Origin: Gemmatimonadota bacterium
GTDB taxonomy: Bacteria; Latescibacterota; UBA2968; UBA8231
Direction of reading: 5' to 3'
DNA length: 64,000 nucleotides
Assembly (NCBI GenBank): GCA_018660835.1
Contig: JABJJN010000103.1
Coordinates: 62,001-126,000, forward strand
Shown piece by piece: positions 1-64,000 of the stretch (position 1 is the stretch's first letter; each line of letters begins with the position of its first letter). The position numbers and the translations under genes were made by a program. Below the pieces are notes generated by a model. The model was not told the origin of the DNA, did not search any database, and saw nothing but the letters and a program-made list of their open reading frames with translations.

Positions 1-736
1 GCTCAAATCCGGGGGCCAGTTGCGAATTGCTGTCGATGATGAGCAAGGTCAGATACTGATAGTCGACACGATACCAGTGTTCGTTGCCAGGCAATTCGAA
101 GAGACTGAAGTAGTGTGAACGCTCCGCCTGTTCAGGCGTGGGCGGCACCGTGACGAACTGACGCGTCCGTTCGTGGTTGCCAATCGCTGGCCACAAGGGA
201 ATTCTCCCAAGCAGATCGCGCGCCGGATCGAAAAATTGATCGATCCACTGATCATATTGGCTGCCATCGGCGGGATAGTCGCCGGTACCGACGATGAAAA
301 GGGCATCGGACTCGTTCTCGTAGATTCGCTGCGACACCTTGTGCCACACATCGGGGAGGGAGCGTACGTCACCGAGAGCAAGAAACCGGTAGGCAGCAGG
401 GCTCTCGGGTAACGTGTGGAATTCGCGCTCGCCACTGTCGAGTCCGCTTCCCTGCAATCGGTAGGTGTAACGCGTGTCCGGCTTGAGTCCATCGAGGGCG
501 AAGATGTGATGACGATCGGCATCATGCGTCGCCGTAACACGTTTGCCTTTGCCGTCAGCACGTTGCCATGTCAGCGTCGCTGCGACTGGCTCGGCGTGAT
601 CGACGACAATGGTCATCGCAGCCGGGCCAGGCTGCAACAAGAAGGGACCACAGTCGTATTCAGTGGCAGCAGCGAGTTCACTGACAGCAATACCACTGAA
701 CAGGGCGCAGACGCAAAGGTTGCTCAATACTCGCAC
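1..736 (-). CDS. Secreted purple-acid-phosphatase-like metallophosphoesterase (3' end missing)
   Basis: The C-terminus runs off the left edge of the window. The reading frame begins at a GTG with GGAG five bases upstream, 46 bases after the stop of the beta-lactamase-like gene; this start yields a hydrophobic leader, so export is likely. An N-terminal FN3-like segment (CGPFLLQPGPAAMTIVV) is typical of purple acid phosphatases, followed by a calcineurin-like phosphoesterase core with GDVR near residue 121, GTGDYP at 150-155 and GNHE at 186-189, the metal-ligand motifs of the superfamily. It should hydrolyse phosphomonoesters or diesters outside the cytoplasm using a dinuclear metal centre. Substrate cannot be told. 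It follows the beta-lactamase-like gene on the same strand and may be co-transcribed with it. Confidence 0.85.
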   Translation of the reverse strand, partial: MRVLSNLCVCALFSGIAVSELAAATEYDCGPFLLQPGPAAMTIVVDHAEPVAATLTWQRADGKGKRVTATHDADRHHIFALDGLKPDTRYTYRLQGSGLDSGEREFHTLPESPAAYRFLALGDVRSLPDVWHKVSQRIYENESDALFIVGTGDYPADGSQYDQWIDQFFDPARDLLGRIPLWPAIGNHERTRQFVTVPPTPEQAERSHYFSLFELPGNEHWYRVDYQYLTLLIIDSNSQLAPGFE

Positions 737-782
737 AGATTCTCCGGATCGTCTAAAGGTGGATCGAATGTCAGGCAAACCG

Positions 783-1829
783 CTAGCGAATCGAATTCAG
801 AATAGGTGTCAGCACCTGCTGTTGAAAGCGCCAGGCAGCGGACATCGTCTCATAGGGCTGGGTCTGCCCGTCAAAATCGACGGGATTCATCGTGATACTG
901 AGCTCAAGACTCGGGAAGCAGATCGCATAGTTTCCTCCCGCACCCCAGGATGTGAATCCATCCCGTGGCAGGTCGGGCCACAACTGGCCGAATTCGTTGC
1001 TCCAGAAACCGTGCCCATATCGTCGCATGGCCGGCTCTTCTGCATCACGCAGAAAGGGATTCACACGAGTCGAGGCACGTAGCCACTTGGCAGGTACAAT
1101 CTGCTCACCCGCCCACGCGCCATCGTTGCACCACAGCCAACCCATCCGCGCGTGATCGTGTAAGGTGGTTCGAATACTCGTTCCCCAGCCAAACACGTCG
1201 ACCCGGGCTGACTCGGCCATCTTCTGCGAACCCGCATTGTATTGCCAGGCTGCACCTATTCGACCAGCAATCCTGTCCTTGAACAAACCACCCATCTTGG
1301 CAGAGCCTTCCGGATCGTCGATGTCGTAGAGACCGTAGGCCCTCTCTATGCAATGCATGAGAAGACACATGCCCGTTGTCTGGTAGTTGAATACGGCCCC
1401 GGGCTCCTCCCCTGGCTTGAGAAAGCCGGAGACATTGCAGATGAGATGCCGCAGGGTCGCGCCGCGATTGGCCTCGAAGGCATACCGACCCTCCTTGGGA
1501 CCACGACCGGGAGGGATATCCATCATCTCTGGAAAGAGATCGACGACGAGGTCATCCGCACTGCCAATACGGCCTTCTTCGATGGCGATACCGAGCATAT
1601 TCGACAGCACAGATTTCATCGCCGAGGCGATGTGGACTTCCTGCGTTGCCTCCATCTGACGAAGCCACTCAGCCACGAGATAGCCGTGGCGCACAATCGC
1701 CACGCGGTATGGTTTATCAGGAACAAGCATATCGAGGCACTGTCGCGACGCGGCGAATTTGCCACTGTCCATGCCGACATCCTCTGGTCTGGCTGTCTTC
1801 CAGATCGACATGGGATACATGCTGTCCAT
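783..1829 (-). CDS. Serine hydrolase, beta-lactamase/class C fold
   Basis: 348 residues. The S69-A-M-K72 tetrad (context HIASAMKSVLS) is the SxxK nucleophile motif of the beta-lactamase/transpeptidase-like family (Pfam Beta-lactamase, class C type). The second motif region (FNYQTTGM) has Tyr but not the classical YxN spacing, which is common among esterase-like members. No signal peptide is evident. The ATG chosen has AGAGG nine bases upstream. Members of this family are mostly esterases, amidases or D-aminopeptidases of unknown substrate, not antibiotic-resistance enzymes. It precedes the secreted phosphatase on the same strand and is divergent from the VOC gene across a ~100-base gap. Confidence 0.85.
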   Translation of the reverse strand: MDSMYPMSIWKTARPEDVGMDSGKFAASRQCLDMLVPDKPYRVAIVRHGYLVAEWLRQMEATQEVHIASAMKSVLSNMLGIAIEEGRIGSADDLVVDLFPEMMDIPPGRGPKEGRYAFEANRGATLRHLICNVSGFLKPGEEPGAVFNYQTTGMCLLMHCIERAYGLYDIDDPEGSAKMGGLFKDRIAGRIGAAWQYNAGSQKMAESARVDVFGWGTSIRTTLHDHARMGWLWCNDGAWAGEQIVPAKWLRASTRVNPFLRDAEEPAMRRYGHGFWSNEFGQLWPDLPRDGFTSWGAGGNYAICFPSLELSITMNPVDFDGQTQPYETMSAAWRFQQQVLTPILNSIR

Positions 1830-1932
1830 TTGTCACGACCTCTTGCGTGTGAGCTGAAACCTGACCTGCTTCAGTGTCCGGACATCTTCACGGCAGAAAA
1901 ACCACCTCTGACAGCGTGTGAGCAAGTGAGTG

Positions 1933-2307
1933 ATGAATATTCAGAAAATCGCCAGCCAGATTCGTGTGACAGATCTTGAGCGTTCGATTGCCTTCTACAC
2001 CAGGACACTCGGCTTCACCCTCGCCTTTCGTTTCGAAGATTTCTATGCTGCCGTGGACCATGGAGAGCATCGACTTCACCTGAAACTTGTGGATGACACC
2101 GATCCAAGTGTCGAGTTCGTTCGCCGGGGAGAGCATTTACACTTGCATATCACCGTAGATGATCTGGCGACGAGTTTTGATCAGATCAAGGCAGCAGATA
2201 TCACCATCGCTCTGCCGATCACCGAGCGCCCCTGGGGGTTGTCGGAGTTCGTCGTCGAAGACCCCGATGGACACACGATCTACTTCGCCCAGGGGGAATC
2301 CTCTTGA
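1933..2307 (+). CDS. VOC (glyoxalase/bleomycin-resistance fold) protein
   Basis: 124 residues from the ATG at 1933; an in-frame GTG lies one codon earlier. The sequence has the paired beta-alpha-beta-beta-beta layout: an N-terminal IRVTDLERSIAFYTRTLGF half and a C-terminal half ending FVVEDPDGHTIYFAQ, the signature of vicinal oxygen chelate proteins. Candidate metal ligands include the His residues around HLHLH and the Glu of the closing strand. It may act on or bind a small metabolite, with no substrate indicated. Its stop overlaps the TTG start of the PHP gene, so the two are almost certainly translationally coupled. Confidence 0.8.
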   Translation: MNIQKIASQIRVTDLERSIAFYTRTLGFTLAFRFEDFYAAVDHGEHRLHLKLVDDTDPSVEFVRRGEHLHLHITVDDLATSFDQIKAADITIALPITERPWGLSEFVVEDPDGHTIYFAQGESS

Positions 2308-3149
2308 GCGCCCTCCAGACCAACGCCCCCATGCTCTACGAGATGCACATGCACACCCCCATGTGTCATCATGCCTTTGGCGAGCCCGAGGACTATGCCC
2401 AGGTTGCTGAGCAAAGAGGCTTGAAGGGCATTGTCGTCACCTGCCATAACCCGACGAACGACGGCTGGTCACCGACAGTGCGCATGAGTGTCGACGAATT
2501 CGGTGAGTATGTGGATCTCGTTGATCAAGCAGCGCAGGCGTGGAGGGGGCGGGTAGATGTACGGCTTGGGCTCGAGAGCGACTATGTCCCCGGAATGGAG
2601 CCATGGCTTGAAGAGTTGCACACCATGGCGCCCCTGAATCATGTACTGGGTTCAGTGCACCCTCATTTACCGCAATACAAAGAGCGCTTTCATCTCGGTG
2701 ACATCGAACAGTTTCAGCGCACGTATTTCGAACACCTGGCACTGGCCGCCGAGAGTGGACTCTTCGATACGTTGGGGCATCCCGACCTGATCAAGAACAT
2801 CGAGCCAGAGGCATATGATCTGCCACGATTGATGGACACGATCTGCGCTGCACTGGACCGCATCGCCACAGCAGGTACGGCGATGGAATTGAATACGTCG
2901 GGGCTGAATAAGGTGGTCCCCGAGATGAATCCGGGTCCTGAGATTCTGCGTGAGATGTATGAACGTGGGATCCCCGTGGTCATCGGTGCCGATGCCCATA
3001 AACCGGAACGTGTCGCCGCTGACTTTGTGCAGGCCCTCGATACGCTGAGTGCGGCAGGCTACTCAGTGGTGAGCAACTTCCTCGACCGCAAGCGCGTGGA
3101 ACTACCCATCGACGCGGTCCGTGCATCACTCGAGGGCCACCAGGCCTAG
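2304..3149 (+). CDS. PHP-domain phosphoesterase (HisJ/HisK-type histidinol-phosphatase-like)
   Basis: 281 residues from a TTG that overlaps the VOC stop and has a GGGGGA ribosome site just upstream; the alternative ATG at 2331 has no such site. The N-terminal HMHTPMCHHA motif (His15, His17) and the C-terminal GADAHKPERV motif are the metal ligands of the PHP family; the spacing, the long GSVHPH segment and the GHPDLIK motif match HisK-type histidinol-phosphatases. Whether it really makes histidinol is uncertain, because no his gene lies nearby and PHP proteins have diverse substrates. Its TAG stop shares a CTAG with the stop of the convergent GH2 gene. Confidence 0.8.
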   Translation: MSALQTNAPMLYEMHMHTPMCHHAFGEPEDYAQVAEQRGLKGIVVTCHNPTNDGWSPTVRMSVDEFGEYVDLVDQAAQAWRGRVDVRLGLESDYVPGMEPWLEELHTMAPLNHVLGSVHPHLPQYKERFHLGDIEQFQRTYFEHLALAAESGLFDTLGHPDLIKNIEPEAYDLPRLMDTICAALDRIATAGTAMELNTSGLNKVVPEMNPGPEILREMYERGIPVVIGADAHKPERVAADFVQALDTLSAAGYSVVSNFLDRKRVELPIDAVRASLEGHQA

Positions 3150-5209
3150 GGCAGCTCCAGTTGCTCACACTGCACATGTTCGTAACCAGGCGGTGCCACC
3201 ACAGGCTGACAGATCGCTTCCACATCGATCCACGCATCACCGCATTCGAAGCGGTATCGTCCGGGTTCTGGTAAGACAAACCAGCTCGTCCCTGCATCAT
3301 CGGCCTGCACACCGTAGGCTGATAGTCCTTGTCCGTCCATGGCACGCACGAAGACCTGTGCCGCCGGAACCGGTATGCCGGCGTGCATCACTCTGATGAG
3401 AACCTCCGGAACGCGAGTCTCACTGAGGGGCCCCACGTCGCGACCCGTCCAACGACGAAATAGATCCCGCGACCAGCGACGGGTGGCTGTCGGTTGTGAG
3501 ATGGGTTGCGAAGGATCACACCAGTTGAGCAGAAGCGCTGCCTTGCCCCACGCTTGCTGCGAGCCTGCACCGAATGGATCGATGCGGGCATCGGCGCCAC
3601 TCTGCGACGGCCAGTGGATGTCCAGATCCAGTGCGGCGCTCAGCATCCCGGGTACCTGTCGGGAAAACACGCTATAGTCCATATCCGCCAGATAGAAGGT
3701 CTGCAGCCCGTGCACCTTGAGATCTGGAATACGTAGCAGGAACTCCTCCCAGCCGTCCGTCAGCGTTGGCTCCTCGTCGTGGCCCCACTCGGCGCCGTCG
3801 AAGATCCCCGCCTCGCCGACGCGAATCGGTTTGGCAGGCAGTTCAGCTCGGATCGTTTCGATGGCCTCCTGGATCGTCGCCAGACCACTGAAGAGGCGGT
3901 AACAGTCGATGAGATCGATCAACTCCTTATCAGCCGTGTGGGGCTCAAAGGTGACCTCCGCAATGCGTGTTTGATCAAGCTCTTTGACCTTCCTTAGCAG
4001 CGGCACGCAGAAGTCGGGGTCACGCGCATCGGTGATGTCCCAGAACAGGATGGATGGATGGTTTCGCGAGCGCCTGATCCAGTGGTCAGCCACAGTCAGG
4101 TGCGTCGCCATGATCAAGGCCAGTTCGGCTGCAGTCGTCTCTCCCCGCGGTACCTGCCCCGTGCCGACACAGAAGTTGGCGCCAACGACGAAGACGCCCA
4201 TCTCGTCGGCCACATCGTACAGGACCTGGGGTGGATCGTATCGGTGGTGTTCAACAATGCTGATGTTGGCTTCGGCGAGTTCCTGAAACTTCCTCGTCAG
4301 CCACTGCCGCTCGTAGACATAGGGCAACGTATGATCCCCCCACGGCATGAGCTTGTGTCCATTGAGCAGCAGTTGATCACCCTCGGCCCAGATCTCTCGG
4401 AAACCGAAACGCGTCGTCGATTCGATGTTGCCCATCGTCGCTCGCAGGAAGTACAGCACCGGCTCACCATAGGGTGGTCTGCCCCAGAGGACCGGATCAT
4501 CCCAGGACGCCTCCACAACAATGTCCTGCATCGTTTCAGCCTCGACATCGACCTGGCATGCGGGCAGCGACAATGTCAGTTCGCCGTTTCGCTCCACGCG
4601 GCATCTCAGCGTCTGCTTGATGGCTGCTCGAGTCTCGTTGATCACCCTCGCCTCGACGCGAATCCTCTGGTCTCGCACCGAGGTGATCACGTGTACATCC
4701 TCGATACGGAGATCAGACCTGCGTGTGAGCCACACGTCAGACTCGATGCCCACCGTCGATGGGCTCGTGAACCAGAACAGCGTATCCAGGGCCTGCTGGG
4801 TGGCCTCGCCAACCACCCAGGAGTCTGGGTGGGCATAGCTACCGGTGCAGTTGTGGGTATAGATCATCAACTCGTGATCGTGTCCGGGCCGCAGCAACGC
4901 GCTCAGATCCACGCGCCAGGGCAGACGCATGTGGTGGTGATCCGCCACGGCTTCGCCGTCGAGGTAGAGTCGCCCATAGTGGCGCACACGTTCCAAATCC
5001 AATCCGAGCCCCTGCACATCCCAGTGTGCGGGAATACGCAAGGTCGTGCGATACCAGCCCGATTCTGGCGGATCCTCCTCGAATTCACGCGATCGATGTG
5101 GTACCCGCATGGGCAACCAACCGGTTGCGGGTGGGTTCCCGTCGGCGCCGGGTGTAAACTCCCATACACCGTTGAGCAGCAGGCGATCCATGTCTGTTGA
5201 GTCGACCAT
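3146..5209 (-). CDS. Glycoside hydrolase family 2-like protein with altered catalytic motif
   Basis: 687 residues from the ATG at 5209, chosen because GGAGAGGG lies just upstream; the frame stays open for 20 codons before it without a better start. It shows the GH2 order: N-terminal sugar-binding jelly roll (WLPMRVPHR, GWYRTTLRIP), an immunoglobulin-like sandwich, and a TIM barrel (HHRYDPPQVLYDVADEMGVFV). The barrel strand that normally reads WxxGNE reads HPSILFWDITDARD, so the canonical acid/base Asn-Glu is missing, while RVGEAGIFDG could hold the nucleophile Glu. No signal peptide is visible. It may be a divergent beta-glycosidase, or a binding protein that has lost activity. Convergent with the PHP gene and divergent from the AAC(3)-like gene across 41 bases. 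Confidence 0.82.
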   Translation of the reverse strand: MVDSTDMDRLLLNGVWEFTPGADGNPPATGWLPMRVPHRSREFEEDPPESGWYRTTLRIPAHWDVQGLGLDLERVRHYGRLYLDGEAVADHHHMRLPWRVDLSALLRPGHDHELMIYTHNCTGSYAHPDSWVVGEATQQALDTLFWFTSPSTVGIESDVWLTRRSDLRIEDVHVITSVRDQRIRVEARVINETRAAIKQTLRCRVERNGELTLSLPACQVDVEAETMQDIVVEASWDDPVLWGRPPYGEPVLYFLRATMGNIESTTRFGFREIWAEGDQLLLNGHKLMPWGDHTLPYVYERQWLTRKFQELAEANISIVEHHRYDPPQVLYDVADEMGVFVVGANFCVGTGQVPRGETTAAELALIMATHLTVADHWIRRSRNHPSILFWDITDARDPDFCVPLLRKVKELDQTRIAEVTFEPHTADKELIDLIDCYRLFSGLATIQEAIETIRAELPAKPIRVGEAGIFDGAEWGHDEEPTLTDGWEEFLLRIPDLKVHGLQTFYLADMDYSVFSRQVPGMLSAALDLDIHWPSQSGADARIDPFGAGSQQAWGKAALLLNWCDPSQPISQPTATRRWSRDLFRRWTGRDVGPLSETRVPEVLIRVMHAGIPVPAAQVFVRAMDGQGLSAYGVQADDAGTSWFVLPEPGRYRFECGDAWIDVEAICQPVVAPPGYEHVQCEQLELP

Positions 5210-5250
5210 CGAGCCCTCTCCTGTTTTCTGATCATAGCAAGGATAGTGGA

Positions 5251-5955
5251 GTGCATACGCGAGCAACACTTCATCACGATCTGCGTCAGTTGGGTGTAGT
5301 GGACGCTGACACGCTCTTCGTGCACTCCTCGTTCCGGAGTCTCGGCCACGTCGAGGGGGGTGCCAACACGGTCATCGGCGCCCTGCATGATGCGGTCGGA
5401 CTGGACGGTCGCGTTCTGATGCCCTCCTTCAATCTGGTCGGCTCCCAGGATGAGCGCGCTGCTCGTTGGGATGTTGAACAGACTCCGTCCTCAGTAGGTT
5501 GGCTTACAGAGGCCTTTCGCCAGATGCCCGAAACGGCCCGCTCAGACCACTATTCCCATTCCGTCGCTGCCCAGGGTTGCGATGCGCCGAGCCTCGTGTC
5601 GGGCCATCGGTCTCAGACTGGCATGTCGTCACCTTGGGATCGTGAGCCTTGGGGCAAGACCTATGGCGACAGGTCGCCCATGATGCAAGCGTTGGACCTG
5701 AATGTGAAAATCCTGATGGTGGGCGTCGACTACGAGTCTTCCACCTATGTCCACCTCGTCGAGGTCATGTGGTGGGCCGCAAGACTCGCTCATGATCCAA
5801 CGTCGACGTTTCGGGGTCTGGACAGGGTCGAAATGGGGCGAATGTGGGACCAGGAGGGCGTCCTGGCTCGAGGCCTGGTGGGCGACGCAGGCTGCCGCCT
5901 GTTCGCGGCGCGGACCTACGTCGATCAATTGCTGGCCTGGGCTGAACGGTTGTGA
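5251..5955 (+). CDS. AAC(3)-family aminoglycoside N-acetyltransferase-like protein
   Basis: 234 residues from a GTG with AAGGA seven bases upstream; the frame extends further upstream but that part overlaps the divergent GH2 gene. Features of the family (Antibiotic_NAT) are LFVHSSFRSLG near the N-terminus, GRVLMPSFN, HSVAAQG, and YVHLVEV near the C-terminus with the conserved His and Glu. Characterised members move an acetyl group from acetyl-CoA to an amine; many environmental homologues sit in biosynthetic or sugar-modifying contexts and are not resistance determinants. It is slightly shorter than typical AAC(3) enzymes (about 260-280 residues). A possible hairpin lies 30 bases after the stop. 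Confidence 0.8.
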   Translation: MHTRATLHHDLRQLGVVDADTLFVHSSFRSLGHVEGGANTVIGALHDAVGLDGRVLMPSFNLVGSQDERAARWDVEQTPSSVGWLTEAFRQMPETARSDHYSHSVAAQGCDAPSLVSGHRSQTGMSSPWDREPWGKTYGDRSPMMQALDLNVKILMVGVDYESSTYVHLVEVMWWAARLAHDPTSTFRGLDRVEMGRMWDQEGVLARGLVGDAGCRLFAARTYVDQLLAWAERL

Positions 5956-6144
5956 GCAGAAACACCTTTTGCAGGCTGGCGTAACTGTAGTGTTTTCAAT
6001 GGTCTCAACCGCTCGAGACTACAGCCGCTTGACCGTCAACACCGCGAACCGCTTCGTAACATCATGATTGGTATCGGACCACGATCCTACATCAGTGGAC
6101 CACAGGCCCGAATCCTGCCGACACCACCTCCAGGAATAGACAAT

Positions 6145-9100
6145 ATGCGTACGGCCCTTCCCCCGCGTCTGTGTGTGTGGTTGATAGTCAGTTCACTGGC
6201 GCTGGCCTCCGTCAGCCCACTGATGGCGCGCTCTCATCGTGTCGATCAGGTTCCACACGGTCAGACCCTCGGTTGTGCCACATGTCATGTGAATCCCTCT
6301 GGAGGTGGCTCACGCAATGCCTTTGGCACGGATGTAGAGAGTTTCCTGACGTCTGTCGACGCCAGTGGAGATGTCCAGTGGAGTGATCTGCTGGCGACGA
6401 TCGATTCCGATGGCGATGGCTTCACCAATGGCCAGGAATTGGGCGATTGGGATGGACTCTGGTCTACAGGCGACGCAAATCCAGAACAATCACCGACCGC
6501 ACCGGGCAATGCGGGAAGCTTGCCCGCCTTTGAGGGCGAGTGGACTGATGTTGGATTCGTCGACGTGATCGACGCCAAAGGATTCGGCGGCGAAGGTTTT
6601 CGTGTCGTTGTCGAGACCAACATCGAAAGTGCCGGTGGCGATCTGACACTGGGAGAACTGGTTGAGGGCGAGGGAATTCAGGTCAAGGGCGAGTTGAGTC
6701 GTGATTACAGCACCGTGTATGCGAGATCAATTTTCGTCGGTGGCGGCACGGAGCCTGAAGAAGGGGTCATCGATCTGATCATTCGCGGTTTGGATGGTAG
6801 CGACATCATCATCGGTGACTTTGTTCGCCCCTTCCTGACCAATACCGAATTCGTCAGCGAAGCCAGCGGTCAGACTCAGGCCATCGCCGACTTCCAGTCA
6901 GGCGAACTGGTGAAGTTCACCGTCGGCATGTACGACATTGGCCACTTTGTCACCCGCCTCGCCCGCGAACCGGACCTGTCCGACGACGTCCGTGAAACCT
7001 TCGACCAGGATGTCGAACTCGCTTTCATGCAGGATGCAGACGGGATTCTGCGCACCTTCGGGCCCACGTTCGATGTGACAGGCACCGACTTCTTCGACGA
7101 ATTCGGCGCAGCCATCGATCCGGCGGCGATCCCCTTCGAAGCCGAAATCGTCATCGAGTTCACTGATCCATCGAGTGGACAGATTCCTACCGCCCATCGT
7201 GTGGATATTCTGGCCCATGGTGCCGAGTGGCCGACGGATCCCGATGTATTGCTGCAGCGTTTCGACGCCGTCCACAGTGGCGTGGAGATGACGACCTTTG
7301 ATCCGCATCTGCGGCGGCTCGCTCGCGATGCAGATCTCGTTTTCGGCGATGGATCAGCGGCGAACCGCAGCGACGTAGTCAGCGGTTTCGTTCGCCTCGT
7401 CGTCAACCACCCGCCCCACGGTCGCTTGTATTATGGCGATGTCATCAGTGCCCTCACCGTCGATCCACCCGACTACACTGGACCCGGAGCGCCAGCGCAA
7501 GAGCCGACCGAGTTCTTCAGCGAAGAGATACGTCACGATTTCTTCGATCAGGTGGAAGACGATATGGTCCGCTTCGGCGGCGCCACAGTCGTCGTCGAAG
7601 GAGATGTCATCGATGGCGATAGCAACTCGATCGGCATCGGCGGTCTGCAGATCGGCAACTGGGTAGCCATCGAAGCGACCCCTTCTGTCGATGTGAATCT
7701 CTTCTATGCGTCGCTCATTCAGCCTGACCCACCGGTTGATTATAACCCCGAATCGGGAACGGGCTTCTGGGCGGAAATTCGTTGGATCGATGGCGATGAA
7801 CTGGGTGTTGGCGATCCCTGGAAGCAAGTCTGGAGTGGAGCCGACTACATCGATGCCGCGACAGGGCTGGTATTGTCTCTGACAGATTTTTCTTCGGGTG
7901 ATCTCGTCGAATTTGTCGTGGCACAGACAGACGTGGGTGAGCGGATCGTGAGTATCAGCCGCAATCCTGATTTCGACCCGGGTCCCGACACCGAAATTCG
8001 CGACCAGCATGTTGGTTTCGTGGACGACAAGGATCGTCTGTGGGACATTGGCAATGAATTCGTCATCGATCCTGGCGCCGCCGTTACCGACACCAATGGC
8101 AATACCATTGCCGTCGGCTCCATAGCCCCCCAGGCATGGATTGCCGTGGAGTGGTCCGACCAGGACCAGGGCCTGGCCGTGGCCATTGAGGTTCTACCCG
8201 TCGACATGGGCTCGAGTAACCCAAATGTCGGCCTGTTTCACTTTGACAGAGTCGAGGGCGATCGACTCTTCACTTTCGCACCCTATCCACGTCCCATCGC
8301 CCGGGAGGCGGTGATCGAATTCGACGACGGCACACCAGCGAGCATCGCCAGTATTCCCACCGGACCGGTGCGGCTCTTTGTCACTGTGCCGGGCTACAAC
8401 TTTCCCCATCTCGGCGACTTCATCGAACACGTGATTATCGATCCCGTCGATTTCGGCACAGGTGGCGAGCCAGCGCCTCAGCCGACGGAGTTCTTCGGCG
8501 AGTATGAGGGCATCGCCACCATCGCTTTTGCCGATGAGGGAAAAGAACAGATCGGCTTCGGCGAACAGCGTGTGGTCATCGAGGGAGACATTGTCGATGA
8601 AGATGGCGTGGCGATCTCCATCGATGATCTGCGCCCGGGCGAAACCATCTTCATCGAAGCAACCGCCTCCATCGATCCGAGCCTGTTCTACGCCCACCAC
8701 GTGCAGCAGGATCCAAACTGGGAGGGTGAAGCACAGGGCACCAGTTTCCGCGCCTTCCTCGTCGCCATCGATGGTCCCGACCTGATCGTCAGTGAACACC
8801 CCAGACCGTATTTGGACGACATCGAGGTTTTCGACATCGAGACGGGCCAGTCCTTGACTCTGGGAGATCTACAGTCGGGGGATCAGGTAGAGTTTCTGAT
8901 TGCCCAGACGGATCTGGGCGACTACGTGGCCGCCCTCACGCGAGTTGCAAGTCACGATCTGCCCGAGCCACGCGTGACAGATATCGACTTTGCCTTTGTT
9001 CGCGACGGTGCAGCATGGCTTACCGGTCCAGTATGGACACTTGCGGCTGGGGTGACCGTCATCGATGAGAATGGCAATTCGATCGATGTCAACTCCATCA

Positions 9101-12100
9101 CTTCGGAGACACAGATTCTGATCACACTCGATCCGAATACGGACGAGGTCGTGCATTTGGAGACGGTCCCAGAGGGGATCTACCTGGGTGATGAAGATTC
9201 ATTTCAGGATCGCTTCGATCGCGTCGGAGCAGATCAACTCCACACCTTCACCTTGACCGGCTGGCCTATCGTCCGTGAGGCGGACATCACCTTCGATGAT
9301 GGGTCGGTCGCGACGCTTGCCGACGTCGGCCCGGGGCCGAATCGTGTTCTGTTCGCACCCCGTGATGCCCTGTTCCCTTTCATTGGCGAGGTAATCGAGT
9401 GGATCATCATCGATCCACTCGACTTTGGCTCCAATGGCGAGCCTCCACCACAACCGACGGAGTTCTTTGGCGAGTATTCGAACTTTGGTGTCCTTGATGT
9501 CATCGATCCCATCAAAGGCATCGGTCTTGATCGCTTAAGAATTGTCGTCGGTGGCGACATATCCGATCCGGATGGGAATCTGTATTCCCTCGACGAACTG
9601 AATGACGGTGAAGGCCTGTTTGTCGAAGGTCAAGTGAATGCCACGCGCGATGTGTTCTTTGCTCATACACTGCTGCGGAATGCCAATCACCTCCCAGATA
9701 CGCAGACCTCGACATGGGGTACCGTCCGTGGCGTGGAGGGAGACGACATCTTCATAGGCGACGGCGTTCGCGTGCTGCTTGATGACGTCGAATTCATCAA
9801 TGGTTCTACAGGGGAGATTCTGAGTCTCGACGATCTACAGTTGGGTGATTTCGTCGAAGCCACAGTAGTTCAAACGGATGTCGGCGACTACGTCAGTCGA
9901 GTTGTTGTAAATCCAGAGACTGAGTTTGCTGAAGAAGGTCCCATCCACACGCAAGATGTGGACGTCGCCTGGGTTGAAAACGATGTCACCGTGTGGACAC
10001 GTGGCCCCGACTTCGACATCTCCACGGCCGATGTCGTGGGTGTAGATGGCGCACCCGTCGATGCCGCTGGGATCGACTATGCTACGCCCCTGGCAATTCA
10101 CGTAGATCCCACCGTCGAGACACCGCAGTTGTTTGCCACTTTCGTCGAAGTACTCGAACCGGGGGTCTATCCCGAGGGCGAGAACGTCTGGTTTCAACAT
10201 TGGGACGGTCTGACAGATGACATCCTGCGAACGTTGGAACCTTTCCCACGCAATCTCGCCGCAGATGCAACAGTGATCTTCAACGACGACGCACCGGGGA
10301 CGGTGGCCGACATTCACGGTCCATTGCGGTTGACGATTCTTGGGCCGTCCGACAGGGAGACTGTGCTGCGCAATGAAGTGATCGTCGATGTCCTGCTCGA
10401 TCCGGTCGACTTCGGTGAAGGCAGCGAGGGAGGCGAAGAGGGCCCACCACCGCAACCCACAGAATACTTCGGTGAATGGTCAGGCATCGCCAGTCTCGAC
10501 ATCATCGACCCCATCAAGGGCATCGGCTTTGGCCGGGCCAGAGTCGTCGTCGAGGGTGACATCGTCGACCCTGCGGGCAATCTGTTGAGTCTCGATGATC
10601 TGCAAGCGGCAGATGGTGTGTTGATTCGTGGCGACAGAGCCAGCGACGAAGATGTCATCTATGCACGCAAGATCTTCGTCCATCCTGACGGTGTGGAAGA
10701 CACGCAGGACTCCTACGGCGGCACGGTACGCGAAGTGCTCGATGGCGAGATCATCATCGGCGACTGGGTGCGCCCTCTACTCGATGACATCGAAATCGCC
10801 GATGGGCAAACAGGAGAGTTGCTCAGTCTCGATGATCTGCAACCCGGAGCGATCGTGGACTACGTCATCGCTCATACGGATCTGGGTGACTATCTCGCCG
10901 CATTCGTCGTCAATCCGACGGATGTGGGAAACCTCGAACCTGAATTTCTGTATGAGGACACACAGTTAGCCTTCATCGATGGCGAGAATCTCGTATGGAC
11001 CTATGGACCCGACTTCGAGATAGGAGAAACGGAGTTCTTCGACGCCGCCGGTGAGCCCATCGATCCGACGACCATCGACTATGCAGCGCCTTTGGCGATT
11101 CTCGTGGATCCCGAGGCAGCCAGTGATCAGTTACGGGCAACGCGGGTCGAAGTACTCGAACCAGGGCAGCAATTAGCAGATCCAGAGATCTGGTGGATGC
11201 AGAATTTTGATGGCTACGACAATGGTGTGCTGCGGACCCTCAACCCTTACCCCCTGGCGCTGACACGTGACGCAGACGTCATCTTTGCCAATGGCGAGCC
11301 GGCGACACGAGACGATATCCCAGGTGGGCCTGTACGCTTGACGATCAAGCGACCTCCCGTCTGGGAAGTCATCTTGTGGCGAGATGTCATCGTCGGCGTC
11401 GAGATTGATCCAGCAGACTTCGGCACCGGCAGTGGTGACGGCGGTGAAACCTCAGAGCCCACCGAATTCTTCGGCGAGTGGGATGGTGTCGCCAGCATCG
11501 ACTACATCGACCCGGAGGCGAGAGATGTCGGATTCGGTCGAATCCAATTGATCGTGGAAGGGGAGATCTTCGGCGCCGATGGCGAACCGATGACCGTTGA
11601 CCGACTCAACGTTGATGATGCGATCTATGTGGAGGCGCAGCCATCGATTGATCCGGAAGTGTTCTATGCCAGTGTGATCCATGTCGATCCAGACTTCGAG
11701 ATCATCACCGACGATGGCACATTCCATGCCTTTGTGCGGTCCGTGGAGGACGGCTCCCTGTATGTGGGTGATCTCATCCGCCCGCTTTTGTCTGATGCCG
11801 AACTCTATGACGCCGTAACTGATGATGCCTTCCCATTGAGCGATCTGCGACAGGGCGACATCGTCGAGTATTCAATCGCCCACACGGATGTAGGCGATTT
11901 TGTCTCCTATATCGGCCGCGGTCCGGATATCGAATTTCCTGCGGACGGCTGGGATGCCGATGTCGACCTGGCCTTCCTCGACGAGGACGGGTTTGTCTGG
12001 CTCGCGGGGGCTACGTACGAACTGGCATCTCTCGTGGATGTGTTCGACCTCGAGGGCAATCGCGTCGGACAATCGCTGCTTGAGGCGGGTACGTGGATCG

Positions 12101-13569
12101 GCGTTTTCAATGATCCAGACAATCCCAATGTGGCGACACGCATCGAAATGGTGGAGGAAAACGTCTTCCCAGACGAACCCGACGCACAAATCTGGCGCTT
12201 CGACCGCATCGAAGACGGTGAGCTGTACACATTCGATGCCTTCCTTCGACCTCTGGTTCGTGAAGTCGATCTGAGTTTCGCGGACGGCTCGCAGGCTACG
12301 ATAGATGATCTTGTGGCAGGACCGATTCACCTATCTGTCCTGCATCCACGCCGCGACTTCCCTCCCATCGGCGATGTAATCGATGCGATCGTGATTGGCG
12401 GAATCGATAGCGAACCACTACTCGACATCGAGCAGTTCCTCTCGGAAGGCGAGGATTTTGACGACAGTGGCGATGTGGATGAGGCGGACTACCAGGTTTA
12501 CCTGTGGCTGGCGGGTCCTGATGCTGAAGACATCAACGGTGACGGTGTGAGTGGCTACATCGACTTCGAGGCATGGCTGTTAGGTGCTGGTACGGGCACA
12601 GATGGCGAACTTGCCGATAGCCCGATCACGATCGATTTCGATCCCGAGGAAGGTGATCAGCAGGTTCACCTTGCGCGCAATGCAAGACCGGGACGCGAGT
12701 ACGAACTGCAACTCCATCTCATCGACGGACCCGCGATTCAGGGTTGGAGCGTAACGATCCAATACGATCCGACGCAGCTACAATTCGTATCCAGAAGTTT
12801 TGGCGTCAGCGATTTCATCCCTGGTGGTCTGCCTCTGGTTCGTGTCGGTGCGGGTGAACTGGGCGTCGGCACGTCCATCCTGCTCGGCGACAGCGCCGGT
12901 GAAGGGGCAGCATGGGTCGGCACGTTGCGTTTTGTCACCCTTGAGGAATTCAGCGGCGAGACGGCGATCGAGATTGTTCGTTATGGTTTTCGCCCCGTTG
13001 ATGGGGAGCAGTTGTTCCTCGCTGTGAGTTCCACTGCGACCATCAGTGACGAAGTGACTGGAGATCTGGCGGCTGACTTCGACGGCGACGGTGTCGTCGA
13101 CTTTCCCGATTTCTTCCTCTTTGCCGCGGCATTCTGGACTGAGAATGAGACCTACGACCTGAATGGCGATGGTTTCATCAACTTCTCAGATTTCTTCCTG
13201 TTTTCCGATGCTTTCGGCCAGCAACTGCCAGCATTCAAGCTCCTGGCTCTGGCGCAGGAGATGATTGGCTTACCGAAGGAAGCTGAGCTGAATGCCAACT
13301 TCCCGAACCCCTTCAACGCCAGCACAACGATCCCCCTGCTGTTGCCACAACCTGGACATGTGGATCTGGAGATCTATGACGTACTCGGACAGCGTGTCAG
13401 GCATCTGGTCAGTGAGACGCTCGCAGCGGGGGTCCATCATCGGGTCTGGGACGGACGCGATGAGATGGGACGTTATGTCGCGGGGGGTGTGTATTTCGCC
13501 CGTCTCGTAACGACACCTCACTTCGGTGAGGGTCGCGTGCGCGTCCGCAAGCTCATGCTGACCGAGTAG
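6145..13569 (+). CDS. 2474-residue secreted multi-repeat protein with CxxCH, dockerin/cohesin-like modules and sorting tail
   Basis: The start at 6145 has AGGA upstream and gives a signal peptide ending about LMARS. Order: CxxCH motif C44-A-T-C47-H48, a possible haem site; a calcium-loop DSDGDGFTNGQE (87-98); six tandem units of about 324-334 residues, from residue 129 to about 2092, each boundary marked by PTEFFGE or a variant (residues 454, 780, 1104, 1438, 1772); a dockerin-like pair (DINGDGVSG); a cohesin-like beta-sandwich; a second dockerin-like pair (DFDGDGVVDF, DLNGDGFINF); and a final NFPNPFN domain of the T9SS type A/FlgD-like sorting kind. Each unit looks like four small beta-rich subdomains resembling DUF5666. 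Likely exported and surface-attached or released; function unknown. The coding sequence is intact, with no frameshift seen. Confidence 0.9.
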   Translation: MRTALPPRLCVWLIVSSLALASVSPLMARSHRVDQVPHGQTLGCATCHVNPSGGGSRNAFGTDVESFLTSVDASGDVQWSDLLATIDSDGDGFTNGQELGDWDGLWSTGDANPEQSPTAPGNAGSLPAFEGEWTDVGFVDVIDAKGFGGEGFRVVVETNIESAGGDLTLGELVEGEGIQVKGELSRDYSTVYARSIFVGGGTEPEEGVIDLIIRGLDGSDIIIGDFVRPFLTNTEFVSEASGQTQAIADFQSGELVKFTVGMYDIGHFVTRLAREPDLSDDVRETFDQDVELAFMQDADGILRTFGPTFDVTGTDFFDEFGAAIDPAAIPFEAEIVIEFTDPSSGQIPTAHRVDILAHGAEWPTDPDVLLQRFDAVHSGVEMTTFDPHLRRLARDADLVFGDGSAANRSDVVSGFVRLVVNHPPHGRLYYGDVISALTVDPPDYTGPGAPAQEPTEFFSEEIRHDFFDQVEDDMVRFGGATVVVEGDVIDGDSNSIGIGGLQIGNWVAIEATPSVDVNLFYASLIQPDPPVDYNPESGTGFWAEIRWIDGDELGVGDPWKQVWSGADYIDAATGLVLSLTDFSSGDLVEFVVAQTDVGERIVSISRNPDFDPGPDTEIRDQHVGFVDDKDRLWDIGNEFVIDPGAAVTDTNGNTIAVGSIAPQAWIAVEWSDQDQGLAVAIEVLPVDMGSSNPNVGLFHFDRVEGDRLFTFAPYPRPIAREAVIEFDDGTPASIASIPTGPVRLFVTVPGYNFPHLGDFIEHVIIDPVDFGTGGEPAPQPTEFFGEYEGIATIAFADEGKEQIGFGEQRVVIEGDIVDEDGVAISIDDLRPGETIFIEATASIDPSLFYAHHVQQDPNWEGEAQGTSFRAFLVAIDGPDLIVSEHPRPYLDDIEVFDIETGQSLTLGDLQSGDQVEFLIAQTDLGDYVAALTRVASHDLPEPRVTDIDFAFVRDGAAWLTGPVWTLAAGVTVIDENGNSIDVNSITSETQILITLDPNTDEVVHLETVPEGIYLGDEDSFQDRFDRVGADQLHTFTLTGWPIVREADITFDDGSVATLADVGPGPNRVLFAPRDALFPFIGEVIEWIIIDPLDFGSNGEPPPQPTEFFGEYSNFGVLDVIDPIKGIGLDRLRIVVGGDISDPDGNLYSLDELNDGEGLFVEGQVNATRDVFFAHTLLRNANHLPDTQTSTWGTVRGVEGDDIFIGDGVRVLLDDVEFINGSTGEILSLDDLQLGDFVEATVVQTDVGDYVSRVVVNPETEFAEEGPIHTQDVDVAWVENDVTVWTRGPDFDISTADVVGVDGAPVDAAGIDYATPLAIHVDPTVETPQLFATFVEVLEPGVYPEGENVWFQHWDGLTDDILRTLEPFPRNLAADATVIFNDDAPGTVADIHGPLRLTILGPSDRETVLRNEVIVDVLLDPVDFGEGSEGGEEGPPPQPTEYFGEWSGIASLDIIDPIKGIGFGRARVVVEGDIVDPAGNLLSLDDLQAADGVLIRGDRASDEDVIYARKIFVHPDGVEDTQDSYGGTVREVLDGEIIIGDWVRPLLDDIEIADGQTGELLSLDDLQPGAIVDYVIAHTDLGDYLAAFVVNPTDVGNLEPEFLYEDTQLAFIDGENLVWTYGPDFEIGETEFFDAAGEPIDPTTIDYAAPLAILVDPEAASDQLRATRVEVLEPGQQLADPEIWWMQNFDGYDNGVLRTLNPYPLALTRDADVIFANGEPATRDDIPGGPVRLTIKRPPVWEVILWRDVIVGVEIDPADFGTGSGDGGETSEPTEFFGEWDGVASIDYIDPEARDVGFGRIQLIVEGEIFGADGEPMTVDRLNVDDAIYVEAQPSIDPEVFYASVIHVDPDFEIITDDGTFHAFVRSVEDGSLYVGDLIRPLLSDAELYDAVTDDAFPLSDLRQGDIVEYSIAHTDVGDFVSYIGRGPDIEFPADGWDADVDLAFLDEDGFVWLAGATYELASLVDVFDLEGNRVGQSLLEAGTWIGVFNDPDNPNVATRIEMVEENVFPDEPDAQIWRFDRIEDGELYTFDAFLRPLVREVDLSFADGSQATIDDLVAGPIHLSVLHPRRDFPPIGDVIDAIVIGGIDSEPLLDIEQFLSEGEDFDDSGDVDEADYQVYLWLAGPDAEDINGDGVSGYIDFEAWLLGAGTGTDGELADSPITIDFDPEEGDQQVHLARNARPGREYELQLHLIDGPAIQGWSVTIQYDPTQLQFVSRSFGVSDFIPGGLPLVRVGAGELGVGTSILLGDSAGEGAAWVGTLRFVTLEEFSGETAIEIVRYGFRPVDGEQLFLAVSSTATISDEVTGDLAADFDGDGVVDFPDFFLFAAAFWTENETYDLNGDGFINFSDFFLFSDAFGQQLPAFKLLALAQEMIGLPKEAELNANFPNPFNASTTIPLLLPQPGHVDLEIYDVLGQRVRHLVSETLAAGVHHRVWDGRDEMGRYVAGGVYFARLVTTPHFGEGRVRVRKLMLTE
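6529..12420 (+). repeat. Six in-frame ~1-kb coding repeats
   Basis: Unit starts estimated from the conserved PTEFFGE boundary fall at about 6529, 7504, 8482, 9454, 10456 and 11458, so units are about 972-1002 bases. They are clearly related at protein level (recurring FFGE, ID/VDP, GD.VR.L, DVGDYVS, ATxxDI patterns) but diverged in DNA, with units 4 and 5 looking most alike. This points to old duplications rather than recent copying. Confidence 0.85.
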
Positions 13570-13583
13570 CCTCCCCCCTTTGA

Positions 13584-13621
13584 GCGTCGACGGTGGCCCT
13601 TCACTCAGCCATCGTCGACGC
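13584..13621 (+). terminator. Hairpin after the giant gene, no U-tract
   Basis: GCGTCGACGGTGG pairs with CCATCGTCGACGC (13 pairs, one G-U) around a 12-base loop, 15 bases after the stop and directly before the AAGGA of the next gene. There is no T-run, so it may be an attenuator, an RNA-stabilising stem or a non-canonical terminator. Confidence 0.5.
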
Positions 13622-13636
13622 CAAGGAACGACACCC

Positions 13637-15025
13637 ATGGGTAGCTTCCCCCTCCTCTTCGCAGGTGCACTGGTCTTCGTCGTTGGCATCTTGCGCCCGG
13701 CGCCAATCCATGCGACACCTGCAGCGACGTCCGAGCCAACAGACTCGCTCCCTGCCGACTCGTATCTCACTCTCGTGATTGGGGCCCCGGAGGCTCGGCG
13801 GCAAGCGTTGGCGCAGATCGATTCTCAGTGGCAGCCCTATGCCACGGCTCTGTTGCTGGAAACGATGCGCCTGGCGCGCGACCCCAGGTTACCAGGACAG
13901 ATTGTGAAGCTTCTTGAGAAACACACGGCGCAGAACTTTGGCTTTGAGGTGGAGGCCTGGTGGCAGTGGGTGTGGACCCACAAGACCGAACTGCCTCCGG
14001 CCTACGCGCAGATGAAGAGCCGCCTCTACTCCGTCATCGATCATCGTTTCCGTCGATATTTCAACGCTCGATGGCTGCCGTCTGCCCGCATCCGCCTTGA
14101 TGAAGTTCGTTGGGGTGGTGTCGAACAGGACGGTATCCCCCCCCTTCGTGATCCATCGATGACGACGGCGGCCGATGCGAATCGATGGCTTGATGAAGAG
14201 GATGTGGTGTTTGGTCTGGTTCACAATGGCGAGGCACGCGCTTATCCACAACGGATCCTGGCGTGGCACGAATTGTTCACCGATACGATCGCCGAGGAAC
14301 CCATTGCGGGTGTGTACTGCACTCTGTGTGGTACGATGATCGTCTACGGAACTCGCGTAGACAGCGTCGGACACCTGCTGGGAACCAGTGGCTTCCTCTT
14401 TCGTTCGAACAAACTGATGTACGACGCGCAGACCCAATCCCTGTGGAGCACATTGTGGGGCGAACCTGTGTTCGGCCCACTCGCTGACAGTGGCATCCGC
14501 TTGCCACGATATCCTGTGGTCACCACCACGTGGTCAGCCTGGCGCGAGCGCCATCCGCAGACACAGGTCCTCTCCCTGCAGACGGGTCACAGTCGGGACT
14601 ATGGTGAAGGTGTTGCCTACCGGGAATACTTCGATACAGAGGATCTGATGTTCCAGATTCCTCAACACGACAAGCGGCTGCGCAACAAGGACGAGATCCT
14701 CGGATTGCTGTCGGCGGATGGCCAACCCCTGGCGATTGCCGATCGCTATCTGCGCAAAAACCCTGTCCTGCATGAACACCTGGGTCAGATGCCGATCGTC
14801 ATTGTCACCGACGCATCTGGCGCGCATCGTGTGTATGCCGCCGGTGCAACGACATTCGACCGTCTTGATGAAGACCGTCTGCTGGACACGGATGGACGCG
14901 CCTGGCGGCTCGAGGAGGACGCCCTCTACCTGAAAGGTGAAGAGCCGTTGCCACGACTCCCGGCACACCGCGCCTTCTGGTTCGGGTGGTATTCAGCTTT
15001 CGCGCATACACGACTGGTGCACTGA
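13637..15025 (+). CDS. Exported DUF3179 protein
   Basis: 462 residues from the ATG at 13637, with AAGGA ten bases upstream, giving an N-terminal signal or anchor helix (FPLLFAGALVFVVGIL). The DUF3179 core is clear: AGVYCTLCGTMIVYG with a CxxC pair, GTSGFLFRSNKLMYD, and QTQSLWSTLWGEPVFGPL. The family is widespread in environmental bacteria and archaea; its function is not established, though the conserved CxxC and its exported location suggest metal or redox chemistry. The N-terminal ~150 residues are alpha-helical and may be a separate domain. It follows the giant gene on the same strand, separated only by a hairpin, and is convergent with the symporter. Confidence 0.87.
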   Translation: MGSFPLLFAGALVFVVGILRPAPIHATPAATSEPTDSLPADSYLTLVIGAPEARRQALAQIDSQWQPYATALLLETMRLARDPRLPGQIVKLLEKHTAQNFGFEVEAWWQWVWTHKTELPPAYAQMKSRLYSVIDHRFRRYFNARWLPSARIRLDEVRWGGVEQDGIPPLRDPSMTTAADANRWLDEEDVVFGLVHNGEARAYPQRILAWHELFTDTIAEEPIAGVYCTLCGTMIVYGTRVDSVGHLLGTSGFLFRSNKLMYDAQTQSLWSTLWGEPVFGPLADSGIRLPRYPVVTTTWSAWRERHPQTQVLSLQTGHSRDYGEGVAYREYFDTEDLMFQIPQHDKRLRNKDEILGLLSADGQPLAIADRYLRKNPVLHEHLGQMPIVIVTDASGAHRVYAAGATTFDRLDEDRLLDTDGRAWRLEEDALYLKGEEPLPRLPAHRAFWFGWYSAFAHTRLVH

Positions 15026-15052
15026 CTCAAGGCCATCGCCTCCCCAGTAGAT

Positions 15053-17350
15053 CTACTTGTCGTGCTCGACCTCGTCTACGTGAGCCACGTCGTCGGCGCT
15101 CACGTGGCCGACAACGCGTCCATCATCGAGCATATTCTCTTCCTTTTCTTCCAGCCGCTGGAACAGACGTTTCAGATCGATCGTCCCACCGATAGAGAAC
15201 CAGACAGTCGATACGACGGCGATGATTCCGGGCACAACGAGGTTGTAGATCTTGAACCATTCCGCCCACCATGTATCGGGCCAGGGAGTGATCGCATTCC
15301 AGATGGTCAGCACGACGAAGCTGCCAAAACCCCAGAGCATGGAATAGAGAAAGACGGACCAGGCGAGCACACGATCACCCTTGGTGTATTCGGAGTTGAT
15401 GCCAAGAAACGTGCGATACCAGGTGCGCCAGGTGATCGCGTCATGGGTGACTTCCACTTCCCCTTCACGCCGGTAGATTCCTCTGTGCAGCATGCGTTCC
15501 ATGTTGAAGGTTTCCTTCTCCGTCAGCAGTGAAACACCGACGTAGAGGACGACACCGATCACCATGGCAATGAAGTAGATCTCCTGAGAGTTGATCGGAA
15601 ATTTATCGGGCACTACGCGCCACTCGACATACGGTTCGAGGGGGTGCGACATGCCTTCGATGACCCTACGCACACCAGAAAGTCTGGCCGTCTCCTCCAA
15701 CCACGGGTAGATGTGTTCCACCCACGTCTTTTGCGCGATGATGCCACCGACAGCCAGCGTTGATCCCGCCGTCAGCGCGGCGAAGGCCCCCGCCGCGGTA
15801 CCACGTCGCCAGTAAAGCCCACCGACAATGCATGGACCTGCCCCACCGAGCCAGATCGCACCGGTGATCGCGAAGAACATGAGGATGTAATCGACCTGGG
15901 CGAAGAACAGCGAAAAGAAGAAGGCAAAGCCCGCCACACCAGCTATGATCAGGCGCAACAATTTCAGTTGCTGTTTGGCTGTAAAAGGCCGTCCCCTGAT
16001 CGGCAGCAGAATATCCTGAACGATGATGCTGCCCCAGGAGTGCATATAGGTCGTGTCGGTGCTGATCAGCAGAAAAATACACAGAGCGCAGAAAACACCG
16101 GTGACGCCAATCGGCAGGATGTGGCGCAAGGCGATCGGAACGCGCATCTGGTCATGGATAGCGCCGAAGGTTTGCCCCGAGCTCTTGTCCTGTGACGCCA
16201 GCGCTTCCTTGACCATGTCTCGCAGCGGCTCGTTCTCGTCCTTGTCCTCGAAGTGCTCCTCACTCGACCACTGTGCCAGATCGGCAGAGACCTCACCTGT
16301 ATCGAGATAGTGTCGCAACTCGCGTTTGACACCATCGAACTCGGGGTCTTTTGCCACATCGTTGACGGCCTTCCACGTCAGTTCCTCACGAGCCTCGGAC
16401 GCCTGGTCGGCGAAGCGATCATTGTTCATGAGTGTGTAGCCTGCCACAGCGAGAAGGACGATCATCATCGTCTGGAAGCCCGCGCGCCACGTGCCTAAGA
16501 CGGCGCCCATCTTCTGCTCATGTGCATTTACAGCGGCCGCATTGTAGCCCTGCGTGCCAGACCAGGCCATCCGATTGAACACGGTGCTGAAGAGCCCGAC
16601 GAGGATGTAGAACATGTTGAAATCGCGCAGCTTGTCGATATCGAAGGGATTCAACATGCTCTCTTCAGCTGGCCGATCCAACAGGGTCGGCGCCATATCA
16701 CCACTCCAGGAGAATTTCACCAGAATGGCGATCACGACGATGGCATAGAGCGGATAGCTAAGGATGCCGAGAATACAGTCGGTCACCATGATGGTGATCT
16801 GACCGCCCAGACTGACAACGATGACCGCCGCCGACAGAAATAGTGCCATCACCAATGCAAAGGTGGGAAAGACCCAGCCAAAGAGGCTGGTCTCCAGCGG
16901 TAAGTCGCAGTAATAGATGAGGAAGCGGGCGCCCACTGCTGGGAAGATGGCATAGTTCACTACACCAGACAGCGACTGCAGCGACGCGGCGTAGATGCGG
17001 AAACCGCGACTGTAGCGCATCTCAAAAAACTGCCCCATCGTCATGGCACGCGTTTCTCGATAGCGGTAGATGCAGTAGCCTGTGAGGGTCATCAACATGC
17101 CCACCGGCACATACAGCTGATTCCAGAAGGAGTAGGCAAAGCCGGAATTGTAGTAGGCTTCGAAGAGGGCCACGACGCTGATGAGGCCCATACCAGCTTC
17201 ACCGCTGGCGACGGCAACGACGTAGCGTCCTGCGACACGACCAGCGGCGAGAAAATCAGAAACACTTCTGACGAAGTGCTGCGCCTTCATGGCGACGTAG
17301 AAGACGAGGACGAGAGGGAGGGCGACGATCAGCCAGTCTACTATATGCAA
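15053..17350 (-). CDS. Sodium:solute symporter (SSS family) with a polar insertion
   Basis: 765 residues from a TTG with GGA five bases upstream. The hydrophobic segments follow the SSS/LeuT-fold order, beginning WLIVALPLVLVFYVAMK and including the family-like GEAGMGLISVV and ISTDTTYMHSWGSI segments. Between two core helices sits a polar, charged stretch of about 100 residues (roughly nucleotides 16110-16435), and the C-terminus adds further helices and an acidic tail. It probably moves a small organic solute into the cell with Na+; which one cannot be read from sequence. Transcribed away from the purF operon across 219 bases, where I see no convincing regulatory motif. Confidence 0.87.
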   Translation of the reverse strand: MHIVDWLIVALPLVLVFYVAMKAQHFVRSVSDFLAAGRVAGRYVVAVASGEAGMGLISVVALFEAYYNSGFAYSFWNQLYVPVGMLMTLTGYCIYRYRETRAMTMGQFFEMRYSRGFRIYAASLQSLSGVVNYAIFPAVGARFLIYYCDLPLETSLFGWVFPTFALVMALFLSAAVIVVSLGGQITIMVTDCILGILSYPLYAIVVIAILVKFSWSGDMAPTLLDRPAEESMLNPFDIDKLRDFNMFYILVGLFSTVFNRMAWSGTQGYNAAAVNAHEQKMGAVLGTWRAGFQTMMIVLLAVAGYTLMNNDRFADQASEAREELTWKAVNDVAKDPEFDGVKRELRHYLDTGEVSADLAQWSSEEHFEDKDENEPLRDMVKEALASQDKSSGQTFGAIHDQMRVPIALRHILPIGVTGVFCALCIFLLISTDTTYMHSWGSIIVQDILLPIRGRPFTAKQQLKLLRLIIAGVAGFAFFFSLFFAQVDYILMFFAITGAIWLGGAGPCIVGGLYWRRGTAAGAFAALTAGSTLAVGGIIAQKTWVEHIYPWLEETARLSGVRRVIEGMSHPLEPYVEWRVVPDKFPINSQEIYFIAMVIGVVLYVGVSLLTEKETFNMERMLHRGIYRREGEVEVTHDAITWRTWYRTFLGINSEYTKGDRVLAWSVFLYSMLWGFGSFVVLTIWNAITPWPDTWWAEWFKIYNLVVPGIIAVVSTVWFSIGGTIDLKRLFQRLEEKEENMLDDGRVVGHVSADDVAHVDEVEHDK

Positions 17351-17569
17351 TCTATTCCGTTTCGTTGCAGCCGCTGATCAGAGCCTTGACCAACGCCGAA
17401 TTCGCGATTTTCTCTAGAGATCCAACCAGTGATGCTGCCAAAAACCGGATCTCGGGTCAAGTATCTGATGCTCTTTGTGTCTTGCCGGATGGCGCAGAAA
17501 GTCGATACTCTGTGCGTCGTTGAATGAGTTGCCGGCAGTGACCAATGCTCTGGAAGGAGCCCTCCCCTA

Positions 17570-19132
17570 TTGACCGATCTACCTGACAAGGCGTCGGACG
17601 AATGCGGTGTCGTCGGCGTTTATCATCTGAATCGATCAACCGATGTCTCCGTGTCGCCCTTAGTCCCTCCTGCCCTGTTGGATCTACAGCATCGTGGGCA
17701 GCTCGGTGCAGGGATGACGGTTTTTAACCCGGAGGACCCGCATTGCCTGCGCACACACAAGGAGACGGGCTCAGTTCGTGAGGTCTTTCGCCTGACCCAC
17801 GAAGCCAAGGCGCAGGCCGTCGTCCGCGAACATCCGGGCGTCGCTGCCATTGGCCATGTGCGCTATGCCACTTCAGGTCGCGATCAGGTCGAATACGCGC
17901 AGCCCTTCGAACGCAATCACAGCCGCACGTGGAAGTGGTTCTCCCTCGGGTTCAATGGCAACCTCGCCAACTACCCTGAACTGCGCGACCATCTGACCAC
18001 ACAGCGCGGCTACCACATGGTGCACGGCGTCGATACGGAGATCCTTACGCACCACGTGGCGTACGCCCTGCGCGGTGAGGTCAAACCTCCACTCGTCGAT
18101 GTTTTCTCGGAATTGACAGAGACCCTCGACGGCGCTTACAACATCGTTTTCTTGAATGCAGATGGTGATCTTGTTGCCGCCAGAGACCCCCTTGGTTTTC
18201 GGCCACTCTGTTATGGCCGCAAGGGTGATCTCTTCGCCGTCGCCTCCGAGAGTGTTGCCCTGCACAACATGGGAATCGAGGAGATCATCGATGTCGAACC
18301 TGGCCAGATGGTCCGCGTCGATTATGCCACTCGCGAGATACATCTGGAACGCTTTACCAACCCTCGCCCACACCGGCACTGCTTCTTTGAGTGGGTCTAT
18401 TTTGCCCATGTGAGCTCCAGTCTAGACGGCAGCACCGTCTACGATGCCCGCCGGCGACTGGGCGAGCACCTGGCGCGAGACGAACCGGTGACGATGAGTG
18501 ACGACTGTGTCGTCGTCGCCGTACCCGACACGGCCAAGCCCATCGGTGATGCCTTCGCCTATGCATCGGGCGTGCCATCACTCGAGGGGATCGTGCGCAA
18601 CCGCTATGTGGGGCGCACCTTCATCGAGAGCAAGGACCGCGCCCAGAAAGTGCGGCGCAAATACACCCTGCTACCGAGCGTGATGCGGGACAAACGCGTT
18701 TTCCTCGTGGAGGATTCTCTCGTGCGCTCGACGACCCTGCGCGATCTGATTCATCGCACGCGCCAGGAGGGTCATGCCAAAGAAGTGCACGTGCGTATTG
18801 GCTCTCCACCCGTTATCGCGCCCTGCTTTTATGGCATCGACATGTCGACACTTGGCGAGTTGTTTGCCCCCCACTATCTCAGCAAGGACTACACGCCCGA
18901 AGACCTCGAGCAGGCGAGCCAGGAAATGGCGGACCGCCTCGGCGCTGATTCGCTTCGCTATCTGCCAGTAGAGAGTGTCGGTCCCTCCATCGGACTGCCC
19001 CATGAGAGTTTGTGCACTGCCTGTGTGACGACGCAGTATCCCACCGAGACGGGCTCACGGATCTATGCAGACGAGATCTCCCGACCCGACCACGGCGCCG
19101 GTCGTGCCTTCGAGCGCACCGCAGGAACCTGA
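17570..19132 (+). CDS. purF: Amidophosphoribosyltransferase (glutamine PRPP amidotransferase)
   Basis: 520 residues from a TTG with AAGGAG upstream. It makes 5-phosphoribosylamine from PRPP and glutamine, the first step of purine synthesis. The N-terminus MTDLPDKASDEC puts the nucleophile Cys at position 12, after an 11-residue propeptide like that of Bacillus PurF. Further signs: IGHVRYATSG, GFNGNLAN, RDPLGFRPL, the PRPP loop VFLVEDSLVRSTT (usually VDDSIVRGTT), and PCFYGID plus CTAC near the C-terminus, which fit the Fe-S-containing class. The changed PRPP loop and LQHRGQLGAG make it divergent, so a related function is possible. First gene of an operon with a glycosidase-like gene and a lipoprotein. 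Confidence 0.85.
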   Translation: MTDLPDKASDECGVVGVYHLNRSTDVSVSPLVPPALLDLQHRGQLGAGMTVFNPEDPHCLRTHKETGSVREVFRLTHEAKAQAVVREHPGVAAIGHVRYATSGRDQVEYAQPFERNHSRTWKWFSLGFNGNLANYPELRDHLTTQRGYHMVHGVDTEILTHHVAYALRGEVKPPLVDVFSELTETLDGAYNIVFLNADGDLVAARDPLGFRPLCYGRKGDLFAVASESVALHNMGIEEIIDVEPGQMVRVDYATREIHLERFTNPRPHRHCFFEWVYFAHVSSSLDGSTVYDARRRLGEHLARDEPVTMSDDCVVVAVPDTAKPIGDAFAYASGVPSLEGIVRNRYVGRTFIESKDRAQKVRRKYTLLPSVMRDKRVFLVEDSLVRSTTLRDLIHRTRQEGHAKEVHVRIGSPPVIAPCFYGIDMSTLGELFAPHYLSKDYTPEDLEQASQEMADRLGADSLRYLPVESVGPSIGLPHESLCTACVTTQYPTETGSRIYADEISRPDHGAGRAFERTAGT

Positions 19133-19149
19133 CGCCCGCTGGAGGCCAT

Positions 19150-20763
19150 ATGCGAGATCGACTGATCATCTGCAACGACGATGGCATCCAGATGCTCCAC
19201 CACTGTGCCCCGGGCCGCGTCGACGAATCGATCCGTTCATGGGTTGATTTCTTTCTGCAGCAGTGTCATGTCGACATCTTCGCCTTCTGCACGGCCTTCC
19301 CCGACAAGACCCATCACGAGACGACCGTCGGCGAACGCTATGTACAGACAGCGGGTCCGGTGCCGTCGCAGTCGCAACTGCATAACCGACTCGCCCTCGA
19401 CGAGCTGGTAGCCGCCGGCACAGATATCCTTGAAGTTGTCACCGATCAGGTGCATCAACGAGACAAGAAGATTCTTGCCTCGATCCGTATGTCGGATGTG
19501 CATCATGCCAGCGATCTGTACAAGGCCATGGCACCGGCGATCCTGCGTGAGCACCCGGAGTGGCGCATCATTCAGCAGGACGGCTCGCAGGATGTTGCCC
19601 TCGACTACAGCCACGAAGAAGTGCGCCAGCACCGCCTGGCGATCCTCGAAGAAATCCTGACGGGGTACTCCGTGGACGGACTCGAGCTCGATTTCATGCG
19701 CTCCTGCAGGTATTTCCCGGCCCACGAGGCAAGCAATCGCCTGCCCGTGATGAATGATTTCGTGCGACAGATCCGCGGTCTGGTGGACGCGTCCCAAGCA
19801 AATCGACAGACAGATCGACCGAGTCAGCGTCTGCTAGGCGTACGCGTCCCCCCAAGCCTGGCCGAATGCCCCGGTCTGGGGCTCGATCCCGAAACCTGGA
19901 TCCGTGAAGGCTGGGTGGACTACGTGGTACCCGCCGATTTCATGTGGCTCGACTATGGGACGCAGGTCGAAGACTATGCCAGACTGTGCGAGGGCACCGA
20001 TTGTGGCGTTTATCCGTGCCTGAATCCCTTCGCCGCCGAATGGGTGAATCACCGTGCGGTGAACGCCTACACGCCGAATCCTGTCAATTTCAATCGCCGT
20101 GTCTTTTTCTCCGACGAGCAGATTCGCGGGTGCCTGCGCAACTACGACGAGCGTGGCGCGGACGGCGTCTACACCTTCAACTTCTGCTGTGAAACCATCG
20201 ACAATCCCAGTTTTGTCGAAGCAGTTCATGCCGTGGCGGCCGAATCACCGCAGCAGCGGCGATCGAAACCTGCGTCGTACTTCTTTCTGCCGATCTGGCG
20301 CCACGATCAATCACCCAGTGGCGCTGATCAAAAGAGCCGGACCCTGCGTTTTGGTCCGCACGATCAGGTCACTTTTCGGTTTCGAACTGCTGAGGCAGGT
20401 CGTGAGGTCTCTGCCGGACGGCTGCGATTTCGCGTCTACAATCTTCACGAGCAGGACAGATTGCAGCTACAGTTGAATGGCCAGGTGATTGGCGCGGAAG
20501 CGATCATCGACCGACGCAAGACCAACATTCATGTCGCCGCAGATACTCGCTATGCCGGAATGCATGTTCCACCACACATTGCCTACGAGATCGATCTATG
20601 TCAGTGCGCCCCTCTGGCGCACGACAACGAATTGTGTCTCACCTTGGTCGAGCGTGACCCCTTGATAGACAGCGACTGTATGCTGGAGGCGATCGAAGTA
20701 GACGTCGGTTGGACGGGCACACCACAGACCGTCGGCTATAGCCTCGGGGGAGCAGAATCATGA
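19150..20763 (+). CDS. Glycosidase-like TIM-barrel protein (GHL10/GH-like)
   Basis: 537 residues from the ATG at 19150, with GGAGG just upstream; no signal peptide. The central region has a TIM-barrel pattern with VDGLELDFMR, where the Glu/Asp pair resembles the catalytic strand of glycosyl-hydrolase-like 10 proteins, and later VDYVVPADFMWLDYG and DGVYTFNFCCE. The last ~170 residues are beta-rich and could bind sugar. It lies 17 bases after purF and its stop overlaps the next start (ATGA), so it belongs to the same transcript. No substrate is indicated; the family assignment is by pattern, not by a search. Confidence 0.7.
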   Translation: MRDRLIICNDDGIQMLHHCAPGRVDESIRSWVDFFLQQCHVDIFAFCTAFPDKTHHETTVGERYVQTAGPVPSQSQLHNRLALDELVAAGTDILEVVTDQVHQRDKKILASIRMSDVHHASDLYKAMAPAILREHPEWRIIQQDGSQDVALDYSHEEVRQHRLAILEEILTGYSVDGLELDFMRSCRYFPAHEASNRLPVMNDFVRQIRGLVDASQANRQTDRPSQRLLGVRVPPSLAECPGLGLDPETWIREGWVDYVVPADFMWLDYGTQVEDYARLCEGTDCGVYPCLNPFAAEWVNHRAVNAYTPNPVNFNRRVFFSDEQIRGCLRNYDERGADGVYTFNFCCETIDNPSFVEAVHAVAAESPQQRRSKPASYFFLPIWRHDQSPSGADQKSRTLRFGPHDQVTFRFRTAEAGREVSAGRLRFRVYNLHEQDRLQLQLNGQVIGAEAIIDRRKTNIHVAADTRYAGMHVPPHIAYEIDLCQCAPLAHDNELCLTLVERDPLIDSDCMLEAIEVDVGWTGTPQTVGYSLGGAES

Positions 20764-21944
20764 AAGGCACTACGAAGACTGGGATCACGCTGCCTGTACT
20801 GGCCCTGCTGTCTGCACTGGCCTTGGCTAGCTGCGCACATTTCCACTCTACGCCTTCAGACGAGGCGCCAGGTACATCGCTATGGGCGTATCAGACCGCA
20901 GCAGAGCTGTGGGCACCGCTGACACTGCACGAGGGCATCCTGCTCTTCGGCTCCGACGATGGCACGGTGACGGCGCTGGACGTGGCTTCACAGCGCGTTC
21001 GCTGGTCTGCAATCACAGGCGGTAGAGTCAGATCGACCGTGGCGGTTGTTGGCGAAAGTGCCTATTTCGCCAGTGACGATGGCTACCTCTACGCTGTGGG
21101 GCTCGCTGACGGACAGAGGCGTTGGCGTTTCGATCTCGGAAGTCGTGAGATGCAGCGCATGCTGCCTTCTCTCGATCCTCCCTATGACTATGACTACCTC
21201 ATGTCCTCCCCCACGGTCGCTGCAGGCGTTCTCTATGTGGGCAGTGCCGACGGCCATCTGTATGCCATCGATACCGACAGTGGTCAGCAGCGCTGGCGCT
21301 TCAAGACGGGTGGCAAGATCCGCTCGACACCGATCGTGGCGCAGAATCGTGTGCATTTCGGTAGCTGGGATGGCCACGTCTATGCTCTCGATGCAGGCAC
21401 GGGCAGTCAGCTGTGGCGCTTTGATACAGGGAGTATCATTCAGGGTTCACCCGCGATGGCCGGGGGCAACGTCATCATCGGCAGTCGATCCGCCCGTATC
21501 TTCGCACTCGATGCAGCGACGGGCTCAGTGGCGTGGACATATGTGTTCACAGATGGATCATGGGTCGAATCGTCACCGGTCCTGGATGGATCGACGCTGT
21601 ATATCGGCACCTCTGATGCACTCAAACTTGTGGCACTCGATGTGAATTCGGGCGATCTGAAATGGCACTTTGAGACCGGTGGTTGGTCCTGGGGCGCGCC
21701 TGTGGTCGCCAAAGGCACAGTCTACATTGGCGGCATCAGCGCTTCACCATACTACTTCGAGGGCGTCGATCTTATCCGTGGCCTGTACGCAGTTGATGCG
21801 GCGACAGGACTGGAACGGTGGCGTATGCAACCGGCTGTGATGTCCGGGTATGTGACAGGGGGTGTCTTTGCCAGCGTCGCAGTAGACGACGATGTCATCT
21901 ATGCAGCCAGCATTGACGGAATGATCCACGCCCTCAGACGGTAG
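20760..21944 (+). CDS. PQQ-type beta-propeller lipoprotein
   Basis: 394 residues. The N-terminus has a lipoprotein signal with lipobox LASC, Cys at position 25. The rest is a run of propeller blades of the PQQ-like/BamB type with repeated GxxYAxDxxxGxxxWxF signatures (LYAIDTDSGQQRWRF, VYALDAGTGSQLWRF, IFALDAATGSVAW). Such proteins act as outer-membrane assembly factors, dehydrogenase-like propellers or sugar-binding scaffolds; this one has no evident catalytic extras, so the role is unknown. It overlaps the previous gene by four bases and ends convergently on the toroid gene, overlapping it by 11 bases. Confidence 0.87.
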   Translation: MKGTTKTGITLPVLALLSALALASCAHFHSTPSDEAPGTSLWAYQTAAELWAPLTLHEGILLFGSDDGTVTALDVASQRVRWSAITGGRVRSTVAVVGESAYFASDDGYLYAVGLADGQRRWRFDLGSREMQRMLPSLDPPYDYDYLMSSPTVAAGVLYVGSADGHLYAIDTDSGQQRWRFKTGGKIRSTPIVAQNRVHFGSWDGHVYALDAGTGSQLWRFDTGSIIQGSPAMAGGNVIIGSRSARIFALDAATGSVAWTYVFTDGSWVESSPVLDGSTLYIGTSDALKLVALDVNSGDLKWHFETGGWSWGAPVVAKGTVYIGGISASPYYFEGVDLIRGLYAVDAATGLERWRMQPAVMSGYVTGGVFASVAVDDDVIYAASIDGMIHALRR

Positions 21945-22962
21945 ATCTACTACTGAGTTCGAGGGTATACTGACTGAGGTGGTAGACAATCTCACCAGTG
22001 CAATCGCAGTTGAGTTGGGGTGACAACTGCGGCCTCGACCAACTACCATCGTCACATTGGACTGCAACCAACTCGGCCGCAGCACGTAGCACGACATCTC
22101 GAAATGCTGACTCTCCAGTCAGGCGATAGAGTGTCGCTGCTGCCCATCCTGTCTTGCAGCATCCCAAGCCGTCGAAGACGAAGTCACCACACGCCTCGTG
22201 GCGGGCGAAATAGGCACGCGCACCATCCAGGAAGCGCTGTTGGTTGCTGACAGCGAAAAGCCGGGCAAGAAACACGGCGGCCATACCCCAGTAGACATAT
22301 ACCTGACCTGGCTGTGAAGGATCGATCCGCGCGAGGGTTTCTGGGATTCCCAGATCCTGTTGCTGCAGCTCTCCCTTCCCACCGATGTAGAGATAGAAGG
22401 GCAGATCGGCTGGCCCCTGAAGGTCGAGAATCCGCAGCAGACAATCCCCTGCACCTGCCGCTTCCTCAACTGCATCCCAGGCGAGCAGCGCATTGCCACA
22501 TCCGGCGATGGTGACAATATCCTGACGTTCGTCAGCGTATTGACCGGGCTTGCCCGTGAGATAGCCTCCCGTGTGCGACACGTGGCGCTCGCGCAGGCAG
22601 TCGAGTGCGGGCAGAGCCACGTCATCACGACCAAGAATCCGGGCGGCGATGATCGGCCATGTGTTGGTATAGGTATCGGAGATCAGACCGTAGAGGGGAT
22701 CGGTACTCTTCTCGGCAGAGGAGCGGAAGTCGCCATCCGATGTCAGAAAACTGTCGACGACCGTCGCGAACAGTGCCTTTGCCTGTGGCATTCGTCCCAG
22801 CGTTGCCAGGGTGAGGGGCCACTTGTAGTACGAACCAAGATCATGGAGGGCACCAGGCAGACTCCCTTCAGTGTCGAGCGTCTCCTCGAGCCAGGTGACG
22901 CCCCTTGCCGCCGCCTGCAGCCAGTTCTGAGCGACCGGGTCGAAGGGCAGCGGCTGCGACAT
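21934..22962 (-). CDS. Alpha/alpha-toroid (six-hairpin-type) protein
   Basis: 342 residues with repeated helical hairpins: WPLTLATLG, PIIAARIL, TGWAAATLYRLTG, GSWSRPQLS. This is the alpha/alpha-barrel pattern of six-hairpin glycosidases, terpene-cyclase-like and related proteins. There is no signal peptide, so it is cytoplasmic. Catalytic residues cannot be assigned; candidates include the DCTGEIVYHL segment near the C-terminus, which resembles conserved motifs of unsaturated-uronyl hydrolase-like proteins only loosely. Its ATG overlaps the stop of the upstream membrane-protein gene (TGATG), so the two are probably coupled. Confidence 0.65.
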   Translation of the reverse strand: MSQPLPFDPVAQNWLQAAARGVTWLEETLDTEGSLPGALHDLGSYYKWPLTLATLGRMPQAKALFATVVDSFLTSDGDFRSSAEKSTDPLYGLISDTYTNTWPIIAARILGRDDVALPALDCLRERHVSHTGGYLTGKPGQYADERQDIVTIAGCGNALLAWDAVEEAAGAGDCLLRILDLQGPADLPFYLYIGGKGELQQQDLGIPETLARIDPSQPGQVYVYWGMAAVFLARLFAVSNQQRFLDGARAYFARHEACGDFVFDGLGCCKTGWAAATLYRLTGESAFRDVVLRAAAELVAVQCDDGSWSRPQLSPQLNCDCTGEIVYHLSQYTLELSSRSTV

Positions 22963-23618
22963 CAGAAGCTGTAGGTCAGCGCCACGCCAGGTGCAACTCT
23001 GGGACCGGACAGGGCACTCATCTGCATGCCCAGCTGCGCGCCATACTTGTGACGCACACGATCACGTTTATCCTCGATGAGGCGGATTCCCTTGTAGAAG
23101 TCGTAGATCAGGCCGTAGGCAATCGTCGCCACACCCGCGATGATCAGTGGACCGCCGGGCATGAAATCGCCCTTCCTGTCGATCTCTCGCAGTCGATACT
23201 GCGTGTTGCCATCCTCGATCTCCACAGGGATCTGCTCGTAGCGGCGCTCGCGCTTCTTGTTGCCCGCATTGAGGATGAGCACGTCGAAGTCTGACGTGGG
23301 AAAGTCATTTCCATCCGAGTCGGACATGGCCGCCCCGGCGATGATCGCCGCAACTCCGAGCAGACTCCGACGCCACAGACGCTTGCCGGTCTCCGGCTCG
23401 CCGGCGTAATAGTGCATGATCCCGGGAACGGGAATCACGCGCAGCGCCAGCCCGACGGAGAGTCGGCGATTCATGTTCTTGTATTCCTCCAGGGTCATCT
23501 GCTCAGGGATAGGCGTCAGAGGAGATTCATTGAGCGACTCACCCCAGAGTTGCGCCGATGCAGTCGCAGGTATCAGAACCATTGCTGCGAAGGTGATCGA
23601 TGTGACCAGGCGTTTCAT
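22962..23618 (-). CDS. Small exported or membrane protein, DUF5683-like
   Basis: 218 residues from the ATG at 23618, where GAGGA lies upstream; the open frame upstream contains no better start. A signal peptide (VTSITFAAMVLIPATASAQ) is followed by a short loop and helical segments (LLGVAAIIAGAAM and LIIAGVATIAYGLIYDFYKG). The phrase VIPVPGIMHYYAGEPETGKRL resembles the PGxGQxYxGxxxxG loop of DUF5683-like proteins. The C-terminus ends in aromatic TYSF, a form sometimes seen in outer-membrane strands. Function unknown. Coupled to the toroid gene downstream. Confidence 0.65.
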   Translation of the reverse strand: MKRLVTSITFAAMVLIPATASAQLWGESLNESPLTPIPEQMTLEEYKNMNRRLSVGLALRVIPVPGIMHYYAGEPETGKRLWRRSLLGVAAIIAGAAMSDSDGNDFPTSDFDVLILNAGNKKRERRYEQIPVEIEDGNTQYRLREIDRKGDFMPGGPLIIAGVATIAYGLIYDFYKGIRLIEDKRDRVRHKYGAQLGMQMSALSGPRVAPGVALTYSF

Positions 23619-23718
23619 CAGATTCTGTCCTCTCATAGGTGCGACCCATCGTTGATGCAAGCACGATGCACTCTTTGCTGAGGATGCAATGATATGTTGA
23701 GTTGACGGCGATTGCACA

Positions 23719-23756
23719 AAGAGGGGTGGGACGTCTCAAGTCGCCCCACCCCTCTT
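23719..23756 (-). terminator. Rho-independent terminator after the haem-protein gene
   Basis: A perfect 12-base stem AAGAGGGGTGGG/CCCACCCCTCTT with a 14-base loop lies between the stop of the upstream minus-strand gene (23797) and the next gene. On the minus strand it is followed by TTTG, a weak U-run. This separates the haem-protein transcript from the gene downstream. Confidence 0.65.
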
Positions 23757-23796
23757 GCCCTACCTCGCCTTCGGCGATCGGCAGGAGCTATTGTTG

Positions 23797-24876
23797 TTAG
23801 CGTAGATCGTCGATCCCTGCTTTGATCTCACCCCACGAACGATCTGCGACCAGCGTAGGCCGCGGTGCGAAACTCAACTGCGACACACTCGTTTGGAATG
23901 AGTGGCGCACTTGGGCGTTGTCAAATACGGCGACGCCGAAGGGATAGGCCATCCCAAGGTCAGCGAACTGGACATCGAACTCGCTGCCCGTGACGAGGGC
24001 GCGACGGATCTCCAGGGTCCACTGGCCAGCTGCATACTCAGCGACACCGTCGATCTGACCACGATCACCATCAGGACGCTTCACGATGATTCCCGGGATT
24101 TCGTCTCCCGCCTCGAAATTGTCGACGAAAGCCATCTTCTCTTCGTCGCGGATCCAAGTCGGGCCATCGGCTCCCATGGGTCCCATGAAAGCGGGGCCAT
24201 CGCCGGCCTCGTTTACATTGTTGACATATCCACCGACCGTCTTCGGATCGGAGTGTCGACCGGCTCCCGTGTTATCGTCGGCATAACGTCTGTCGTCGAG
24301 ATACTGGTCATCTACGTAGCCGATCGAACCAGAGCGCACCGACTTCCAGTGCCAGATATCGCCACGCTCGCCGGGAGTTGCCGTGTATTTGTTGCCATAG
24401 GCTTTGTCGCCTTCGCCGGTATGACAGGTCACCATGCAGCCCGCATCGCCAAAGCCGTTGATCGATCCGCCGATTTCCCAGATGAAGGCAAACTTGTCTT
24501 CGTAGAATTGATTCTCGTCATGGTCGCTGCCATCGTTCAGGTGCAGCCATGTGCCATCTTCCTGTTTTTGCCAGGGAAAACGTTGCAGACTATGCGTCGC
24601 GTCATCCCACTGAATCAGGAAATAGACATCACTCGCCGTATACACGGACTTGACGGTTACCTGGTGATTACCGGCATTGGCACCGCCCACGACGGTTGCC
24701 GTAACACCCTCTACGTCATTCCAGAGTCCGTCTGCAACGCCATCAACGACGGGCCCCGCGCCGACGGCTCCGGCGACAAGATCCATAACCTGCGCCGGAC
24801 CCGCGCTTACTGCTGTCCACATGGAGATGGCCGTGATCATTACAACTGGCACTGCCATCGCGATCGATTTCCTCAT
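23797..24876 (-). CDS. Exported ethylbenzene-dehydrogenase-type haem-binding protein
   Basis: 359 residues from the ATG at 24876, which follows GGGAGAGGG and gives a signal peptide (IAMAVPVVMITAISMW). The mature part resembles the haem-b-binding gamma subunit domain of ethylbenzene dehydrogenase and related molybdenum oxidoreductases (EB_dh): the opening GPVVDGVADGLWNDV, the WDD strand, and C147-M-V-T-C151-H152, a CxxxCH that may place a haem. Known relatives pass electrons to or from a molybdopterin enzyme in the periplasm; no such partner is encoded in this window, so it may work alone or be carried with a partner elsewhere. Preceded by a strong sigma-54 promoter and palindromic dyads. Confidence 0.8.
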   Translation of the reverse strand: MRKSIAMAVPVVMITAISMWTAVSAGPAQVMDLVAGAVGAGPVVDGVADGLWNDVEGVTATVVGGANAGNHQVTVKSVYTASDVYFLIQWDDATHSLQRFPWQKQEDGTWLHLNDGSDHDENQFYEDKFAFIWEIGGSINGFGDAGCMVTCHTGEGDKAYGNKYTATPGERGDIWHWKSVRSGSIGYVDDQYLDDRRYADDNTGAGRHSDPKTVGGYVNNVNEAGDGPAFMGPMGADGPTWIRDEEKMAFVDNFEAGDEIPGIIVKRPDGDRGQIDGVAEYAAGQWTLEIRRALVTGSEFDVQFADLGMAYPFGVAVFDNAQVRHSFQTSVSQLSFAPRPTLVADRSWGEIKAGIDDLR

Positions 24877-24933
24877 CTTCCCTCTCCCGAAAACTGTGAT
24901 TAATTCCACCATGGTGGTGGTCACAGATCTCCA

Positions 24934-24949
24934 TGCAAAGAACGGGCCA
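24934..24949 (-). promoter_or_regulatory. Sigma-54 (-24/-12) promoter
   Basis: The minus strand reads TGGCCCGTTCTTTGCA, matching the consensus TGGCACG-N4-TTGCA at all but one conserved position, with exactly ten bases between the GG and the GC. A transcript would start about 47 bases before the haem-protein ATG. Confidence 0.75.
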
Positions 24950-25024
24950 TGGTAATCCTCGTCGCATGCTATGCATGAGTGGGGGGGATCGGGACGTGTG
25001 AGTCGCATATTGGCAGTGACGACA

Positions 25025-25070
25025 TTGTCTCGATTGAGACGCAATTGTCTCGAATGAGACGCCATTGTCT
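25025..25070. promoter_or_regulatory. Phased dyads, probable enhancer for a sigma-54 activator
   Basis: Two dyads, GTCTC-N4-GAGAC, start at 25027 and 25047 and a third half-site GTCT starts at 25067. The spacing is exactly 20 bases, two helical turns. They lie about 100-150 bases upstream of the predicted sigma-54 start, the usual place for the binding sites of an NtrC-type activator. Confidence 0.65.
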
Positions 25071-25149
25071 TCGGCCAGGCAATTGCGGGGAGCGACGAGC
25101 TTGCGAAAAACGGCGACAACGAGGAATCGCCAGTTGGTCTGTAGGGACG

Positions 25150-26607
25150 TCAGCCAGTGGCGAAGGCGAACGCCCAGAGTTCGGCGCCCGTCAGTTCGAT
25201 GCGAGCGATCAATCCACCGTCGACACTCGGCAAGTCGGCCGAGCCTTTCCACGTGACGACGTGGTTCAGATGGTCGCCAGTGATCGCATCACAATCCTCG
25301 AAGCCGTAGTCAGGCACAGGATGATACTCCGCGTCGAAGAGGGCAACACGGATCTTGCCGCCGTCCTCGGTCTTCGTATTGAGGCGTAATCCCTCAGGCT
25401 CGTCCGCCGTGACGTCCCCGGACAAGACATCCACGTGCTCCTGCAGGATCGCTCGGTAGCCGAGTATCCGATTTCGTGGCCAGGTGATGCGGCCGATACG
25501 GGCGAAACCACCAGACTCGACCAACTGGGCACGGTAAGCGGCCTTGTCGACGCCTGAACCTGTCCAGCCATGTAGTTCGGGGGTACCCGTCACATAGAGC
25601 CAGGTCTCATCACCCACATCGATGGCATTGGATGCACCATAGAGACATCCCCGCGCCCACACAGGAGCGGACGCGGCAGAGATCCAGTCCGGTCGGCCAG
25701 GCAGTGCCAGCCAACGACCACCACGCTCCGCCTGGTAACGCAGCTCCAGATCCACTTGCCCCAGACTCCCATAGTTCCAGAGACGATCAGGAGATCGCCC
25801 CATAGGTGGTGTGTGCCGGAACATCCAGGCAACAGCTACGGTGGGCCCGCACGTCGGGACCCAGCTGACACCGTAGTAGTCAGCACTGACGCAGCCACGA
25901 GCTCGGGCAGCCAGATCATCCGTCTCGTTGGCAACGAAAGCCGAGACAGGGGCCGTCATCTGCCCACCAGACCATTCGCTGGTGAGAAAGCGACGGCGGA
26001 AGAGCCCCGCGGACAACCCATTCTTCTTCAGTGCCATTCGTGCCGCACCCGTGTCACCCGCCCACGGGTCCCAGGCAGCCGTGATAACATCTGCACTCTC
26101 GAACAAGGGGCCTGGCTCGATCGTCCAGTGCAAGCCATCGGCGGAATGTGCCGTGTAGTAACCGCGCCCGTCGCTTGGCACATGGTAACCAACGGCCCGC
26201 TCGGGATGCACGTAGCCAAAGGCGCGATAACGACGATCGTCATCGGCGTGCGGGTCAATGATGACGGATGGCGCATGAAAGGGCAGATCCGTCAGATGGT
26301 TGTCACGCGACCCATCGACCTCGATCAGACCATAGGATGGTCGTGTCCAGTGGATGCCATCATCACTTTCCACACAACCTACACGGAATGAATCGGTCCC
26401 ATCATTCTCCCGCGGCCATGCCTGATACCACATGCGAAATCGATCACCATCCACCAGCACGGAGCCGTAGATCGAGCACCCATAGCCGTCGGCGGCACCA
26501 TCCCCCACAAGGACTGGTTCGTCGTGAAAGTGAGGGACATAGCTGACGAATCGAGCGCCCTCGGACACACCCGAGAGTCTTGGCGAGGCTTCACATAGGA
26601 TTTGCAT
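25150..26607 (-). CDS. Five-bladed-propeller glycosidase-like protein (GH32/43/130-like)
   Basis: 485 residues, no signal peptide. Repeated phrases such as RFRMWYQAWP, VGCVESDDGIHWTRP and YYTAHSADGLHWTIEP fit the blades of GH32/43/68/130 propellers, in which aspartates and glutamates act at the central funnel. Clean catalytic residues cannot be assigned by eye, so a sugar-binding or non-canonical hydrolase role is possible. The last ~120 residues are beta-rich (ILQEHVDVLSGDVTADEPEG) and resemble the concanavalin-like tail of family 32. It lies directly upstream of the haem-protein promoter on the same strand and probably ends before it. Confidence 0.65.
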   Translation of the reverse strand: MQILCEASPRLSGVSEGARFVSYVPHFHDEPVLVGDGAADGYGCSIYGSVLVDGDRFRMWYQAWPRENDGTDSFRVGCVESDDGIHWTRPSYGLIEVDGSRDNHLTDLPFHAPSVIIDPHADDDRRYRAFGYVHPERAVGYHVPSDGRGYYTAHSADGLHWTIEPGPLFESADVITAAWDPWAGDTGAARMALKKNGLSAGLFRRRFLTSEWSGGQMTAPVSAFVANETDDLAARARGCVSADYYGVSWVPTCGPTVAVAWMFRHTPPMGRSPDRLWNYGSLGQVDLELRYQAERGGRWLALPGRPDWISAASAPVWARGCLYGASNAIDVGDETWLYVTGTPELHGWTGSGVDKAAYRAQLVESGGFARIGRITWPRNRILGYRAILQEHVDVLSGDVTADEPEGLRLNTKTEDGGKIRVALFDAEYHPVPDYGFEDCDAITGDHLNHVVTWKGSADLPSVDGGLIARIELTGAELWAFAFATG

Positions 26608-26768
26608 GGACGCGAAAGTACGGGTGTAATGGCTGCACCGCTACCGGGGTCGGCAAGAGCAATGGATTGACGTATTTTCCGCCATCAAGGCCGGCGACCT
26701 CCCAAGCGACTTACGGGTGATTGACCAGTTTGACTAACACAGGCGATCGACACAGGCGACAACCTATC

Positions 26769-27584
26769 ATGGCGAGCGACACCTACAGCGACAAGCAGCA
26801 CGCCCAATTTGTCGAGCAGGGCTACTTGCGCCTGGGGCATGTACTGACGGATGGCGATCTGAGCAACCTGCGGCAGCGGATCGACGATATCATGATGGGG
26901 AACATCCGCTACCAGCACATGCGAATGCAATTGTTCGACACAGAGACAGGCCAGTTGCGTCGTACCATGGGCCACGAGGTAGCCTCTCTGGCTTACCGTC
27001 GCATCGACGATCTGGAGCAGGACCCCCTGTTCCTCGCCTATATGCAGCATGGCAGATTCCACCAAATCGCCCAACGCCTCGTTGGCGAACAGGTCTCTGT
27101 CTTTCGCTCCATGTTCATGAACAAACCGGCGAACTGGGATCAGACACTTGCCTGGCATCAGGATATCGGTGCAGGCTGGGGGATCGACTCAAACCCGACC
27201 ATGACGATCTGGACGGCCCTCGATACAGCGACAACAGACAACGGGTGTATGCAGATCGTTCCTGGCAGTCATCGTCAAGGCATCGTCAACGAACGACACT
27301 TCCTGTCTGAGGAAGAGATCGCGCACTACGCACCAGAGCACGCCGTAATCGATCTCGAAGCGGAGGCAGGTGAAGCAATCCTATTGCACAACTTCCTGCT
27401 GCATCGCTCAGGCACGAATCCCACGGATTCTTCACGACGCGCCTTCAGCGCCACCTACATGGACGCCGAAACGCGAACGAAGGATACGGCACAGCTCTTT
27501 CCCATTCTGTTTGGGGAAGGTGCTCTGGATCCGGCCAGTGTCGATGGGAAACCTCCTGACCTGGTGCAGACCTTCTACGGGTAG
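26769..27584 (+). CDS. Phytanoyl-CoA dioxygenase (PhyH) family oxygenase
   Basis: 271 residues from the ATG at 26769. The Fe(II) and 2-oxoglutarate motif is complete: H130-Q-D132, the NGCMQIVPGSHRQG turn, then the distal HNFLLHRSGTNPTDSSRRA, where the second His and the Arg hold iron and 2-oxoglutarate. Such enzymes hydroxylate small carboxylates, amines or CoA esters; the substrate is not indicated. A regulatory gap of about 160 bases separates it from the divergent propeller gene. This is the most canonical of the PhyH genes in the window. Confidence 0.87.
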   Translation: MASDTYSDKQHAQFVEQGYLRLGHVLTDGDLSNLRQRIDDIMMGNIRYQHMRMQLFDTETGQLRRTMGHEVASLAYRRIDDLEQDPLFLAYMQHGRFHQIAQRLVGEQVSVFRSMFMNKPANWDQTLAWHQDIGAGWGIDSNPTMTIWTALDTATTDNGCMQIVPGSHRQGIVNERHFLSEEEIAHYAPEHAVIDLEAEAGEAILLHNFLLHRSGTNPTDSSRRAFSATYMDAETRTKDTAQLFPILFGEGALDPASVDGKPPDLVQTFYG

Positions 27585-27664
27585 GACATAAGCTTGGCAC
27601 CCACGTCCACACGACCGGGCCAGGTTCACACGGCAACAGTTGCACTGCTTTGGAGACAGATCAG

Positions 27665-28864
27665 ATGAGTTCAGCGTCCCGTCCAAGAATCGCCGCCATC
27701 TCCACTGTGATCTGGAAGGAGAAGGCCTCTCACGCCCGTACGATTGTTGGCAAGTATCTGTTTGGCTTCAACGAAGATGGCAACGACCCAAAACCCGACG
27801 CTCAGGTCGTCAGCCTCTACACCCATCAGACGCCGCCAGACGACATCAGTCGCCAGTGGAGTCAGCAGACGGGCATCCCCTGGTTCCGCACAATTCACGA
27901 AGCGCTCACTCTCGGCACTGATGAGCTCGCCGTCGACGGCGTGATGCTTGTTGCGGAACATGGCGACTACGAGTTCAACGACAAGGAACAGAAACTCTAT
28001 CCACGTTTTGAGTTGTTTCTACAGATCGTCGACACCTTCCGCCGCACGGGTCACTCTGTACCAGTCTTCAACGACAAACACCTCTCCTATCGTTGGACGA
28101 ATGCGAAGCGCATGGTGGAACTGTCGAAGGAACTCGACTTTCCCTTCATGGCCGGATCCTCCCTGCCGGTGAACTATCGCTACCCAGAGATGGAGTTTCC
28201 CTGGGGTGCTCGGGCAGAGCATGGCGTCGTCGTCGCACCGGGACCGATCGATTCCTATGGCTTTCATATGCTCGAAGCGGTGCAGTGTTTGATCGAGCGG
28301 CGCGAAGGCGGCGAAACCGGGGTCGCAGCGGTGCAGTGTCTTGAGGGCGCAGCGATCTGGGCGTTTCTCGACAGTACACCATGGGCAGAGAAACTCTTTG
28401 ATGCGGCCCTCGCCTGCAGTCAGAAACCCAGCGAAAATCCACGGGATGATGACAAGGCTGCCTTGTTCAGGGTGTGGTATCGAGATGGCGTGGAAACGGC
28501 CATCTTTCGACTACCCAGGGGAGCGGGTGACTTCTGCGTCGCTGTTGATGTAGAGGGGCAGCCGCAGCCATTGGCGACGATGATGTGGAGAAATCGTCCC
28601 GACAATCGCAGCTTCGACAGTTTGATTCTGCAGGCGGACCAGATGTATCAGACCGGTCGAGCCGCCTATCCCATTGAACGGACGTTACTGGTCAGTGGTA
28701 TCCTCGACCTGCTGCTGGAGTCGCGTATCGGTGGCCACGAGCGGATCGAGACGCCGCAACTGGACGTAGCCTATCAAGTGGAAGACCGCTCTTTCCACGT
28801 TGAGCAGGACGCGATCTCCCCTTGGGGACCGGCACCAGCTGCCGATGATGGTGCCGCAGGATAG
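27665..28864 (+). CDS. Conserved protein of unknown function
   Basis: 399 residues from the ATG at 27665, chosen because GGAG lies nine bases upstream; an in-frame TTG five codons earlier is less likely. The N-terminus is SSASRPRIAAISTVIW, with later segments VDGVMLVAEHGDYEF, LPVNYRYPEMEFPWG and VVVAPGPIDSYGFHMLEAVQC. I do not recognise a specific enzyme family. The first half has alternating strand and helix character suggestive of an alpha/beta fold, without a clear NAD glycine loop. It follows the PhyH gene by 80 bases and may be co-transcribed with it. Confidence 0.7.
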   Translation: MSSASRPRIAAISTVIWKEKASHARTIVGKYLFGFNEDGNDPKPDAQVVSLYTHQTPPDDISRQWSQQTGIPWFRTIHEALTLGTDELAVDGVMLVAEHGDYEFNDKEQKLYPRFELFLQIVDTFRRTGHSVPVFNDKHLSYRWTNAKRMVELSKELDFPFMAGSSLPVNYRYPEMEFPWGARAEHGVVVAPGPIDSYGFHMLEAVQCLIERREGGETGVAAVQCLEGAAIWAFLDSTPWAEKLFDAALACSQKPSENPRDDDKAALFRVWYRDGVETAIFRLPRGAGDFCVAVDVEGQPQPLATMMWRNRPDNRSFDSLILQADQMYQTGRAAYPIERTLLVSGILDLLLESRIGGHERIETPQLDVAYQVEDRSFHVEQDAISPWGPAPAADDGAAG

Positions 28865-28939
28865 GGTTCATGCGGGTCGTTGTCGTGGAGATGCCGTCGC
28901 CGTGTAGGTAGCGATCCCTGCCGCGGCAATATCGGGCCC

Positions 28940-29956
28940 TTAGTCCCAGACATTCTCCCATGAACCCGTCTCGGCAGACCGATAGAGCGCCAGGGCCGTA
29001 CGCAACTCACCCAGAGACTGCTCAGGGCCGGCGGCAAGTGCTTTGCCGTCGAGGACGGCAGCGGCGAAATCTGCCAGTTCGGGACCGAAGGACTGGGCGT
29101 AGCCCATCGGTTCCATGAGTAACTGTCCTTCTCGGTGATCGCGATCGTAAAGCCGCAGAGCCCCTTCGAAGCCGGTGTCGATCGTCAGTTCGCCTTTCGT
29201 CCCCGTCACACGCCACCAGGGGTCGGGCGCAAAGACCGTATCGATCATCATCGCATCCAGAACGGCCGTCTTGCCTGACTCGAAGTGCAGCAGCGCCCGC
29301 GCCAGAGATTCTCCTTCCATCTCTTTGAGCGGATGTCCGATGACGCCAACGACTCGATCGATCTCCCCCATCCAGATGCGCAAGGGGCGAATCCAGTGTG
29401 AACCGCCATCGATCGTGATCCCCCCGCCTGTGCGGCGTTTGTCATAGCGCCAGGGCTGATCCTCCTTGAACCAATAAGGATCAAATTCATACGTGAAGGC
29501 GGCACGCGCCGTGATGATATCTCCAATCGCGCCCGATTCGATGACTTCGGCGGCCTTCACAATCTCGGGCCAGTATTGGGAGTTTTCAGCCACCATAAAT
29601 ACCGTTCCCGCTGCCTTGGCCGCTGCGAGGATACGCTCGCAGGAATCCAGCTCTAAAGACATGGGCTTTTCAAGCAACACGTGTTTACCCGCAGCAAAGC
29701 ATTTGGTCGCCGCCTCCTCGTGTAGATCGTGGGGCAACATGAGATCTACCGCGTCGAAATCACCCTTCTCGAGGGCTTCATCGAGGTTTGCATAGGCGGT
29801 TCCACCCGTTTCCGTCGCATAGACCTGCGCCTTCTCCGGATCGAGATCGACTGCGGCGGTGACGCTGATTCGCGGCGCATGCTCCTTGATGCCGTCGAGG
29901 TGGTAGCGTGCGATCGCACCGCAGCCGACGAAGGCGAGTTTCAGTGTGTCTGCCAT
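28940..29956 (-). CDS. Gfo/Idh/MocA-family oxidoreductase
   Basis: 338 residues with the NAD(P)-binding loop LAFVGCGAIARYH at the N-terminus, then the family motif KHVLLEKPMSL with the catalytic-region Lys of the EKP motif, and the C-terminal beta-sheet domain with GGGITIDGGSHWI. The ATG follows AAGGA by seven bases. Family members oxidise or reduce sugars, inositols and related polyols with NAD(P). It is divergent from the sialidase-dehydrogenase-aldolase operon across about 230 bases, so a shared pathway is plausible but not shown. Confidence 0.87.
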   Translation of the reverse strand: MADTLKLAFVGCGAIARYHLDGIKEHAPRISVTAAVDLDPEKAQVYATETGGTAYANLDEALEKGDFDAVDLMLPHDLHEEAATKCFAAGKHVLLEKPMSLELDSCERILAAAKAAGTVFMVAENSQYWPEIVKAAEVIESGAIGDIITARAAFTYEFDPYWFKEDQPWRYDKRRTGGGITIDGGSHWIRPLRIWMGEIDRVVGVIGHPLKEMEGESLARALLHFESGKTAVLDAMMIDTVFAPDPWWRVTGTKGELTIDTGFEGALRLYDRDHREGQLLMEPMGYAQSFGPELADFAAAVLDGKALAAGPEQSLGELRTALALYRSAETGSWENVWD

Positions 29957-30190
29957 AGCGATGTCCTTGGATATCCTGGGTGACGGTGGGGTTCGGCGCT
30001 GGCGCCGGCTCGGGCCGAAAACGTGAGTGGCAGATATTGGTCAGTTGCCAGAACGGTGTCGTCGAAGTTTGAACGGCCGAAGATAGTCATCAGATACGAC
30101 TCGGCGAAGCCCCCCTTGCCAGCTTAGGCCCTCTGTACCATCATCGCCATGCCCAGCCGGCTCCGTACTGCGACACAAGGACACGCAACC

Positions 30191-31951
30191 ATGCCAACCC
30201 CGCCCAGTGTGCTCGCCCATCTCGACGAACGCATACGCATCATTACCCGACCAGATGGTTCTCTGCTTGGTCTCAATTGTGGCCCCGATTCTTCGGGCAA
30301 TGGCTGGCAGGTGGATGGAAGGCAGTCCTTTGATGGCGGAATCACATGGACGCCAGCCAGTCCTCTGGTGGCCCTCGACGCCAAAGCGGGTGGCTGGGGT
30401 GGCTGCCAGCCCGTAGCCACGACGGATGGTGAAATCCACGTGCTGCTCATGTGTGACGCTCATACCGGTGTCTTTGCACTGCCTGACACACCCCGGCAGC
30501 CAAAACCTCTCATGGAACGCCACCTCGATGTCTGGCATACGCGCACCGATGGTGGCGGCAGCCGCTGGCGAGAACCCGTGCGGATCTGGGAAGGCTACAC
30601 GGGATCGATCAATTCAGCGATTCAGATGCGCAATGGCCGACTCGTGTTGCCCTTCGCTCAGCTTACCACGCGGACGTGGAGAGAGCGCGGCGATGGCCTC
30701 GATGCGTTCTGGTTTGCCGGCGCCAACGAAACGATTGTGCTCACCAGTGATGATGGTGAGCACTGGCAGGAGCGTGAAGTGAGGCTGAAGGTTCAGACAC
30801 CGAGCATAGGTGTATATGGTGCCGTGGAGCCCGTCATCATCGAAAGAAGCGATGGCGTACTATGGATGCTGATCCGCACACAACTCGGTCGATTCTATGA
30901 ATCTTTCTCATCAGATGGTGCCAGCTGGACGACACCACGGCCCTCGCCTCTGCTGTCCTCGGATTCACCCGCCGGCCTCGTGCGCCTGTCCGATGGCCGT
31001 CTTGTACTGCTGTGGAACAAGTGCCTGCGATTTCCTTATGCCCATGGGGGTCGTCATGTTCTGCATGCGGCCATCTCCGATGACGATGGCCGCACGTGGA
31101 CGGGCCATAGGGAAGTGGCGCGTGATCCGAAGAATTACGACCCACCCCCATCGCACGGAGATCACGGGACCGCCTATCCTTTCCCAGTCGTTTTGCCCGA
31201 CGATCGAATCCTGATCACGACAGGGCAAGGCGAGGGTCGCATCGTGTTGGTTGCCCTCGATCCCGCGTGGCTCAGTGAGCAAACGCAGACCAGCACATTT
31301 TCTCTGCCGGCGCCCACACAGAAGCCCCAGACTGCTGAGATTCGAAGCGTCCCCATCGACGGACGTCGTCTACCGGTCGAGTGGTCGGCCTTTGGTTGTG
31401 CTGGCGTCGATATCGTGCCGATTGCGCCCGATGGCCCACCGGAGACTCACGACGCGGAAGAACGGGATGCAGCCTTGCAGATTCGACGCACGCAGGAGCA
31501 CTGGCCCGCTTGCGCCGTATGGAATCATCCCCTGGGTCGCCGCGGTGGCTATCGAATTCGACTGCGATTGGCCTCTGATAGCGAGGGTTGCCAGTTGCTC
31601 CTGACCGATCACTTCTCTGTGCCCTTCGACCCTGAAGATGAGTTTCAAGCGATCTTCGTCCTGAACGTCGTGCCAGCTACCGGGGCTCTGTTCCCAGTAG
31701 AGGGCAATGAGTCGATCAGCCAACCTTCGGCAGGCGCGCAACTGGCGGTGGAGACAGGTCAATGGCACGACATCGATGTGCGCTGGGATTGCGCCACACA
31801 CCAGCTTTCGGCGACACTTGGTGGTCAGAGTGTCACATCGCCGCAACGACATATTCGTGATGGCATCTGCTATCTACGACTGAAACCCGTTTCGGACGCC
31901 ATGGATGGAGGCTTCGCTGTAGCTCGCGTTAACCTTGCCGTGGAATCTTAA
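30191..31951 (+). CDS. Sialidase-like (BNR) glycosidase
   Basis: 586 residues from the ATG at 30191, with AAGGA nine bases upstream. Four Asp-box-like repeats are visible: SFDGGITW, SDDGEHWQE, SSDGASWTTP and SDDDGRTWTG, the blade signatures of exo-sialidase/BNR propellers. The closing ~170 residues are beta-rich and look like a separate concanavalin-type module. There is no signal peptide, so it may act inside the cell. Sialic-acid specificity cannot be read from sequence; it could act on other glycans. First gene of an operon: the next start follows its stop by 18 bases. Confidence 0.75.
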   Translation: MPTPPSVLAHLDERIRIITRPDGSLLGLNCGPDSSGNGWQVDGRQSFDGGITWTPASPLVALDAKAGGWGGCQPVATTDGEIHVLLMCDAHTGVFALPDTPRQPKPLMERHLDVWHTRTDGGGSRWREPVRIWEGYTGSINSAIQMRNGRLVLPFAQLTTRTWRERGDGLDAFWFAGANETIVLTSDDGEHWQEREVRLKVQTPSIGVYGAVEPVIIERSDGVLWMLIRTQLGRFYESFSSDGASWTTPRPSPLLSSDSPAGLVRLSDGRLVLLWNKCLRFPYAHGGRHVLHAAISDDDGRTWTGHREVARDPKNYDPPPSHGDHGTAYPFPVVLPDDRILITTGQGEGRIVLVALDPAWLSEQTQTSTFSLPAPTQKPQTAEIRSVPIDGRRLPVEWSAFGCAGVDIVPIAPDGPPETHDAEERDAALQIRRTQEHWPACAVWNHPLGRRGGYRIRLRLASDSEGCQLLLTDHFSVPFDPEDEFQAIFVLNVVPATGALFPVEGNESISQPSAGAQLAVETGQWHDIDVRWDCATHQLSATLGGQSVTSPQRHIRDGICYLRLKPVSDAMDGGFAVARVNLAVES

Positions 31952-31969
31952 GGCCATGGAGAATGACCG

Positions 31970-33019
31970 TTGACCTTCCGCGTTGCCTTCACAGCTGACT
32001 TCCTTAAACCCGATAGTTCGGACCCTGTTTTTCCGGACATCGATGCCACCGTCCTCGATGTGGTCGGTGTGGAACGTCGGATCCTCACAGACGGCGTCAG
32101 CGAAATTGGTGCAGGCCAACTTGCCGACACAGACGCCGTCGTCGTCCTAGGCCCGACCGTAAGTGCCACCTCCCTGGAGGGGGCCGAGCATCTCGCCGTC
32201 GTGGCTCGCATCGGTGTGGGCTACGACGCGGTGGATGTGCCCGCCTGCACCCAGGCGGGGATTGCCTTGACGATCACCCCTGATGGCGTGCGCCGACCCG
32301 TGGCCAGTGCCGCCCTTGCCTCTCTGCTTGCCTTGGCGCATCGGCTGCCACTGAAAGATCGCCTGACACGCCAGGGTCGCTGGTCTGAAAAGCCCCAGCA
32401 CATGGGCATCGGCCTGCGAGGTCGAACTCTCGGTCTGGTAGGCATGGGGAATATCGGCACGGAGATCCTGAAACTCGTCGCGCCCCACGAGATGACAACC
32501 CTGGTCGCCGATCCCTTCGCTGATGCAGAGAAGGTGAGTGACCTTGGAGCACACCTGCTTGAATTGCCAGCAATGCTCGAACAGGCGGACTTCGTCATCA
32601 TCTGCTGCGCCCTCACAGATCAAACGCACCATCTGATCGATGCGGAGGCACTGCACCTCATGAAACCCACGGCGCACTTGATCAACGTCGCTCGCGGCCC
32701 GATCGTCGATCAGGTCGCCCTCACGACGGCTCTGCAAGAGCAGATCATCGCCGGCGCCGCCCTCGATGTCTTTGAGACCGAACCCGTCGACCCGGATGAT
32801 CCCTTGCTGACCCTCGATAATGTCATCGTCTCCCCCCATGCCCTGGCGTGGACGGACGAGAGTTTTCGTTTGATGGGTGAGAGTGCCTTCGCCGGCATTC
32901 TCGCTGCCTCACAGGGCAAAGCACCCGACTTCATCGTCAATCGTGACGTGCTCGACAGCGCGCATTTTCAGGATCGCCTCGCCGCCTGCGCCAGGCGACG
33001 GCAACAGGAAAGCCGGTAA
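31970..33019 (+). CDS. D-2-hydroxyacid dehydrogenase
   Basis: 349 residues from a TTG with GGAG eight bases upstream; the only nearby ATG is in another frame. The NAD-binding loop LGLVGMGNIGTEIL, NVARGPIVDQVAL, LDVFETEPVDPDDPLL and the closing SPHALAW with the catalytic His are all typical of the D-isomer-specific 2-hydroxyacid dehydrogenase family. It reduces a 2-keto acid or oxidises a D-2-hydroxy acid with NAD(P). With the sialidase upstream and an HpcH aldolase 11 bases downstream it probably handles a product of sugar-acid breakdown. Confidence 0.85.
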   Translation: MTFRVAFTADFLKPDSSDPVFPDIDATVLDVVGVERRILTDGVSEIGAGQLADTDAVVVLGPTVSATSLEGAEHLAVVARIGVGYDAVDVPACTQAGIALTITPDGVRRPVASAALASLLALAHRLPLKDRLTRQGRWSEKPQHMGIGLRGRTLGLVGMGNIGTEILKLVAPHEMTTLVADPFADAEKVSDLGAHLLELPAMLEQADFVIICCALTDQTHHLIDAEALHLMKPTAHLINVARGPIVDQVALTTALQEQIIAGAALDVFETEPVDPDDPLLTLDNVIVSPHALAWTDESFRLMGESAFAGILAASQGKAPDFIVNRDVLDSAHFQDRLAACARRRQQESR

Positions 33020-33030
33020 TAGGAAAACAG

Positions 33031-33825
33031 ATGAGAGACAATCCGGTAAAGACGCGGCTCCACGCGGGCCAAACATCGATTGGCACGATGGCGATGGAAT
33101 TCTCCAGCACGGGACTTCCACGCCTCGCCGCCACAGCCGGTGCTGACTTCATCATCTACGACATGGAGCATACCGCCTGGTCGATTCAGACCGTGCGATC
33201 ACTGCTCGCATCCAATGCGGGTATCGATATCGTCCCCATCGTACGCATTCCGACAGAGGAGTATCACTTCGCTGCCCGTGTCATGGATGCCGGTGCCATG
33301 GGAGTTATGGTGCCGATGGTGAACGACGCGGCTGAAGCTCAACGCGTCGTCGATGCCTGCAAGTACCCACCCTTTGGCAAACGGGGTGCGGGTTTCTCCA
33401 TCGCTCACGATGACTACATCCCTGCGGATGTCAGCTCGACGATCCAACAAGCCAATGAACATGGGTTGGTGATCGTGCAGATAGAGAGTCCGGAGGGTGT
33501 TGCCAATGCACGCGAGATTGCCGCGATCGATGGCGTCGACGTGTTGTGGATCGGCCACTTCGATCTGTCGAACTTCATGGGCATTCCCGCCCAGTTCGAG
33601 CATCCAGAATACCTGGCCGCCGTCGACTCCGTGCTGGATGCCTGCAAACAAGAAGGCAAAGTGGCCGGGCAGCTGGGGCAGACCGTCGAAGAGTGTTTGC
33701 TGCTATTGGAGCGCGGCTTCCGTTCGGTCGCCTTTGGCCTCGACCTCGACTTATATCGCCGCTCCCTCACGAGCGGTCTGGAACAGATCTATCGCAGTCG
33801 CGCCCTGAAGCAGCATTCCGTCTGA
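33031..33825 (+). CDS. HpcH/HpaI-family aldolase
   Basis: 264 residues, ATG preceded by AGGA. The family signatures are FIIYDMEHTAWS, PIVRIPTEEYHFAARVMDAGAMGVMVPMV, QIESPEGVANAREI and VLWIGHFDLSNFMG, the metal- and substrate-binding strands of class II 2-keto-3-deoxy-acid aldolases (2-keto-3-deoxyglucarate, rhamnonate or 4-hydroxy-2-oxoheptanedioate type). It would split a 2-keto-3-deoxy acid to pyruvate and an aldehyde. Third gene of the sialidase operon. Confidence 0.88.
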   Translation: MRDNPVKTRLHAGQTSIGTMAMEFSSTGLPRLAATAGADFIIYDMEHTAWSIQTVRSLLASNAGIDIVPIVRIPTEEYHFAARVMDAGAMGVMVPMVNDAAEAQRVVDACKYPPFGKRGAGFSIAHDDYIPADVSSTIQQANEHGLVIVQIESPEGVANAREIAAIDGVDVLWIGHFDLSNFMGIPAQFEHPEYLAAVDSVLDACKQEGKVAGQLGQTVEECLLLLERGFRSVAFGLDLDLYRRSLTSGLEQIYRSRALKQHSV

Positions 33826-33869
33826 CCGGCGACGACTTGCAACATGCTGGGGCCGCCTGACACCAGCCC

Positions 33870-34814
33870 TCAGCCCTGGTCGCCAGCCCACCCCTCCGGC
33901 AGCTCAAGGGACCAGACCTCACTGTTAAGGGGTTCGGCGTGGCCGCCGGCAAGCCAGATCTTGTCATCGAAGACGTAGGCCGAATGCTCGTGACGCTTTG
34001 ACCAGATCGTATCAGCCGTCAACTGCGACCACTGCGCACCATCCCTTGAATACCAGACATCACCGAAGTTGCCGTCCTCGCGATTCCAACCGCCCAGAAC
34101 CCACAGATGATCCCGATACGCCACGAGGGAAAACCACATGCGCGGCGTCCAGGCGGCAGCGGCTGTCACCAGTTCCCAGGTGACACCATCTGCCGACGAC
34201 CACACATCGTTGCGTGGAATCGTTTCCGGTTTCCAGGCACCACCGCCCATGAGCCAGAGCCGATCCTTGAAAACCGTGACCTGAGCATGGGTTCGTTTCG
34301 ACCAGGCCGCATGCTCAATCTCTTGTTTCCAGTTTCTACCATCAGCAGTGGACCAAACGTCATTGTGTAGTGTGTCGTCATTGTCATGGTAGAAATCCTC
34401 CGTGCCTCCCATGATCCACATACGATCCTTGAACACGGCAAAGGACGGTGACACTCGTGGACACCAGCCCGGGTCATCTGTCTCCAGAGACCAGTCGCCA
34501 CCGTCGGCGGAAGACCAGACGCTGTTCGTATTCTCAGCGCCGGGAAGCTTGCGGCCACCCATGAGCCACATGCGATCACGGAAGGGCATCGTCGCCGGAA
34601 GATCCCCGTGTATCCATGCCGCCTCCTGCGTCGTGCACGTCCAGTTCTCGCCATCGACAGACTTCCACACATCACGTGGATTGGGCGTCTGTGGTGTGAA
34701 CCAGCCACCGAAAATCCACATGTGTCCGTCGAAGACCATCTCGCCTTGCGAGTCACGCGCCTGCCAGGCGGCTTTCTCTGTAACACATGTCCAATCAGGT
34801 CCGTGGGTGCTCAT
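33870..34814 (-). CDS. Kelch-like propeller protein
   Basis: 314 residues from the ATG at 34814, with AGGAG five bases upstream; the open frame extends 103 codons further but overlaps the EamA gene and reads as a shadow. About six blades share the pattern RDRMWLMGG ... DVWSSADGxxW, close to kelch repeats (GG followed by W). No signal peptide. Function unknown; kelch-type propellers are usually binding or sialic-acid-handling proteins. It starts 13 bases after the EamA stop, so the two genes are probably in one transcript. Confidence 0.75.
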   Translation of the reverse strand: MSTHGPDWTCVTEKAAWQARDSQGEMVFDGHMWIFGGWFTPQTPNPRDVWKSVDGENWTCTTQEAAWIHGDLPATMPFRDRMWLMGGRKLPGAENTNSVWSSADGGDWSLETDDPGWCPRVSPSFAVFKDRMWIMGGTEDFYHDNDDTLHNDVWSTADGRNWKQEIEHAAWSKRTHAQVTVFKDRLWLMGGGAWKPETIPRNDVWSSADGVTWELVTAAAAWTPRMWFSLVAYRDHLWVLGGWNREDGNFGDVWYSRDGAQWSQLTADTIWSKRHEHSAYVFDDKIWLAGGHAEPLNSEVWSLELPEGWAGDQG

Positions 34815-34827
34815 GTGATCTCCTGCT

Positions 34828-35772
34828 TCAGTTTTTGACAGGTTGAACCGGATGCCGAGAATCCGTCGGTGCCGTAGACACAAAATAGATCCCAACGCAG
34901 ATGACGACACCACCAAGAACCGCCAAACCGAGATCGGCAGGTAACTGCAGGCCAAGGTCAGGGAAGAGGGTATCGACAATGACCTGCAACAGGATCGACA
35001 GGAAGCCGATGCTGAGGAACATGATCGAGCTGCGCGAGGCGCCAATATGCTGCATTGCCACATTGTAAGAGATCCACGACATCCCCAACAAGATTCCTCG
35101 CACACCCAACATGCCAAGCACAATCCCCGTCGGTGCAGCGTCCTGGCTCGGTGGCGCGGCGACCAACAGGAAAGGTGTGAGAACGATGGCGCCGATCAAC
35201 AGACCATACCCCGACACGAGCAGACCACTGTGTCGATTCAGAACGGATTTCAAGGCGATGATACCAATGGAGAACACGATGGCAGAGAGGACTGCCAATA
35301 TCTCACCCCAGCCGACATCCAGACTCCAGGCGCTAGGATCGAAACTGATGATCACGGCGCCGGCCAGAGCAGTCAGACTCGCCAGCCAGTGTCGGCGTGT
35401 CCAGATCTCGCCCAGAAAGATGACGGCGAGGATGACGATGAAGACCGTCTCAAGACGCCCGAGAAGAGAGGTCTTGCTCGTGCCGATCATCCCGATCGAA
35501 GTGTAGAGCAGTAGAAATCCAACGGCATACGTCGCCACGGCACCCGCCAGCAGGCGCAGCCAGTCGGCGCGTCCCCAACCAAACCACTGGCAACCACCCC
35601 GTGCAGCCGCCCATAGCAGTAGGAATGTGCCCGCAACATAGTTCGAACCAACGGCGATCGTCAGCACCGAGAGCGACATGGACTGCACGCCGATCTCTGT
35701 CATGATCAGACCTGCGGCGGCAGCGAGGGCACTGAAAACCGCGTAGAGAGAGTATTTCAGATCAGCTGTCAT
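34828..35772 (-). CDS. EamA-family (DMT) transporter
   Basis: 314 residues with about ten hydrophobic helices arranged in two EamA halves, including AVGFLLLYTSIGMIGTSKTSLLGRLETVF and AVVILAVIFLGE-like segments (the transcribed copy reads FIVILAVIFLGEIW). Relatives move amino acids, sugars or metabolites out of or into the cell. The kelch-like gene follows 13 bases downstream; whether the kelch protein serves the transported substrate is speculation. Divergent from the esterase gene across about 80 bases. Confidence 0.87.
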   Translation of the reverse strand: MTADLKYSLYAVFSALAAAAGLIMTEIGVQSMSLSVLTIAVGSNYVAGTFLLLWAAARGGCQWFGWGRADWLRLLAGAVATYAVGFLLLYTSIGMIGTSKTSLLGRLETVFIVILAVIFLGEIWTRRHWLASLTALAGAVIISFDPSAWSLDVGWGEILAVLSAIVFSIGIIALKSVLNRHSGLLVSGYGLLIGAIVLTPFLLVAAPPSQDAAPTGIVLGMLGVRGILLGMSWISYNVAMQHIGASRSSIMFLSIGFLSILLQVIVDTLFPDLGLQLPADLGLAVLGGVVICVGIYFVSTAPTDSRHPVQPVKN

Positions 35773-35853
35773 GGACCGGTTTATGTGCCTTCCTGGACGC
35801 GGGCAGAGGTTTACGCCAATCTCTGCTCATCAAACACCTGTAAGGAGATCATC

Positions 35854-36909
35854 ATGACCATCCGCAACTTGAGTCCGCAGCAGATGTTCGCCGACCTGGT
35901 CGCCAATCGGACACCTGAGCTTGCCTTCGCGGGCTCGTCGAAATCTCAGTTCGACAGCTGGCAAACCAAGACATTACCTACCGTCCTGGCCTGCCTTGGA
36001 GATTCTCCCGAACGCGTAGATCTGAATCCGCAGCTACTGGCGGAGTGGACACATCGTGGACTGCGACGCCAACGATGGATTATCGATGTACAACAGCACA
36101 TGTCGGCAACTTTGCTCGTCAACATACCCGAAGATCTCAAGGACGGCGAGGCACGGCCGGCCCTATTCTGTTGTCACGGCCATGGCCCCTTTGGCAAGGA
36201 GCCCATCATGGGCAACGATTCGAGCGACGCTCTGGCCGCCAATATTGCGCAGCATCGCTATGACTACGGCGAGACGATGGCCCAACTCGGCTTCATTACC
36301 TACGCCATCGACTTTATCGGCTTCGGCGAACGCAATGACACGGTCAAGCCAAATCATCATGCCGCACCCGGTGGCCGCGACTGGTGCAATCTCTATTACC
36401 TGCACGCCACCATGCTGGGAATGACATCGATCTCGATCAATGTCACCCACGGCCAGGCGGCGACGGATTTTGCCATATCCCTACCGCAGGTCGATGGCGA
36501 GCGACTCGGCGTGATGGGTCTCAGCGGTGGCGGTGTGATGACCCTGTGGATGACGCTGTGTGACGAGCGCTTTCGCGCCGCCGAAATCATGTGCTACAGT
36601 GATCTGTGGAGTGCCTTCGGCATCCGTGATAACAATTACTGCGGCATGCAGGTCGCGCCGGGATTGTTCAAGTATGTTGATCTGCCCGATGTCCAGGGAT
36701 TGATTGCACCGCGTCCCCTGTTGGTCGACATCGGCGCCAATGACACCTGTTTTCGCGTCGACACAGCCATGGCCTGTTATCGCCAGGTTGAGAAGATCTA
36801 TGCCGCCGCAGGGGCGACGGATAAACTCGAACTCGATCTGCATCCGGGTGAACACGGTTGGGGCGGCAATCTGTCTGAGGCCTTCTTCCGACGTCATCTG
36901 GAGGCGTGA
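35854..36909 (+). CDS. Alpha/beta hydrolase, acetyl-xylan-esterase/dienelactone-hydrolase type
   Basis: 351 residues from the ATG at 35854, with AAGGAG six bases upstream. The catalytic Ser is S224 in GLSGGG; ALFCCHGHGPFGKEP supplies the oxyanion-region motif, and the acid and His are likely in LLVDIGANDTCFRVD and LHPGEHGWGG. No signal peptide, so it works in the cytoplasm. It probably deacylates a sugar or small ester. Stands alone in its orientation between two opposing genes. Confidence 0.8.
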   Translation: MTIRNLSPQQMFADLVANRTPELAFAGSSKSQFDSWQTKTLPTVLACLGDSPERVDLNPQLLAEWTHRGLRRQRWIIDVQQHMSATLLVNIPEDLKDGEARPALFCCHGHGPFGKEPIMGNDSSDALAANIAQHRYDYGETMAQLGFITYAIDFIGFGERNDTVKPNHHAAPGGRDWCNLYYLHATMLGMTSISINVTHGQAATDFAISLPQVDGERLGVMGLSGGGVMTLWMTLCDERFRAAEIMCYSDLWSAFGIRDNNYCGMQVAPGLFKYVDLPDVQGLIAPRPLLVDIGANDTCFRVDTAMACYRQVEKIYAAAGATDKLELDLHPGEHGWGGNLSEAFFRRHLEA

Positions 36910-36946
36910 TCCAGACTCTCGACGTCCGGGCACATGAGATTGTCAC

Positions 36947-37582
36947 TCATCGACGTGCCGTCATGCAGGCGAGTTTGCCCTCGGTCTGGCTGGTGAATTC
37001 CGTAAAGCCGAGTTCTTCGAGGATCGAGTGGTGCACATCGACAGGGAAACGCCGAGGATTGCTGGCGTCGTCTTTTTCGAAGGGCACGATGAAATCTGCG
37101 TTGACGAGCAAGCCACCGGGTGACAACAGTTGATACAGTGCCTCGTAGACACCACGTAAGGCGACAAGACCATGCAGGTCATGCAGCGTCTGCAAGCTGA
37201 AAACAAGATCCATCTGAGGTTGGTCCCTCAGGATGGCGGGATCATTGAGATCTCCCAGGAGTGCAGTCGTGGCGCATGCTGGCAACCCTCGGTGAATTTC
37301 AGCGAGAGCTGCATGCAACAGGTCACCGTTGATATCTACCGCCATGTAGGATAGATGTGTCGTGTGTGCCTGTAGGCGGTGTAGAATGTCCAAGGCGAGT
37401 TTGCCATTGCCCACGCCCAGTTCCAACAGGCTGATCGCCTGCAGAGAGGTCGTCTCCTGCCAGACAGCAATTGCCTCGACCAGATGCTGACGAATCAGTT
37501 CGCGCTCGGGCCAGAGTGAATCGAGGTGGGCGATCCAGTCGTCGATGTAGTTTGGGCCGGTGAAATCTGCGAGGGGTGCCAT
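36947..37582 (-). CDS. SAM-dependent methyltransferase
   Basis: About 211 residues from the ATG at 37582; a GTG at 37663 would add 27 codons and neither has a clear ribosome site, so the start is uncertain. Motif I is LLELGVGNGKLALDIL, followed by YMAVDINGDLL and LSPGGLLVNADFIVPF. The target cannot be told; small-molecule methylation is most likely. It is convergent with the esterase gene and divergent from the DUF3604 gene. Confidence 0.78.
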   Translation of the reverse strand: MAPLADFTGPNYIDDWIAHLDSLWPERELIRQHLVEAIAVWQETTSLQAISLLELGVGNGKLALDILHRLQAHTTHLSYMAVDINGDLLHAALAEIHRGLPACATTALLGDLNDPAILRDQPQMDLVFSLQTLHDLHGLVALRGVYEALYQLLSPGGLLVNADFIVPFEKDDASNPRRFPVDVHHSILEELGFTEFTSQTEGKLACMTARR

Positions 37583-37696
37583 GCGGCGAAGTCTGCGCCA
37601 GATCCACAGTGGCGTCAAAACGTTCAGGAACGGGACGCTGCCAGATGAGATGCCGCTGGGCACTTCTGGTAGTCACCATGCTCGAAAGGAAAGGTC

Positions 37697-39985
37697 ATGA
37701 CAGATCGCGAACTCATCGCACGCTCTCGCTGGACCGGTGAGGCGGACCGGGATCACGTCTACCACCACAGTGATCTGTCCGATGCAGAGCGCCGGACGCG
37801 ATTCGGCACCGCCGCAGTGGACATGCCTGCCTCCTTCGAGGCAGGATCCAGCATCGACACACGCTTTCGTTTTGTCCTGGGCGAAACCGAGTTACCCAAA
37901 GCAGCAGGTCTGCGTATTGCCTGGCGCTGGCCCTTTGACTGGGCTGCCTTGCAGAGCGACGACGATGGACAGCCGAACTATCTCACCCTGAAGACGCCAC
38001 CCACCTGCGAAGTCGAGCCAACCTTCGAACGCGCGGGCGGGCTGAATCCCTGGCAGCATCATATCGACCTGCGTGTGACCCATGGCAAACTGCGCTCCGG
38101 TGATGTTGTCGAGGTGATCCTGCGGGCGTGGGAGGGTCCGACCTTCTCAACGGAAGATGGCTACTTCCTCATGCTCATCAGCCCCGCAGGCAACGAGCGC
38201 TGGACACGCCTCGTTGATCCCCCACGGTTTCGCATTGAACCGGGCCCTGCGCACCATCTGATTGCCATCGCACCCGCCGATGGCAGTGTCGGTGAGACGG
38301 CGACCGTGAGAGTTCGTGCTGTCGATGAGTGGGGAAATGCAACATCTGTCGAAGCACCTCGCCTGACGGGTGCAGTGCGAATCGGCACGCCCGTTGAGAA
38401 CGACGGGTATGCCGTATGGGAAGTCCCCGTCTCCTGGACTCAAGCGGGTGTGCACCGCCTCGAAGTCCAGGCTGGTGATCTCAGGACCACGACAAACCCC
38501 AGTCGCATTCACGAGCAACCGCAGAAGCAGCGACTCTTGTGGGGGGATCTGCATGGCGGGCAGTCGGAGATCGGCTGCGGTGCTGGTTCCCTCGATCATC
38601 ACTATGCCTATGCCCGTGACGTGGCAGGACTGCAATTCACATCGCAGCAGGCAAATGATCACTACATCACCGCCGCCTTGTGGCAGCATGTGCGCGATGT
38701 GACGCCACGATACAACTCGCCTGACTTCCTCGCCTTCCTGGGGTGCGAGTGGAGCCCGTACACACAGGATGGCGGCGATCGCAATGTCATCTATCTGACG
38801 GATGAACCCGCACTGCACAGATCGGACCGTTTCTTTGAGGAGACCGATCCCGACGCAACGGCGGATTTGCGACAGGCACCAGAATTCCTCGAGTCCTTTC
38901 GCACCAGGGACGTCCTGCTGAACCTGCATGTCGGCGGACGGCCGACGAATCTTGATTTCCACGCTGCTGAGATCGAACCACTTTTCGAGGTGCACTCGAC
39001 TCATGCCACGTCGGAGTGGTTTCTCTTCGATGCGATCTCGCGTGGTTACAAAGTCGGCGTCACGGCCGGGACAGATGGTGTCATGGGCCGTCCCGGTGCC
39101 TGTGGTCCGGGGCGACGGGTGACACGCAATGTTCGCAATGGATTAACAGCGGTGGTTGCTGAGTCCCTCAATCAAAGGCACGTGGCAGACGCCTTTCTCG
39201 AGCGTCGATGTTACGGAACATCGGGAGCCCGCATACTGCTTGATGTGCAAGTGAGTGGTGCACCCATGGGAGCAGAGATCACATCTGGTGGCCCCATCCG
39301 TATCTGCGCACAGGTTGAAGGCACGGCGCCGATCGAGCGAGTCGATTTCTTTCGTGGTGTGGAGTGCATCCACTCACAGACACTGACGACGCCTGACCCC
39401 AATCGACTGCGCCTGCTCTGGGGAGGCGCTCGCGAGCGCGGTACGGCCCGCGCTCAGCGCCAATCCTGGGATGGAACGCTGCAAGTGTCGGGAGCTCGGA
39501 TCGATGATGTGAGACCTGTGGGGATGCAATCACCGGATGACAGGATCATCAGTCACGAGCAGGGCTTCCGTTTTGACGCCGTCACCGCTGGCAATGACAT
39601 GGGTTGTACTTTCACAGTGGATCGAACGGTCGATCAGACAGGGGATCAAACTGGGGATCAAACAGTGGAGACTGCGGCGCGGCCTACTGAGGATCCCACC
39701 TTCCACATCGTCACTGACATCGCCAGTTTCGAGGCTTCCCTGTCACAGATTCAGGCCGAAACGCTGACCGTTGCAGCAGGAGGACTCGAGCGTCGACTCG
39801 AACTGGGCCCCGCACCACTTGCCGACACGTCGCATACGGGGACCGACGCGTCGTGTTCAGGCCAGGCAGAATTCGAAGACACGAATCCTGGCGCTGGAGA
39901 GCATGCCTACTGGGTTCGTATCATCCAGACCGATCGACACCGAGCCTGGAGTAGCCCTGTCTATGTGACTGTGTCAGGCTCATGA
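37697..39985 (+). CDS. DUF3604-type (PHP-fold) protein
   Basis: 762 residues, ATG preceded by AAGGAAAGG. LLWGDLHGGQSEIGCG is the metal-binding opening of DUF3604, a PHP-related fold, with further ligands likely in HVGGRPTNLDF and FEVHSTHATSEW. Domains before and after it are beta-rich, so it resembles a multi-domain enzyme. No signal peptide. Function unknown in the family; hydrolytic phosphoesterase-like chemistry is a guess. A 12-base tandem repeat encodes DRTV-DQTG-DQTG-DQTV. Confidence 0.75.
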   Translation: MTDRELIARSRWTGEADRDHVYHHSDLSDAERRTRFGTAAVDMPASFEAGSSIDTRFRFVLGETELPKAAGLRIAWRWPFDWAALQSDDDGQPNYLTLKTPPTCEVEPTFERAGGLNPWQHHIDLRVTHGKLRSGDVVEVILRAWEGPTFSTEDGYFLMLISPAGNERWTRLVDPPRFRIEPGPAHHLIAIAPADGSVGETATVRVRAVDEWGNATSVEAPRLTGAVRIGTPVENDGYAVWEVPVSWTQAGVHRLEVQAGDLRTTTNPSRIHEQPQKQRLLWGDLHGGQSEIGCGAGSLDHHYAYARDVAGLQFTSQQANDHYITAALWQHVRDVTPRYNSPDFLAFLGCEWSPYTQDGGDRNVIYLTDEPALHRSDRFFEETDPDATADLRQAPEFLESFRTRDVLLNLHVGGRPTNLDFHAAEIEPLFEVHSTHATSEWFLFDAISRGYKVGVTAGTDGVMGRPGACGPGRRVTRNVRNGLTAVVAESLNQRHVADAFLERRCYGTSGARILLDVQVSGAPMGAEITSGGPIRICAQVEGTAPIERVDFFRGVECIHSQTLTTPDPNRLRLLWGGARERGTARAQRQSWDGTLQVSGARIDDVRPVGMQSPDDRIISHEQGFRFDAVTAGNDMGCTFTVDRTVDQTGDQTGDQTVETAARPTEDPTFHIVTDIASFEASLSQIQAETLTVAAGGLERRLELGPAPLADTSHTGTDASCSGQAEFEDTNPGAGEHAYWVRIIQTDRHRAWSSPVYVTVSGS
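39620..39667 (+). repeat. Four-copy 12-base tandem repeat in the DUF3604 gene
   Basis: Units GATCGAACGGTC, GATCAGACAGGG, GATCAAACTGGG and GATCAAACAGTG keep frame and encode a D-x-T-x linker. Slippage could lengthen or shorten it without breaking the protein. Confidence 0.6.
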
Positions 39986-40034
39986 CGCTGATCGGGACAG
40001 ATCAAAGCAGGTAGCTCGCCATCCACCAGCAGCG

Positions 40035-41447
40035 TCAGGCTTCAGGCGGATGAGGCCAGGGGGCCAATGCTTCAAAAGCGGCGGCCACTCGCAAGACCGT
40101 CGGATCGTCGCGCCAGCGACCAATGATCTGCAACCCCACAGGGAGTCCGTCGACGAATCCGCAAGGCACGGAGGCGACAGGTTGCCCCGTCAGATTGAAG
40201 GGATATGTAAAAGCCGTCCAACTCAAGTACGTCGTCGACTGGCCCTGGATCTGTCCGGGATGATCGAGCCCCGCCTCGAAGGCGGTAATCGGCAAGGTTG
40301 GCGTCAGCATCACATCGTAGTTCTGCAGGAAAGTCCGCCAGCCGTGAAAGTATGCGTCCCGTCGCAAATAAGCTGCAGCCAGATCGGCTGCTGAGAATTG
40401 CAGCCCCGCTTCGATGACCTGCACCAACCCGGGATCCATCTGCTCGCGTACTTCGTCGAGTCGATCCCGATAGGCACCGGCAAATCCCGTCGACCAGATC
40501 GTGTGCACAATCTCCCAGGGGTCATCGAGAGGCGGGTGCGCCTCCTCCACGTAACAGCCCAACTCTTCAAAGCGACGTGCCGCAGCGGCGGCAACCTTGC
40601 TCACTTCAGGATCGACTGCGGCGCTCCCGAGATCCGGTGACCATGCGATCCGCAGACCCGCGATATCTCCTTGCAGCGCATCTACAAAGGTGGTCTTCGC
40701 GCCGTCAGATGCTGGAAGTGAAGCGGGGAGAGAGAATGAGTCGAGGGGATCCGGCCCCACCGTCACGTCCATGAAGAGGGCCGCATCGCGAACGGTGCGC
40801 GTGATGGGTCCCGCGTGTGACAAAAGGGGCACGACGCTCGCCGGATACTGCGGCACCAGTCCCCAACTCGGTTTGTGTCCGAAGGTGCCACAGAAACCGG
40901 AGGGAATGCGAATGGAACCGGCCCCATCGGTGCCCTGCGCCATGACACCCATGCCCAGCGCCACAGAGGCTGCGGCCCCACCACTGGAGCCGCCCGCAGT
41001 TCTTCCATGTTTCCACGGATTGTGCGTCGGCCCATTGACCCGATTTCCCGAGTCGCCCTTCCACCCCAGCTCAGGCGTATTGGTTTTGCCAAGCAGGATA
41101 CCTCCCGCAGCCAACAGGCGTTGCGCCAGAGGCGCGTCGTAGTCAGGGATCCAGTCGGCATACAACAAGGAACCACGCGTCGTGCGAATACCTGCCGTCG
41201 CCGTGAGATCCTTCAGCGTAAAGGGGATTCCAGCCAGCGCTGGCGCATCTTCTGCTGCGGCGAAGGCTCGCTCAGCGGCAGCAGCCTGATGTAGCGCCTG
41301 CTCGGCGCTCACTGTAACGAAGGCGTTGAGCCCAGGATCCAGCGCTTCGATTCGCGCCAGCTGCGCATTGACTACCTCGACCGGCGAGAGGTCGCGCGTC
41401 TCATACAACCGACGCAATTGCTGCGCTGAGAGGTAGCAGGTTTCCAT
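40035..41447 (-). CDS. Amidase (amidase signature family)
   Basis: About 470 residues from the ATG at 41447, with AGG six bases upstream. The Ser-Ser-Lys triad is visible: Lys of GIPFTLKDLTAT, the GRTAGGSSGGAAA loop, and Ser of GSIRIPSGFCG. Members hydrolyse amides or esters from gatA-like subunits to small-molecule amidases; with no gatB/C nearby, this is a stand-alone hydrolase. It starts 7 bases after the stop of the epimerase gene, so the two genes are in one operon. Confidence 0.85.
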   Translation of the reverse strand: METCYLSAQQLRRLYETRDLSPVEVVNAQLARIEALDPGLNAFVTVSAEQALHQAAAAERAFAAAEDAPALAGIPFTLKDLTATAGIRTTRGSLLYADWIPDYDAPLAQRLLAAGGILLGKTNTPELGWKGDSGNRVNGPTHNPWKHGRTAGGSSGGAAASVALGMGVMAQGTDGAGSIRIPSGFCGTFGHKPSWGLVPQYPASVVPLLSHAGPITRTVRDAALFMDVTVGPDPLDSFSLPASLPASDGAKTTFVDALQGDIAGLRIAWSPDLGSAAVDPEVSKVAAAAARRFEELGCYVEEAHPPLDDPWEIVHTIWSTGFAGAYRDRLDEVREQMDPGLVQVIEAGLQFSAADLAAAYLRRDAYFHGWRTFLQNYDVMLTPTLPITAFEAGLDHPGQIQGQSTTYLSWTAFTYPFNLTGQPVASVPCGFVDGLPVGLQIIGRWRDDPTVLRVAAAFEALAPWPHPPEA

Positions 41448-41454
41448 TGCTGAC

Positions 41455-42225
41455 CTAGATCCGATCGAAGGCGTTGTCCTTCGGTGTGAAGCCATAGGGG
41501 TTCACCGTATCAAACATTGCCGTTGGATGAGCATCGCTGAGATTGTTGGAGACACCGTAGGTGATCCAGAAATTTGGTGCATCATCGCATTCGATAAATG
41601 CTGCCAGCAAGTTGGACATGTCTTCATGGCTATACCAGAGTCTGGCGAAATTCTCTGACGGTTCACCCGACGCATTCACCGCACCAAGGCGGACGACGAG
41701 GATCTTCTGCTCGGGGCTCAATTTGGGCGCGTAGAATTGTCCACCGATCTCCATCCATCTCTTGCTCACACCATACAGGCTCGTTGGACGTGTGCCAAAG
41801 GGATCTCGGCGTGTATCCGGCGTGGGAGGTATCGGCGCATCTTCGTCGAAGCCATCGCCCATGAAATCGTAAGAGTGCACGGAACTGGTCATATAGATCC
41901 GTGGCACATTCTCGGCGATCGCCGCCTGATAGACGCAGTCCACGAGCATGATATTGAGTGGGTCGAGACCAGCCTGCCAGTTCTCATCACGCGTGTTCCA
42001 GCCGTGATGTACAATAGCGTCTTTGCCCCTGCAGGCAGTCGTCAACTGCTCCATCACGCGCTCGCGATAGCTATCCATCTGTTGCTTCCAGGTGGTCGGC
42101 TTCTCTTCCAGCACATCTTCCATACGTGCCATGCTGATACCGGAGACCTCGTAGCGCCCGTCCAGCTGTTTCTTCATTGCCTGAGCCACGGTGCCATTGA
42201 TGCCCGTGAGCAAGATACTCTTCAT
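41455..42225 (-). CDS. NAD-dependent epimerase/dehydratase (SDR), uronate-dehydrogenase-like
   Basis: 256 residues from the ATG at 42225, with GGGAG upstream. The glycine loop is LLTGINGTVA (the last Gly of TGxxGxxG is Ala) and the active site is SLYGVSK (YxxxK). The layout near the end, LGAVNAS ... WYSHEDMSNLL, resembles uronate dehydrogenases, but the assignment to that enzyme is uncertain. It lies between the small exported-protein gene and the amidase on the same strand. Confidence 0.78.
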   Translation of the reverse strand: MKSILLTGINGTVAQAMKKQLDGRYEVSGISMARMEDVLEEKPTTWKQQMDSYRERVMEQLTTACRGKDAIVHHGWNTRDENWQAGLDPLNIMLVDCVYQAAIAENVPRIYMTSSVHSYDFMGDGFDEDAPIPPTPDTRRDPFGTRPTSLYGVSKRWMEIGGQFYAPKLSPEQKILVVRLGAVNASGEPSENFARLWYSHEDMSNLLAAFIECDDAPNFWITYGVSNNLSDAHPTAMFDTVNPYGFTPKDNAFDRI

Positions 42226-42262
42226 CACAACTCCCTTGTCGTTTACAGCCACTCGATGGCCA

Positions 42263-42526
42263 CTATAGCCACTCAACACTGTCAGGTGGCGTGTTGCCAC
42301 ATTGAATCGAACCGGTCACACCGCCACTGATCGAACCACAGGCGGTGGTCGTCGCCGTCCCTACGGCCTCCTTGCGTGAGGTACCCGAGGCGGTGGCGCA
42401 GTTTGTCTGCCCCTTGTAGGTAACACAGACCTTGCACGTATGGCTGCTCAGTTGCATCGAGGAATAGGTCAGAACGGACAAAATCGCGACGACGATAATG
42501 ATTCCGAGAAGAACTTCCTTGCGCAT
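42263..42526 (-). CDS. Small exported Cys-containing protein
   Basis: 87 residues from the ATG at 42526, with AGGA upstream. An N-terminal hydrophobic helix (LLGIIIVVAILSVLTY) is followed by TCKVCVTYKGQTNCATASG and TACGSISGGVTGSIQCGNTPPDSV. The cysteines are spaced for two disulfides. I know this as a short, widely conserved protein of unknown function. It probably faces the periplasm. It lies upstream of the epimerase gene on the same strand. Confidence 0.75.
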   Translation of the reverse strand: MRKEVLLGIIIVVAILSVLTYSSMQLSSHTCKVCVTYKGQTNCATASGTSRKEAVGTATTTACGSISGGVTGSIQCGNTPPDSVEWL

Positions 42527-42655
42527 CAACTATCCTGTGGTTTGAAGGCTGTCTGGCGAGGTCGCCGAAAGGATTCGAAGATACTGCGTCGCACGGTGTC
42601 GCTCCATCCTGAGTAATGTGTGATCGACACGTATTATCTGCGAGCGCCACGAGCC

Positions 42656-43543
42656 TCATTCAGGTAGAAATGTCTCCGGCCACTTTGGCTCGTAGTCACT
42701 TTCGAAGAGCCAATCGAAATCGCTGGGCACGATGTGAGCGCGCTCCGGTCGCAGCTTGCTGCCAAGACGTGGGAAAAAATCCATCAGTCCCTCGCGCTGA
42801 TTCTTCGGTAGACCACAAGCTACACCTTCGGCGACCCAGGCTGTGCCCATCCCCTTGCGGGGGACGTTGTCCTCGTTCTGCCAGGCGGAATGCATACCGG
42901 CACTACAAAGAATCAGGATCTGTCCGCGACGCGCCACTGCCGCAGTCGGCTCCTGTTCGATCCAGGGTGTGTCCTGCAGATCCGGCACGTGCTCAGGATA
43001 GGCAGGCGCCTTTTCGGATACGTTGGACGGACGCAGACCATGAACGCGGGGCAGCATCTTCTTCTGCTCTGGCGTCAGAACGCGACTCCAATGTTCCATG
43101 ATGGGCCGATGACTACCCGGAAGAATGCGCATGGCACCGCGATTCACGGGCACATCATTAAGCCAGAACCATAGTTCGGCCCGCATGCGGCGCGGCGAAG
43201 CCGTAAAATCCTCCATCGTCGCCTGAATGTCGGTGTGACAGCCCGCTCCCCACTGGTCCCGAACGCTGCCATAGGGTGCGTCGGAGGGCGGGCGCGCGTG
43301 CGGCGCCAGTCCCCACCACAAGTGCACCGCCTCGGCCCGCAACACTTTCCTCGCCACCTCTTCGAAGAATGGGTGCTGGATGACGTCGACATAATCGGGA
43401 TCATTGTAAGGCGCATCACCACTCTGCTGCAGACGATCCCACGCCGCCTCCGCACGATCGAGTTCCTGCTCGGTAAAGGGTGAGTCTATGGTCACTGCAC
43501 CATCCGCTTCATACTGCGCCAACTGCTCATCGGTGAATTGCAT
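42656..43543 (-). CDS. Phytanoyl-CoA dioxygenase (PhyH) family oxygenase
   Basis: 295 residues from the ATG at 43543; GGAG lies 11 bases upstream, so the start is reasonable but not firm. The Fe ligand pair is CHTDIQ, then GAMRILPGSHRP, and the distal His is in GMHSAWQN, with a following basic residue to hold 2-oxoglutarate. Substrate unknown. It is divergent from the oligopeptidase gene and in the same direction as the small exported-protein gene across about 130 bases. Confidence 0.82.
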   Translation of the reverse strand: MQFTDEQLAQYEADGAVTIDSPFTEQELDRAEAAWDRLQQSGDAPYNDPDYVDVIQHPFFEEVARKVLRAEAVHLWWGLAPHARPPSDAPYGSVRDQWGAGCHTDIQATMEDFTASPRRMRAELWFWLNDVPVNRGAMRILPGSHRPIMEHWSRVLTPEQKKMLPRVHGLRPSNVSEKAPAYPEHVPDLQDTPWIEQEPTAAVARRGQILILCSAGMHSAWQNEDNVPRKGMGTAWVAEGVACGLPKNQREGLMDFFPRLGSKLRPERAHIVPSDFDWLFESDYEPKWPETFLPE

Positions 43544-43711
43544 GGACCATTTTCTCCGGTTCGTCGAAAGGTGGGCAGGTTTGATGCCAGCAGTATCGCC
43601 CTTGAGCGCCAGGTCGGGCAAGCGTGCCGCACTTGACCGAGCCACTCCCACCGCCTTAATCCTGCTACGTTACCTGGGGGCCTCCATCTTCACCAATCCA
43701 AGGAGTTCTGG

Positions 43712-45580
43712 ATGAATCGCCTTTTGTACGCCCTGCTTTGCAGCGTTTTGGCCGGCTCCCTGTGCGCCGCCGAAGATGAAGTCGTTCCTGCCGATCCGCA
43801 GCATGTGTGGGATCTCACCGATCTCTATCCAGACGTGGATGCCTGGAGTGCCGATCGCGAGGCAGTGATTGCGAAGGTCGAACAGATCAGCGCTCGTCGC
43901 GGTACCCTCGGAGACAGTGCCGAGTCTCTGCACCAGACATTGGCCTTGTTCTCCAGCATCTTGCGCCAGGCGGGTCGTGTGTGGGTGTACAGCAGCCTGA
44001 ACAGCGACGAAAATCTGCGCGATTCAGAGACACAGGAGCGACACCAGCTGTCACAGATCATGTGGGCACGCTTCACAGAATCCACTGCCTGGATGGATCC
44101 CGAGATCCTGCAGGTGGGGCGCGAAACCATCATGGGATTTGTCGAAGCAGACGACCGCTTGCGGCCTTTCGCCCATCAATTGGACAACACCCTGCGCAGT
44201 GAGGCACACACCCTGGGCGATGAGGCGGAGCAGACCCTCGCCTACTTCTCGCAGCCTTTTGGCGCACCATCCCGTATCTATTCGATGGTCGCAAACTCCG
44301 ACATTCCGTGGCCAACCGTCACACTAGCCAATGGTGAAGAGCATCGGATCGATGCACAGGCATACAGCCGTCATCGTGCCGGTGCTGACCGCGAGGATCG
44401 CAAGGCCGTCTTCGATGCCTACTGGGGTAAGTGGTCCGAGTTCCGCAGCAGTGTCGGTCTGGTGCTGAGTTCACATCTGCAGACACAGGTGGCGCTGGCC
44501 AAGGCGCGTCACTATGACAGCGTGTTGGAGCGGGAGTTGTTCCAGGACAATCTGCCCCCCGCTGTCTATCGCACTCTTGTCGAACAAGTCAACAAGGCCC
44601 TGCCAACGCTGCACCGGTATTTCAAGTTGCGTCAGCGCATGTTGGGTATCGACCAGATGCACTACTACGACATCTATCCCCCCCTGGTTGCGCTCGACAA
44701 GGAGTTCGATATCGAGACAACCAAGTCCATCACCCTCGACGCGATGACGGTCCTGGGAGAGGACTGGGTGCAGATGCAGCGGGATAGTTTCGACGAGCGT
44801 TGGATGCATGTCTTCCCGCAGCAAGGCAAACGCTCTGGCGCCTACATGGCCGGCTACGCCTATGACGTGCACCCCTACTTACTACTGAATCACAATGACG
44901 ATTACGAATCGCTGTCGACCTTCGCACACGAATGGGGCCATGCGCTGCACACACTCTACGCCAAGCAGGCACAGCCCTTTGAGACCGCTGACTATGCGAC
45001 CTTCATCGCGGAGATTCCATCGACATCTCTCGAACTGATCCTGCAGAAATACATGGTGGATCAAGCACAGACCATCGACGAGAAACTCTACTATCTGGGC
45101 TTCGGTCTGGAACAGATGCGGGGCACCTTCTTCCGCCAGACGATGTTTGCCGAATTCGAGTTGTCCCTCTATGAGACGGTGGAGCGCGGTGAGGCACTGT
45201 CCGGTGATCGCATCACCGAGATGTATGCGGAGCTTGTCAGACGCTACCACGGCCACGACGAAGGGGTCGTCATCGTCGATGACCTGTATACGAATGAGTG
45301 GATGTTCATCCCCCACTTCTACTACAACATGTATGTCTTTCAGTATGCCACGTCCGTTACGGCGGGCACGGCCTTGTTTGGCAAGATCCTCGCAGATCAG
45401 CAGGCAGGAGCGGACAACTACAAGGATCTTCTACGCGCCGGTGGCTCCGACTACCCGCACGAATTGCTCAAACGTGCTGGCGTTGATCTGAGCCAACCCG
45501 AGCCGTATCAGGCGGTGGTCACGCAGATGAATGCCGTCATGGATCAGATGGAGCAACTGCTCAAAGAGCGTGATCAGTAG
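43712..45580 (+). CDS. Oligoendopeptidase F-type metallopeptidase (M3B), exported
   Basis: 622 residues, ATG preceded by AAGGAG. The zinc motif is H406-E-W-G-H410, in the FAHEWGHALH context of M3 peptidases, and the C-terminal region carries YYNMYVFQYATS. A signal peptide (LLYALLCSVLAGSLCAA) places it in the periplasm, whereas most pepF products are cytoplasmic. It would cut short peptides. A perfect hairpin follows nine bases after the stop. Confidence 0.87.
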   Translation: MNRLLYALLCSVLAGSLCAAEDEVVPADPQHVWDLTDLYPDVDAWSADREAVIAKVEQISARRGTLGDSAESLHQTLALFSSILRQAGRVWVYSSLNSDENLRDSETQERHQLSQIMWARFTESTAWMDPEILQVGRETIMGFVEADDRLRPFAHQLDNTLRSEAHTLGDEAEQTLAYFSQPFGAPSRIYSMVANSDIPWPTVTLANGEEHRIDAQAYSRHRAGADREDRKAVFDAYWGKWSEFRSSVGLVLSSHLQTQVALAKARHYDSVLERELFQDNLPPAVYRTLVEQVNKALPTLHRYFKLRQRMLGIDQMHYYDIYPPLVALDKEFDIETTKSITLDAMTVLGEDWVQMQRDSFDERWMHVFPQQGKRSGAYMAGYAYDVHPYLLLNHNDDYESLSTFAHEWGHALHTLYAKQAQPFETADYATFIAEIPSTSLELILQKYMVDQAQTIDEKLYYLGFGLEQMRGTFFRQTMFAEFELSLYETVERGEALSGDRITEMYAELVRRYHGHDEGVVIVDDLYTNEWMFIPHFYYNMYVFQYATSVTAGTALFGKILADQQAGADNYKDLLRAGGSDYPHELLKRAGVDLSQPEPYQAVVTQMNAVMDQMEQLLKERDQ

Positions 45581-45588
45581 ACTACTAC

Positions 45589-45618
45589 GAGCCGTGCCTG
45601 TTGGATCAGGCACGGCTC
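45589..45618 (+). terminator. Perfect hairpin after the oligopeptidase gene
   Basis: GAGCCGTGCCTG pairs with CAGGCACGGCTC (12 pairs, 6-base loop), nine bases after the stop. No T-run follows, so it may end transcription only in part. Confidence 0.55.
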
Positions 45619-45639
45619 AACGCGTCTGGAGCGCAGCCG

Positions 45640-46134
45640 ATGCACGCATCACTGAAACCGGATACAGCGACTTTCTGGCAGAGATACCTGGATGGAATTG
45701 CCGACCCGGTGGCGGCACAGAATTGGTTGTACGAAGCTTTTCAGACCAGTACCGATGCAGAAAGTGCAGATCTTGGGGCCGTGCTGATTCAACGTCGCAT
45801 CAAGACTGCCACCAGTGCCCTTCTGTGGAAATTTGAGGCCGCCTTCAAACCACTTCCCAAGGTGGGCTCGCTACGCATCGTGGAGAATGGTCGAGACACG
45901 CCCGTCTGCATCATCAAGACCACAGAGTTGATCACAAAACCATTTCGTGAAGTCGATCTACGTTTTGCCTACGACTACGGCGAAGGGGATCGAACCCTCA
46001 AGACCTGGCGTCTCGTGTGCTGGCAGATCTTCGGTGCCCACTGTGCGCAGTTGGGCCGCGAAGCCGATCATGCAATGCCTCTCGTGTGTGAACGCTTTCG
46101 TGTGCTGTATCCTGCCCCGCCTGTCGAATCTTGA
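45640..46134 (+). CDS. ASCH-domain protein
   Basis: 164 residues from the ATG at 45640, with GGAG eight bases upstream. The phrase RRIKTATSALLWKFEAA with CIIKTTELITKPFREVD fits the ASCH fold, a beta-barrel thought to bind RNA or modified nucleotides. Cytoplasmic, no signal peptide. Function unknown. Follows the oligopeptidase gene beyond the hairpin. Confidence 0.75.
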   Translation: MHASLKPDTATFWQRYLDGIADPVAAQNWLYEAFQTSTDAESADLGAVLIQRRIKTATSALLWKFEAAFKPLPKVGSLRIVENGRDTPVCIIKTTELITKPFREVDLRFAYDYGEGDRTLKTWRLVCWQIFGAHCAQLGREADHAMPLVCERFRVLYPAPPVES

Positions 46135-46189
46135 GAAAATTGTGAGTCACCATGGCTGAAGTATCACCTCCCGGGGCCTTACAGCGTAG

Positions 46190-48415
46190 ATGAATCGAAT
46201 CAGCACTCTGACGTGCCTGTGTCTCTGTATCCACACGTCGGTATTTTCCCAGCTGCCTCAGGATGCGCAGTGGTCAGCCTACACGAACATGCGGCAGATC
46301 AATGACATTCTCGTCGCTGGCGACGATATCTGGATGGCCAGCAGCGGCGGCGCCCTCCACTACGACAAGGCAAACCGGGTCTATCATCGTTTTACCAGCC
46401 TTGATGGTCTGGCGGGCAATCGATTGCTATCGGTCGCCATGGATCGTGCCGGCGATCTGTGGTTTGGCACAGCTCACCAGGGGTTGTGCCGCCTGCGCAG
46501 AGGTGCAACTCGATTCGATCCTCCCTTCATCGAATTTCGTGATCGTGAAATTCACGCGATCCTGGCTCACCAGGACCGTCTGTATGTGGGCACTGACCGT
46601 GGCATCAGCGTCTTTCTGTTGGACACAGAGGAGGTGGAACTGAGCTATCGGCGTCTGGGGAATCTCCCCTTCGACTCTCCCGTGAATACGATGCTCGTCC
46701 ACAACGACACGCTTTTCGCAGGGGCACGTAAGGGCGTCGCCTGGGCGGATCTCGCCAAACTCAATCTGCGAGATCCGGACAACTGGCGGTCGATGCCACG
46801 CTCTGGCGCCGTGCACGACATGGTCGTGGCTGACAATGTCGTGCTCGCCACTTCGAAACACGGGGTTTTTTCCTTCGAGCCTGCGCAGGACCTCTTCTTC
46901 CTGGAATTCGAAGAGTCCGAGGTGAGAGCTCTTGGCTCTCTTGATGGACGAGCCCTGGCAGCCACGGAAGGTGGAAGAATTGTGCAGCGCCGGCAGGACG
47001 GCACGTGGCGACGTGTGGGCGCAACGTCGATCCTCGGTGCCAATGCTATTTCCGAGCTCAACGGTTCAGCCTGGCTGGCGACGAATTCCGGCCTGCGTGT
47101 CGTGCGCGCCGGCGAGCCTCCGCCTTCAGGTGAACCAGCGTCGAGCCGATTTTTCGACATCATCAGAGTAGAGGATGAATTGTGGTCAACCAGTGTCGCT
47201 GACGATCTGCAGGCCACTGCATCAGCTGGTATCTCCCGGCTCGTTGATGGAGTCTGGACCGTCTTCGACAAATCGACTGGCATGCTCAGCGATCAACTCG
47301 TCGCCCTGGAAACCGACCGCGACGGGGTCCTGTGGGTTGGTAGCTGGGGCGACGGAATCGCTGTGCAGCAAGGCAGCGGCTGGGTGACGATTGATGAGAG
47401 CAACTCGTCGTTGCAAGGAATCGGCAGCAAGTTCGACTTTGTCGCGACCAGCGACATCGCCCGCGATCCGCAAGGCAATATGTGGATTGTCACCGTCGCC
47501 GTCGGCGTCGCCGTCCTTGACGGCTTTCCAGAGAATGAGGGTTTCCTGTTCGACCAGGTAGAGATGGGACAGTCCGGACGGCTCGATCTGTATCGCATCG
47601 AGTTCGCCGCACAAGGACACAAGTGGCTCGCCAGTCGCACGGATGGCCTGGTGATTCTCGATGATGGTGACACACCTTTCATCGGCGGTGACGATCGGTT
47701 CGTAGTCATCAATCAGTCCGTCGAACCGCGATTGTCGAGTAACCGTGCCTTTGATGTTGCCGAAGAGGAGGATGGCACACTCTGGGTGGCAACTGACAAT
47801 GGTCTCAATTCCATTCGGAGCCGATATGATCGCGATTCGGGGGGCCTCGATGTTGACGACTGGCGCGTCTATTCGACCCTTGATGGTCTTGCGTCCGATG
47901 AGATCAACACCCTCGAGATCGAGAACGATCACGTGTGGGTGGGAACCAACCGTGGCTTAAGCCTCATCGAAGACGGCGAGGTCGTCCTCACGCTGACAGC
48001 TGCCAACAGCGGTCTCATCAGCAACACTGTGACAGGCCTCTATTTCGATGCCGAGTCCAACGATCTGTGGATTGGCACCCTAGAAGGCCTCAGCCGTCTG
48101 CACTTAGGCACTGATATGCCGATGAATGTGGAAGTTGCTACCGAACACACTGTGTTCCCCAACCCCTTTGTCGCCGATGGCCATGGCAGGTTGACTCTCA
48201 CGGGCTTGCCGCCCGATGCCCATGTGCGCATCTATTCATCGAGCGGTGAGCTTGTGTCCTCTCTGTCGGCCGACCCAGCACACGATAGGATCCTGTGGAC
48301 TGGGCAAAACGACCGCGGCACCCTCGTCGGATCCGGCATCTTCTTCTACGTCGTCGAGTCGCCCACCGTGGGTCCGATTCGGGGACGCTTTGCCGTAGTC
48401 AATACGGGACAATAG
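46190..48415 (+). CDS. Secreted Reg_prop-type propeller protein with sorting tail
   Basis: 741 residues with a signal peptide (CLCLCIHTSVFSQ). Many two-component-regulator-propeller repeats are visible (LWFGTAHQGLCRL, LWVATDNGLNSI, VWVGTNRGLSLI, LWIGTLEGLSRL), but there is no kinase or receiver domain. The C-terminus is VFPNPFVADGHGRLTLTG, ... VRIYSSSGELVSSL, ... GTLVGSGIFFYVV, a T9SS type A/FlgD-like domain. It is thus a secreted or surface propeller, not a sensor kinase. A perfect hairpin lies 16 bases after the stop. Confidence 0.85.
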   Translation: MNRISTLTCLCLCIHTSVFSQLPQDAQWSAYTNMRQINDILVAGDDIWMASSGGALHYDKANRVYHRFTSLDGLAGNRLLSVAMDRAGDLWFGTAHQGLCRLRRGATRFDPPFIEFRDREIHAILAHQDRLYVGTDRGISVFLLDTEEVELSYRRLGNLPFDSPVNTMLVHNDTLFAGARKGVAWADLAKLNLRDPDNWRSMPRSGAVHDMVVADNVVLATSKHGVFSFEPAQDLFFLEFEESEVRALGSLDGRALAATEGGRIVQRRQDGTWRRVGATSILGANAISELNGSAWLATNSGLRVVRAGEPPPSGEPASSRFFDIIRVEDELWSTSVADDLQATASAGISRLVDGVWTVFDKSTGMLSDQLVALETDRDGVLWVGSWGDGIAVQQGSGWVTIDESNSSLQGIGSKFDFVATSDIARDPQGNMWIVTVAVGVAVLDGFPENEGFLFDQVEMGQSGRLDLYRIEFAAQGHKWLASRTDGLVILDDGDTPFIGGDDRFVVINQSVEPRLSSNRAFDVAEEEDGTLWVATDNGLNSIRSRYDRDSGGLDVDDWRVYSTLDGLASDEINTLEIENDHVWVGTNRGLSLIEDGEVVLTLTAANSGLISNTVTGLYFDAESNDLWIGTLEGLSRLHLGTDMPMNVEVATEHTVFPNPFVADGHGRLTLTGLPPDAHVRIYSSSGELVSSLSADPAHDRILWTGQNDRGTLVGSGIFFYVVESPTVGPIRGRFAVVNTGQ

Positions 48416-48430
48416 CCTGATTGACTACGA

Positions 48431-48461
48431 CGCGAATCCGCGTGCAGCACGCGGATTCGCG
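48431..48461 (+). terminator. Perfect 14-base hairpin after the propeller gene
   Basis: CGCGAATCCGCGTG pairs with CACGCGGATTCGCG around a three-base loop. No clear T-run follows, so this may be a terminator of the U-less kind or a stabilising stem. Confidence 0.55.
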
Positions 48462-48572
48462 CGCGTTTCCGCGTATTGTCACGACGTAGAATCTGTCACC
48501 CCAAAGCGCAGCCGCGCTGTATCTGATTCTCCCGCATGACTTTGCGTCAATGCAGGCACTTCCAAATGCGCG

Positions 48573-48588
48573 TGGGTCAAACTTTGCA
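48573..48588 (+). promoter_or_regulatory. Possible sigma-54 promoter of the fibre gene
   Basis: TGGGTCAAACTTTGCA keeps the GG and GC at the ten-base spacing and a perfect TTGCA, but differs from TGGCACG at three of seven positions of the -24 element. No dyads like those at 25025-25070 were seen upstream. Confidence 0.3.
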
Positions 48589-48623
48589 CAATGCCCGGTA
48601 ATCATCCAACCGGAGCTCTCCGA

Positions 48624-51600
48624 ATGAAGCATTCTCTCAGATTCCTCCGACTGTCGCTCTGCCTCGCCCTGGCAACAGTGACCGCTGGGGTGGCACAGAT
48701 TCCGCAGAGGATCTCGTACCAGGCATCCATCAGTGACAACTCAGGCGAACCGATCGTTGACGGACAACACGCCCTGTCCCTATCCCTCTTTGATCAGATC
48801 TCTGGCGGCACTGCGGTGTGGACCGAGGACCACACGGTGACGACGGCAGGCGGCGTCGTATCCCTCGTGCTCGGTGCCTCCACTGCACTCGACCTACCCT
48901 TCGACGAGAGTTACTGGCTGGGTGTGGTCGTTGACGGTGGCGAAGAATTGGCACCGCGTGTTGAACTGACCACCGTTCCCTACGCGATCCGGGCGGCAGG
49001 TGTCGTCGACTCATCGATCACGGGCGCTGCGATCGCTTCAGGGCATGTTGTACGCAGTATTGGTGGTCTTGCGGATGACATCGAACTGGTGGCCGGTGCC
49101 GGTATGACCATCACGACGCAGAATCAGATTATGGTGCTTTCCTCTGCGACGGGTCTTACGAGTGTCAGTTCGGGAAACATTGTCGATGCGACCATCAGCA
49201 GCATCGACGTGGCAGATGGGGGGCTCTCCGGTGTCGACATCGCCGACAACAGTCTGGGCGCCGTCGATCTGGCGGAGGGCTCAGTCGGCACGAGCGAAGT
49301 TGCCGATGGCAGTTTGACTGCCTCTGATATTGCCTCAGGGCAGGTCGTGAAATCCGTCAATGGCCTGACCGATGCGCTGACGCTGGCGGCTGGCGCGAAT
49401 ATCACGATCACTCCCAGTGGAAATGCCCTGACCATCGCTTCCACCGGCGGCGGCGGCGGTGGTGGCGGCAGTACGCTCGATGGTGCCTACGATGAGGGCG
49501 GTGCTGGCGTGGGCCGCACAATCACCGCGGATGCGGGGGCCGTCGATATCCAGGGCGCCGGGGGACTGACCGTCGCTGCCGCAGTGGGGGTCGGAACGAC
49601 GAGTCCACAGAAGCCACTGCATGTCCTTGACGCTACGACGGCGACTATGCGTCTGGAACGGAGTGCTGGTACGAATTGGGATGTACTGGCCGCTGCAGAT
49701 GACAAATTCCGTATCGACGAGGCGGCAGGCACGACGTCCCCTCTCCAGATCGAGTCCGGGGCGCCGACGAATTCGATCTACGTTGCCGCGGACGGTGACG
49801 TTGGCATCGGAACGAATGCCCCGACGACGGGACCTCCCGCCGCGCAACTGCACGTCGTCGGTACCATATTCGCCGAGGGCAATCTGCAGAACTGGGACGG
49901 AGCCAATGGCGTGACGGTTACGCCTGCGGGCGTCATCAGTGCCAGCGGCAACCCACTCACCTTACGCCGTCTCAGCAACGGTGAAGTCAGGATCAGCGAC
50001 GATATCCGCCTTTCGCCATTTGGTGCGACTGACGCCGTGGTTATTGAGGCGACCTCCGGGGAGGTTGGCATCGGAACCACCACCCCAGGTGCGAAATTAG
50101 AGATCGTGAGCGGCGATGTTCTGATTTCCAACGGTTGGGCATATCGCCAGAGAGTCGCTTCGGGGACAGCGACGTATCTGATGGGTGTGGCGGGAGGAGC
50201 GGGCACAGAGTACATGGCGCTCGCGATGCCATCACTGACCGGCGAGATCCGTTTCATCGGAGTTACGGGTTCCGGTGACGAGAAGATGCGCATCGAAGAC
50301 GATGGCGATGTCGGGATCGGTGTGGCCGCACCGATCGCTCGACTCGATGTGGCAGGAGCAGGTAATACGTCAGGCACGTCGTCGCTTCGGGTTTTCAACA
50401 CCAGCGGCGTGAACATGATCCATGCGCGCGATGACGGGGTGGTCGGAATTGGTTCGTCGGCTCCCGTCGCGGGCCGAAGGCTCACAGTGAAGGGTTTCTC
50501 CGACAACAACATGGAGATCGTCCTGGAAAAGCACGACTCGTCGCACGAACTGGTCGCTATCGGCCAATACAATAATAGTGGTCGAATCCTGATCCGGGAC
50601 TTCACCAGCAACGCGATGAATCATCTCCTCGATGGTGCCGATGGAACCCATTCCGCCATGGCATTCCAGCCGAGCGCCCGATTGGGCATTGGTACCAACA
50701 CCCCAGACGCAAAGCTCGATGTCGAAGGAGGCGCATTCCTGGCGCAAGGAACGACAGGTGGGACACCGCTTTCCGGAGCTGGCACTCGTCTGATGTGGAT
50801 CCCCGCCAAGAGCGCCTTTCGTGCGGGTCTCGTCACGAGCACTCAATTTGACGACGCGAATATCGGCGTTGAGTCGAGTGTAGCTGGCGGACGCAACAAC
50901 ATCGGCAGTGGGGAGAAGTCCGCAATCGGCGGTGGAGTTGGCAATGTGGGCAGTGGCCTGGGCAGTTCGATCGGTGGTGGAAACGGTAACCAGGCGACGA
51001 CTGATTACTCGACCGTCGCAGGTGGACAGAACAACCAGGCGATCACGAACACGCACGTTTCAGTCGGCGGTGGCAGTGGGAACACGGCAAGTGGGCAGTA
51101 CTCTACCGTGGCTGGTGGTCAGACCAACACAGCCAGTGGGCTCAATTCCTTCGTGGGTGGAGGAGGGAACAACACAGCATTCGTACAGTACGGAACGATC
51201 TCGGGTGGAGTTAGCAACCAGGTGCAGTCGGGTGGCAACTGGGGATCCATTGGTGGTGGATCGAACAATGTCGTCAGCGGCATCAGGGGGACAGTTCCTG
51301 GCGGTGAGCAGAACACGGCGGCCGGAGCACGCAGCTTCGCTGCTGGACTGCGCGCCAAGGCAAACCACGACGGAGCCTTCGTCTGGGGCGACGGCAGCGC
51401 CTTCGACTTCGCTTCCACCGTGGCTGACGAATTCTCAGCGCGAGCCGTGGGCGGCGTCCGCTTCGTCTCCGCCATCGACGGCTCCGGAAACGCCACGGCA
51501 GGCGTCACACTCGCCGCAGGTGGTGGCTCGTGGTCATCGATCTCAGACCGCAATATGAAAGCGAACTTCACCCATGTGAACGGCCGCGATGTCCTCGAAG

Positions 51601-51863
51601 CCTTGAGCGACATCCCTGTTCAAACCTGGAACTACAAGAGCCAGGCGGTCGACATTCGCCACATAGGCCCCATGGCGCAGGACTTCCACGCCGCCTTTGG
51701 CGTCGGTGAGGATAACACTCGCATCACGACGATCGACGCCGACGGTGTCGCGCTCGCCGCCATTCAGGGACTCTATGAAATCGTGCAGACACAGCAAACG
51801 CAGATCGATGCTCTGCAGAAAGCGAATGCGTTGCTGCTTCAACGATTGGACACGGGTCGATAG
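48624..51863 (+). CDS. Secreted fibre-like protein: YadA-type head repeats and S74 chaperone domain
   Basis: 1079 residues from the ATG at 48624, with GGAG upstream and a signal peptide (LSLCLALATVTAGVAQ). N-terminal domain: QIPQRISYQASISDNSG, a beta-rich module common in secreted proteins of this kind. Then six VGIGT-x-P...L-V repeats of the kind seen in tail-fibre-like proteins, then ten head repeats of about 15 residues such as VAGGQTNTASGLNSF. The C-terminus, from about residue 974, has SDRNMKANF and fits the intramolecular chaperone domain (Peptidase_S74) which helps the trimer fold and then cuts itself off; the final helix IVQTQQTQIDALQKANALL is a coiled coil. It is probably a trimeric surface fibre. 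The partner protein follows nine bases after the stop. Confidence 0.83.
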   Translation: MKHSLRFLRLSLCLALATVTAGVAQIPQRISYQASISDNSGEPIVDGQHALSLSLFDQISGGTAVWTEDHTVTTAGGVVSLVLGASTALDLPFDESYWLGVVVDGGEELAPRVELTTVPYAIRAAGVVDSSITGAAIASGHVVRSIGGLADDIELVAGAGMTITTQNQIMVLSSATGLTSVSSGNIVDATISSIDVADGGLSGVDIADNSLGAVDLAEGSVGTSEVADGSLTASDIASGQVVKSVNGLTDALTLAAGANITITPSGNALTIASTGGGGGGGGSTLDGAYDEGGAGVGRTITADAGAVDIQGAGGLTVAAAVGVGTTSPQKPLHVLDATTATMRLERSAGTNWDVLAAADDKFRIDEAAGTTSPLQIESGAPTNSIYVAADGDVGIGTNAPTTGPPAAQLHVVGTIFAEGNLQNWDGANGVTVTPAGVISASGNPLTLRRLSNGEVRISDDIRLSPFGATDAVVIEATSGEVGIGTTTPGAKLEIVSGDVLISNGWAYRQRVASGTATYLMGVAGGAGTEYMALAMPSLTGEIRFIGVTGSGDEKMRIEDDGDVGIGVAAPIARLDVAGAGNTSGTSSLRVFNTSGVNMIHARDDGVVGIGSSAPVAGRRLTVKGFSDNNMEIVLEKHDSSHELVAIGQYNNSGRILIRDFTSNAMNHLLDGADGTHSAMAFQPSARLGIGTNTPDAKLDVEGGAFLAQGTTGGTPLSGAGTRLMWIPAKSAFRAGLVTSTQFDDANIGVESSVAGGRNNIGSGEKSAIGGGVGNVGSGLGSSIGGGNGNQATTDYSTVAGGQNNQAITNTHVSVGGGSGNTASGQYSTVAGGQTNTASGLNSFVGGGGNNTAFVQYGTISGGVSNQVQSGGNWGSIGGGSNNVVSGIRGTVPGGEQNTAAGARSFAAGLRAKANHDGAFVWGDGSAFDFASTVADEFSARAVGGVRFVSAIDGSGNATAGVTLAAGGGSWSSISDRNMKANFTHVNGRDVLEALSDIPVQTWNYKSQAVDIRHIGPMAQDFHAAFGVGEDNTRITTIDADGVALAAIQGLYEIVQTQQTQIDALQKANALLLQRLDTGR
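50880..51338 (+). repeat. Ten YadA-head-like coding repeats
   Basis: Ten units of 15-17 residues (45-51 bases) share a (V/I)xGGxxN core. These are the beta-helical head repeats of trimeric autotransporters, whose number can change by recombination. Confidence 0.75.
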
Positions 51864-51872
51864 GTCTGATCT

Positions 51873-53357
51873 ATGAATCCTTCGCGTCGTCTGTCGCTCT
51901 TTCTACTGATGAGCATTTGCTGCGCCGCTTCGGCAGTCTGGCCACAGTCACAGAGAGTCCTCATACCGGCGGGCACGGGAATCAGCACCGACTCTGCCGT
52001 CACCATCATATCGACGATCGGTGAGCCGTTGATCGGCGTTCAGGGCGGTGCTCAACTTCAGGGGATCGGTTTCTGGGGAGTGTCGGCAGGCGGCAACATC
52101 GTGCTACCACCGATCCTGTCAGTCGACACCGAAAGCCTCGACTTCGGTCTCGGTTCGCTGGGCGATGAGAGTGTGGTGGCTATCGCCATCAGCAACAACG
52201 GTGGGCAGCAACTCGTCATCACCGGACTGACGGCGAATCTCGACCAGATCTCCACCGGCGTGGATACACTGCGTATCGGCGGAGGCGACACGAGCAGTAT
52301 CGACATACGGCTCGAACGTGATCACATCGGTCGTCTCATGGGCCTTCTGCAGCTGCGCAGCAATGACCCTTCCCAACCAGCCTTTGAGATCGCTCTTGCG
52401 GGCACGACGGGTTGGGCACGGGGGCCACGAATCGCCGTCGAGGGTCCCGTGCTACTTGGAGCCACCAGTATCGGCGACACCAGTATCCACGAGGTCCGGA
52501 TCACCAATCTCGGCGATGCCTCATTGAGCCTCGACGCTGTGGCGAGTGGGAACGGGTTCCGTGCTGTCACGAGCGGCCTGACCCTGACAGCGGGGGCCAG
52601 TGGACAGGTCATCATCACCTACACGCCAGGCGGAGAAGGATCGGCGCTGGGGCTGCTTACTTTGACATCCAATGACCCCGATCGTCCGCGCGTGGAGCTG
52701 GAGCTGCAGGCCTTTGGCGGTGACATGAACTCACCATTGCTGCTCGACTTTATTGTCGGGCCCGGAGATCAGGGCTTACGCACGCTGGGCAATGTTGTGG
52801 CGGGTCTACAACATACGATCGAGTTGGTGCTCGTTGATGCGCAGCCCCTTCGCGGTTGGTCTGCGCAGCTGACATTCGACCCTGCTGCGGTAGGCTACGT
52901 GCCTGGCAGTTTCGAAACAAGTGACTTTCTCGCGGGTCTCGTTCCCCTCACGATTGAGTTGCCCGGTCAACTTACGGTGGGGGGGACGGCGTTGAGTGAC
53001 GATGCAGGAGCAAGTGGCCCCGCCACACTCGGCACCGTTCGATTCCGCATTCTTGAGGGCTTCGACTCTCAGACCGAGATCGTGTTGACGGAGGTGGTTT
53101 TCGATCGATTGAACATGGAGGACGAGGTCCACACCACCTCCTCTCCCATTGTACTGCGCAGCGACGCCATCGAACTGGAACTACCCGGAGATTTTGACGG
53201 ATCAGCCCATGTGAATTTTGACGACTTCTTCCTCTTTATCGGTGCCTTCGCCACGGCCGAGGCACAGTTCGATCTGAATGGAGATGGCTTCGTCAATTTC
53301 CGGGATTTCTTCCTCTTCGCCGATTTCTTTGGCCTCGCCGTATTGATCAGCCTGTGA
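51873..53357 (+). CDS. Secreted protein: choice-of-anchor-like, cohesin-like and dockerin-like modules
   Basis: 494 residues with a signal peptide (LSLFLLMSICCAASAVWPQ). Its first part has ASPM-SPD-2-Hydin-like repeats (LDFGLGSLGDESVVAIAISNN; EVRITNLGDASLSL). Then a cohesin-like sandwich (GWSAQLTFDPAAVGYVPGSF, SDFLAGLV, LGTVRFRIL) clearly related to the one in the 2474-residue protein, and a dockerin-like pair (GDFDGSAHVNFDDFFLF, DLNGDGFVNFRDFFLF). It lacks the NFPNPFN tail. It starts nine bases after the fibre gene and is surely co-transcribed with it. Confidence 0.8.
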   Translation: MNPSRRLSLFLLMSICCAASAVWPQSQRVLIPAGTGISTDSAVTIISTIGEPLIGVQGGAQLQGIGFWGVSAGGNIVLPPILSVDTESLDFGLGSLGDESVVAIAISNNGGQQLVITGLTANLDQISTGVDTLRIGGGDTSSIDIRLERDHIGRLMGLLQLRSNDPSQPAFEIALAGTTGWARGPRIAVEGPVLLGATSIGDTSIHEVRITNLGDASLSLDAVASGNGFRAVTSGLTLTAGASGQVIITYTPGGEGSALGLLTLTSNDPDRPRVELELQAFGGDMNSPLLLDFIVGPGDQGLRTLGNVVAGLQHTIELVLVDAQPLRGWSAQLTFDPAAVGYVPGSFETSDFLAGLVPLTIELPGQLTVGGTALSDDAGASGPATLGTVRFRILEGFDSQTEIVLTEVVFDRLNMEDEVHTTSSPIVLRSDAIELELPGDFDGSAHVNFDDFFLFIGAFATAEAQFDLNGDGFVNFRDFFLFADFFGLAVLISL

Positions 53358-53404
53358 GCGCGTTATAATGGAATCTTCTGCTACGCGCTCTATATTTGCC
53401 CCCC

Positions 53405-54562
53405 ATGAACCCATCGAGACAGACCAACGCGCGGCACCCAGATAGCTCTGGGAGCCGCCTGAACGATCTGCTGCATCCGCATGTGTTGGCCGCCTTCGAC
53501 CGCGCGATCTTTGAGCGGGACGGCTATTGGGTCTGGGAAGGGATCCTGACCGACGCCGGTCGCCGACAGTGGACGGCGAGCCTGCAGAATCTCCAGGCTA
53601 TGAACGACAGCATCGTCGCCGGCAGTGACTGGTTGCAGGTCGACTTCGCAGGTCGGGGTCTGACCGCACCGGATCCCGCGAAGGTGACGCCCGATGCACT
53701 CGAGGCGTATCTGGGTGGCTCGGAGCAGATGCAATTTCAGACACCGGGTCTGCGTGACTACATGTACGATCACGGTCTCTTCGACGCGTCACTCGCGACC
53801 CAGACTCTGGCATCGCAGGGCATTGCATGGCAGGGGATGATGCCTGAGTATTTCCCCCTCGCTTACGACGATTTCATTCTCGATATCGCCACAAGTCATC
53901 CGCAGATGATGGAACTGTTTGGCAGAATACTGGGCCCACGTTTTCTGATCGATCATGTGTTGATGCTGAATCGCATTCCCGGTTCAAGTGGGCGTCGATG
54001 GCACGGCCACCCGTATCGTCAGGGCCAACATGAGACCGAAGACCCTGCACAGGGCGGTCGCGTCGCGTCGCCTGAGTTCCTACCGCGCCAGTGTGTGCGG
54101 ACCTTGTGTTTTCCCGAAGGCATGAGCGAGCACGACGGCGGTGGCGAATTCTCAGTGGTAGCGGGAGCACACTTGTATCGCACACCCTATCTGTGGGACA
54201 CCAGGCGCACCGAATACGATGAGCAATTCGAGGCAGGTTGGATGCGGGACAAGAATCACCCCGTCACGGGTGAGCCATTGCGCATCAAACGGCTGGAGCT
54301 GCCACCTGGCAGCATGGTCTCCTTCGTCCATCACATGCCCCACCACGCCGGTCATCGGGACATGGATGCAGAGACTCGCTGGGGGCTGCTAATGGCATAC
54401 CGCACCCCGGATCCTACAGAGAGATCAAGCCAGTCATCGACACAGGCATCCTCCCACTGGAATGAGGGTACCCCCGCACACTGGGCTCAACGCATGGAAG
54501 ATGCAGGTACACTCACAGCCGCCATGCGTCGGGTCTTTGAGGCGGATGCTGCAGTGGCCTAG
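53405..54562 (+). CDS. PhyH-like oxygenase with altered iron motif
   Basis: 385 residues from the ATG at 53405; an in-frame ATG lies three codons upstream. The region where HxD is expected reads RRWHGHPYRQGQ, so the second ligand may be His; the GEFSVVAGAHLYRTPY turn and the distal HHMPHHAGHRDMDAETRWG (His and Arg) are kept. Longer than usual. Substrate unknown. A weak TATAAT at 53364-53369 might serve it. Shares the CTAG stop with the convergent PhyH gene downstream. Confidence 0.72.
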   Translation: MNPSRQTNARHPDSSGSRLNDLLHPHVLAAFDRAIFERDGYWVWEGILTDAGRRQWTASLQNLQAMNDSIVAGSDWLQVDFAGRGLTAPDPAKVTPDALEAYLGGSEQMQFQTPGLRDYMYDHGLFDASLATQTLASQGIAWQGMMPEYFPLAYDDFILDIATSHPQMMELFGRILGPRFLIDHVLMLNRIPGSSGRRWHGHPYRQGQHETEDPAQGGRVASPEFLPRQCVRTLCFPEGMSEHDGGGEFSVVAGAHLYRTPYLWDTRRTEYDEQFEAGWMRDKNHPVTGEPLRIKRLELPPGSMVSFVHHMPHHAGHRDMDAETRWGLLMAYRTPDPTERSSQSSTQASSHWNEGTPAHWAQRMEDAGTLTAAMRRVFEADAAVA

Positions 54563-55314
54563 TGGGTCGGCGTAAAGCGACTCACTCCATCAAAGGAGAC
54601 ACGCAGACGCGGATTGTCTTCGTAGGGCCAGGGATTGAAAGACTGTGGGATGTAGTGCCCAGCCCAGCTGTGACGGAAGCTGCCCTCTTGCATAATTGGG
54701 CCACCGCGATGGATCAAGCGGCCGTCGAAGAACACGATATCACCCTTGTTGGCCTCCACGGCGAGTTCCGGCATTTGATTGCGCTCAAACAACGCATCGA
54801 AGGCATCATCGTGTTGCCAGCCTTGCCAAGGACCCGGATTGCCACTTGCATCCTCACGAAAATCAACCTTCTGCAGCAATGGGCCTTTGTGCGATCCAAC
54901 CTGGATGTGGATACTGCCATTCCATGCACCGACAGGCTGCAAAGCAACCCAGGCTGACACGCAACCTGGCAGATAATAAGCATCCTGATGACGCCGCTGC
55001 CGGGAACCGGTGTAGAAGTACATGCTCTGCACACCATCCGCTTCGTCGTCGAGAAGTGTGCGCAGTGGCTGACGCAGACGGGGATCCGTCATCCACGCGA
55101 GCCCGAGAGGGTGATGGCAGTTGCGGGTGATAAGACGACTCCAGTCATCGGCGGCACGAGGAGCAAAACCTTCGACACTTGTGCGCCCCGCTTGTAGATC
55201 CAGCATGTAGTTGGTGAAGTGATCACACTCAGCCGGCGTGAATCCACCTTCAACGATGGTGTATCCGTCGCGTTCGAAATCGTTCAACTGACTCGGCGTG
55301 AGTTCCAGTGTCAT
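54559..55314 (-). CDS. Phytanoyl-CoA dioxygenase (PhyH) family oxygenase
   Basis: 251 residues from the ATG at 55314; the open frame upstream overlaps the divergent gene and is unlikely to be coding. The Fe ligands are in RRHQDAYYLPG (HxD), with GSIHIQVGSHKGPLL and LIHRGGP as the turn and distal His. Its stop shares a CTAG with the convergent PhyH-like gene. Divergent from the spermidine-synthase-like gene across about 106 bases. Confidence 0.83.
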   Translation of the reverse strand: MTLELTPSQLNDFERDGYTIVEGGFTPAECDHFTNYMLDLQAGRTSVEGFAPRAADDWSRLITRNCHHPLGLAWMTDPRLRQPLRTLLDDEADGVQSMYFYTGSRQRRHQDAYYLPGCVSAWVALQPVGAWNGSIHIQVGSHKGPLLQKVDFREDASGNPGPWQGWQHDDAFDALFERNQMPELAVEANKGDIVFFDGRLIHRGGPIMQEGSFRHSWAGHYIPQSFNPWPYEDNPRLRVSFDGVSRFTPTH

Positions 55315-55420
55315 AAGTGCAACCTTTAGAAATGTGGAAGTCAGGAATCTCGGATGGCACGTATCAAATGAGATCCAACAATCGCCAGATGACCTTCGAA
55401 TCTGGGATGTATACCATCCA

Positions 55421-56113
55421 ATGAATGCCTGGAAGCTCCTGGGGCAAACCCGCACCCCGGACGGCAGTGACATGAGCCTGACCGTGCGCGATGGTGAATA
55501 CGTCATCCGGGTGAATGGAAATACGCTCATGTCGAGTCGGGTCCACGGCTCAGAGGAAACCCTCGCTGAGGCCGCCTGCGGTCACCTCACAGCAAAGGGC
55601 GGATCTCGACGACCGGAGAATCCACAGGTCCTGGTAGGTGGCCTCGGGATGGGCTTCACTCTGCGGGCGACACTGGACCTGTTGCCAGCGACGGCGACTG
55701 TGATCGTCTCTGAACTCGTGCCTGCCGTCGTCGAGTGGAACCAGGGGCCCCTGGGGCATCTCGCCGGACAGCCATTACAGGATCGTCGTGTGCAGGTGAA
55801 GATGGAAGACGTCGGCACCACACTGCGCAGCAACCCCGATCACTTCGATGCGATCCTGCTGGATGTCGACAATGGGCCTACGGCCTTTACGACAGATTCC
55901 AATCACGACCTCTACGACAACACCGGCGTCGCAGCCGCCTATGCAGCTTTGAGAAACTCAGGAACCCTCGCTGTGTGGTCAGCCTGGGAGGATCGAAAAT
56001 TCGAACACCGCTTGCACTTCCATGGATTTACCACTTCGACAAAAAGTGCTCGCGCCCGAGCCAACAAGGGCGGCATGCGCCACACGATCTTCGTGGGCGA
56101 GAAGACGAGCTGA
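55421..56113 (+). CDS. Spermidine-synthase-like (polyamine aminopropyltransferase-fold) methyltransferase
   Basis: About 230 residues from the ATG at 55421, which fits the usual N-terminus of the family (WKLLGQTRTPDGSDMSL, then DGEYVIRVNGNTLMSSR). The Rossmann core is VLVGGLGMGFTLRATL and AILLDVDNGP. The tetrapeptide patterns of true spermidine synthases are incomplete, so this may be a methyltransferase of related fold. An unusual 13-base tandem repeat follows in the gap before the next gene. Confidence 0.75.
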   Translation: MNAWKLLGQTRTPDGSDMSLTVRDGEYVIRVNGNTLMSSRVHGSEETLAEAACGHLTAKGGSRRPENPQVLVGGLGMGFTLRATLDLLPATATVIVSELVPAVVEWNQGPLGHLAGQPLQDRRVQVKMEDVGTTLRSNPDHFDAILLDVDNGPTAFTTDSNHDLYDNTGVAAAYAALRNSGTLAVWSAWEDRKFEHRLHFHGFTTSTKSARARANKGGMRHTIFVGEKTS

Positions 56114-56165
56114 TTGTCCCCGGGTTTGCCCGGCCCGGCGTGCCGAACCATTTTGGTTCCCCCAA

Positions 56166-56191
56166 ACGACAAGTCACGACGACAAGTCACG
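56166..56191. repeat. Two-copy 13-base tandem repeat
   Basis: ACGACAAGTCACG occurs twice, head to tail, 22 bases before the next ATG. A hairpin GAACCA-TTT-TGGTTC lies just upstream at 56145-56159. Confidence 0.55.
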
Positions 56192-56212
56192 CCCCCCATG
56201 CAATGAGGACTC

Positions 56213-57793
56213 ATGAACAGCGATGAGGACTATGGATTCGACGTCGCCGGATACATCCATCTGGCGAAAGCCCTGTCCACAGAGCAGATCGCAACCTGTC
56301 TTGCCGCCATCGACAGTGGCGGCGACGAACGCGTGATCGATGTGTTACAGGACGCCGTCGGGGCTGGCTACCTGGAGACATTGTGCGGTGGCGACTATAT
56401 CGCCGACGGCGCGCCATGGTTGGTGGAACCAGGGGCGACGCCGTCAGGGGCCATTCCCATTTCTTCTCCCACCAGCGAGGATCGTCGCCGCCTCCGTTAC
56501 GTCGCCCACGGCGACACACGGGTCAGCAAGGGGGTACGAGTCTTCGTGTCTCTTGTGGCACAGCAAGCGGATGCGGGCCCTGTCCTGGTAACAGGCAGCC
56601 ACAATCGACTGTCAGAACCACCTGCCGATTTTCTCTCAGGCAACCATGACATGGGCATGACCGAGCGACCACAACTGCAGGCGGGTGATCTGTTGATCTG
56701 CGCCGCAACCTTGCTGTATGGCGTGCGTGGTGTACCGGATCAGCTGGTCGAGTTGGAGTTCATCAGTGCGAATGCGAGGCCGAGAGAAGGTTATCCCCTC
56801 GTCGACCCGCCCGAATGGACAGAAGGACTCACGGCGGAGCAGAAGGCAATCGTTGGAATCCGCACAACGGGTATGGGTGGTGTCGTCACCTCCGACGGCG
56901 AGCGCACACAGATCACCGAACTCGAAGAAGACTCGCCCTCGATTCGCTTCCGTCTCGATGCGAACAGTCAACCGGCGCCGGACGAATTGTGGTTCTGGGA
57001 CGTACGCGGCTATCTGGTATTGCGTGGCGTGATGGATGCTCCCTGGCTTGCTGCCGCAAATCAGGCTGTCGACGCAGCCATTGAGTTGCAGGACAGTCTG
57101 CCCCAGGGACACCCAACACGCATCGAGGAAGTACCTGAGCAGGCGCTACGTGAGAATGACTGGACCTGGCCGCAGGACACATCGCCGCGATTACGGGGTG
57201 ACATCAATCGCCCGCGAATCGGTGGGCTCTATCAATTGCCAGAGCCGCACGGCGATGCCTTCCGCCGCATGATCGGACATCCTGCTATCGTCAAGAGACT
57301 GAATTGGATGCTGGGGTACGGCTTTCGCGAAAGCACGGAGCCCATGTGCTGCGTCTATCCCACGGGCACAACAGGTGGTTCTCTACACGGACAGAATCCA
57401 GGTGGCCATGCCCTGTTCAATGGCCGTCAGCTTGTGGAGCAAGTCAACGTAGCCTGGGCACTGCAGGACGAAGCGCCGGGGTTTGGTGAGGACAGTGGTG
57501 GCTTCATCTGCGTGCCTGGAAGCCACAAGGCGCGCTTCCCCATCCCGCGGAATCTGCACACGAGTATCGATCTGCCGCAGGTCTACAAACCAGCCATGAA
57601 AGCGGGGGATGTATTGCTCTTCGGTGGTGTCGCCCACGGGACGACAGCGTGGCGCAGTTCGTGGTCACGTCGCACGGCGATCCAATTCATGGGATCGCAC
57701 AATGTCGCGTTGCCACCGGGTCGCGAGTCAGTCGGCTGGCGCTGGAGTTCCGATCCCAATCATCCATCCAAGCTCAAAGCGAAGCAAGGCTGA
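56213..57793 (+). CDS. Tandem PhyH-like protein with altered iron motifs
   Basis: 526 residues, ATG preceded by GAGG. Two PhyH-like halves can be seen. The N-terminal one (about 1-195) keeps the GPVLVTGSHNR turn but no HxD and no distal His, so it is unlikely to bind iron. The C-terminal one keeps GGFICVPGSHK, a distal VAHGTTAW followed by RRTAI, but HxD reads LHGQ. It may be a structural or regulatory half joined to a modified oxygenase, or an enzyme with an unusual metal site. Follows the spermidine-synthase-like gene by 99 bases. Confidence 0.75.
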   Translation: MNSDEDYGFDVAGYIHLAKALSTEQIATCLAAIDSGGDERVIDVLQDAVGAGYLETLCGGDYIADGAPWLVEPGATPSGAIPISSPTSEDRRRLRYVAHGDTRVSKGVRVFVSLVAQQADAGPVLVTGSHNRLSEPPADFLSGNHDMGMTERPQLQAGDLLICAATLLYGVRGVPDQLVELEFISANARPREGYPLVDPPEWTEGLTAEQKAIVGIRTTGMGGVVTSDGERTQITELEEDSPSIRFRLDANSQPAPDELWFWDVRGYLVLRGVMDAPWLAAANQAVDAAIELQDSLPQGHPTRIEEVPEQALRENDWTWPQDTSPRLRGDINRPRIGGLYQLPEPHGDAFRRMIGHPAIVKRLNWMLGYGFRESTEPMCCVYPTGTTGGSLHGQNPGGHALFNGRQLVEQVNVAWALQDEAPGFGEDSGGFICVPGSHKARFPIPRNLHTSIDLPQVYKPAMKAGDVLLFGGVAHGTTAWRSSWSRRTAIQFMGSHNVALPPGRESVGWRWSSDPNHPSKLKAKQG

Positions 57794-57811
57794 AGTCGGA
57801 GGCGGGATAGG

Positions 57812-58597
57812 CTAAACGTCGCGAGCGGCAGTTTCCATCATCTTCAGCACCGCTTCGATCATCGCCTGCTGCTGCAACTCACGTTCGATCGTGGCAAATC
57901 GATCTCCCGGCTGGAAACCATACCAACCGAACTGACTGTGATTGCCTCCAGGGATCACAAACCATTTCGACGACACGGGTAGCAGATGACGATTCGCCTC
58001 GCTCTTCTCCAGGGGCGATACCCTGTCCAGTGAACCGAGGATCTTCGCCGTGGGCAGCGTCACGTGGGCGAGACTGAAATCGCGCGGATGAGATGTCCCG
58101 ATCAGGATGAGTCCCGCCGCCCGCCAGTTGCGCTCGTGCACGAAACGCGAAGCGATCGCACCGCCTCTGGAGTGTCCGGCGATCACCCACTTTACCGCAC
58201 CTGGATCGGCTTGCATGCCGCGAATCGCCCGTTCGATGACCTCAGTGCCATTGGCACCACCAAAGGCGGATCGGCGTGGCACATCAACAAGAATGGCAGG
58301 ATAGCCGGCCAGAGCGACGGCACGTGTGAGCGGGGCGTAGGCAGCTGGATCGACGAGAGCACCGGGAAAGAACAAGAAACCGACCGGCCTTGTCCCCTCG
58401 ACGTCGACGGGCCTGAAGAACCAGTAACCAGCACCGCGCACGACCGGTACCAGATCGTCTCCGGCGAGAGCATCCTTCGCCTCCCCCGTGGCTCGATAGG
58501 CGATGAGGGACCAACCGACAAAGACCACAAGAACCAGGCTGCCAAGGATCGCCCAGACCTTGCGAGTCTTCTGCCAGATGGATGTGCCCGTTGCCAT
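57812..58597 (-). CDS. Membrane-anchored alpha/beta hydrolase
   Basis: 261 residues. An N-terminal helix (VWAILGSLVLVVFVGWSLIAY) anchors a periplasm-facing hydrolase of the dienelactone-hydrolase/lipase kind: GHSRGGA holds the nucleophile Ser and the closing IPGGNHSQFGW the His. The acid is likely in the LGSLDRVSP region. Substrate unknown. It ends convergently on the tandem PhyH gene, and lies downstream of the DUF4159 gene, 45 bases away on the same strand. Confidence 0.82.
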   Translation of the reverse strand: MATGTSIWQKTRKVWAILGSLVLVVFVGWSLIAYRATGEAKDALAGDDLVPVVRGAGYWFFRPVDVEGTRPVGFLFFPGALVDPAAYAPLTRAVALAGYPAILVDVPRRSAFGGANGTEVIERAIRGMQADPGAVKWVIAGHSRGGAIASRFVHERNWRAAGLILIGTSHPRDFSLAHVTLPTAKILGSLDRVSPLEKSEANRHLLPVSSKWFVIPGGNHSQFGWYGFQPGDRFATIERELQQQAMIEAVLKMMETAARDV

Positions 58598-58642
58598 GAA
58601 TCTTCACCGGTGTCTACGAAGGGAATGTCTACTGTGCGAGGT

Positions 58643-60400
58643 CTACTCGGCGAAGATCTGTTCGCCTTCCAGGAAGATCTCCTCGATCATCAGATCATCG
58701 AAAGTGCGCAGCCAGTCTGCATAACCAACGACATCGCTCTGCACCTGCACAACAATGCGCTTGATCATCGCCAGGCGCTGAACGGACACGGTCACCGTCG
58801 CTACCTGGCCCCCGTCAATGTGGACCAGGACAGCTTCCGTCTTGCCCTGCCAGGTCACCTCTACCCAATGGTCACCGGCAGGCAGATTGTTCAGCAGCAC
58901 ACCCTGGACATCATCACGGAAGAGTTCGACCTGATGGCCGCCGACACTGATGCGCACACTGCCGGGACCGAAGCTGGATCCCAATGGAGCAACCACGACA
59001 CCGACGGCGCCGGCCAAATCATCATAGAGAGACTCATCAAAGCCGATCTCCACATCAGCCCGTGTTGTGTCGTCGATTGCGGCTGTTGGCTTCGTCACGG
59101 GTCGTTTGGTCATCCACGCTGGGAGTGCTCTACGCACAGCCTTGCCACCATCCCGAGTTAACGCGTAGACCAACAGATTCACACCTGCCGCCAACTTCGG
59201 TCCTGACTGCAGATCCAGAGCGGATGCCTCGTCTGCCGCCCACGCACCGAGCCATGCCTGGTGCATGTTCAGATCGCTGAGAATGGCCGCCAGGCGACCC
59301 TCGTATTCAACACCCCAAAGCCCGACTGGGGGTTGCTGCGGCGCACTCGTGTCGTCGAGATCTGGATTGATATTGGGCGCTCCTGTGATCACCTCGTCGG
59401 GACCGCGGATGGGATAGATCCAGGATGTCGGCCGACTCTCCAGCATCGAATAGGTGCTCTTCACCTCACTGGGAAACCCTGAGTCGAACTGATAGAAGGC
59501 ATGATAGACCGGATGCGTCGGCGGCAAGGGTCGCATGCCGCCCGCTGCCCCCACAATCTCTTGTAGGATTCGCACAGCATCCCGTAAGAAGAGATTGCCA
59601 CCTTCGATAAACAGGAGCCCACCGCCCTGGATATAGCCTCGCAGCATCTCTTTTTCCCGCTCACTCAGCTGCCACCGGGGTTCGTCGCCGATCAGGTTTA
59701 GACCACCCCCTGCAATGAAAAAGTGGATCGGATCGTTGAGGAGTGCTGGACTGAGGAAAAGGTCCGTTGGATTCGGATCAACCTGAACCAGGAGCCGTGT
59801 GTGATCGCGCATGTGTCGTGCCAGAACATCGAGCCCCCCTCTGCCACCGCCGGCACCATGAGTGCGTACCCGGCGCAACGTCACGAAACCGGTGACGTCC
59901 CGCTGACTGGTTGGATCGATGAGGATCACGGCGGGGCGATTGCCCGCGGCGGCCAGATCCTCCACGCGCAGCAGATCGAGAGATTCCCCGCGCAGACTGT
60001 CACGCAAAGCCGACGACGCCGACATGGCACGTTCCGCCTGCCGTTGTGAGGCCTTGGGTGAAAAGGTGTCGGCCTTGGCTGCCACGGTGAAACGGCGCAG
60101 GACCTGGGCCAGTTCGGGTGGTGTCAGCAATGGCGTCTGGGGCAACTCGGCAGCCAACTCCGGACGCTCTGCGGCATGCGCTTCCTGGCGCCGATACTGC
60201 ATGCGTTGAGCTGGGATATTGGTCGGTTTCGTCGACAGCAGACGTTTTGGCTCGAATCGAGGCACCTGGCGCAAACGGGCGCGGAACTTCTCCACCTGCT
60301 CATTCTGCGTTCGCCAGGACTGCACCTGGGTCAGCAGAATCACATGCAGCAGCAAGGACATGGCGATGGCGGGCCATGTCCGTAAATATCTGCGCCACAA
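58643..60400 (-). CDS. DUF4159-type membrane protein
   Basis: 585 residues from a TTG; an ATG 13 codons later is possible and neither has a strong ribosome site. One N-terminal helix (AIAMSLLLHVILLTQVQ) is followed by a long helical linker, then the DUF4159 core (LLVQVDPNPTDLFLSPAL, ... GGGLLFIEGG), and a C-terminal PEGA-like beta domain (VLLNNLPAGDHWVEVTWQGK). Function unknown; family members often sit beside MoxR/vWA-type complexes, which are absent here. Divergent from aceE. Confidence 0.75.
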   Translation of the reverse strand: MWRRYLRTWPAIAMSLLLHVILLTQVQSWRTQNEQVEKFRARLRQVPRFEPKRLLSTKPTNIPAQRMQYRRQEAHAAERPELAAELPQTPLLTPPELAQVLRRFTVAAKADTFSPKASQRQAERAMSASSALRDSLRGESLDLLRVEDLAAAGNRPAVILIDPTSQRDVTGFVTLRRVRTHGAGGGRGGLDVLARHMRDHTRLLVQVDPNPTDLFLSPALLNDPIHFFIAGGGLNLIGDEPRWQLSEREKEMLRGYIQGGGLLFIEGGNLFLRDAVRILQEIVGAAGGMRPLPPTHPVYHAFYQFDSGFPSEVKSTYSMLESRPTSWIYPIRGPDEVITGAPNINPDLDDTSAPQQPPVGLWGVEYEGRLAAILSDLNMHQAWLGAWAADEASALDLQSGPKLAAGVNLLVYALTRDGGKAVRRALPAWMTKRPVTKPTAAIDDTTRADVEIGFDESLYDDLAGAVGVVVAPLGSSFGPGSVRISVGGHQVELFRDDVQGVLLNNLPAGDHWVEVTWQGKTEAVLVHIDGGQVATVTVSVQRLAMIKRIVVQVQSDVVGYADWLRTFDDLMIEEIFLEGEQIFAE

Positions 60401-60626
60401 CGGTTTTTGAGTCTTCAGCGGAGTCTTTCTGGGGCAACGATGAAGCGGGCCGGGTAGATATGGTGTCTAAATGGAGCGTGGAGTGCATCTCATTGGATGC
60501 GCCAACGAGAGAAACGTACAATCCAGGCTCGTTTTCGGGGTCAGAAATTTTGCGACCTTTGGGCCCTATCCTTACTATATACAGCCTCTTGCGCTTACCC
60601 CCTCCCAACGACATCGAGACATACAA

Positions 60627-63287
60627 ATGAGTGAGACCGCGGTGGACGAAGTCGAACTACGCGAGTGGCTCGACTCTCTCGATTTCGTCCTTGAGAATCG
60701 CGACAGCGCGCAGGTAGAAGACCTCCTGCGGCAACTCGTCACCCGCGCAGCGGGGGCAGGTGTGGCTCTGCCCTTTACTGCCCAGACTCCGTATATCAAC
60801 ACGATTCCGCGGGACCGCCAGCCCCCCTTTCCTGGTAGCCGAGAGATCGAGCGGCGTATCAAGAGTCTGATCCGCTGGAATGCGATGGCCATGGTCGTTC
60901 GTGCCAACAAGGACGAGGCAAGCCCCGGTGGTCATATCTCGACCTTTGCTTCCTCAGCGACACTCTATGAGATCGGCTTCAATCACTTCTTTCGCGCCCC
61001 CACAGAAGACTCTTGTGGTGACCAGGTTTTCTTTCAGGGCCACGCGGCACCAGGAATCTACTCACGCGCTTTTCTCGAGGGTCGCCTGACTGAGAAGCAC
61101 CTGGAGAACTTCCGCCGAGAAACGCGCGAGGGGGGTGGTCTGTCTTCCTATCCCCATCCATGGCTCATGCCGAATTTTTGGCAATTTCCCACCGTGTCGA
61201 TGGGTCTGGGGCCGATCTGCTCAATCTACCAGGCCCGCTTCAACCAGTATCTCGAAGATCGCGGTCTCAAACCTCGTGATGGCTCACGGGTCTTTGGCTT
61301 CTTCGGCGACGGCGAGATGGATGAGCCGGAATCTCTGGGCGCCCTGACGCTAGCGTCCCGGGAGCGGCTGGGCAACCTGACATGGATCGTCAACTGCAAC
61401 CTGCAGCGCCTGGATGGTCCCGTACGCGGCAATCAGAAGGTGATCCAGGAGTTGGAAGGTGCCTTCCGTGGCGCCGGCTGGAATGTGATCAAGGTCATAT
61501 GGGGTGACGACTGGGACGCATTGCTCGAGGCAGATGTCGACGGTGTGCTGGCTAAACGCATGGGTGAAGTCGTCGATGGTGAGATGCAGAAATACTCTGT
61601 CTCCGATGGCGCCTACATCCGCGAGAATTTCTTTGGCGTCGATCCGCGTCTGCTGAAGATGGTCGAACATCTGTCTGACGAGCAGTTGCAGAAGATGCGT
61701 CGCGGCGGGCATGACCCGGAGAAAGTCTACGCTGCCTACCACGCCGCCGTGAATCACATGGATGGCCCCTCTGTCATTCTCGCCCACACCGTCAAGGGAT
61801 ATGGCCTGGGCGAGGCGGGCGAAGGCAAGAACATCACGCACCAGCAGAAGAAGCTGAACGAAGACGAACTGCGGCACTTCCGCACACGTTTCGGTATTCC
61901 CATGGACGATGTCGATGTCGTGAAGGCGCCCTTCTATCGGCCCGCAGAGGACAGCGAAGAGATCACGTATCTCAAAGCGCGACGTGCGGCGCTGGGGGGT
62001 TCGCTACCACAGCGATCTGTTCGCGCCGACCCCCTGCCCATGCCGGATGCCTCCTTGTTTCAGGAGTTTCGTGAAGGCAGTGGTGATCGCGACATCGCAA
62101 CGACCATGGCCTTCGGTCGTGTTCTGACGAAGTTGATGCGTGACAAAGAAATCGGAAAACTGATCGTGCCGATCATTCCCGATGAAGCACGCACCTTCGG
62201 ACTCGACTCACTCTTCCGACCCTTCGGGATCTATTCCCATGCGGGTCAGCTCTACGAACCAGTCGACCGTGATACGCTGTCCTACTACAAAGAAGCCACA
62301 GATGGCCAGATTCTCGAGGAAGGCATCACCGAAGCGGGTTCCATGTCGTCCTTTGTCGCCGCCGGTACGGCCTATGCAACGCATGGTGTCAATGCGATCC
62401 CCTTCTTCGTCTACTACTCGATGTTTGGCTTGCAACGCGTGGGTGATCTCATCTGGCTTGCCGGTGATATTCGCGCCAAGGGTTTCATGGTGGGCGGCAC
62501 AGCCGGTCGGACGACCCTGGCGGGAGAAGGACTGCAGCACAATGATGGCAACAGCCATCTACAGGCATATCTGGTACCGAATCTGGTCGCCTATGATCCC
62601 GCCTTTGCCTACGAAATCGAGATCATCATTCAGGACGGTATCCGACGGATGTATGTCGAGCAGGAGGATATCTTCTACTACCTCACGGTAGAGAATGAGA
62701 ATTATCCCATGCCAGCCATGCCGGAAGGTGTCGAAGAGGGCGTCCTGAAGGGCATGTATCGATTCAGCACGACGACGAAGAAGCGCTCGAAGTTGCGTGC
62801 ACAGTTGTTTGGCTCCGGGGCGATCATGCGCTGCGCCATGGAAGCGCAGCAGATTCTCGAAGAGAAGTACAATGTTGCGACCGATGTGTGGAGCATTACG
62901 AGTTTCAAGAACCTCCACAACGACGGTCTCGATGTGGATCGCTGGAATCGCCTGCATCCGGAGGCTCCCAAGCGCGTCCCCTATGTCACACAGTGCCTTC
63001 AGGATGAGAAGGGCGTCTTCCTTGTCGCCTCTGACTACGTGAAGGCCATGCCTGAATCGATTGCTCGCTGGTTTCCGAAGGTCCCCGTTGCCCTTGGCAC
63101 AGACGGCTTTGGCCGCAGCGAGGGTCGCAAGGAACTGCGTCGTTTCTTCGAGGTGGATGCCGCCGCCATCGTCACGGGCACGCTGAGTGCCTTGGCCGAT
63201 GAAGGGCTGATCGAACCGCAGGTTGTCGCCGCCGCGATAGCCGATTTTGGTATCGATCCTGACACCGCAAATCCCGTTACCCGGTAA
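60627..63287 (+). CDS. aceE: Pyruvate dehydrogenase E1, homodimeric
   Basis: 886 residues from the ATG at 60627, close to the E. coli AceE length. The thiamine-diphosphate motif is GDGEMDEPES (about residue 227) with NCN about 30 residues on. It decarboxylates pyruvate and passes the acetyl group to the lipoyl domains of AceF, making acetyl-CoA. The start has only a weak GAG nine bases upstream. First gene of the operon; aceF begins 13 bases after the stop. Confidence 0.95.
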   Translation: MSETAVDEVELREWLDSLDFVLENRDSAQVEDLLRQLVTRAAGAGVALPFTAQTPYINTIPRDRQPPFPGSREIERRIKSLIRWNAMAMVVRANKDEASPGGHISTFASSATLYEIGFNHFFRAPTEDSCGDQVFFQGHAAPGIYSRAFLEGRLTEKHLENFRRETREGGGLSSYPHPWLMPNFWQFPTVSMGLGPICSIYQARFNQYLEDRGLKPRDGSRVFGFFGDGEMDEPESLGALTLASRERLGNLTWIVNCNLQRLDGPVRGNQKVIQELEGAFRGAGWNVIKVIWGDDWDALLEADVDGVLAKRMGEVVDGEMQKYSVSDGAYIRENFFGVDPRLLKMVEHLSDEQLQKMRRGGHDPEKVYAAYHAAVNHMDGPSVILAHTVKGYGLGEAGEGKNITHQQKKLNEDELRHFRTRFGIPMDDVDVVKAPFYRPAEDSEEITYLKARRAALGGSLPQRSVRADPLPMPDASLFQEFREGSGDRDIATTMAFGRVLTKLMRDKEIGKLIVPIIPDEARTFGLDSLFRPFGIYSHAGQLYEPVDRDTLSYYKEATDGQILEEGITEAGSMSSFVAAGTAYATHGVNAIPFFVYYSMFGLQRVGDLIWLAGDIRAKGFMVGGTAGRTTLAGEGLQHNDGNSHLQAYLVPNLVAYDPAFAYEIEIIIQDGIRRMYVEQEDIFYYLTVENENYPMPAMPEGVEEGVLKGMYRFSTTTKKRSKLRAQLFGSGAIMRCAMEAQQILEEKYNVATDVWSITSFKNLHNDGLDVDRWNRLHPEAPKRVPYVTQCLQDEKGVFLVASDYVKAMPESIARWFPKVPVALGTDGFGRSEGRKELRRFFEVDAAAIVTGTLSALADEGLIEPQVVAAAIADFGIDPDTANPVTR

Positions 63288-63300
63288 ATCAGGGGAATCC

Positions 63301-64000
63301 GTGGCTGCCGAGTTCAAGCTGCCCGATCTGGGCGAGAACATTGAGAAGGGCGAGGTCATCAGTGTCCTCGTTGCCGTAGGCGACCAACTCGCCGAAGATC
63401 AACCCGTTGTCGAACTGGAAACCGACAAGGCCGTCATCGAAGTGCCCTCCTCTGTGAGCGGCACCATCGTGGCCATCCATGTCTCCCAGGGGGACACGAT
63501 CAACGTCGGTCAGGCGATTCTCGAGATTGATGGAGGTACGGCTCCCGCAGTCGCAGCGCCAGCCACTGCGGCTGCGCCCGAGGCACAGCCAGCTGCGGTG
63601 CTACCCGACGCGACACCGCCGCCACAACCGATCGCGGCGGTCACCACCCGATCACAGGATGTGACCCTTCCCGAACTTGGCGAAGGGGTCGACAGTGGTG
63701 ACGTCGTCGGGATCATGGTCAGCATTGGTGACCAGGTCGAAGAAGAGCAGGGTCTACTCGAGATAGAGATCGACAAGGGCGTCGTTGAATTGCCAGCCCC
63801 CGCAGCAGGTAAGGTGACGGCCCTGCATCTGAAAGAGGGTGATCGGGCCACAGTCGGGCAGTTGATCGCCACACTCGAGGTATCTGTTGGCGGCTCAGCA
63901 GCAGTCGCTACACCCGCGGCTGCGACGAGTTCAGCACCTGCTTCGCAGGCAACGTCTTCGCATGCAACGTCAGCACAGACAGCGGTTTCCGCCCCCGCCT
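63301..64000 (+). CDS. aceF: Dihydrolipoamide acetyltransferase (E2), start only
   Basis: Starts at a GTG with AGGGGA four bases upstream, and runs off the right edge. The visible part holds two lipoyl domains, each with the lipoyl lysine in a DK turn: VELETDKAVIEVPS and IEIDKGVVEL, separated by Ala/Pro-rich linkers. The catalytic domain lies beyond the window. It takes the acetyl group from AceE and forms acetyl-CoA. Confidence 0.93.
   Translation, partial: MAAEFKLPDLGENIEKGEVISVLVAVGDQLAEDQPVVELETDKAVIEVPSSVSGTIVAIHVSQGDTINVGQAILEIDGGTAPAVAAPATAAAPEAQPAAVLPDATPPPQPIAAVTTRSQDVTLPELGEGVDSGDVVGIMVSIGDQVEEEQGLLEIEIDKGVVELPAPAAGKVTALHLKEGDRATVGQLIATLEVSVGGSAAVATPAAATSSAPASQATSSHATSAQTAVSAPA

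Follow-up and report, generated by a model that had tools for sequence, protein, structure and literature searches.

What kind of protein is encoded by an open frame of 2474 residues, and where would it act? The question arises at a locus of the Latescibacterota in which a sequence-only reading had described a large exported protein built on six tandem units. We analysed the locus within a window of 64,000 nt (the whole stretch of DNA under study), which comes from contig C53 of a 7.09 Mb assembly of 105 contigs that is 93.13% complete and has an estimated contamination of 7.98%. The literature drawn on consisted of excerpts of PMC8542988, PMC9312934, PMC2762978 and PMC9012536.

The reading frame and its six tandem units

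The number of contigs and the contamination of the assembly would be in keeping with a frame artefact, or with the read-through of a decayed gene. However, translation gave a single 7.4-kb frame free of internal stop codons (Table 1), with a GC content of 0.676, 0.407 and 0.635 at the three codon positions; the six units lie in register and similarly designed homologues exist in other genomes, which makes an artefact exceedingly improbable. An ATG at 6064 is also in frame upstream of the start at 6145, and the latter is supported because the homologous frame of a congener (G001) has just four residues before the same methionine. Scanning for promoters found none at the locus, and terminator matches stayed at the level of shuffled sequences. 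Net charge is −14.1 per 100 residues, compared with −7.3 to −12.6 in six frames of five relatives and −1.5 to −7.1 in eleven hand-picked other frames of the window. The only cysteines of the whole chain are at positions 10 (inside the signal peptide), 44 and 47.

Table 1. Features of the locus, in positions of the window
Feature	Position	Strand	Basis
Whole gene, 2474 aa	6145..13569	+	open frame; start backed by congener G001
Signal peptide, residues 1-28	6145..6228	+	judged by eye, end inferred
Temptin_C domain, residues 33-121	6241..6507	+	PF24784, E 4.3e-12, 46.8 bits (cut-off 27)
CATCH (CxxCH), residues 44-48, within temptin domain	6274..6288	+	motif
EF-hand-like loop DSDGDGFTNGQE, within temptin domain	6403..6438	+	sequence, domain alignment
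Unit 1	6520..7503	+	profile, alignment; modelled with four OB-like quarters
Unit 2	7504..8481	+	profile, alignment
Unit 3	8482..9453	+	profile, alignment
Unit 4	9454..10455	+	profile, alignment
Unit 5	10456..11457	+	profile, alignment; quarter B (10702-10923) modelled alone
Unit 6	11458..12471	+	profile, alignment
First dockerin-like stretch, overlapping the end of unit 6 as cut	12463..12603	+	sequence by eye
Cohesin-like domain, residues 2158-2306	12616..13062	+	profile, relatives
Second dockerin-like stretch, residues 2310-2361	13072..13227	+	weak matches to Dockerin_1, 2y3n_B
Type IX sorting tail / FlgD Ig-like	13300..13569	+	TIGR04183 above cut-off; FlgD_ig
DUF3179 gene, downstream of the 2474-aa frame	13580..15025	+	PF11376, E 2.4e-75

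The six tandem units stood up to closer analysis. A unit profile recovered six copies (residues 127-453, 454-779, 780-1103, 1104-1432, 1438-1767 and 1772-2107), each scoring 425-463 bits; as the copies themselves went into the profile, the scores show register and not independent homology. Recut, the units are 324-338 residues long and not 324-334 as first given, and in place of a regular PTEFFGE boundary the motif P[TQ]E[FY]F.E opens five of the six, unit 1 beginning with LPAFEGE. Their alignment gave pairwise identities of 28-48%, with units 4 and 5 most alike. Searches against known families, enzymes included, returned one-member or chance-level matches only. No Pfam family matched the units beyond chance-level scores (three families hit one unit each at E 0.016-0.3, with none in common, the best being Sial-lect-inser at E 0.016), and the PDB search with the unit profile gave a chance match alone (3etc_A, E 0.79).

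Unit 1 was modelled with AlphaFold2 from the six-row alignment. The best model (pLDDT 83, pTM 0.71; mean pLDDT of the five models 83.0, 82.1, 67.1, 64.8 and 59.6, the last three being much poorer) falls into four blocks, in each of which five to seven strands are listed and a short HHH turn precedes the final two, and this prediction supports four OB-like barrels in unit 1. The earlier assignment of four beta-rich subdomains to every unit thus agrees with the model of unit 1; for units 2-6 the layout would follow by alignment, and about 24 barrels appear to be present in total, a figure extrapolated from that one model. The four-fold repeat rests on the model because sequence shows no clear likeness among the quarters: comparison of quarter profiles gave a probability of 57 for A/C, 43 for A/B over 17 columns, and no more than 1.2 for any of the remaining four pairs.

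A Foldseek search with the entire unit superposed poorly overall and had nothing at E ≤ 0.001, so we modelled a single quarter by itself, namely quarter B of unit 5 with nine rows. It reached a pLDDT of 89.9, with the five models between 86.6 and 89.9, and its best Foldseek matches were PilY2 (TM 0.65, rmsd 3.6 Å), DBC1 (8ez6) and CusF (TM 0.69, rmsd 1.9 Å), followed by cold-shock proteins. The probabilities of these three matches were 0.99-1.00 but their E-values 0.059-0.18, so that none reached E ≤ 0.001. We read the modelled quarter as having the OB fold. The repeat is a tandem unit, of apparently four OB barrels, that is absent from Pfam.

The likeness to CusF and PilY2 is one of modelled fold (TM 0.64-0.69 by query length), whereas identity to the quarter is 11-18% and the E-values are not significant. 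CusF nonetheless suggests barrels that would act as a sponge for copper or other soft metals, and a weak CusF_Ec match was also found in the protein (E 0.46). Yet no column of the six-unit alignment has His, Met or Cys in more than two units, and the 1982 residues of the units include 8 Met and 31 His and no Cys, which renders a metal sponge very unlikely. The units hold 397 acidic and 94 basic residues (net charge −303), and through the acidic ones they could instead bind Ca or Mg.

The barrels had furthermore been likened to DUF5666 (PF18914), which is a small barrel. The OB-like quarter, as modelled, agrees with this; DUF5666 itself, however, matches neither any unit nor the whole protein. 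The match is found only in a relative (G011), at E 8.6e-5 and 23.2 bits, below the gathering cut-off of 27. This relative matches the unit profile twice (E 4.3e-4 and 4.7e-8), and the first of these matches overlaps its DUF5666 region. A literature search found no paper with DUF5666 in its title or abstract.

The N-terminal temptin domain

The CxxCH and the calcium loop, previously read as separate features, are both present and turned out to be parts of one known domain, Temptin_C, the loop having the form DxDGDG. The domain profile also matched calmodulin loops in the PDB (best E 0.0062). Temptin_C was above its cut-off in 44 of the 64 genomes of the phylum, and CxxCH was present in all 28 non-redundant temptin domains cut by the loop motif from loci L001-L068, most of them retrieved by means of the Temptin_C model. 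In a collection of named organisms, 79 of 80 fetched loci carried CxxCH, the exception matching in its second half only; these are the best 80 of 100 confirmed among at least 583 candidate stretches, and the sample leans towards CxxCH, since its members were found with a DxDGDG scan but confirmed on the whole domain, CxxCH included. CxxCH-bearing temptin-like domains were also seen in archaeal records (L175, L177, L178 and L189; Methanolobus, Methanosarcinaceae and Methanosalsum).

The earlier reading had offered haem as a possibility. Could the CxxCH carry a c-type haem at the outer tip of the protein and serve electron transfer or sensing? The frequency of the motif in both sets argues for it, and so does a cytochrome c assembly family matched in the genome (three matches above cut-off), although that family is common and also exceeds its cut-off in 8 of the 14 control genomes. 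Against it, 13 aligned temptin domains have no invariant Met and no invariant His besides that of CxxCH, and hence no conserved second axial ligand; no cytochrome occurs among the best 60 of 164 PDB matches to the domain profile, and a single CxxCH would not build a haem chain. Animal temptin, the Aplysia pheromone protein, is moreover described with two disulfides in an excerpt of PMC2762978, whereas the bacterial and archaeal forms carry CxxCH; the two disulfides do not occur here, Cys 44 and 47 being alone outside the signal peptide. Haem on the temptin domain is possible, the CxxCH motif being what points to it, but it was not established, and a redox outpost of this kind seems quite unlikely.

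Ten longer temptin proteins were hand-picked from the 80 named loci, and because temptin was the first domain found in all ten, it seems to act as a cap for proteins that are exported. Their other domains included CHRD (three proteins), Ig or PKD arrays, MopE repeats and dockerin (two proteins), with one protein lacking a clear partner; two of the ten carried type IX tails, one of them below cut-off. In the present case the cap would sit on a chain of 2474 residues.

The C-terminal end and type IX export

The C-terminal end had been read as a cohesin-like module flanked by two dockerin-like ones and followed by a sorting tail with the motif NFPNPFN. The Pfam cohesin family (PF00963) has no match in the protein at E ≤ 1, and the protein is not among the nine matches of this family in its own genome, six of which are above cut-off. 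A 17-row profile of the cohesin-like domain matched the ScaB cohesin (3l8q_A) at E 3.3e-10 and gave 13 matches in the genome, including the protein itself; the domain shares homology with stretches of G002 and G019 in which Pfam cohesin is above cut-off, and its identity is 52-57% to the nearest two relatives and 21-37% to the remaining fourteen rows. By these profile comparisons the domain is a cohesin relative, as had been proposed. The dockerins fared less well: the second stretch gave weak matches, below cut-off for Dockerin_1 (PF00404; E 0.065, 13.9 bits against 22.9) and dockerin_GC (21.7 against 29 bits), and matched a PDB dockerin (2y3n_B) at E 0.0036, while the first had no match in Pfam, NCBIfam or the PDB. 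Another cohesin-like domain was found in the window at 52731-53153 (E 1.3e-33), within a 494-aa frame at 51873-53357.

At 54-55% identity, the final 370 residues recur at the ends of two other proteins, one from the same genome (G000:C44) and one from G005 (G005:C191), and the bodies ahead of this shared end differ widely, with EF-hand-like repeats in the former and a dockerin-repeat-like body in the latter. On sequence grounds, these residues may form an exchangeable export-and-docking end. The C44 frame (L034, 2-2356) is cut by the contig start and contains many tandem CDLDGDG EF-hand-like repeats before the same C-terminal end.

A cohesin of the ScaB type calls to mind a cellulosome-like scaffoldin that gathers dockerin-bearing enzymes to break down polymers, and a GH2 gene lies in the neighbourhood. 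The protein shares with scaffoldins (ScaB and the scaffoldin-like protein of Ca. Stygibacter) a cohesin relative and an export end; unlike them, it has one cohesin only, flanked by a dockerin-like stretch on each side, and no carbohydrate-binding module was found by Pfam at E ≤ 1. The GH2 gene is on the opposite strand. We therefore hold a polymer-degrading scaffoldin to be rather doubtful. A literature search found no paper on Latescibacter* with cohesin plus dockerin, and 'latescibacteria' with 'dockerin' returned a fungal microbiome study.

The sorting tail and the export route, in turn, were borne out. TIGR04183 scored 24 bits against a cut-off of 23 (28.2 bits in the genome search), and FlgD_ig scored 28.9 bits against 27 in the same region. 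In type IX secretion, SprA carries cargo across the outer membrane, and PorU cuts off the C-terminal tail and attaches the protein to the surface. The genome encodes SprA (650.7 bits, cut-off 200) and PorU (2 of 51 matches above cut-off, both near full length, most others being tails only), together with TIGR04183 tails of which 96 of 99 matches are above cut-off, two of these only with neighbours in frame. From these three sets of matches we conclude that the type IX export route in this genome is real. SprA was above cut-off in 61 of the 64 genomes of the phylum, so that type IX secretion seems to be common to the phylum as a whole; a literature search for Latescibacter* with 'type IX secretion' found no paper. 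The protein is thus like type A cargo of this system (TIGR04183) in having the tail, a signal peptide recognized by eye, and PorU and SprA in its genome, and differs in that its body is an undescribed repeat.

Relatives of the units and the proposed surface stalk

A profile search of 100 genomes (its own among them, 36 of them outside the phylum) gave unit matches in six, that is, in 5 of the 99 other genomes. Matches were full or long in G002, G013 and G019 and partial in G011 and G036. In each of the first three, one unit is closer and another more distant, with partial matches besides; two units is a minimum, since contig ends truncate the genes of G002 and G013, and that of G019 is split between two contigs. 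In a tree of 12 rows, the six window units group as a single clade (96/100), whereas the branching of the relatives is weak; the expansion to six units therefore took place in the lineage of the window. Pfam detected Big_5 Ig-like domains in the relatives and none in the window protein. A whole-protein scan of genome contigs gave two stretches that matched the pattern, neither of which was confirmed. In G013, a 2123-aa frame with a sorting-tail motif (L029, 7137-13505; G013:C45) lies directly after the unit-bearing protein.

The congener G001 aligns to the window at 2328-6593 (74% identity) and 14958-17350 (79%) in stretches that are 90 bases apart, so that about 8.3 kb, comprising the stalk and most of the DUF3179 gene, are missing. 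A 205-residue frame of G001 (L033, 9634-10248; G001:C60) joins the temptin domain in frame to the last ~50 residues of DUF3179. As the more distant G019 has temptin and units on one contig, G001 appears to have lost the stalk body by deletion; this is one genome, and the gap could be an assembly fault or reflect a gain in the genome of the window. Most likely, the stalk is accessory and dispensable.

A functional link between DUF3179 and temptin was considered and dropped: in tables compared by eye the two families adjoin in the window only, and elsewhere lie on different contigs or far apart, many assemblies being fragmented and the G001 fusion falling below the search threshold. Several DUF3179 matches contain an in-frame TGA (G000:C29, G000:C95, G012:C471, G042:C563 and others). 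An excerpt of PMC9312934 names DUF3179 among the selenoprotein families, with UxxC/T, and these genes may therefore encode selenoproteins.

We propose, as the moderately probable reading, that the protein is a type IX-secreted, acidic surface stalk of OB barrels that bears a temptin cap and, close to its anchor, a cohesin/dockerin joint. The Sec signal would bring the chain into the periplasm, SprA would pass it through the outer membrane, and PorU would remove the tail and fix the stalk to the surface. The ~24 OB-like barrels, with the charge of the units, would form a long acidic rod, probably stiffened by cations, which would keep the temptin domain, at the N-terminus, at a distance from the cell, and the cohesin and two dockerin-like stretches near the anchored end may link the stalk to cohesin/dockerin proteins of the same cell. 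The relatives show at least two diverged units; in this lineage one unit clade was amplified to six. A bolder reading, in which such proteins form a new class of stalk, a rod of OB quartets amplified in tandem, present a haem- or redox-active temptin outward, and are gained or lost by congeners through in-frame deletion of the entire body, with the cap fused to the end of the next gene, is highly improbable.

Taken together, these results describe a tandem repeat new to Pfam in a phylum for which no literature was found on type IX secretion or on cohesin plus dockerin. They also assign the CxxCH seen in many exported proteins of bacteria, and in some of archaea, to a family named after an animal pheromone, whose domain has ~90 residues. 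Finally, the stalk, present here and absent in a congener, offers a natural comparison.
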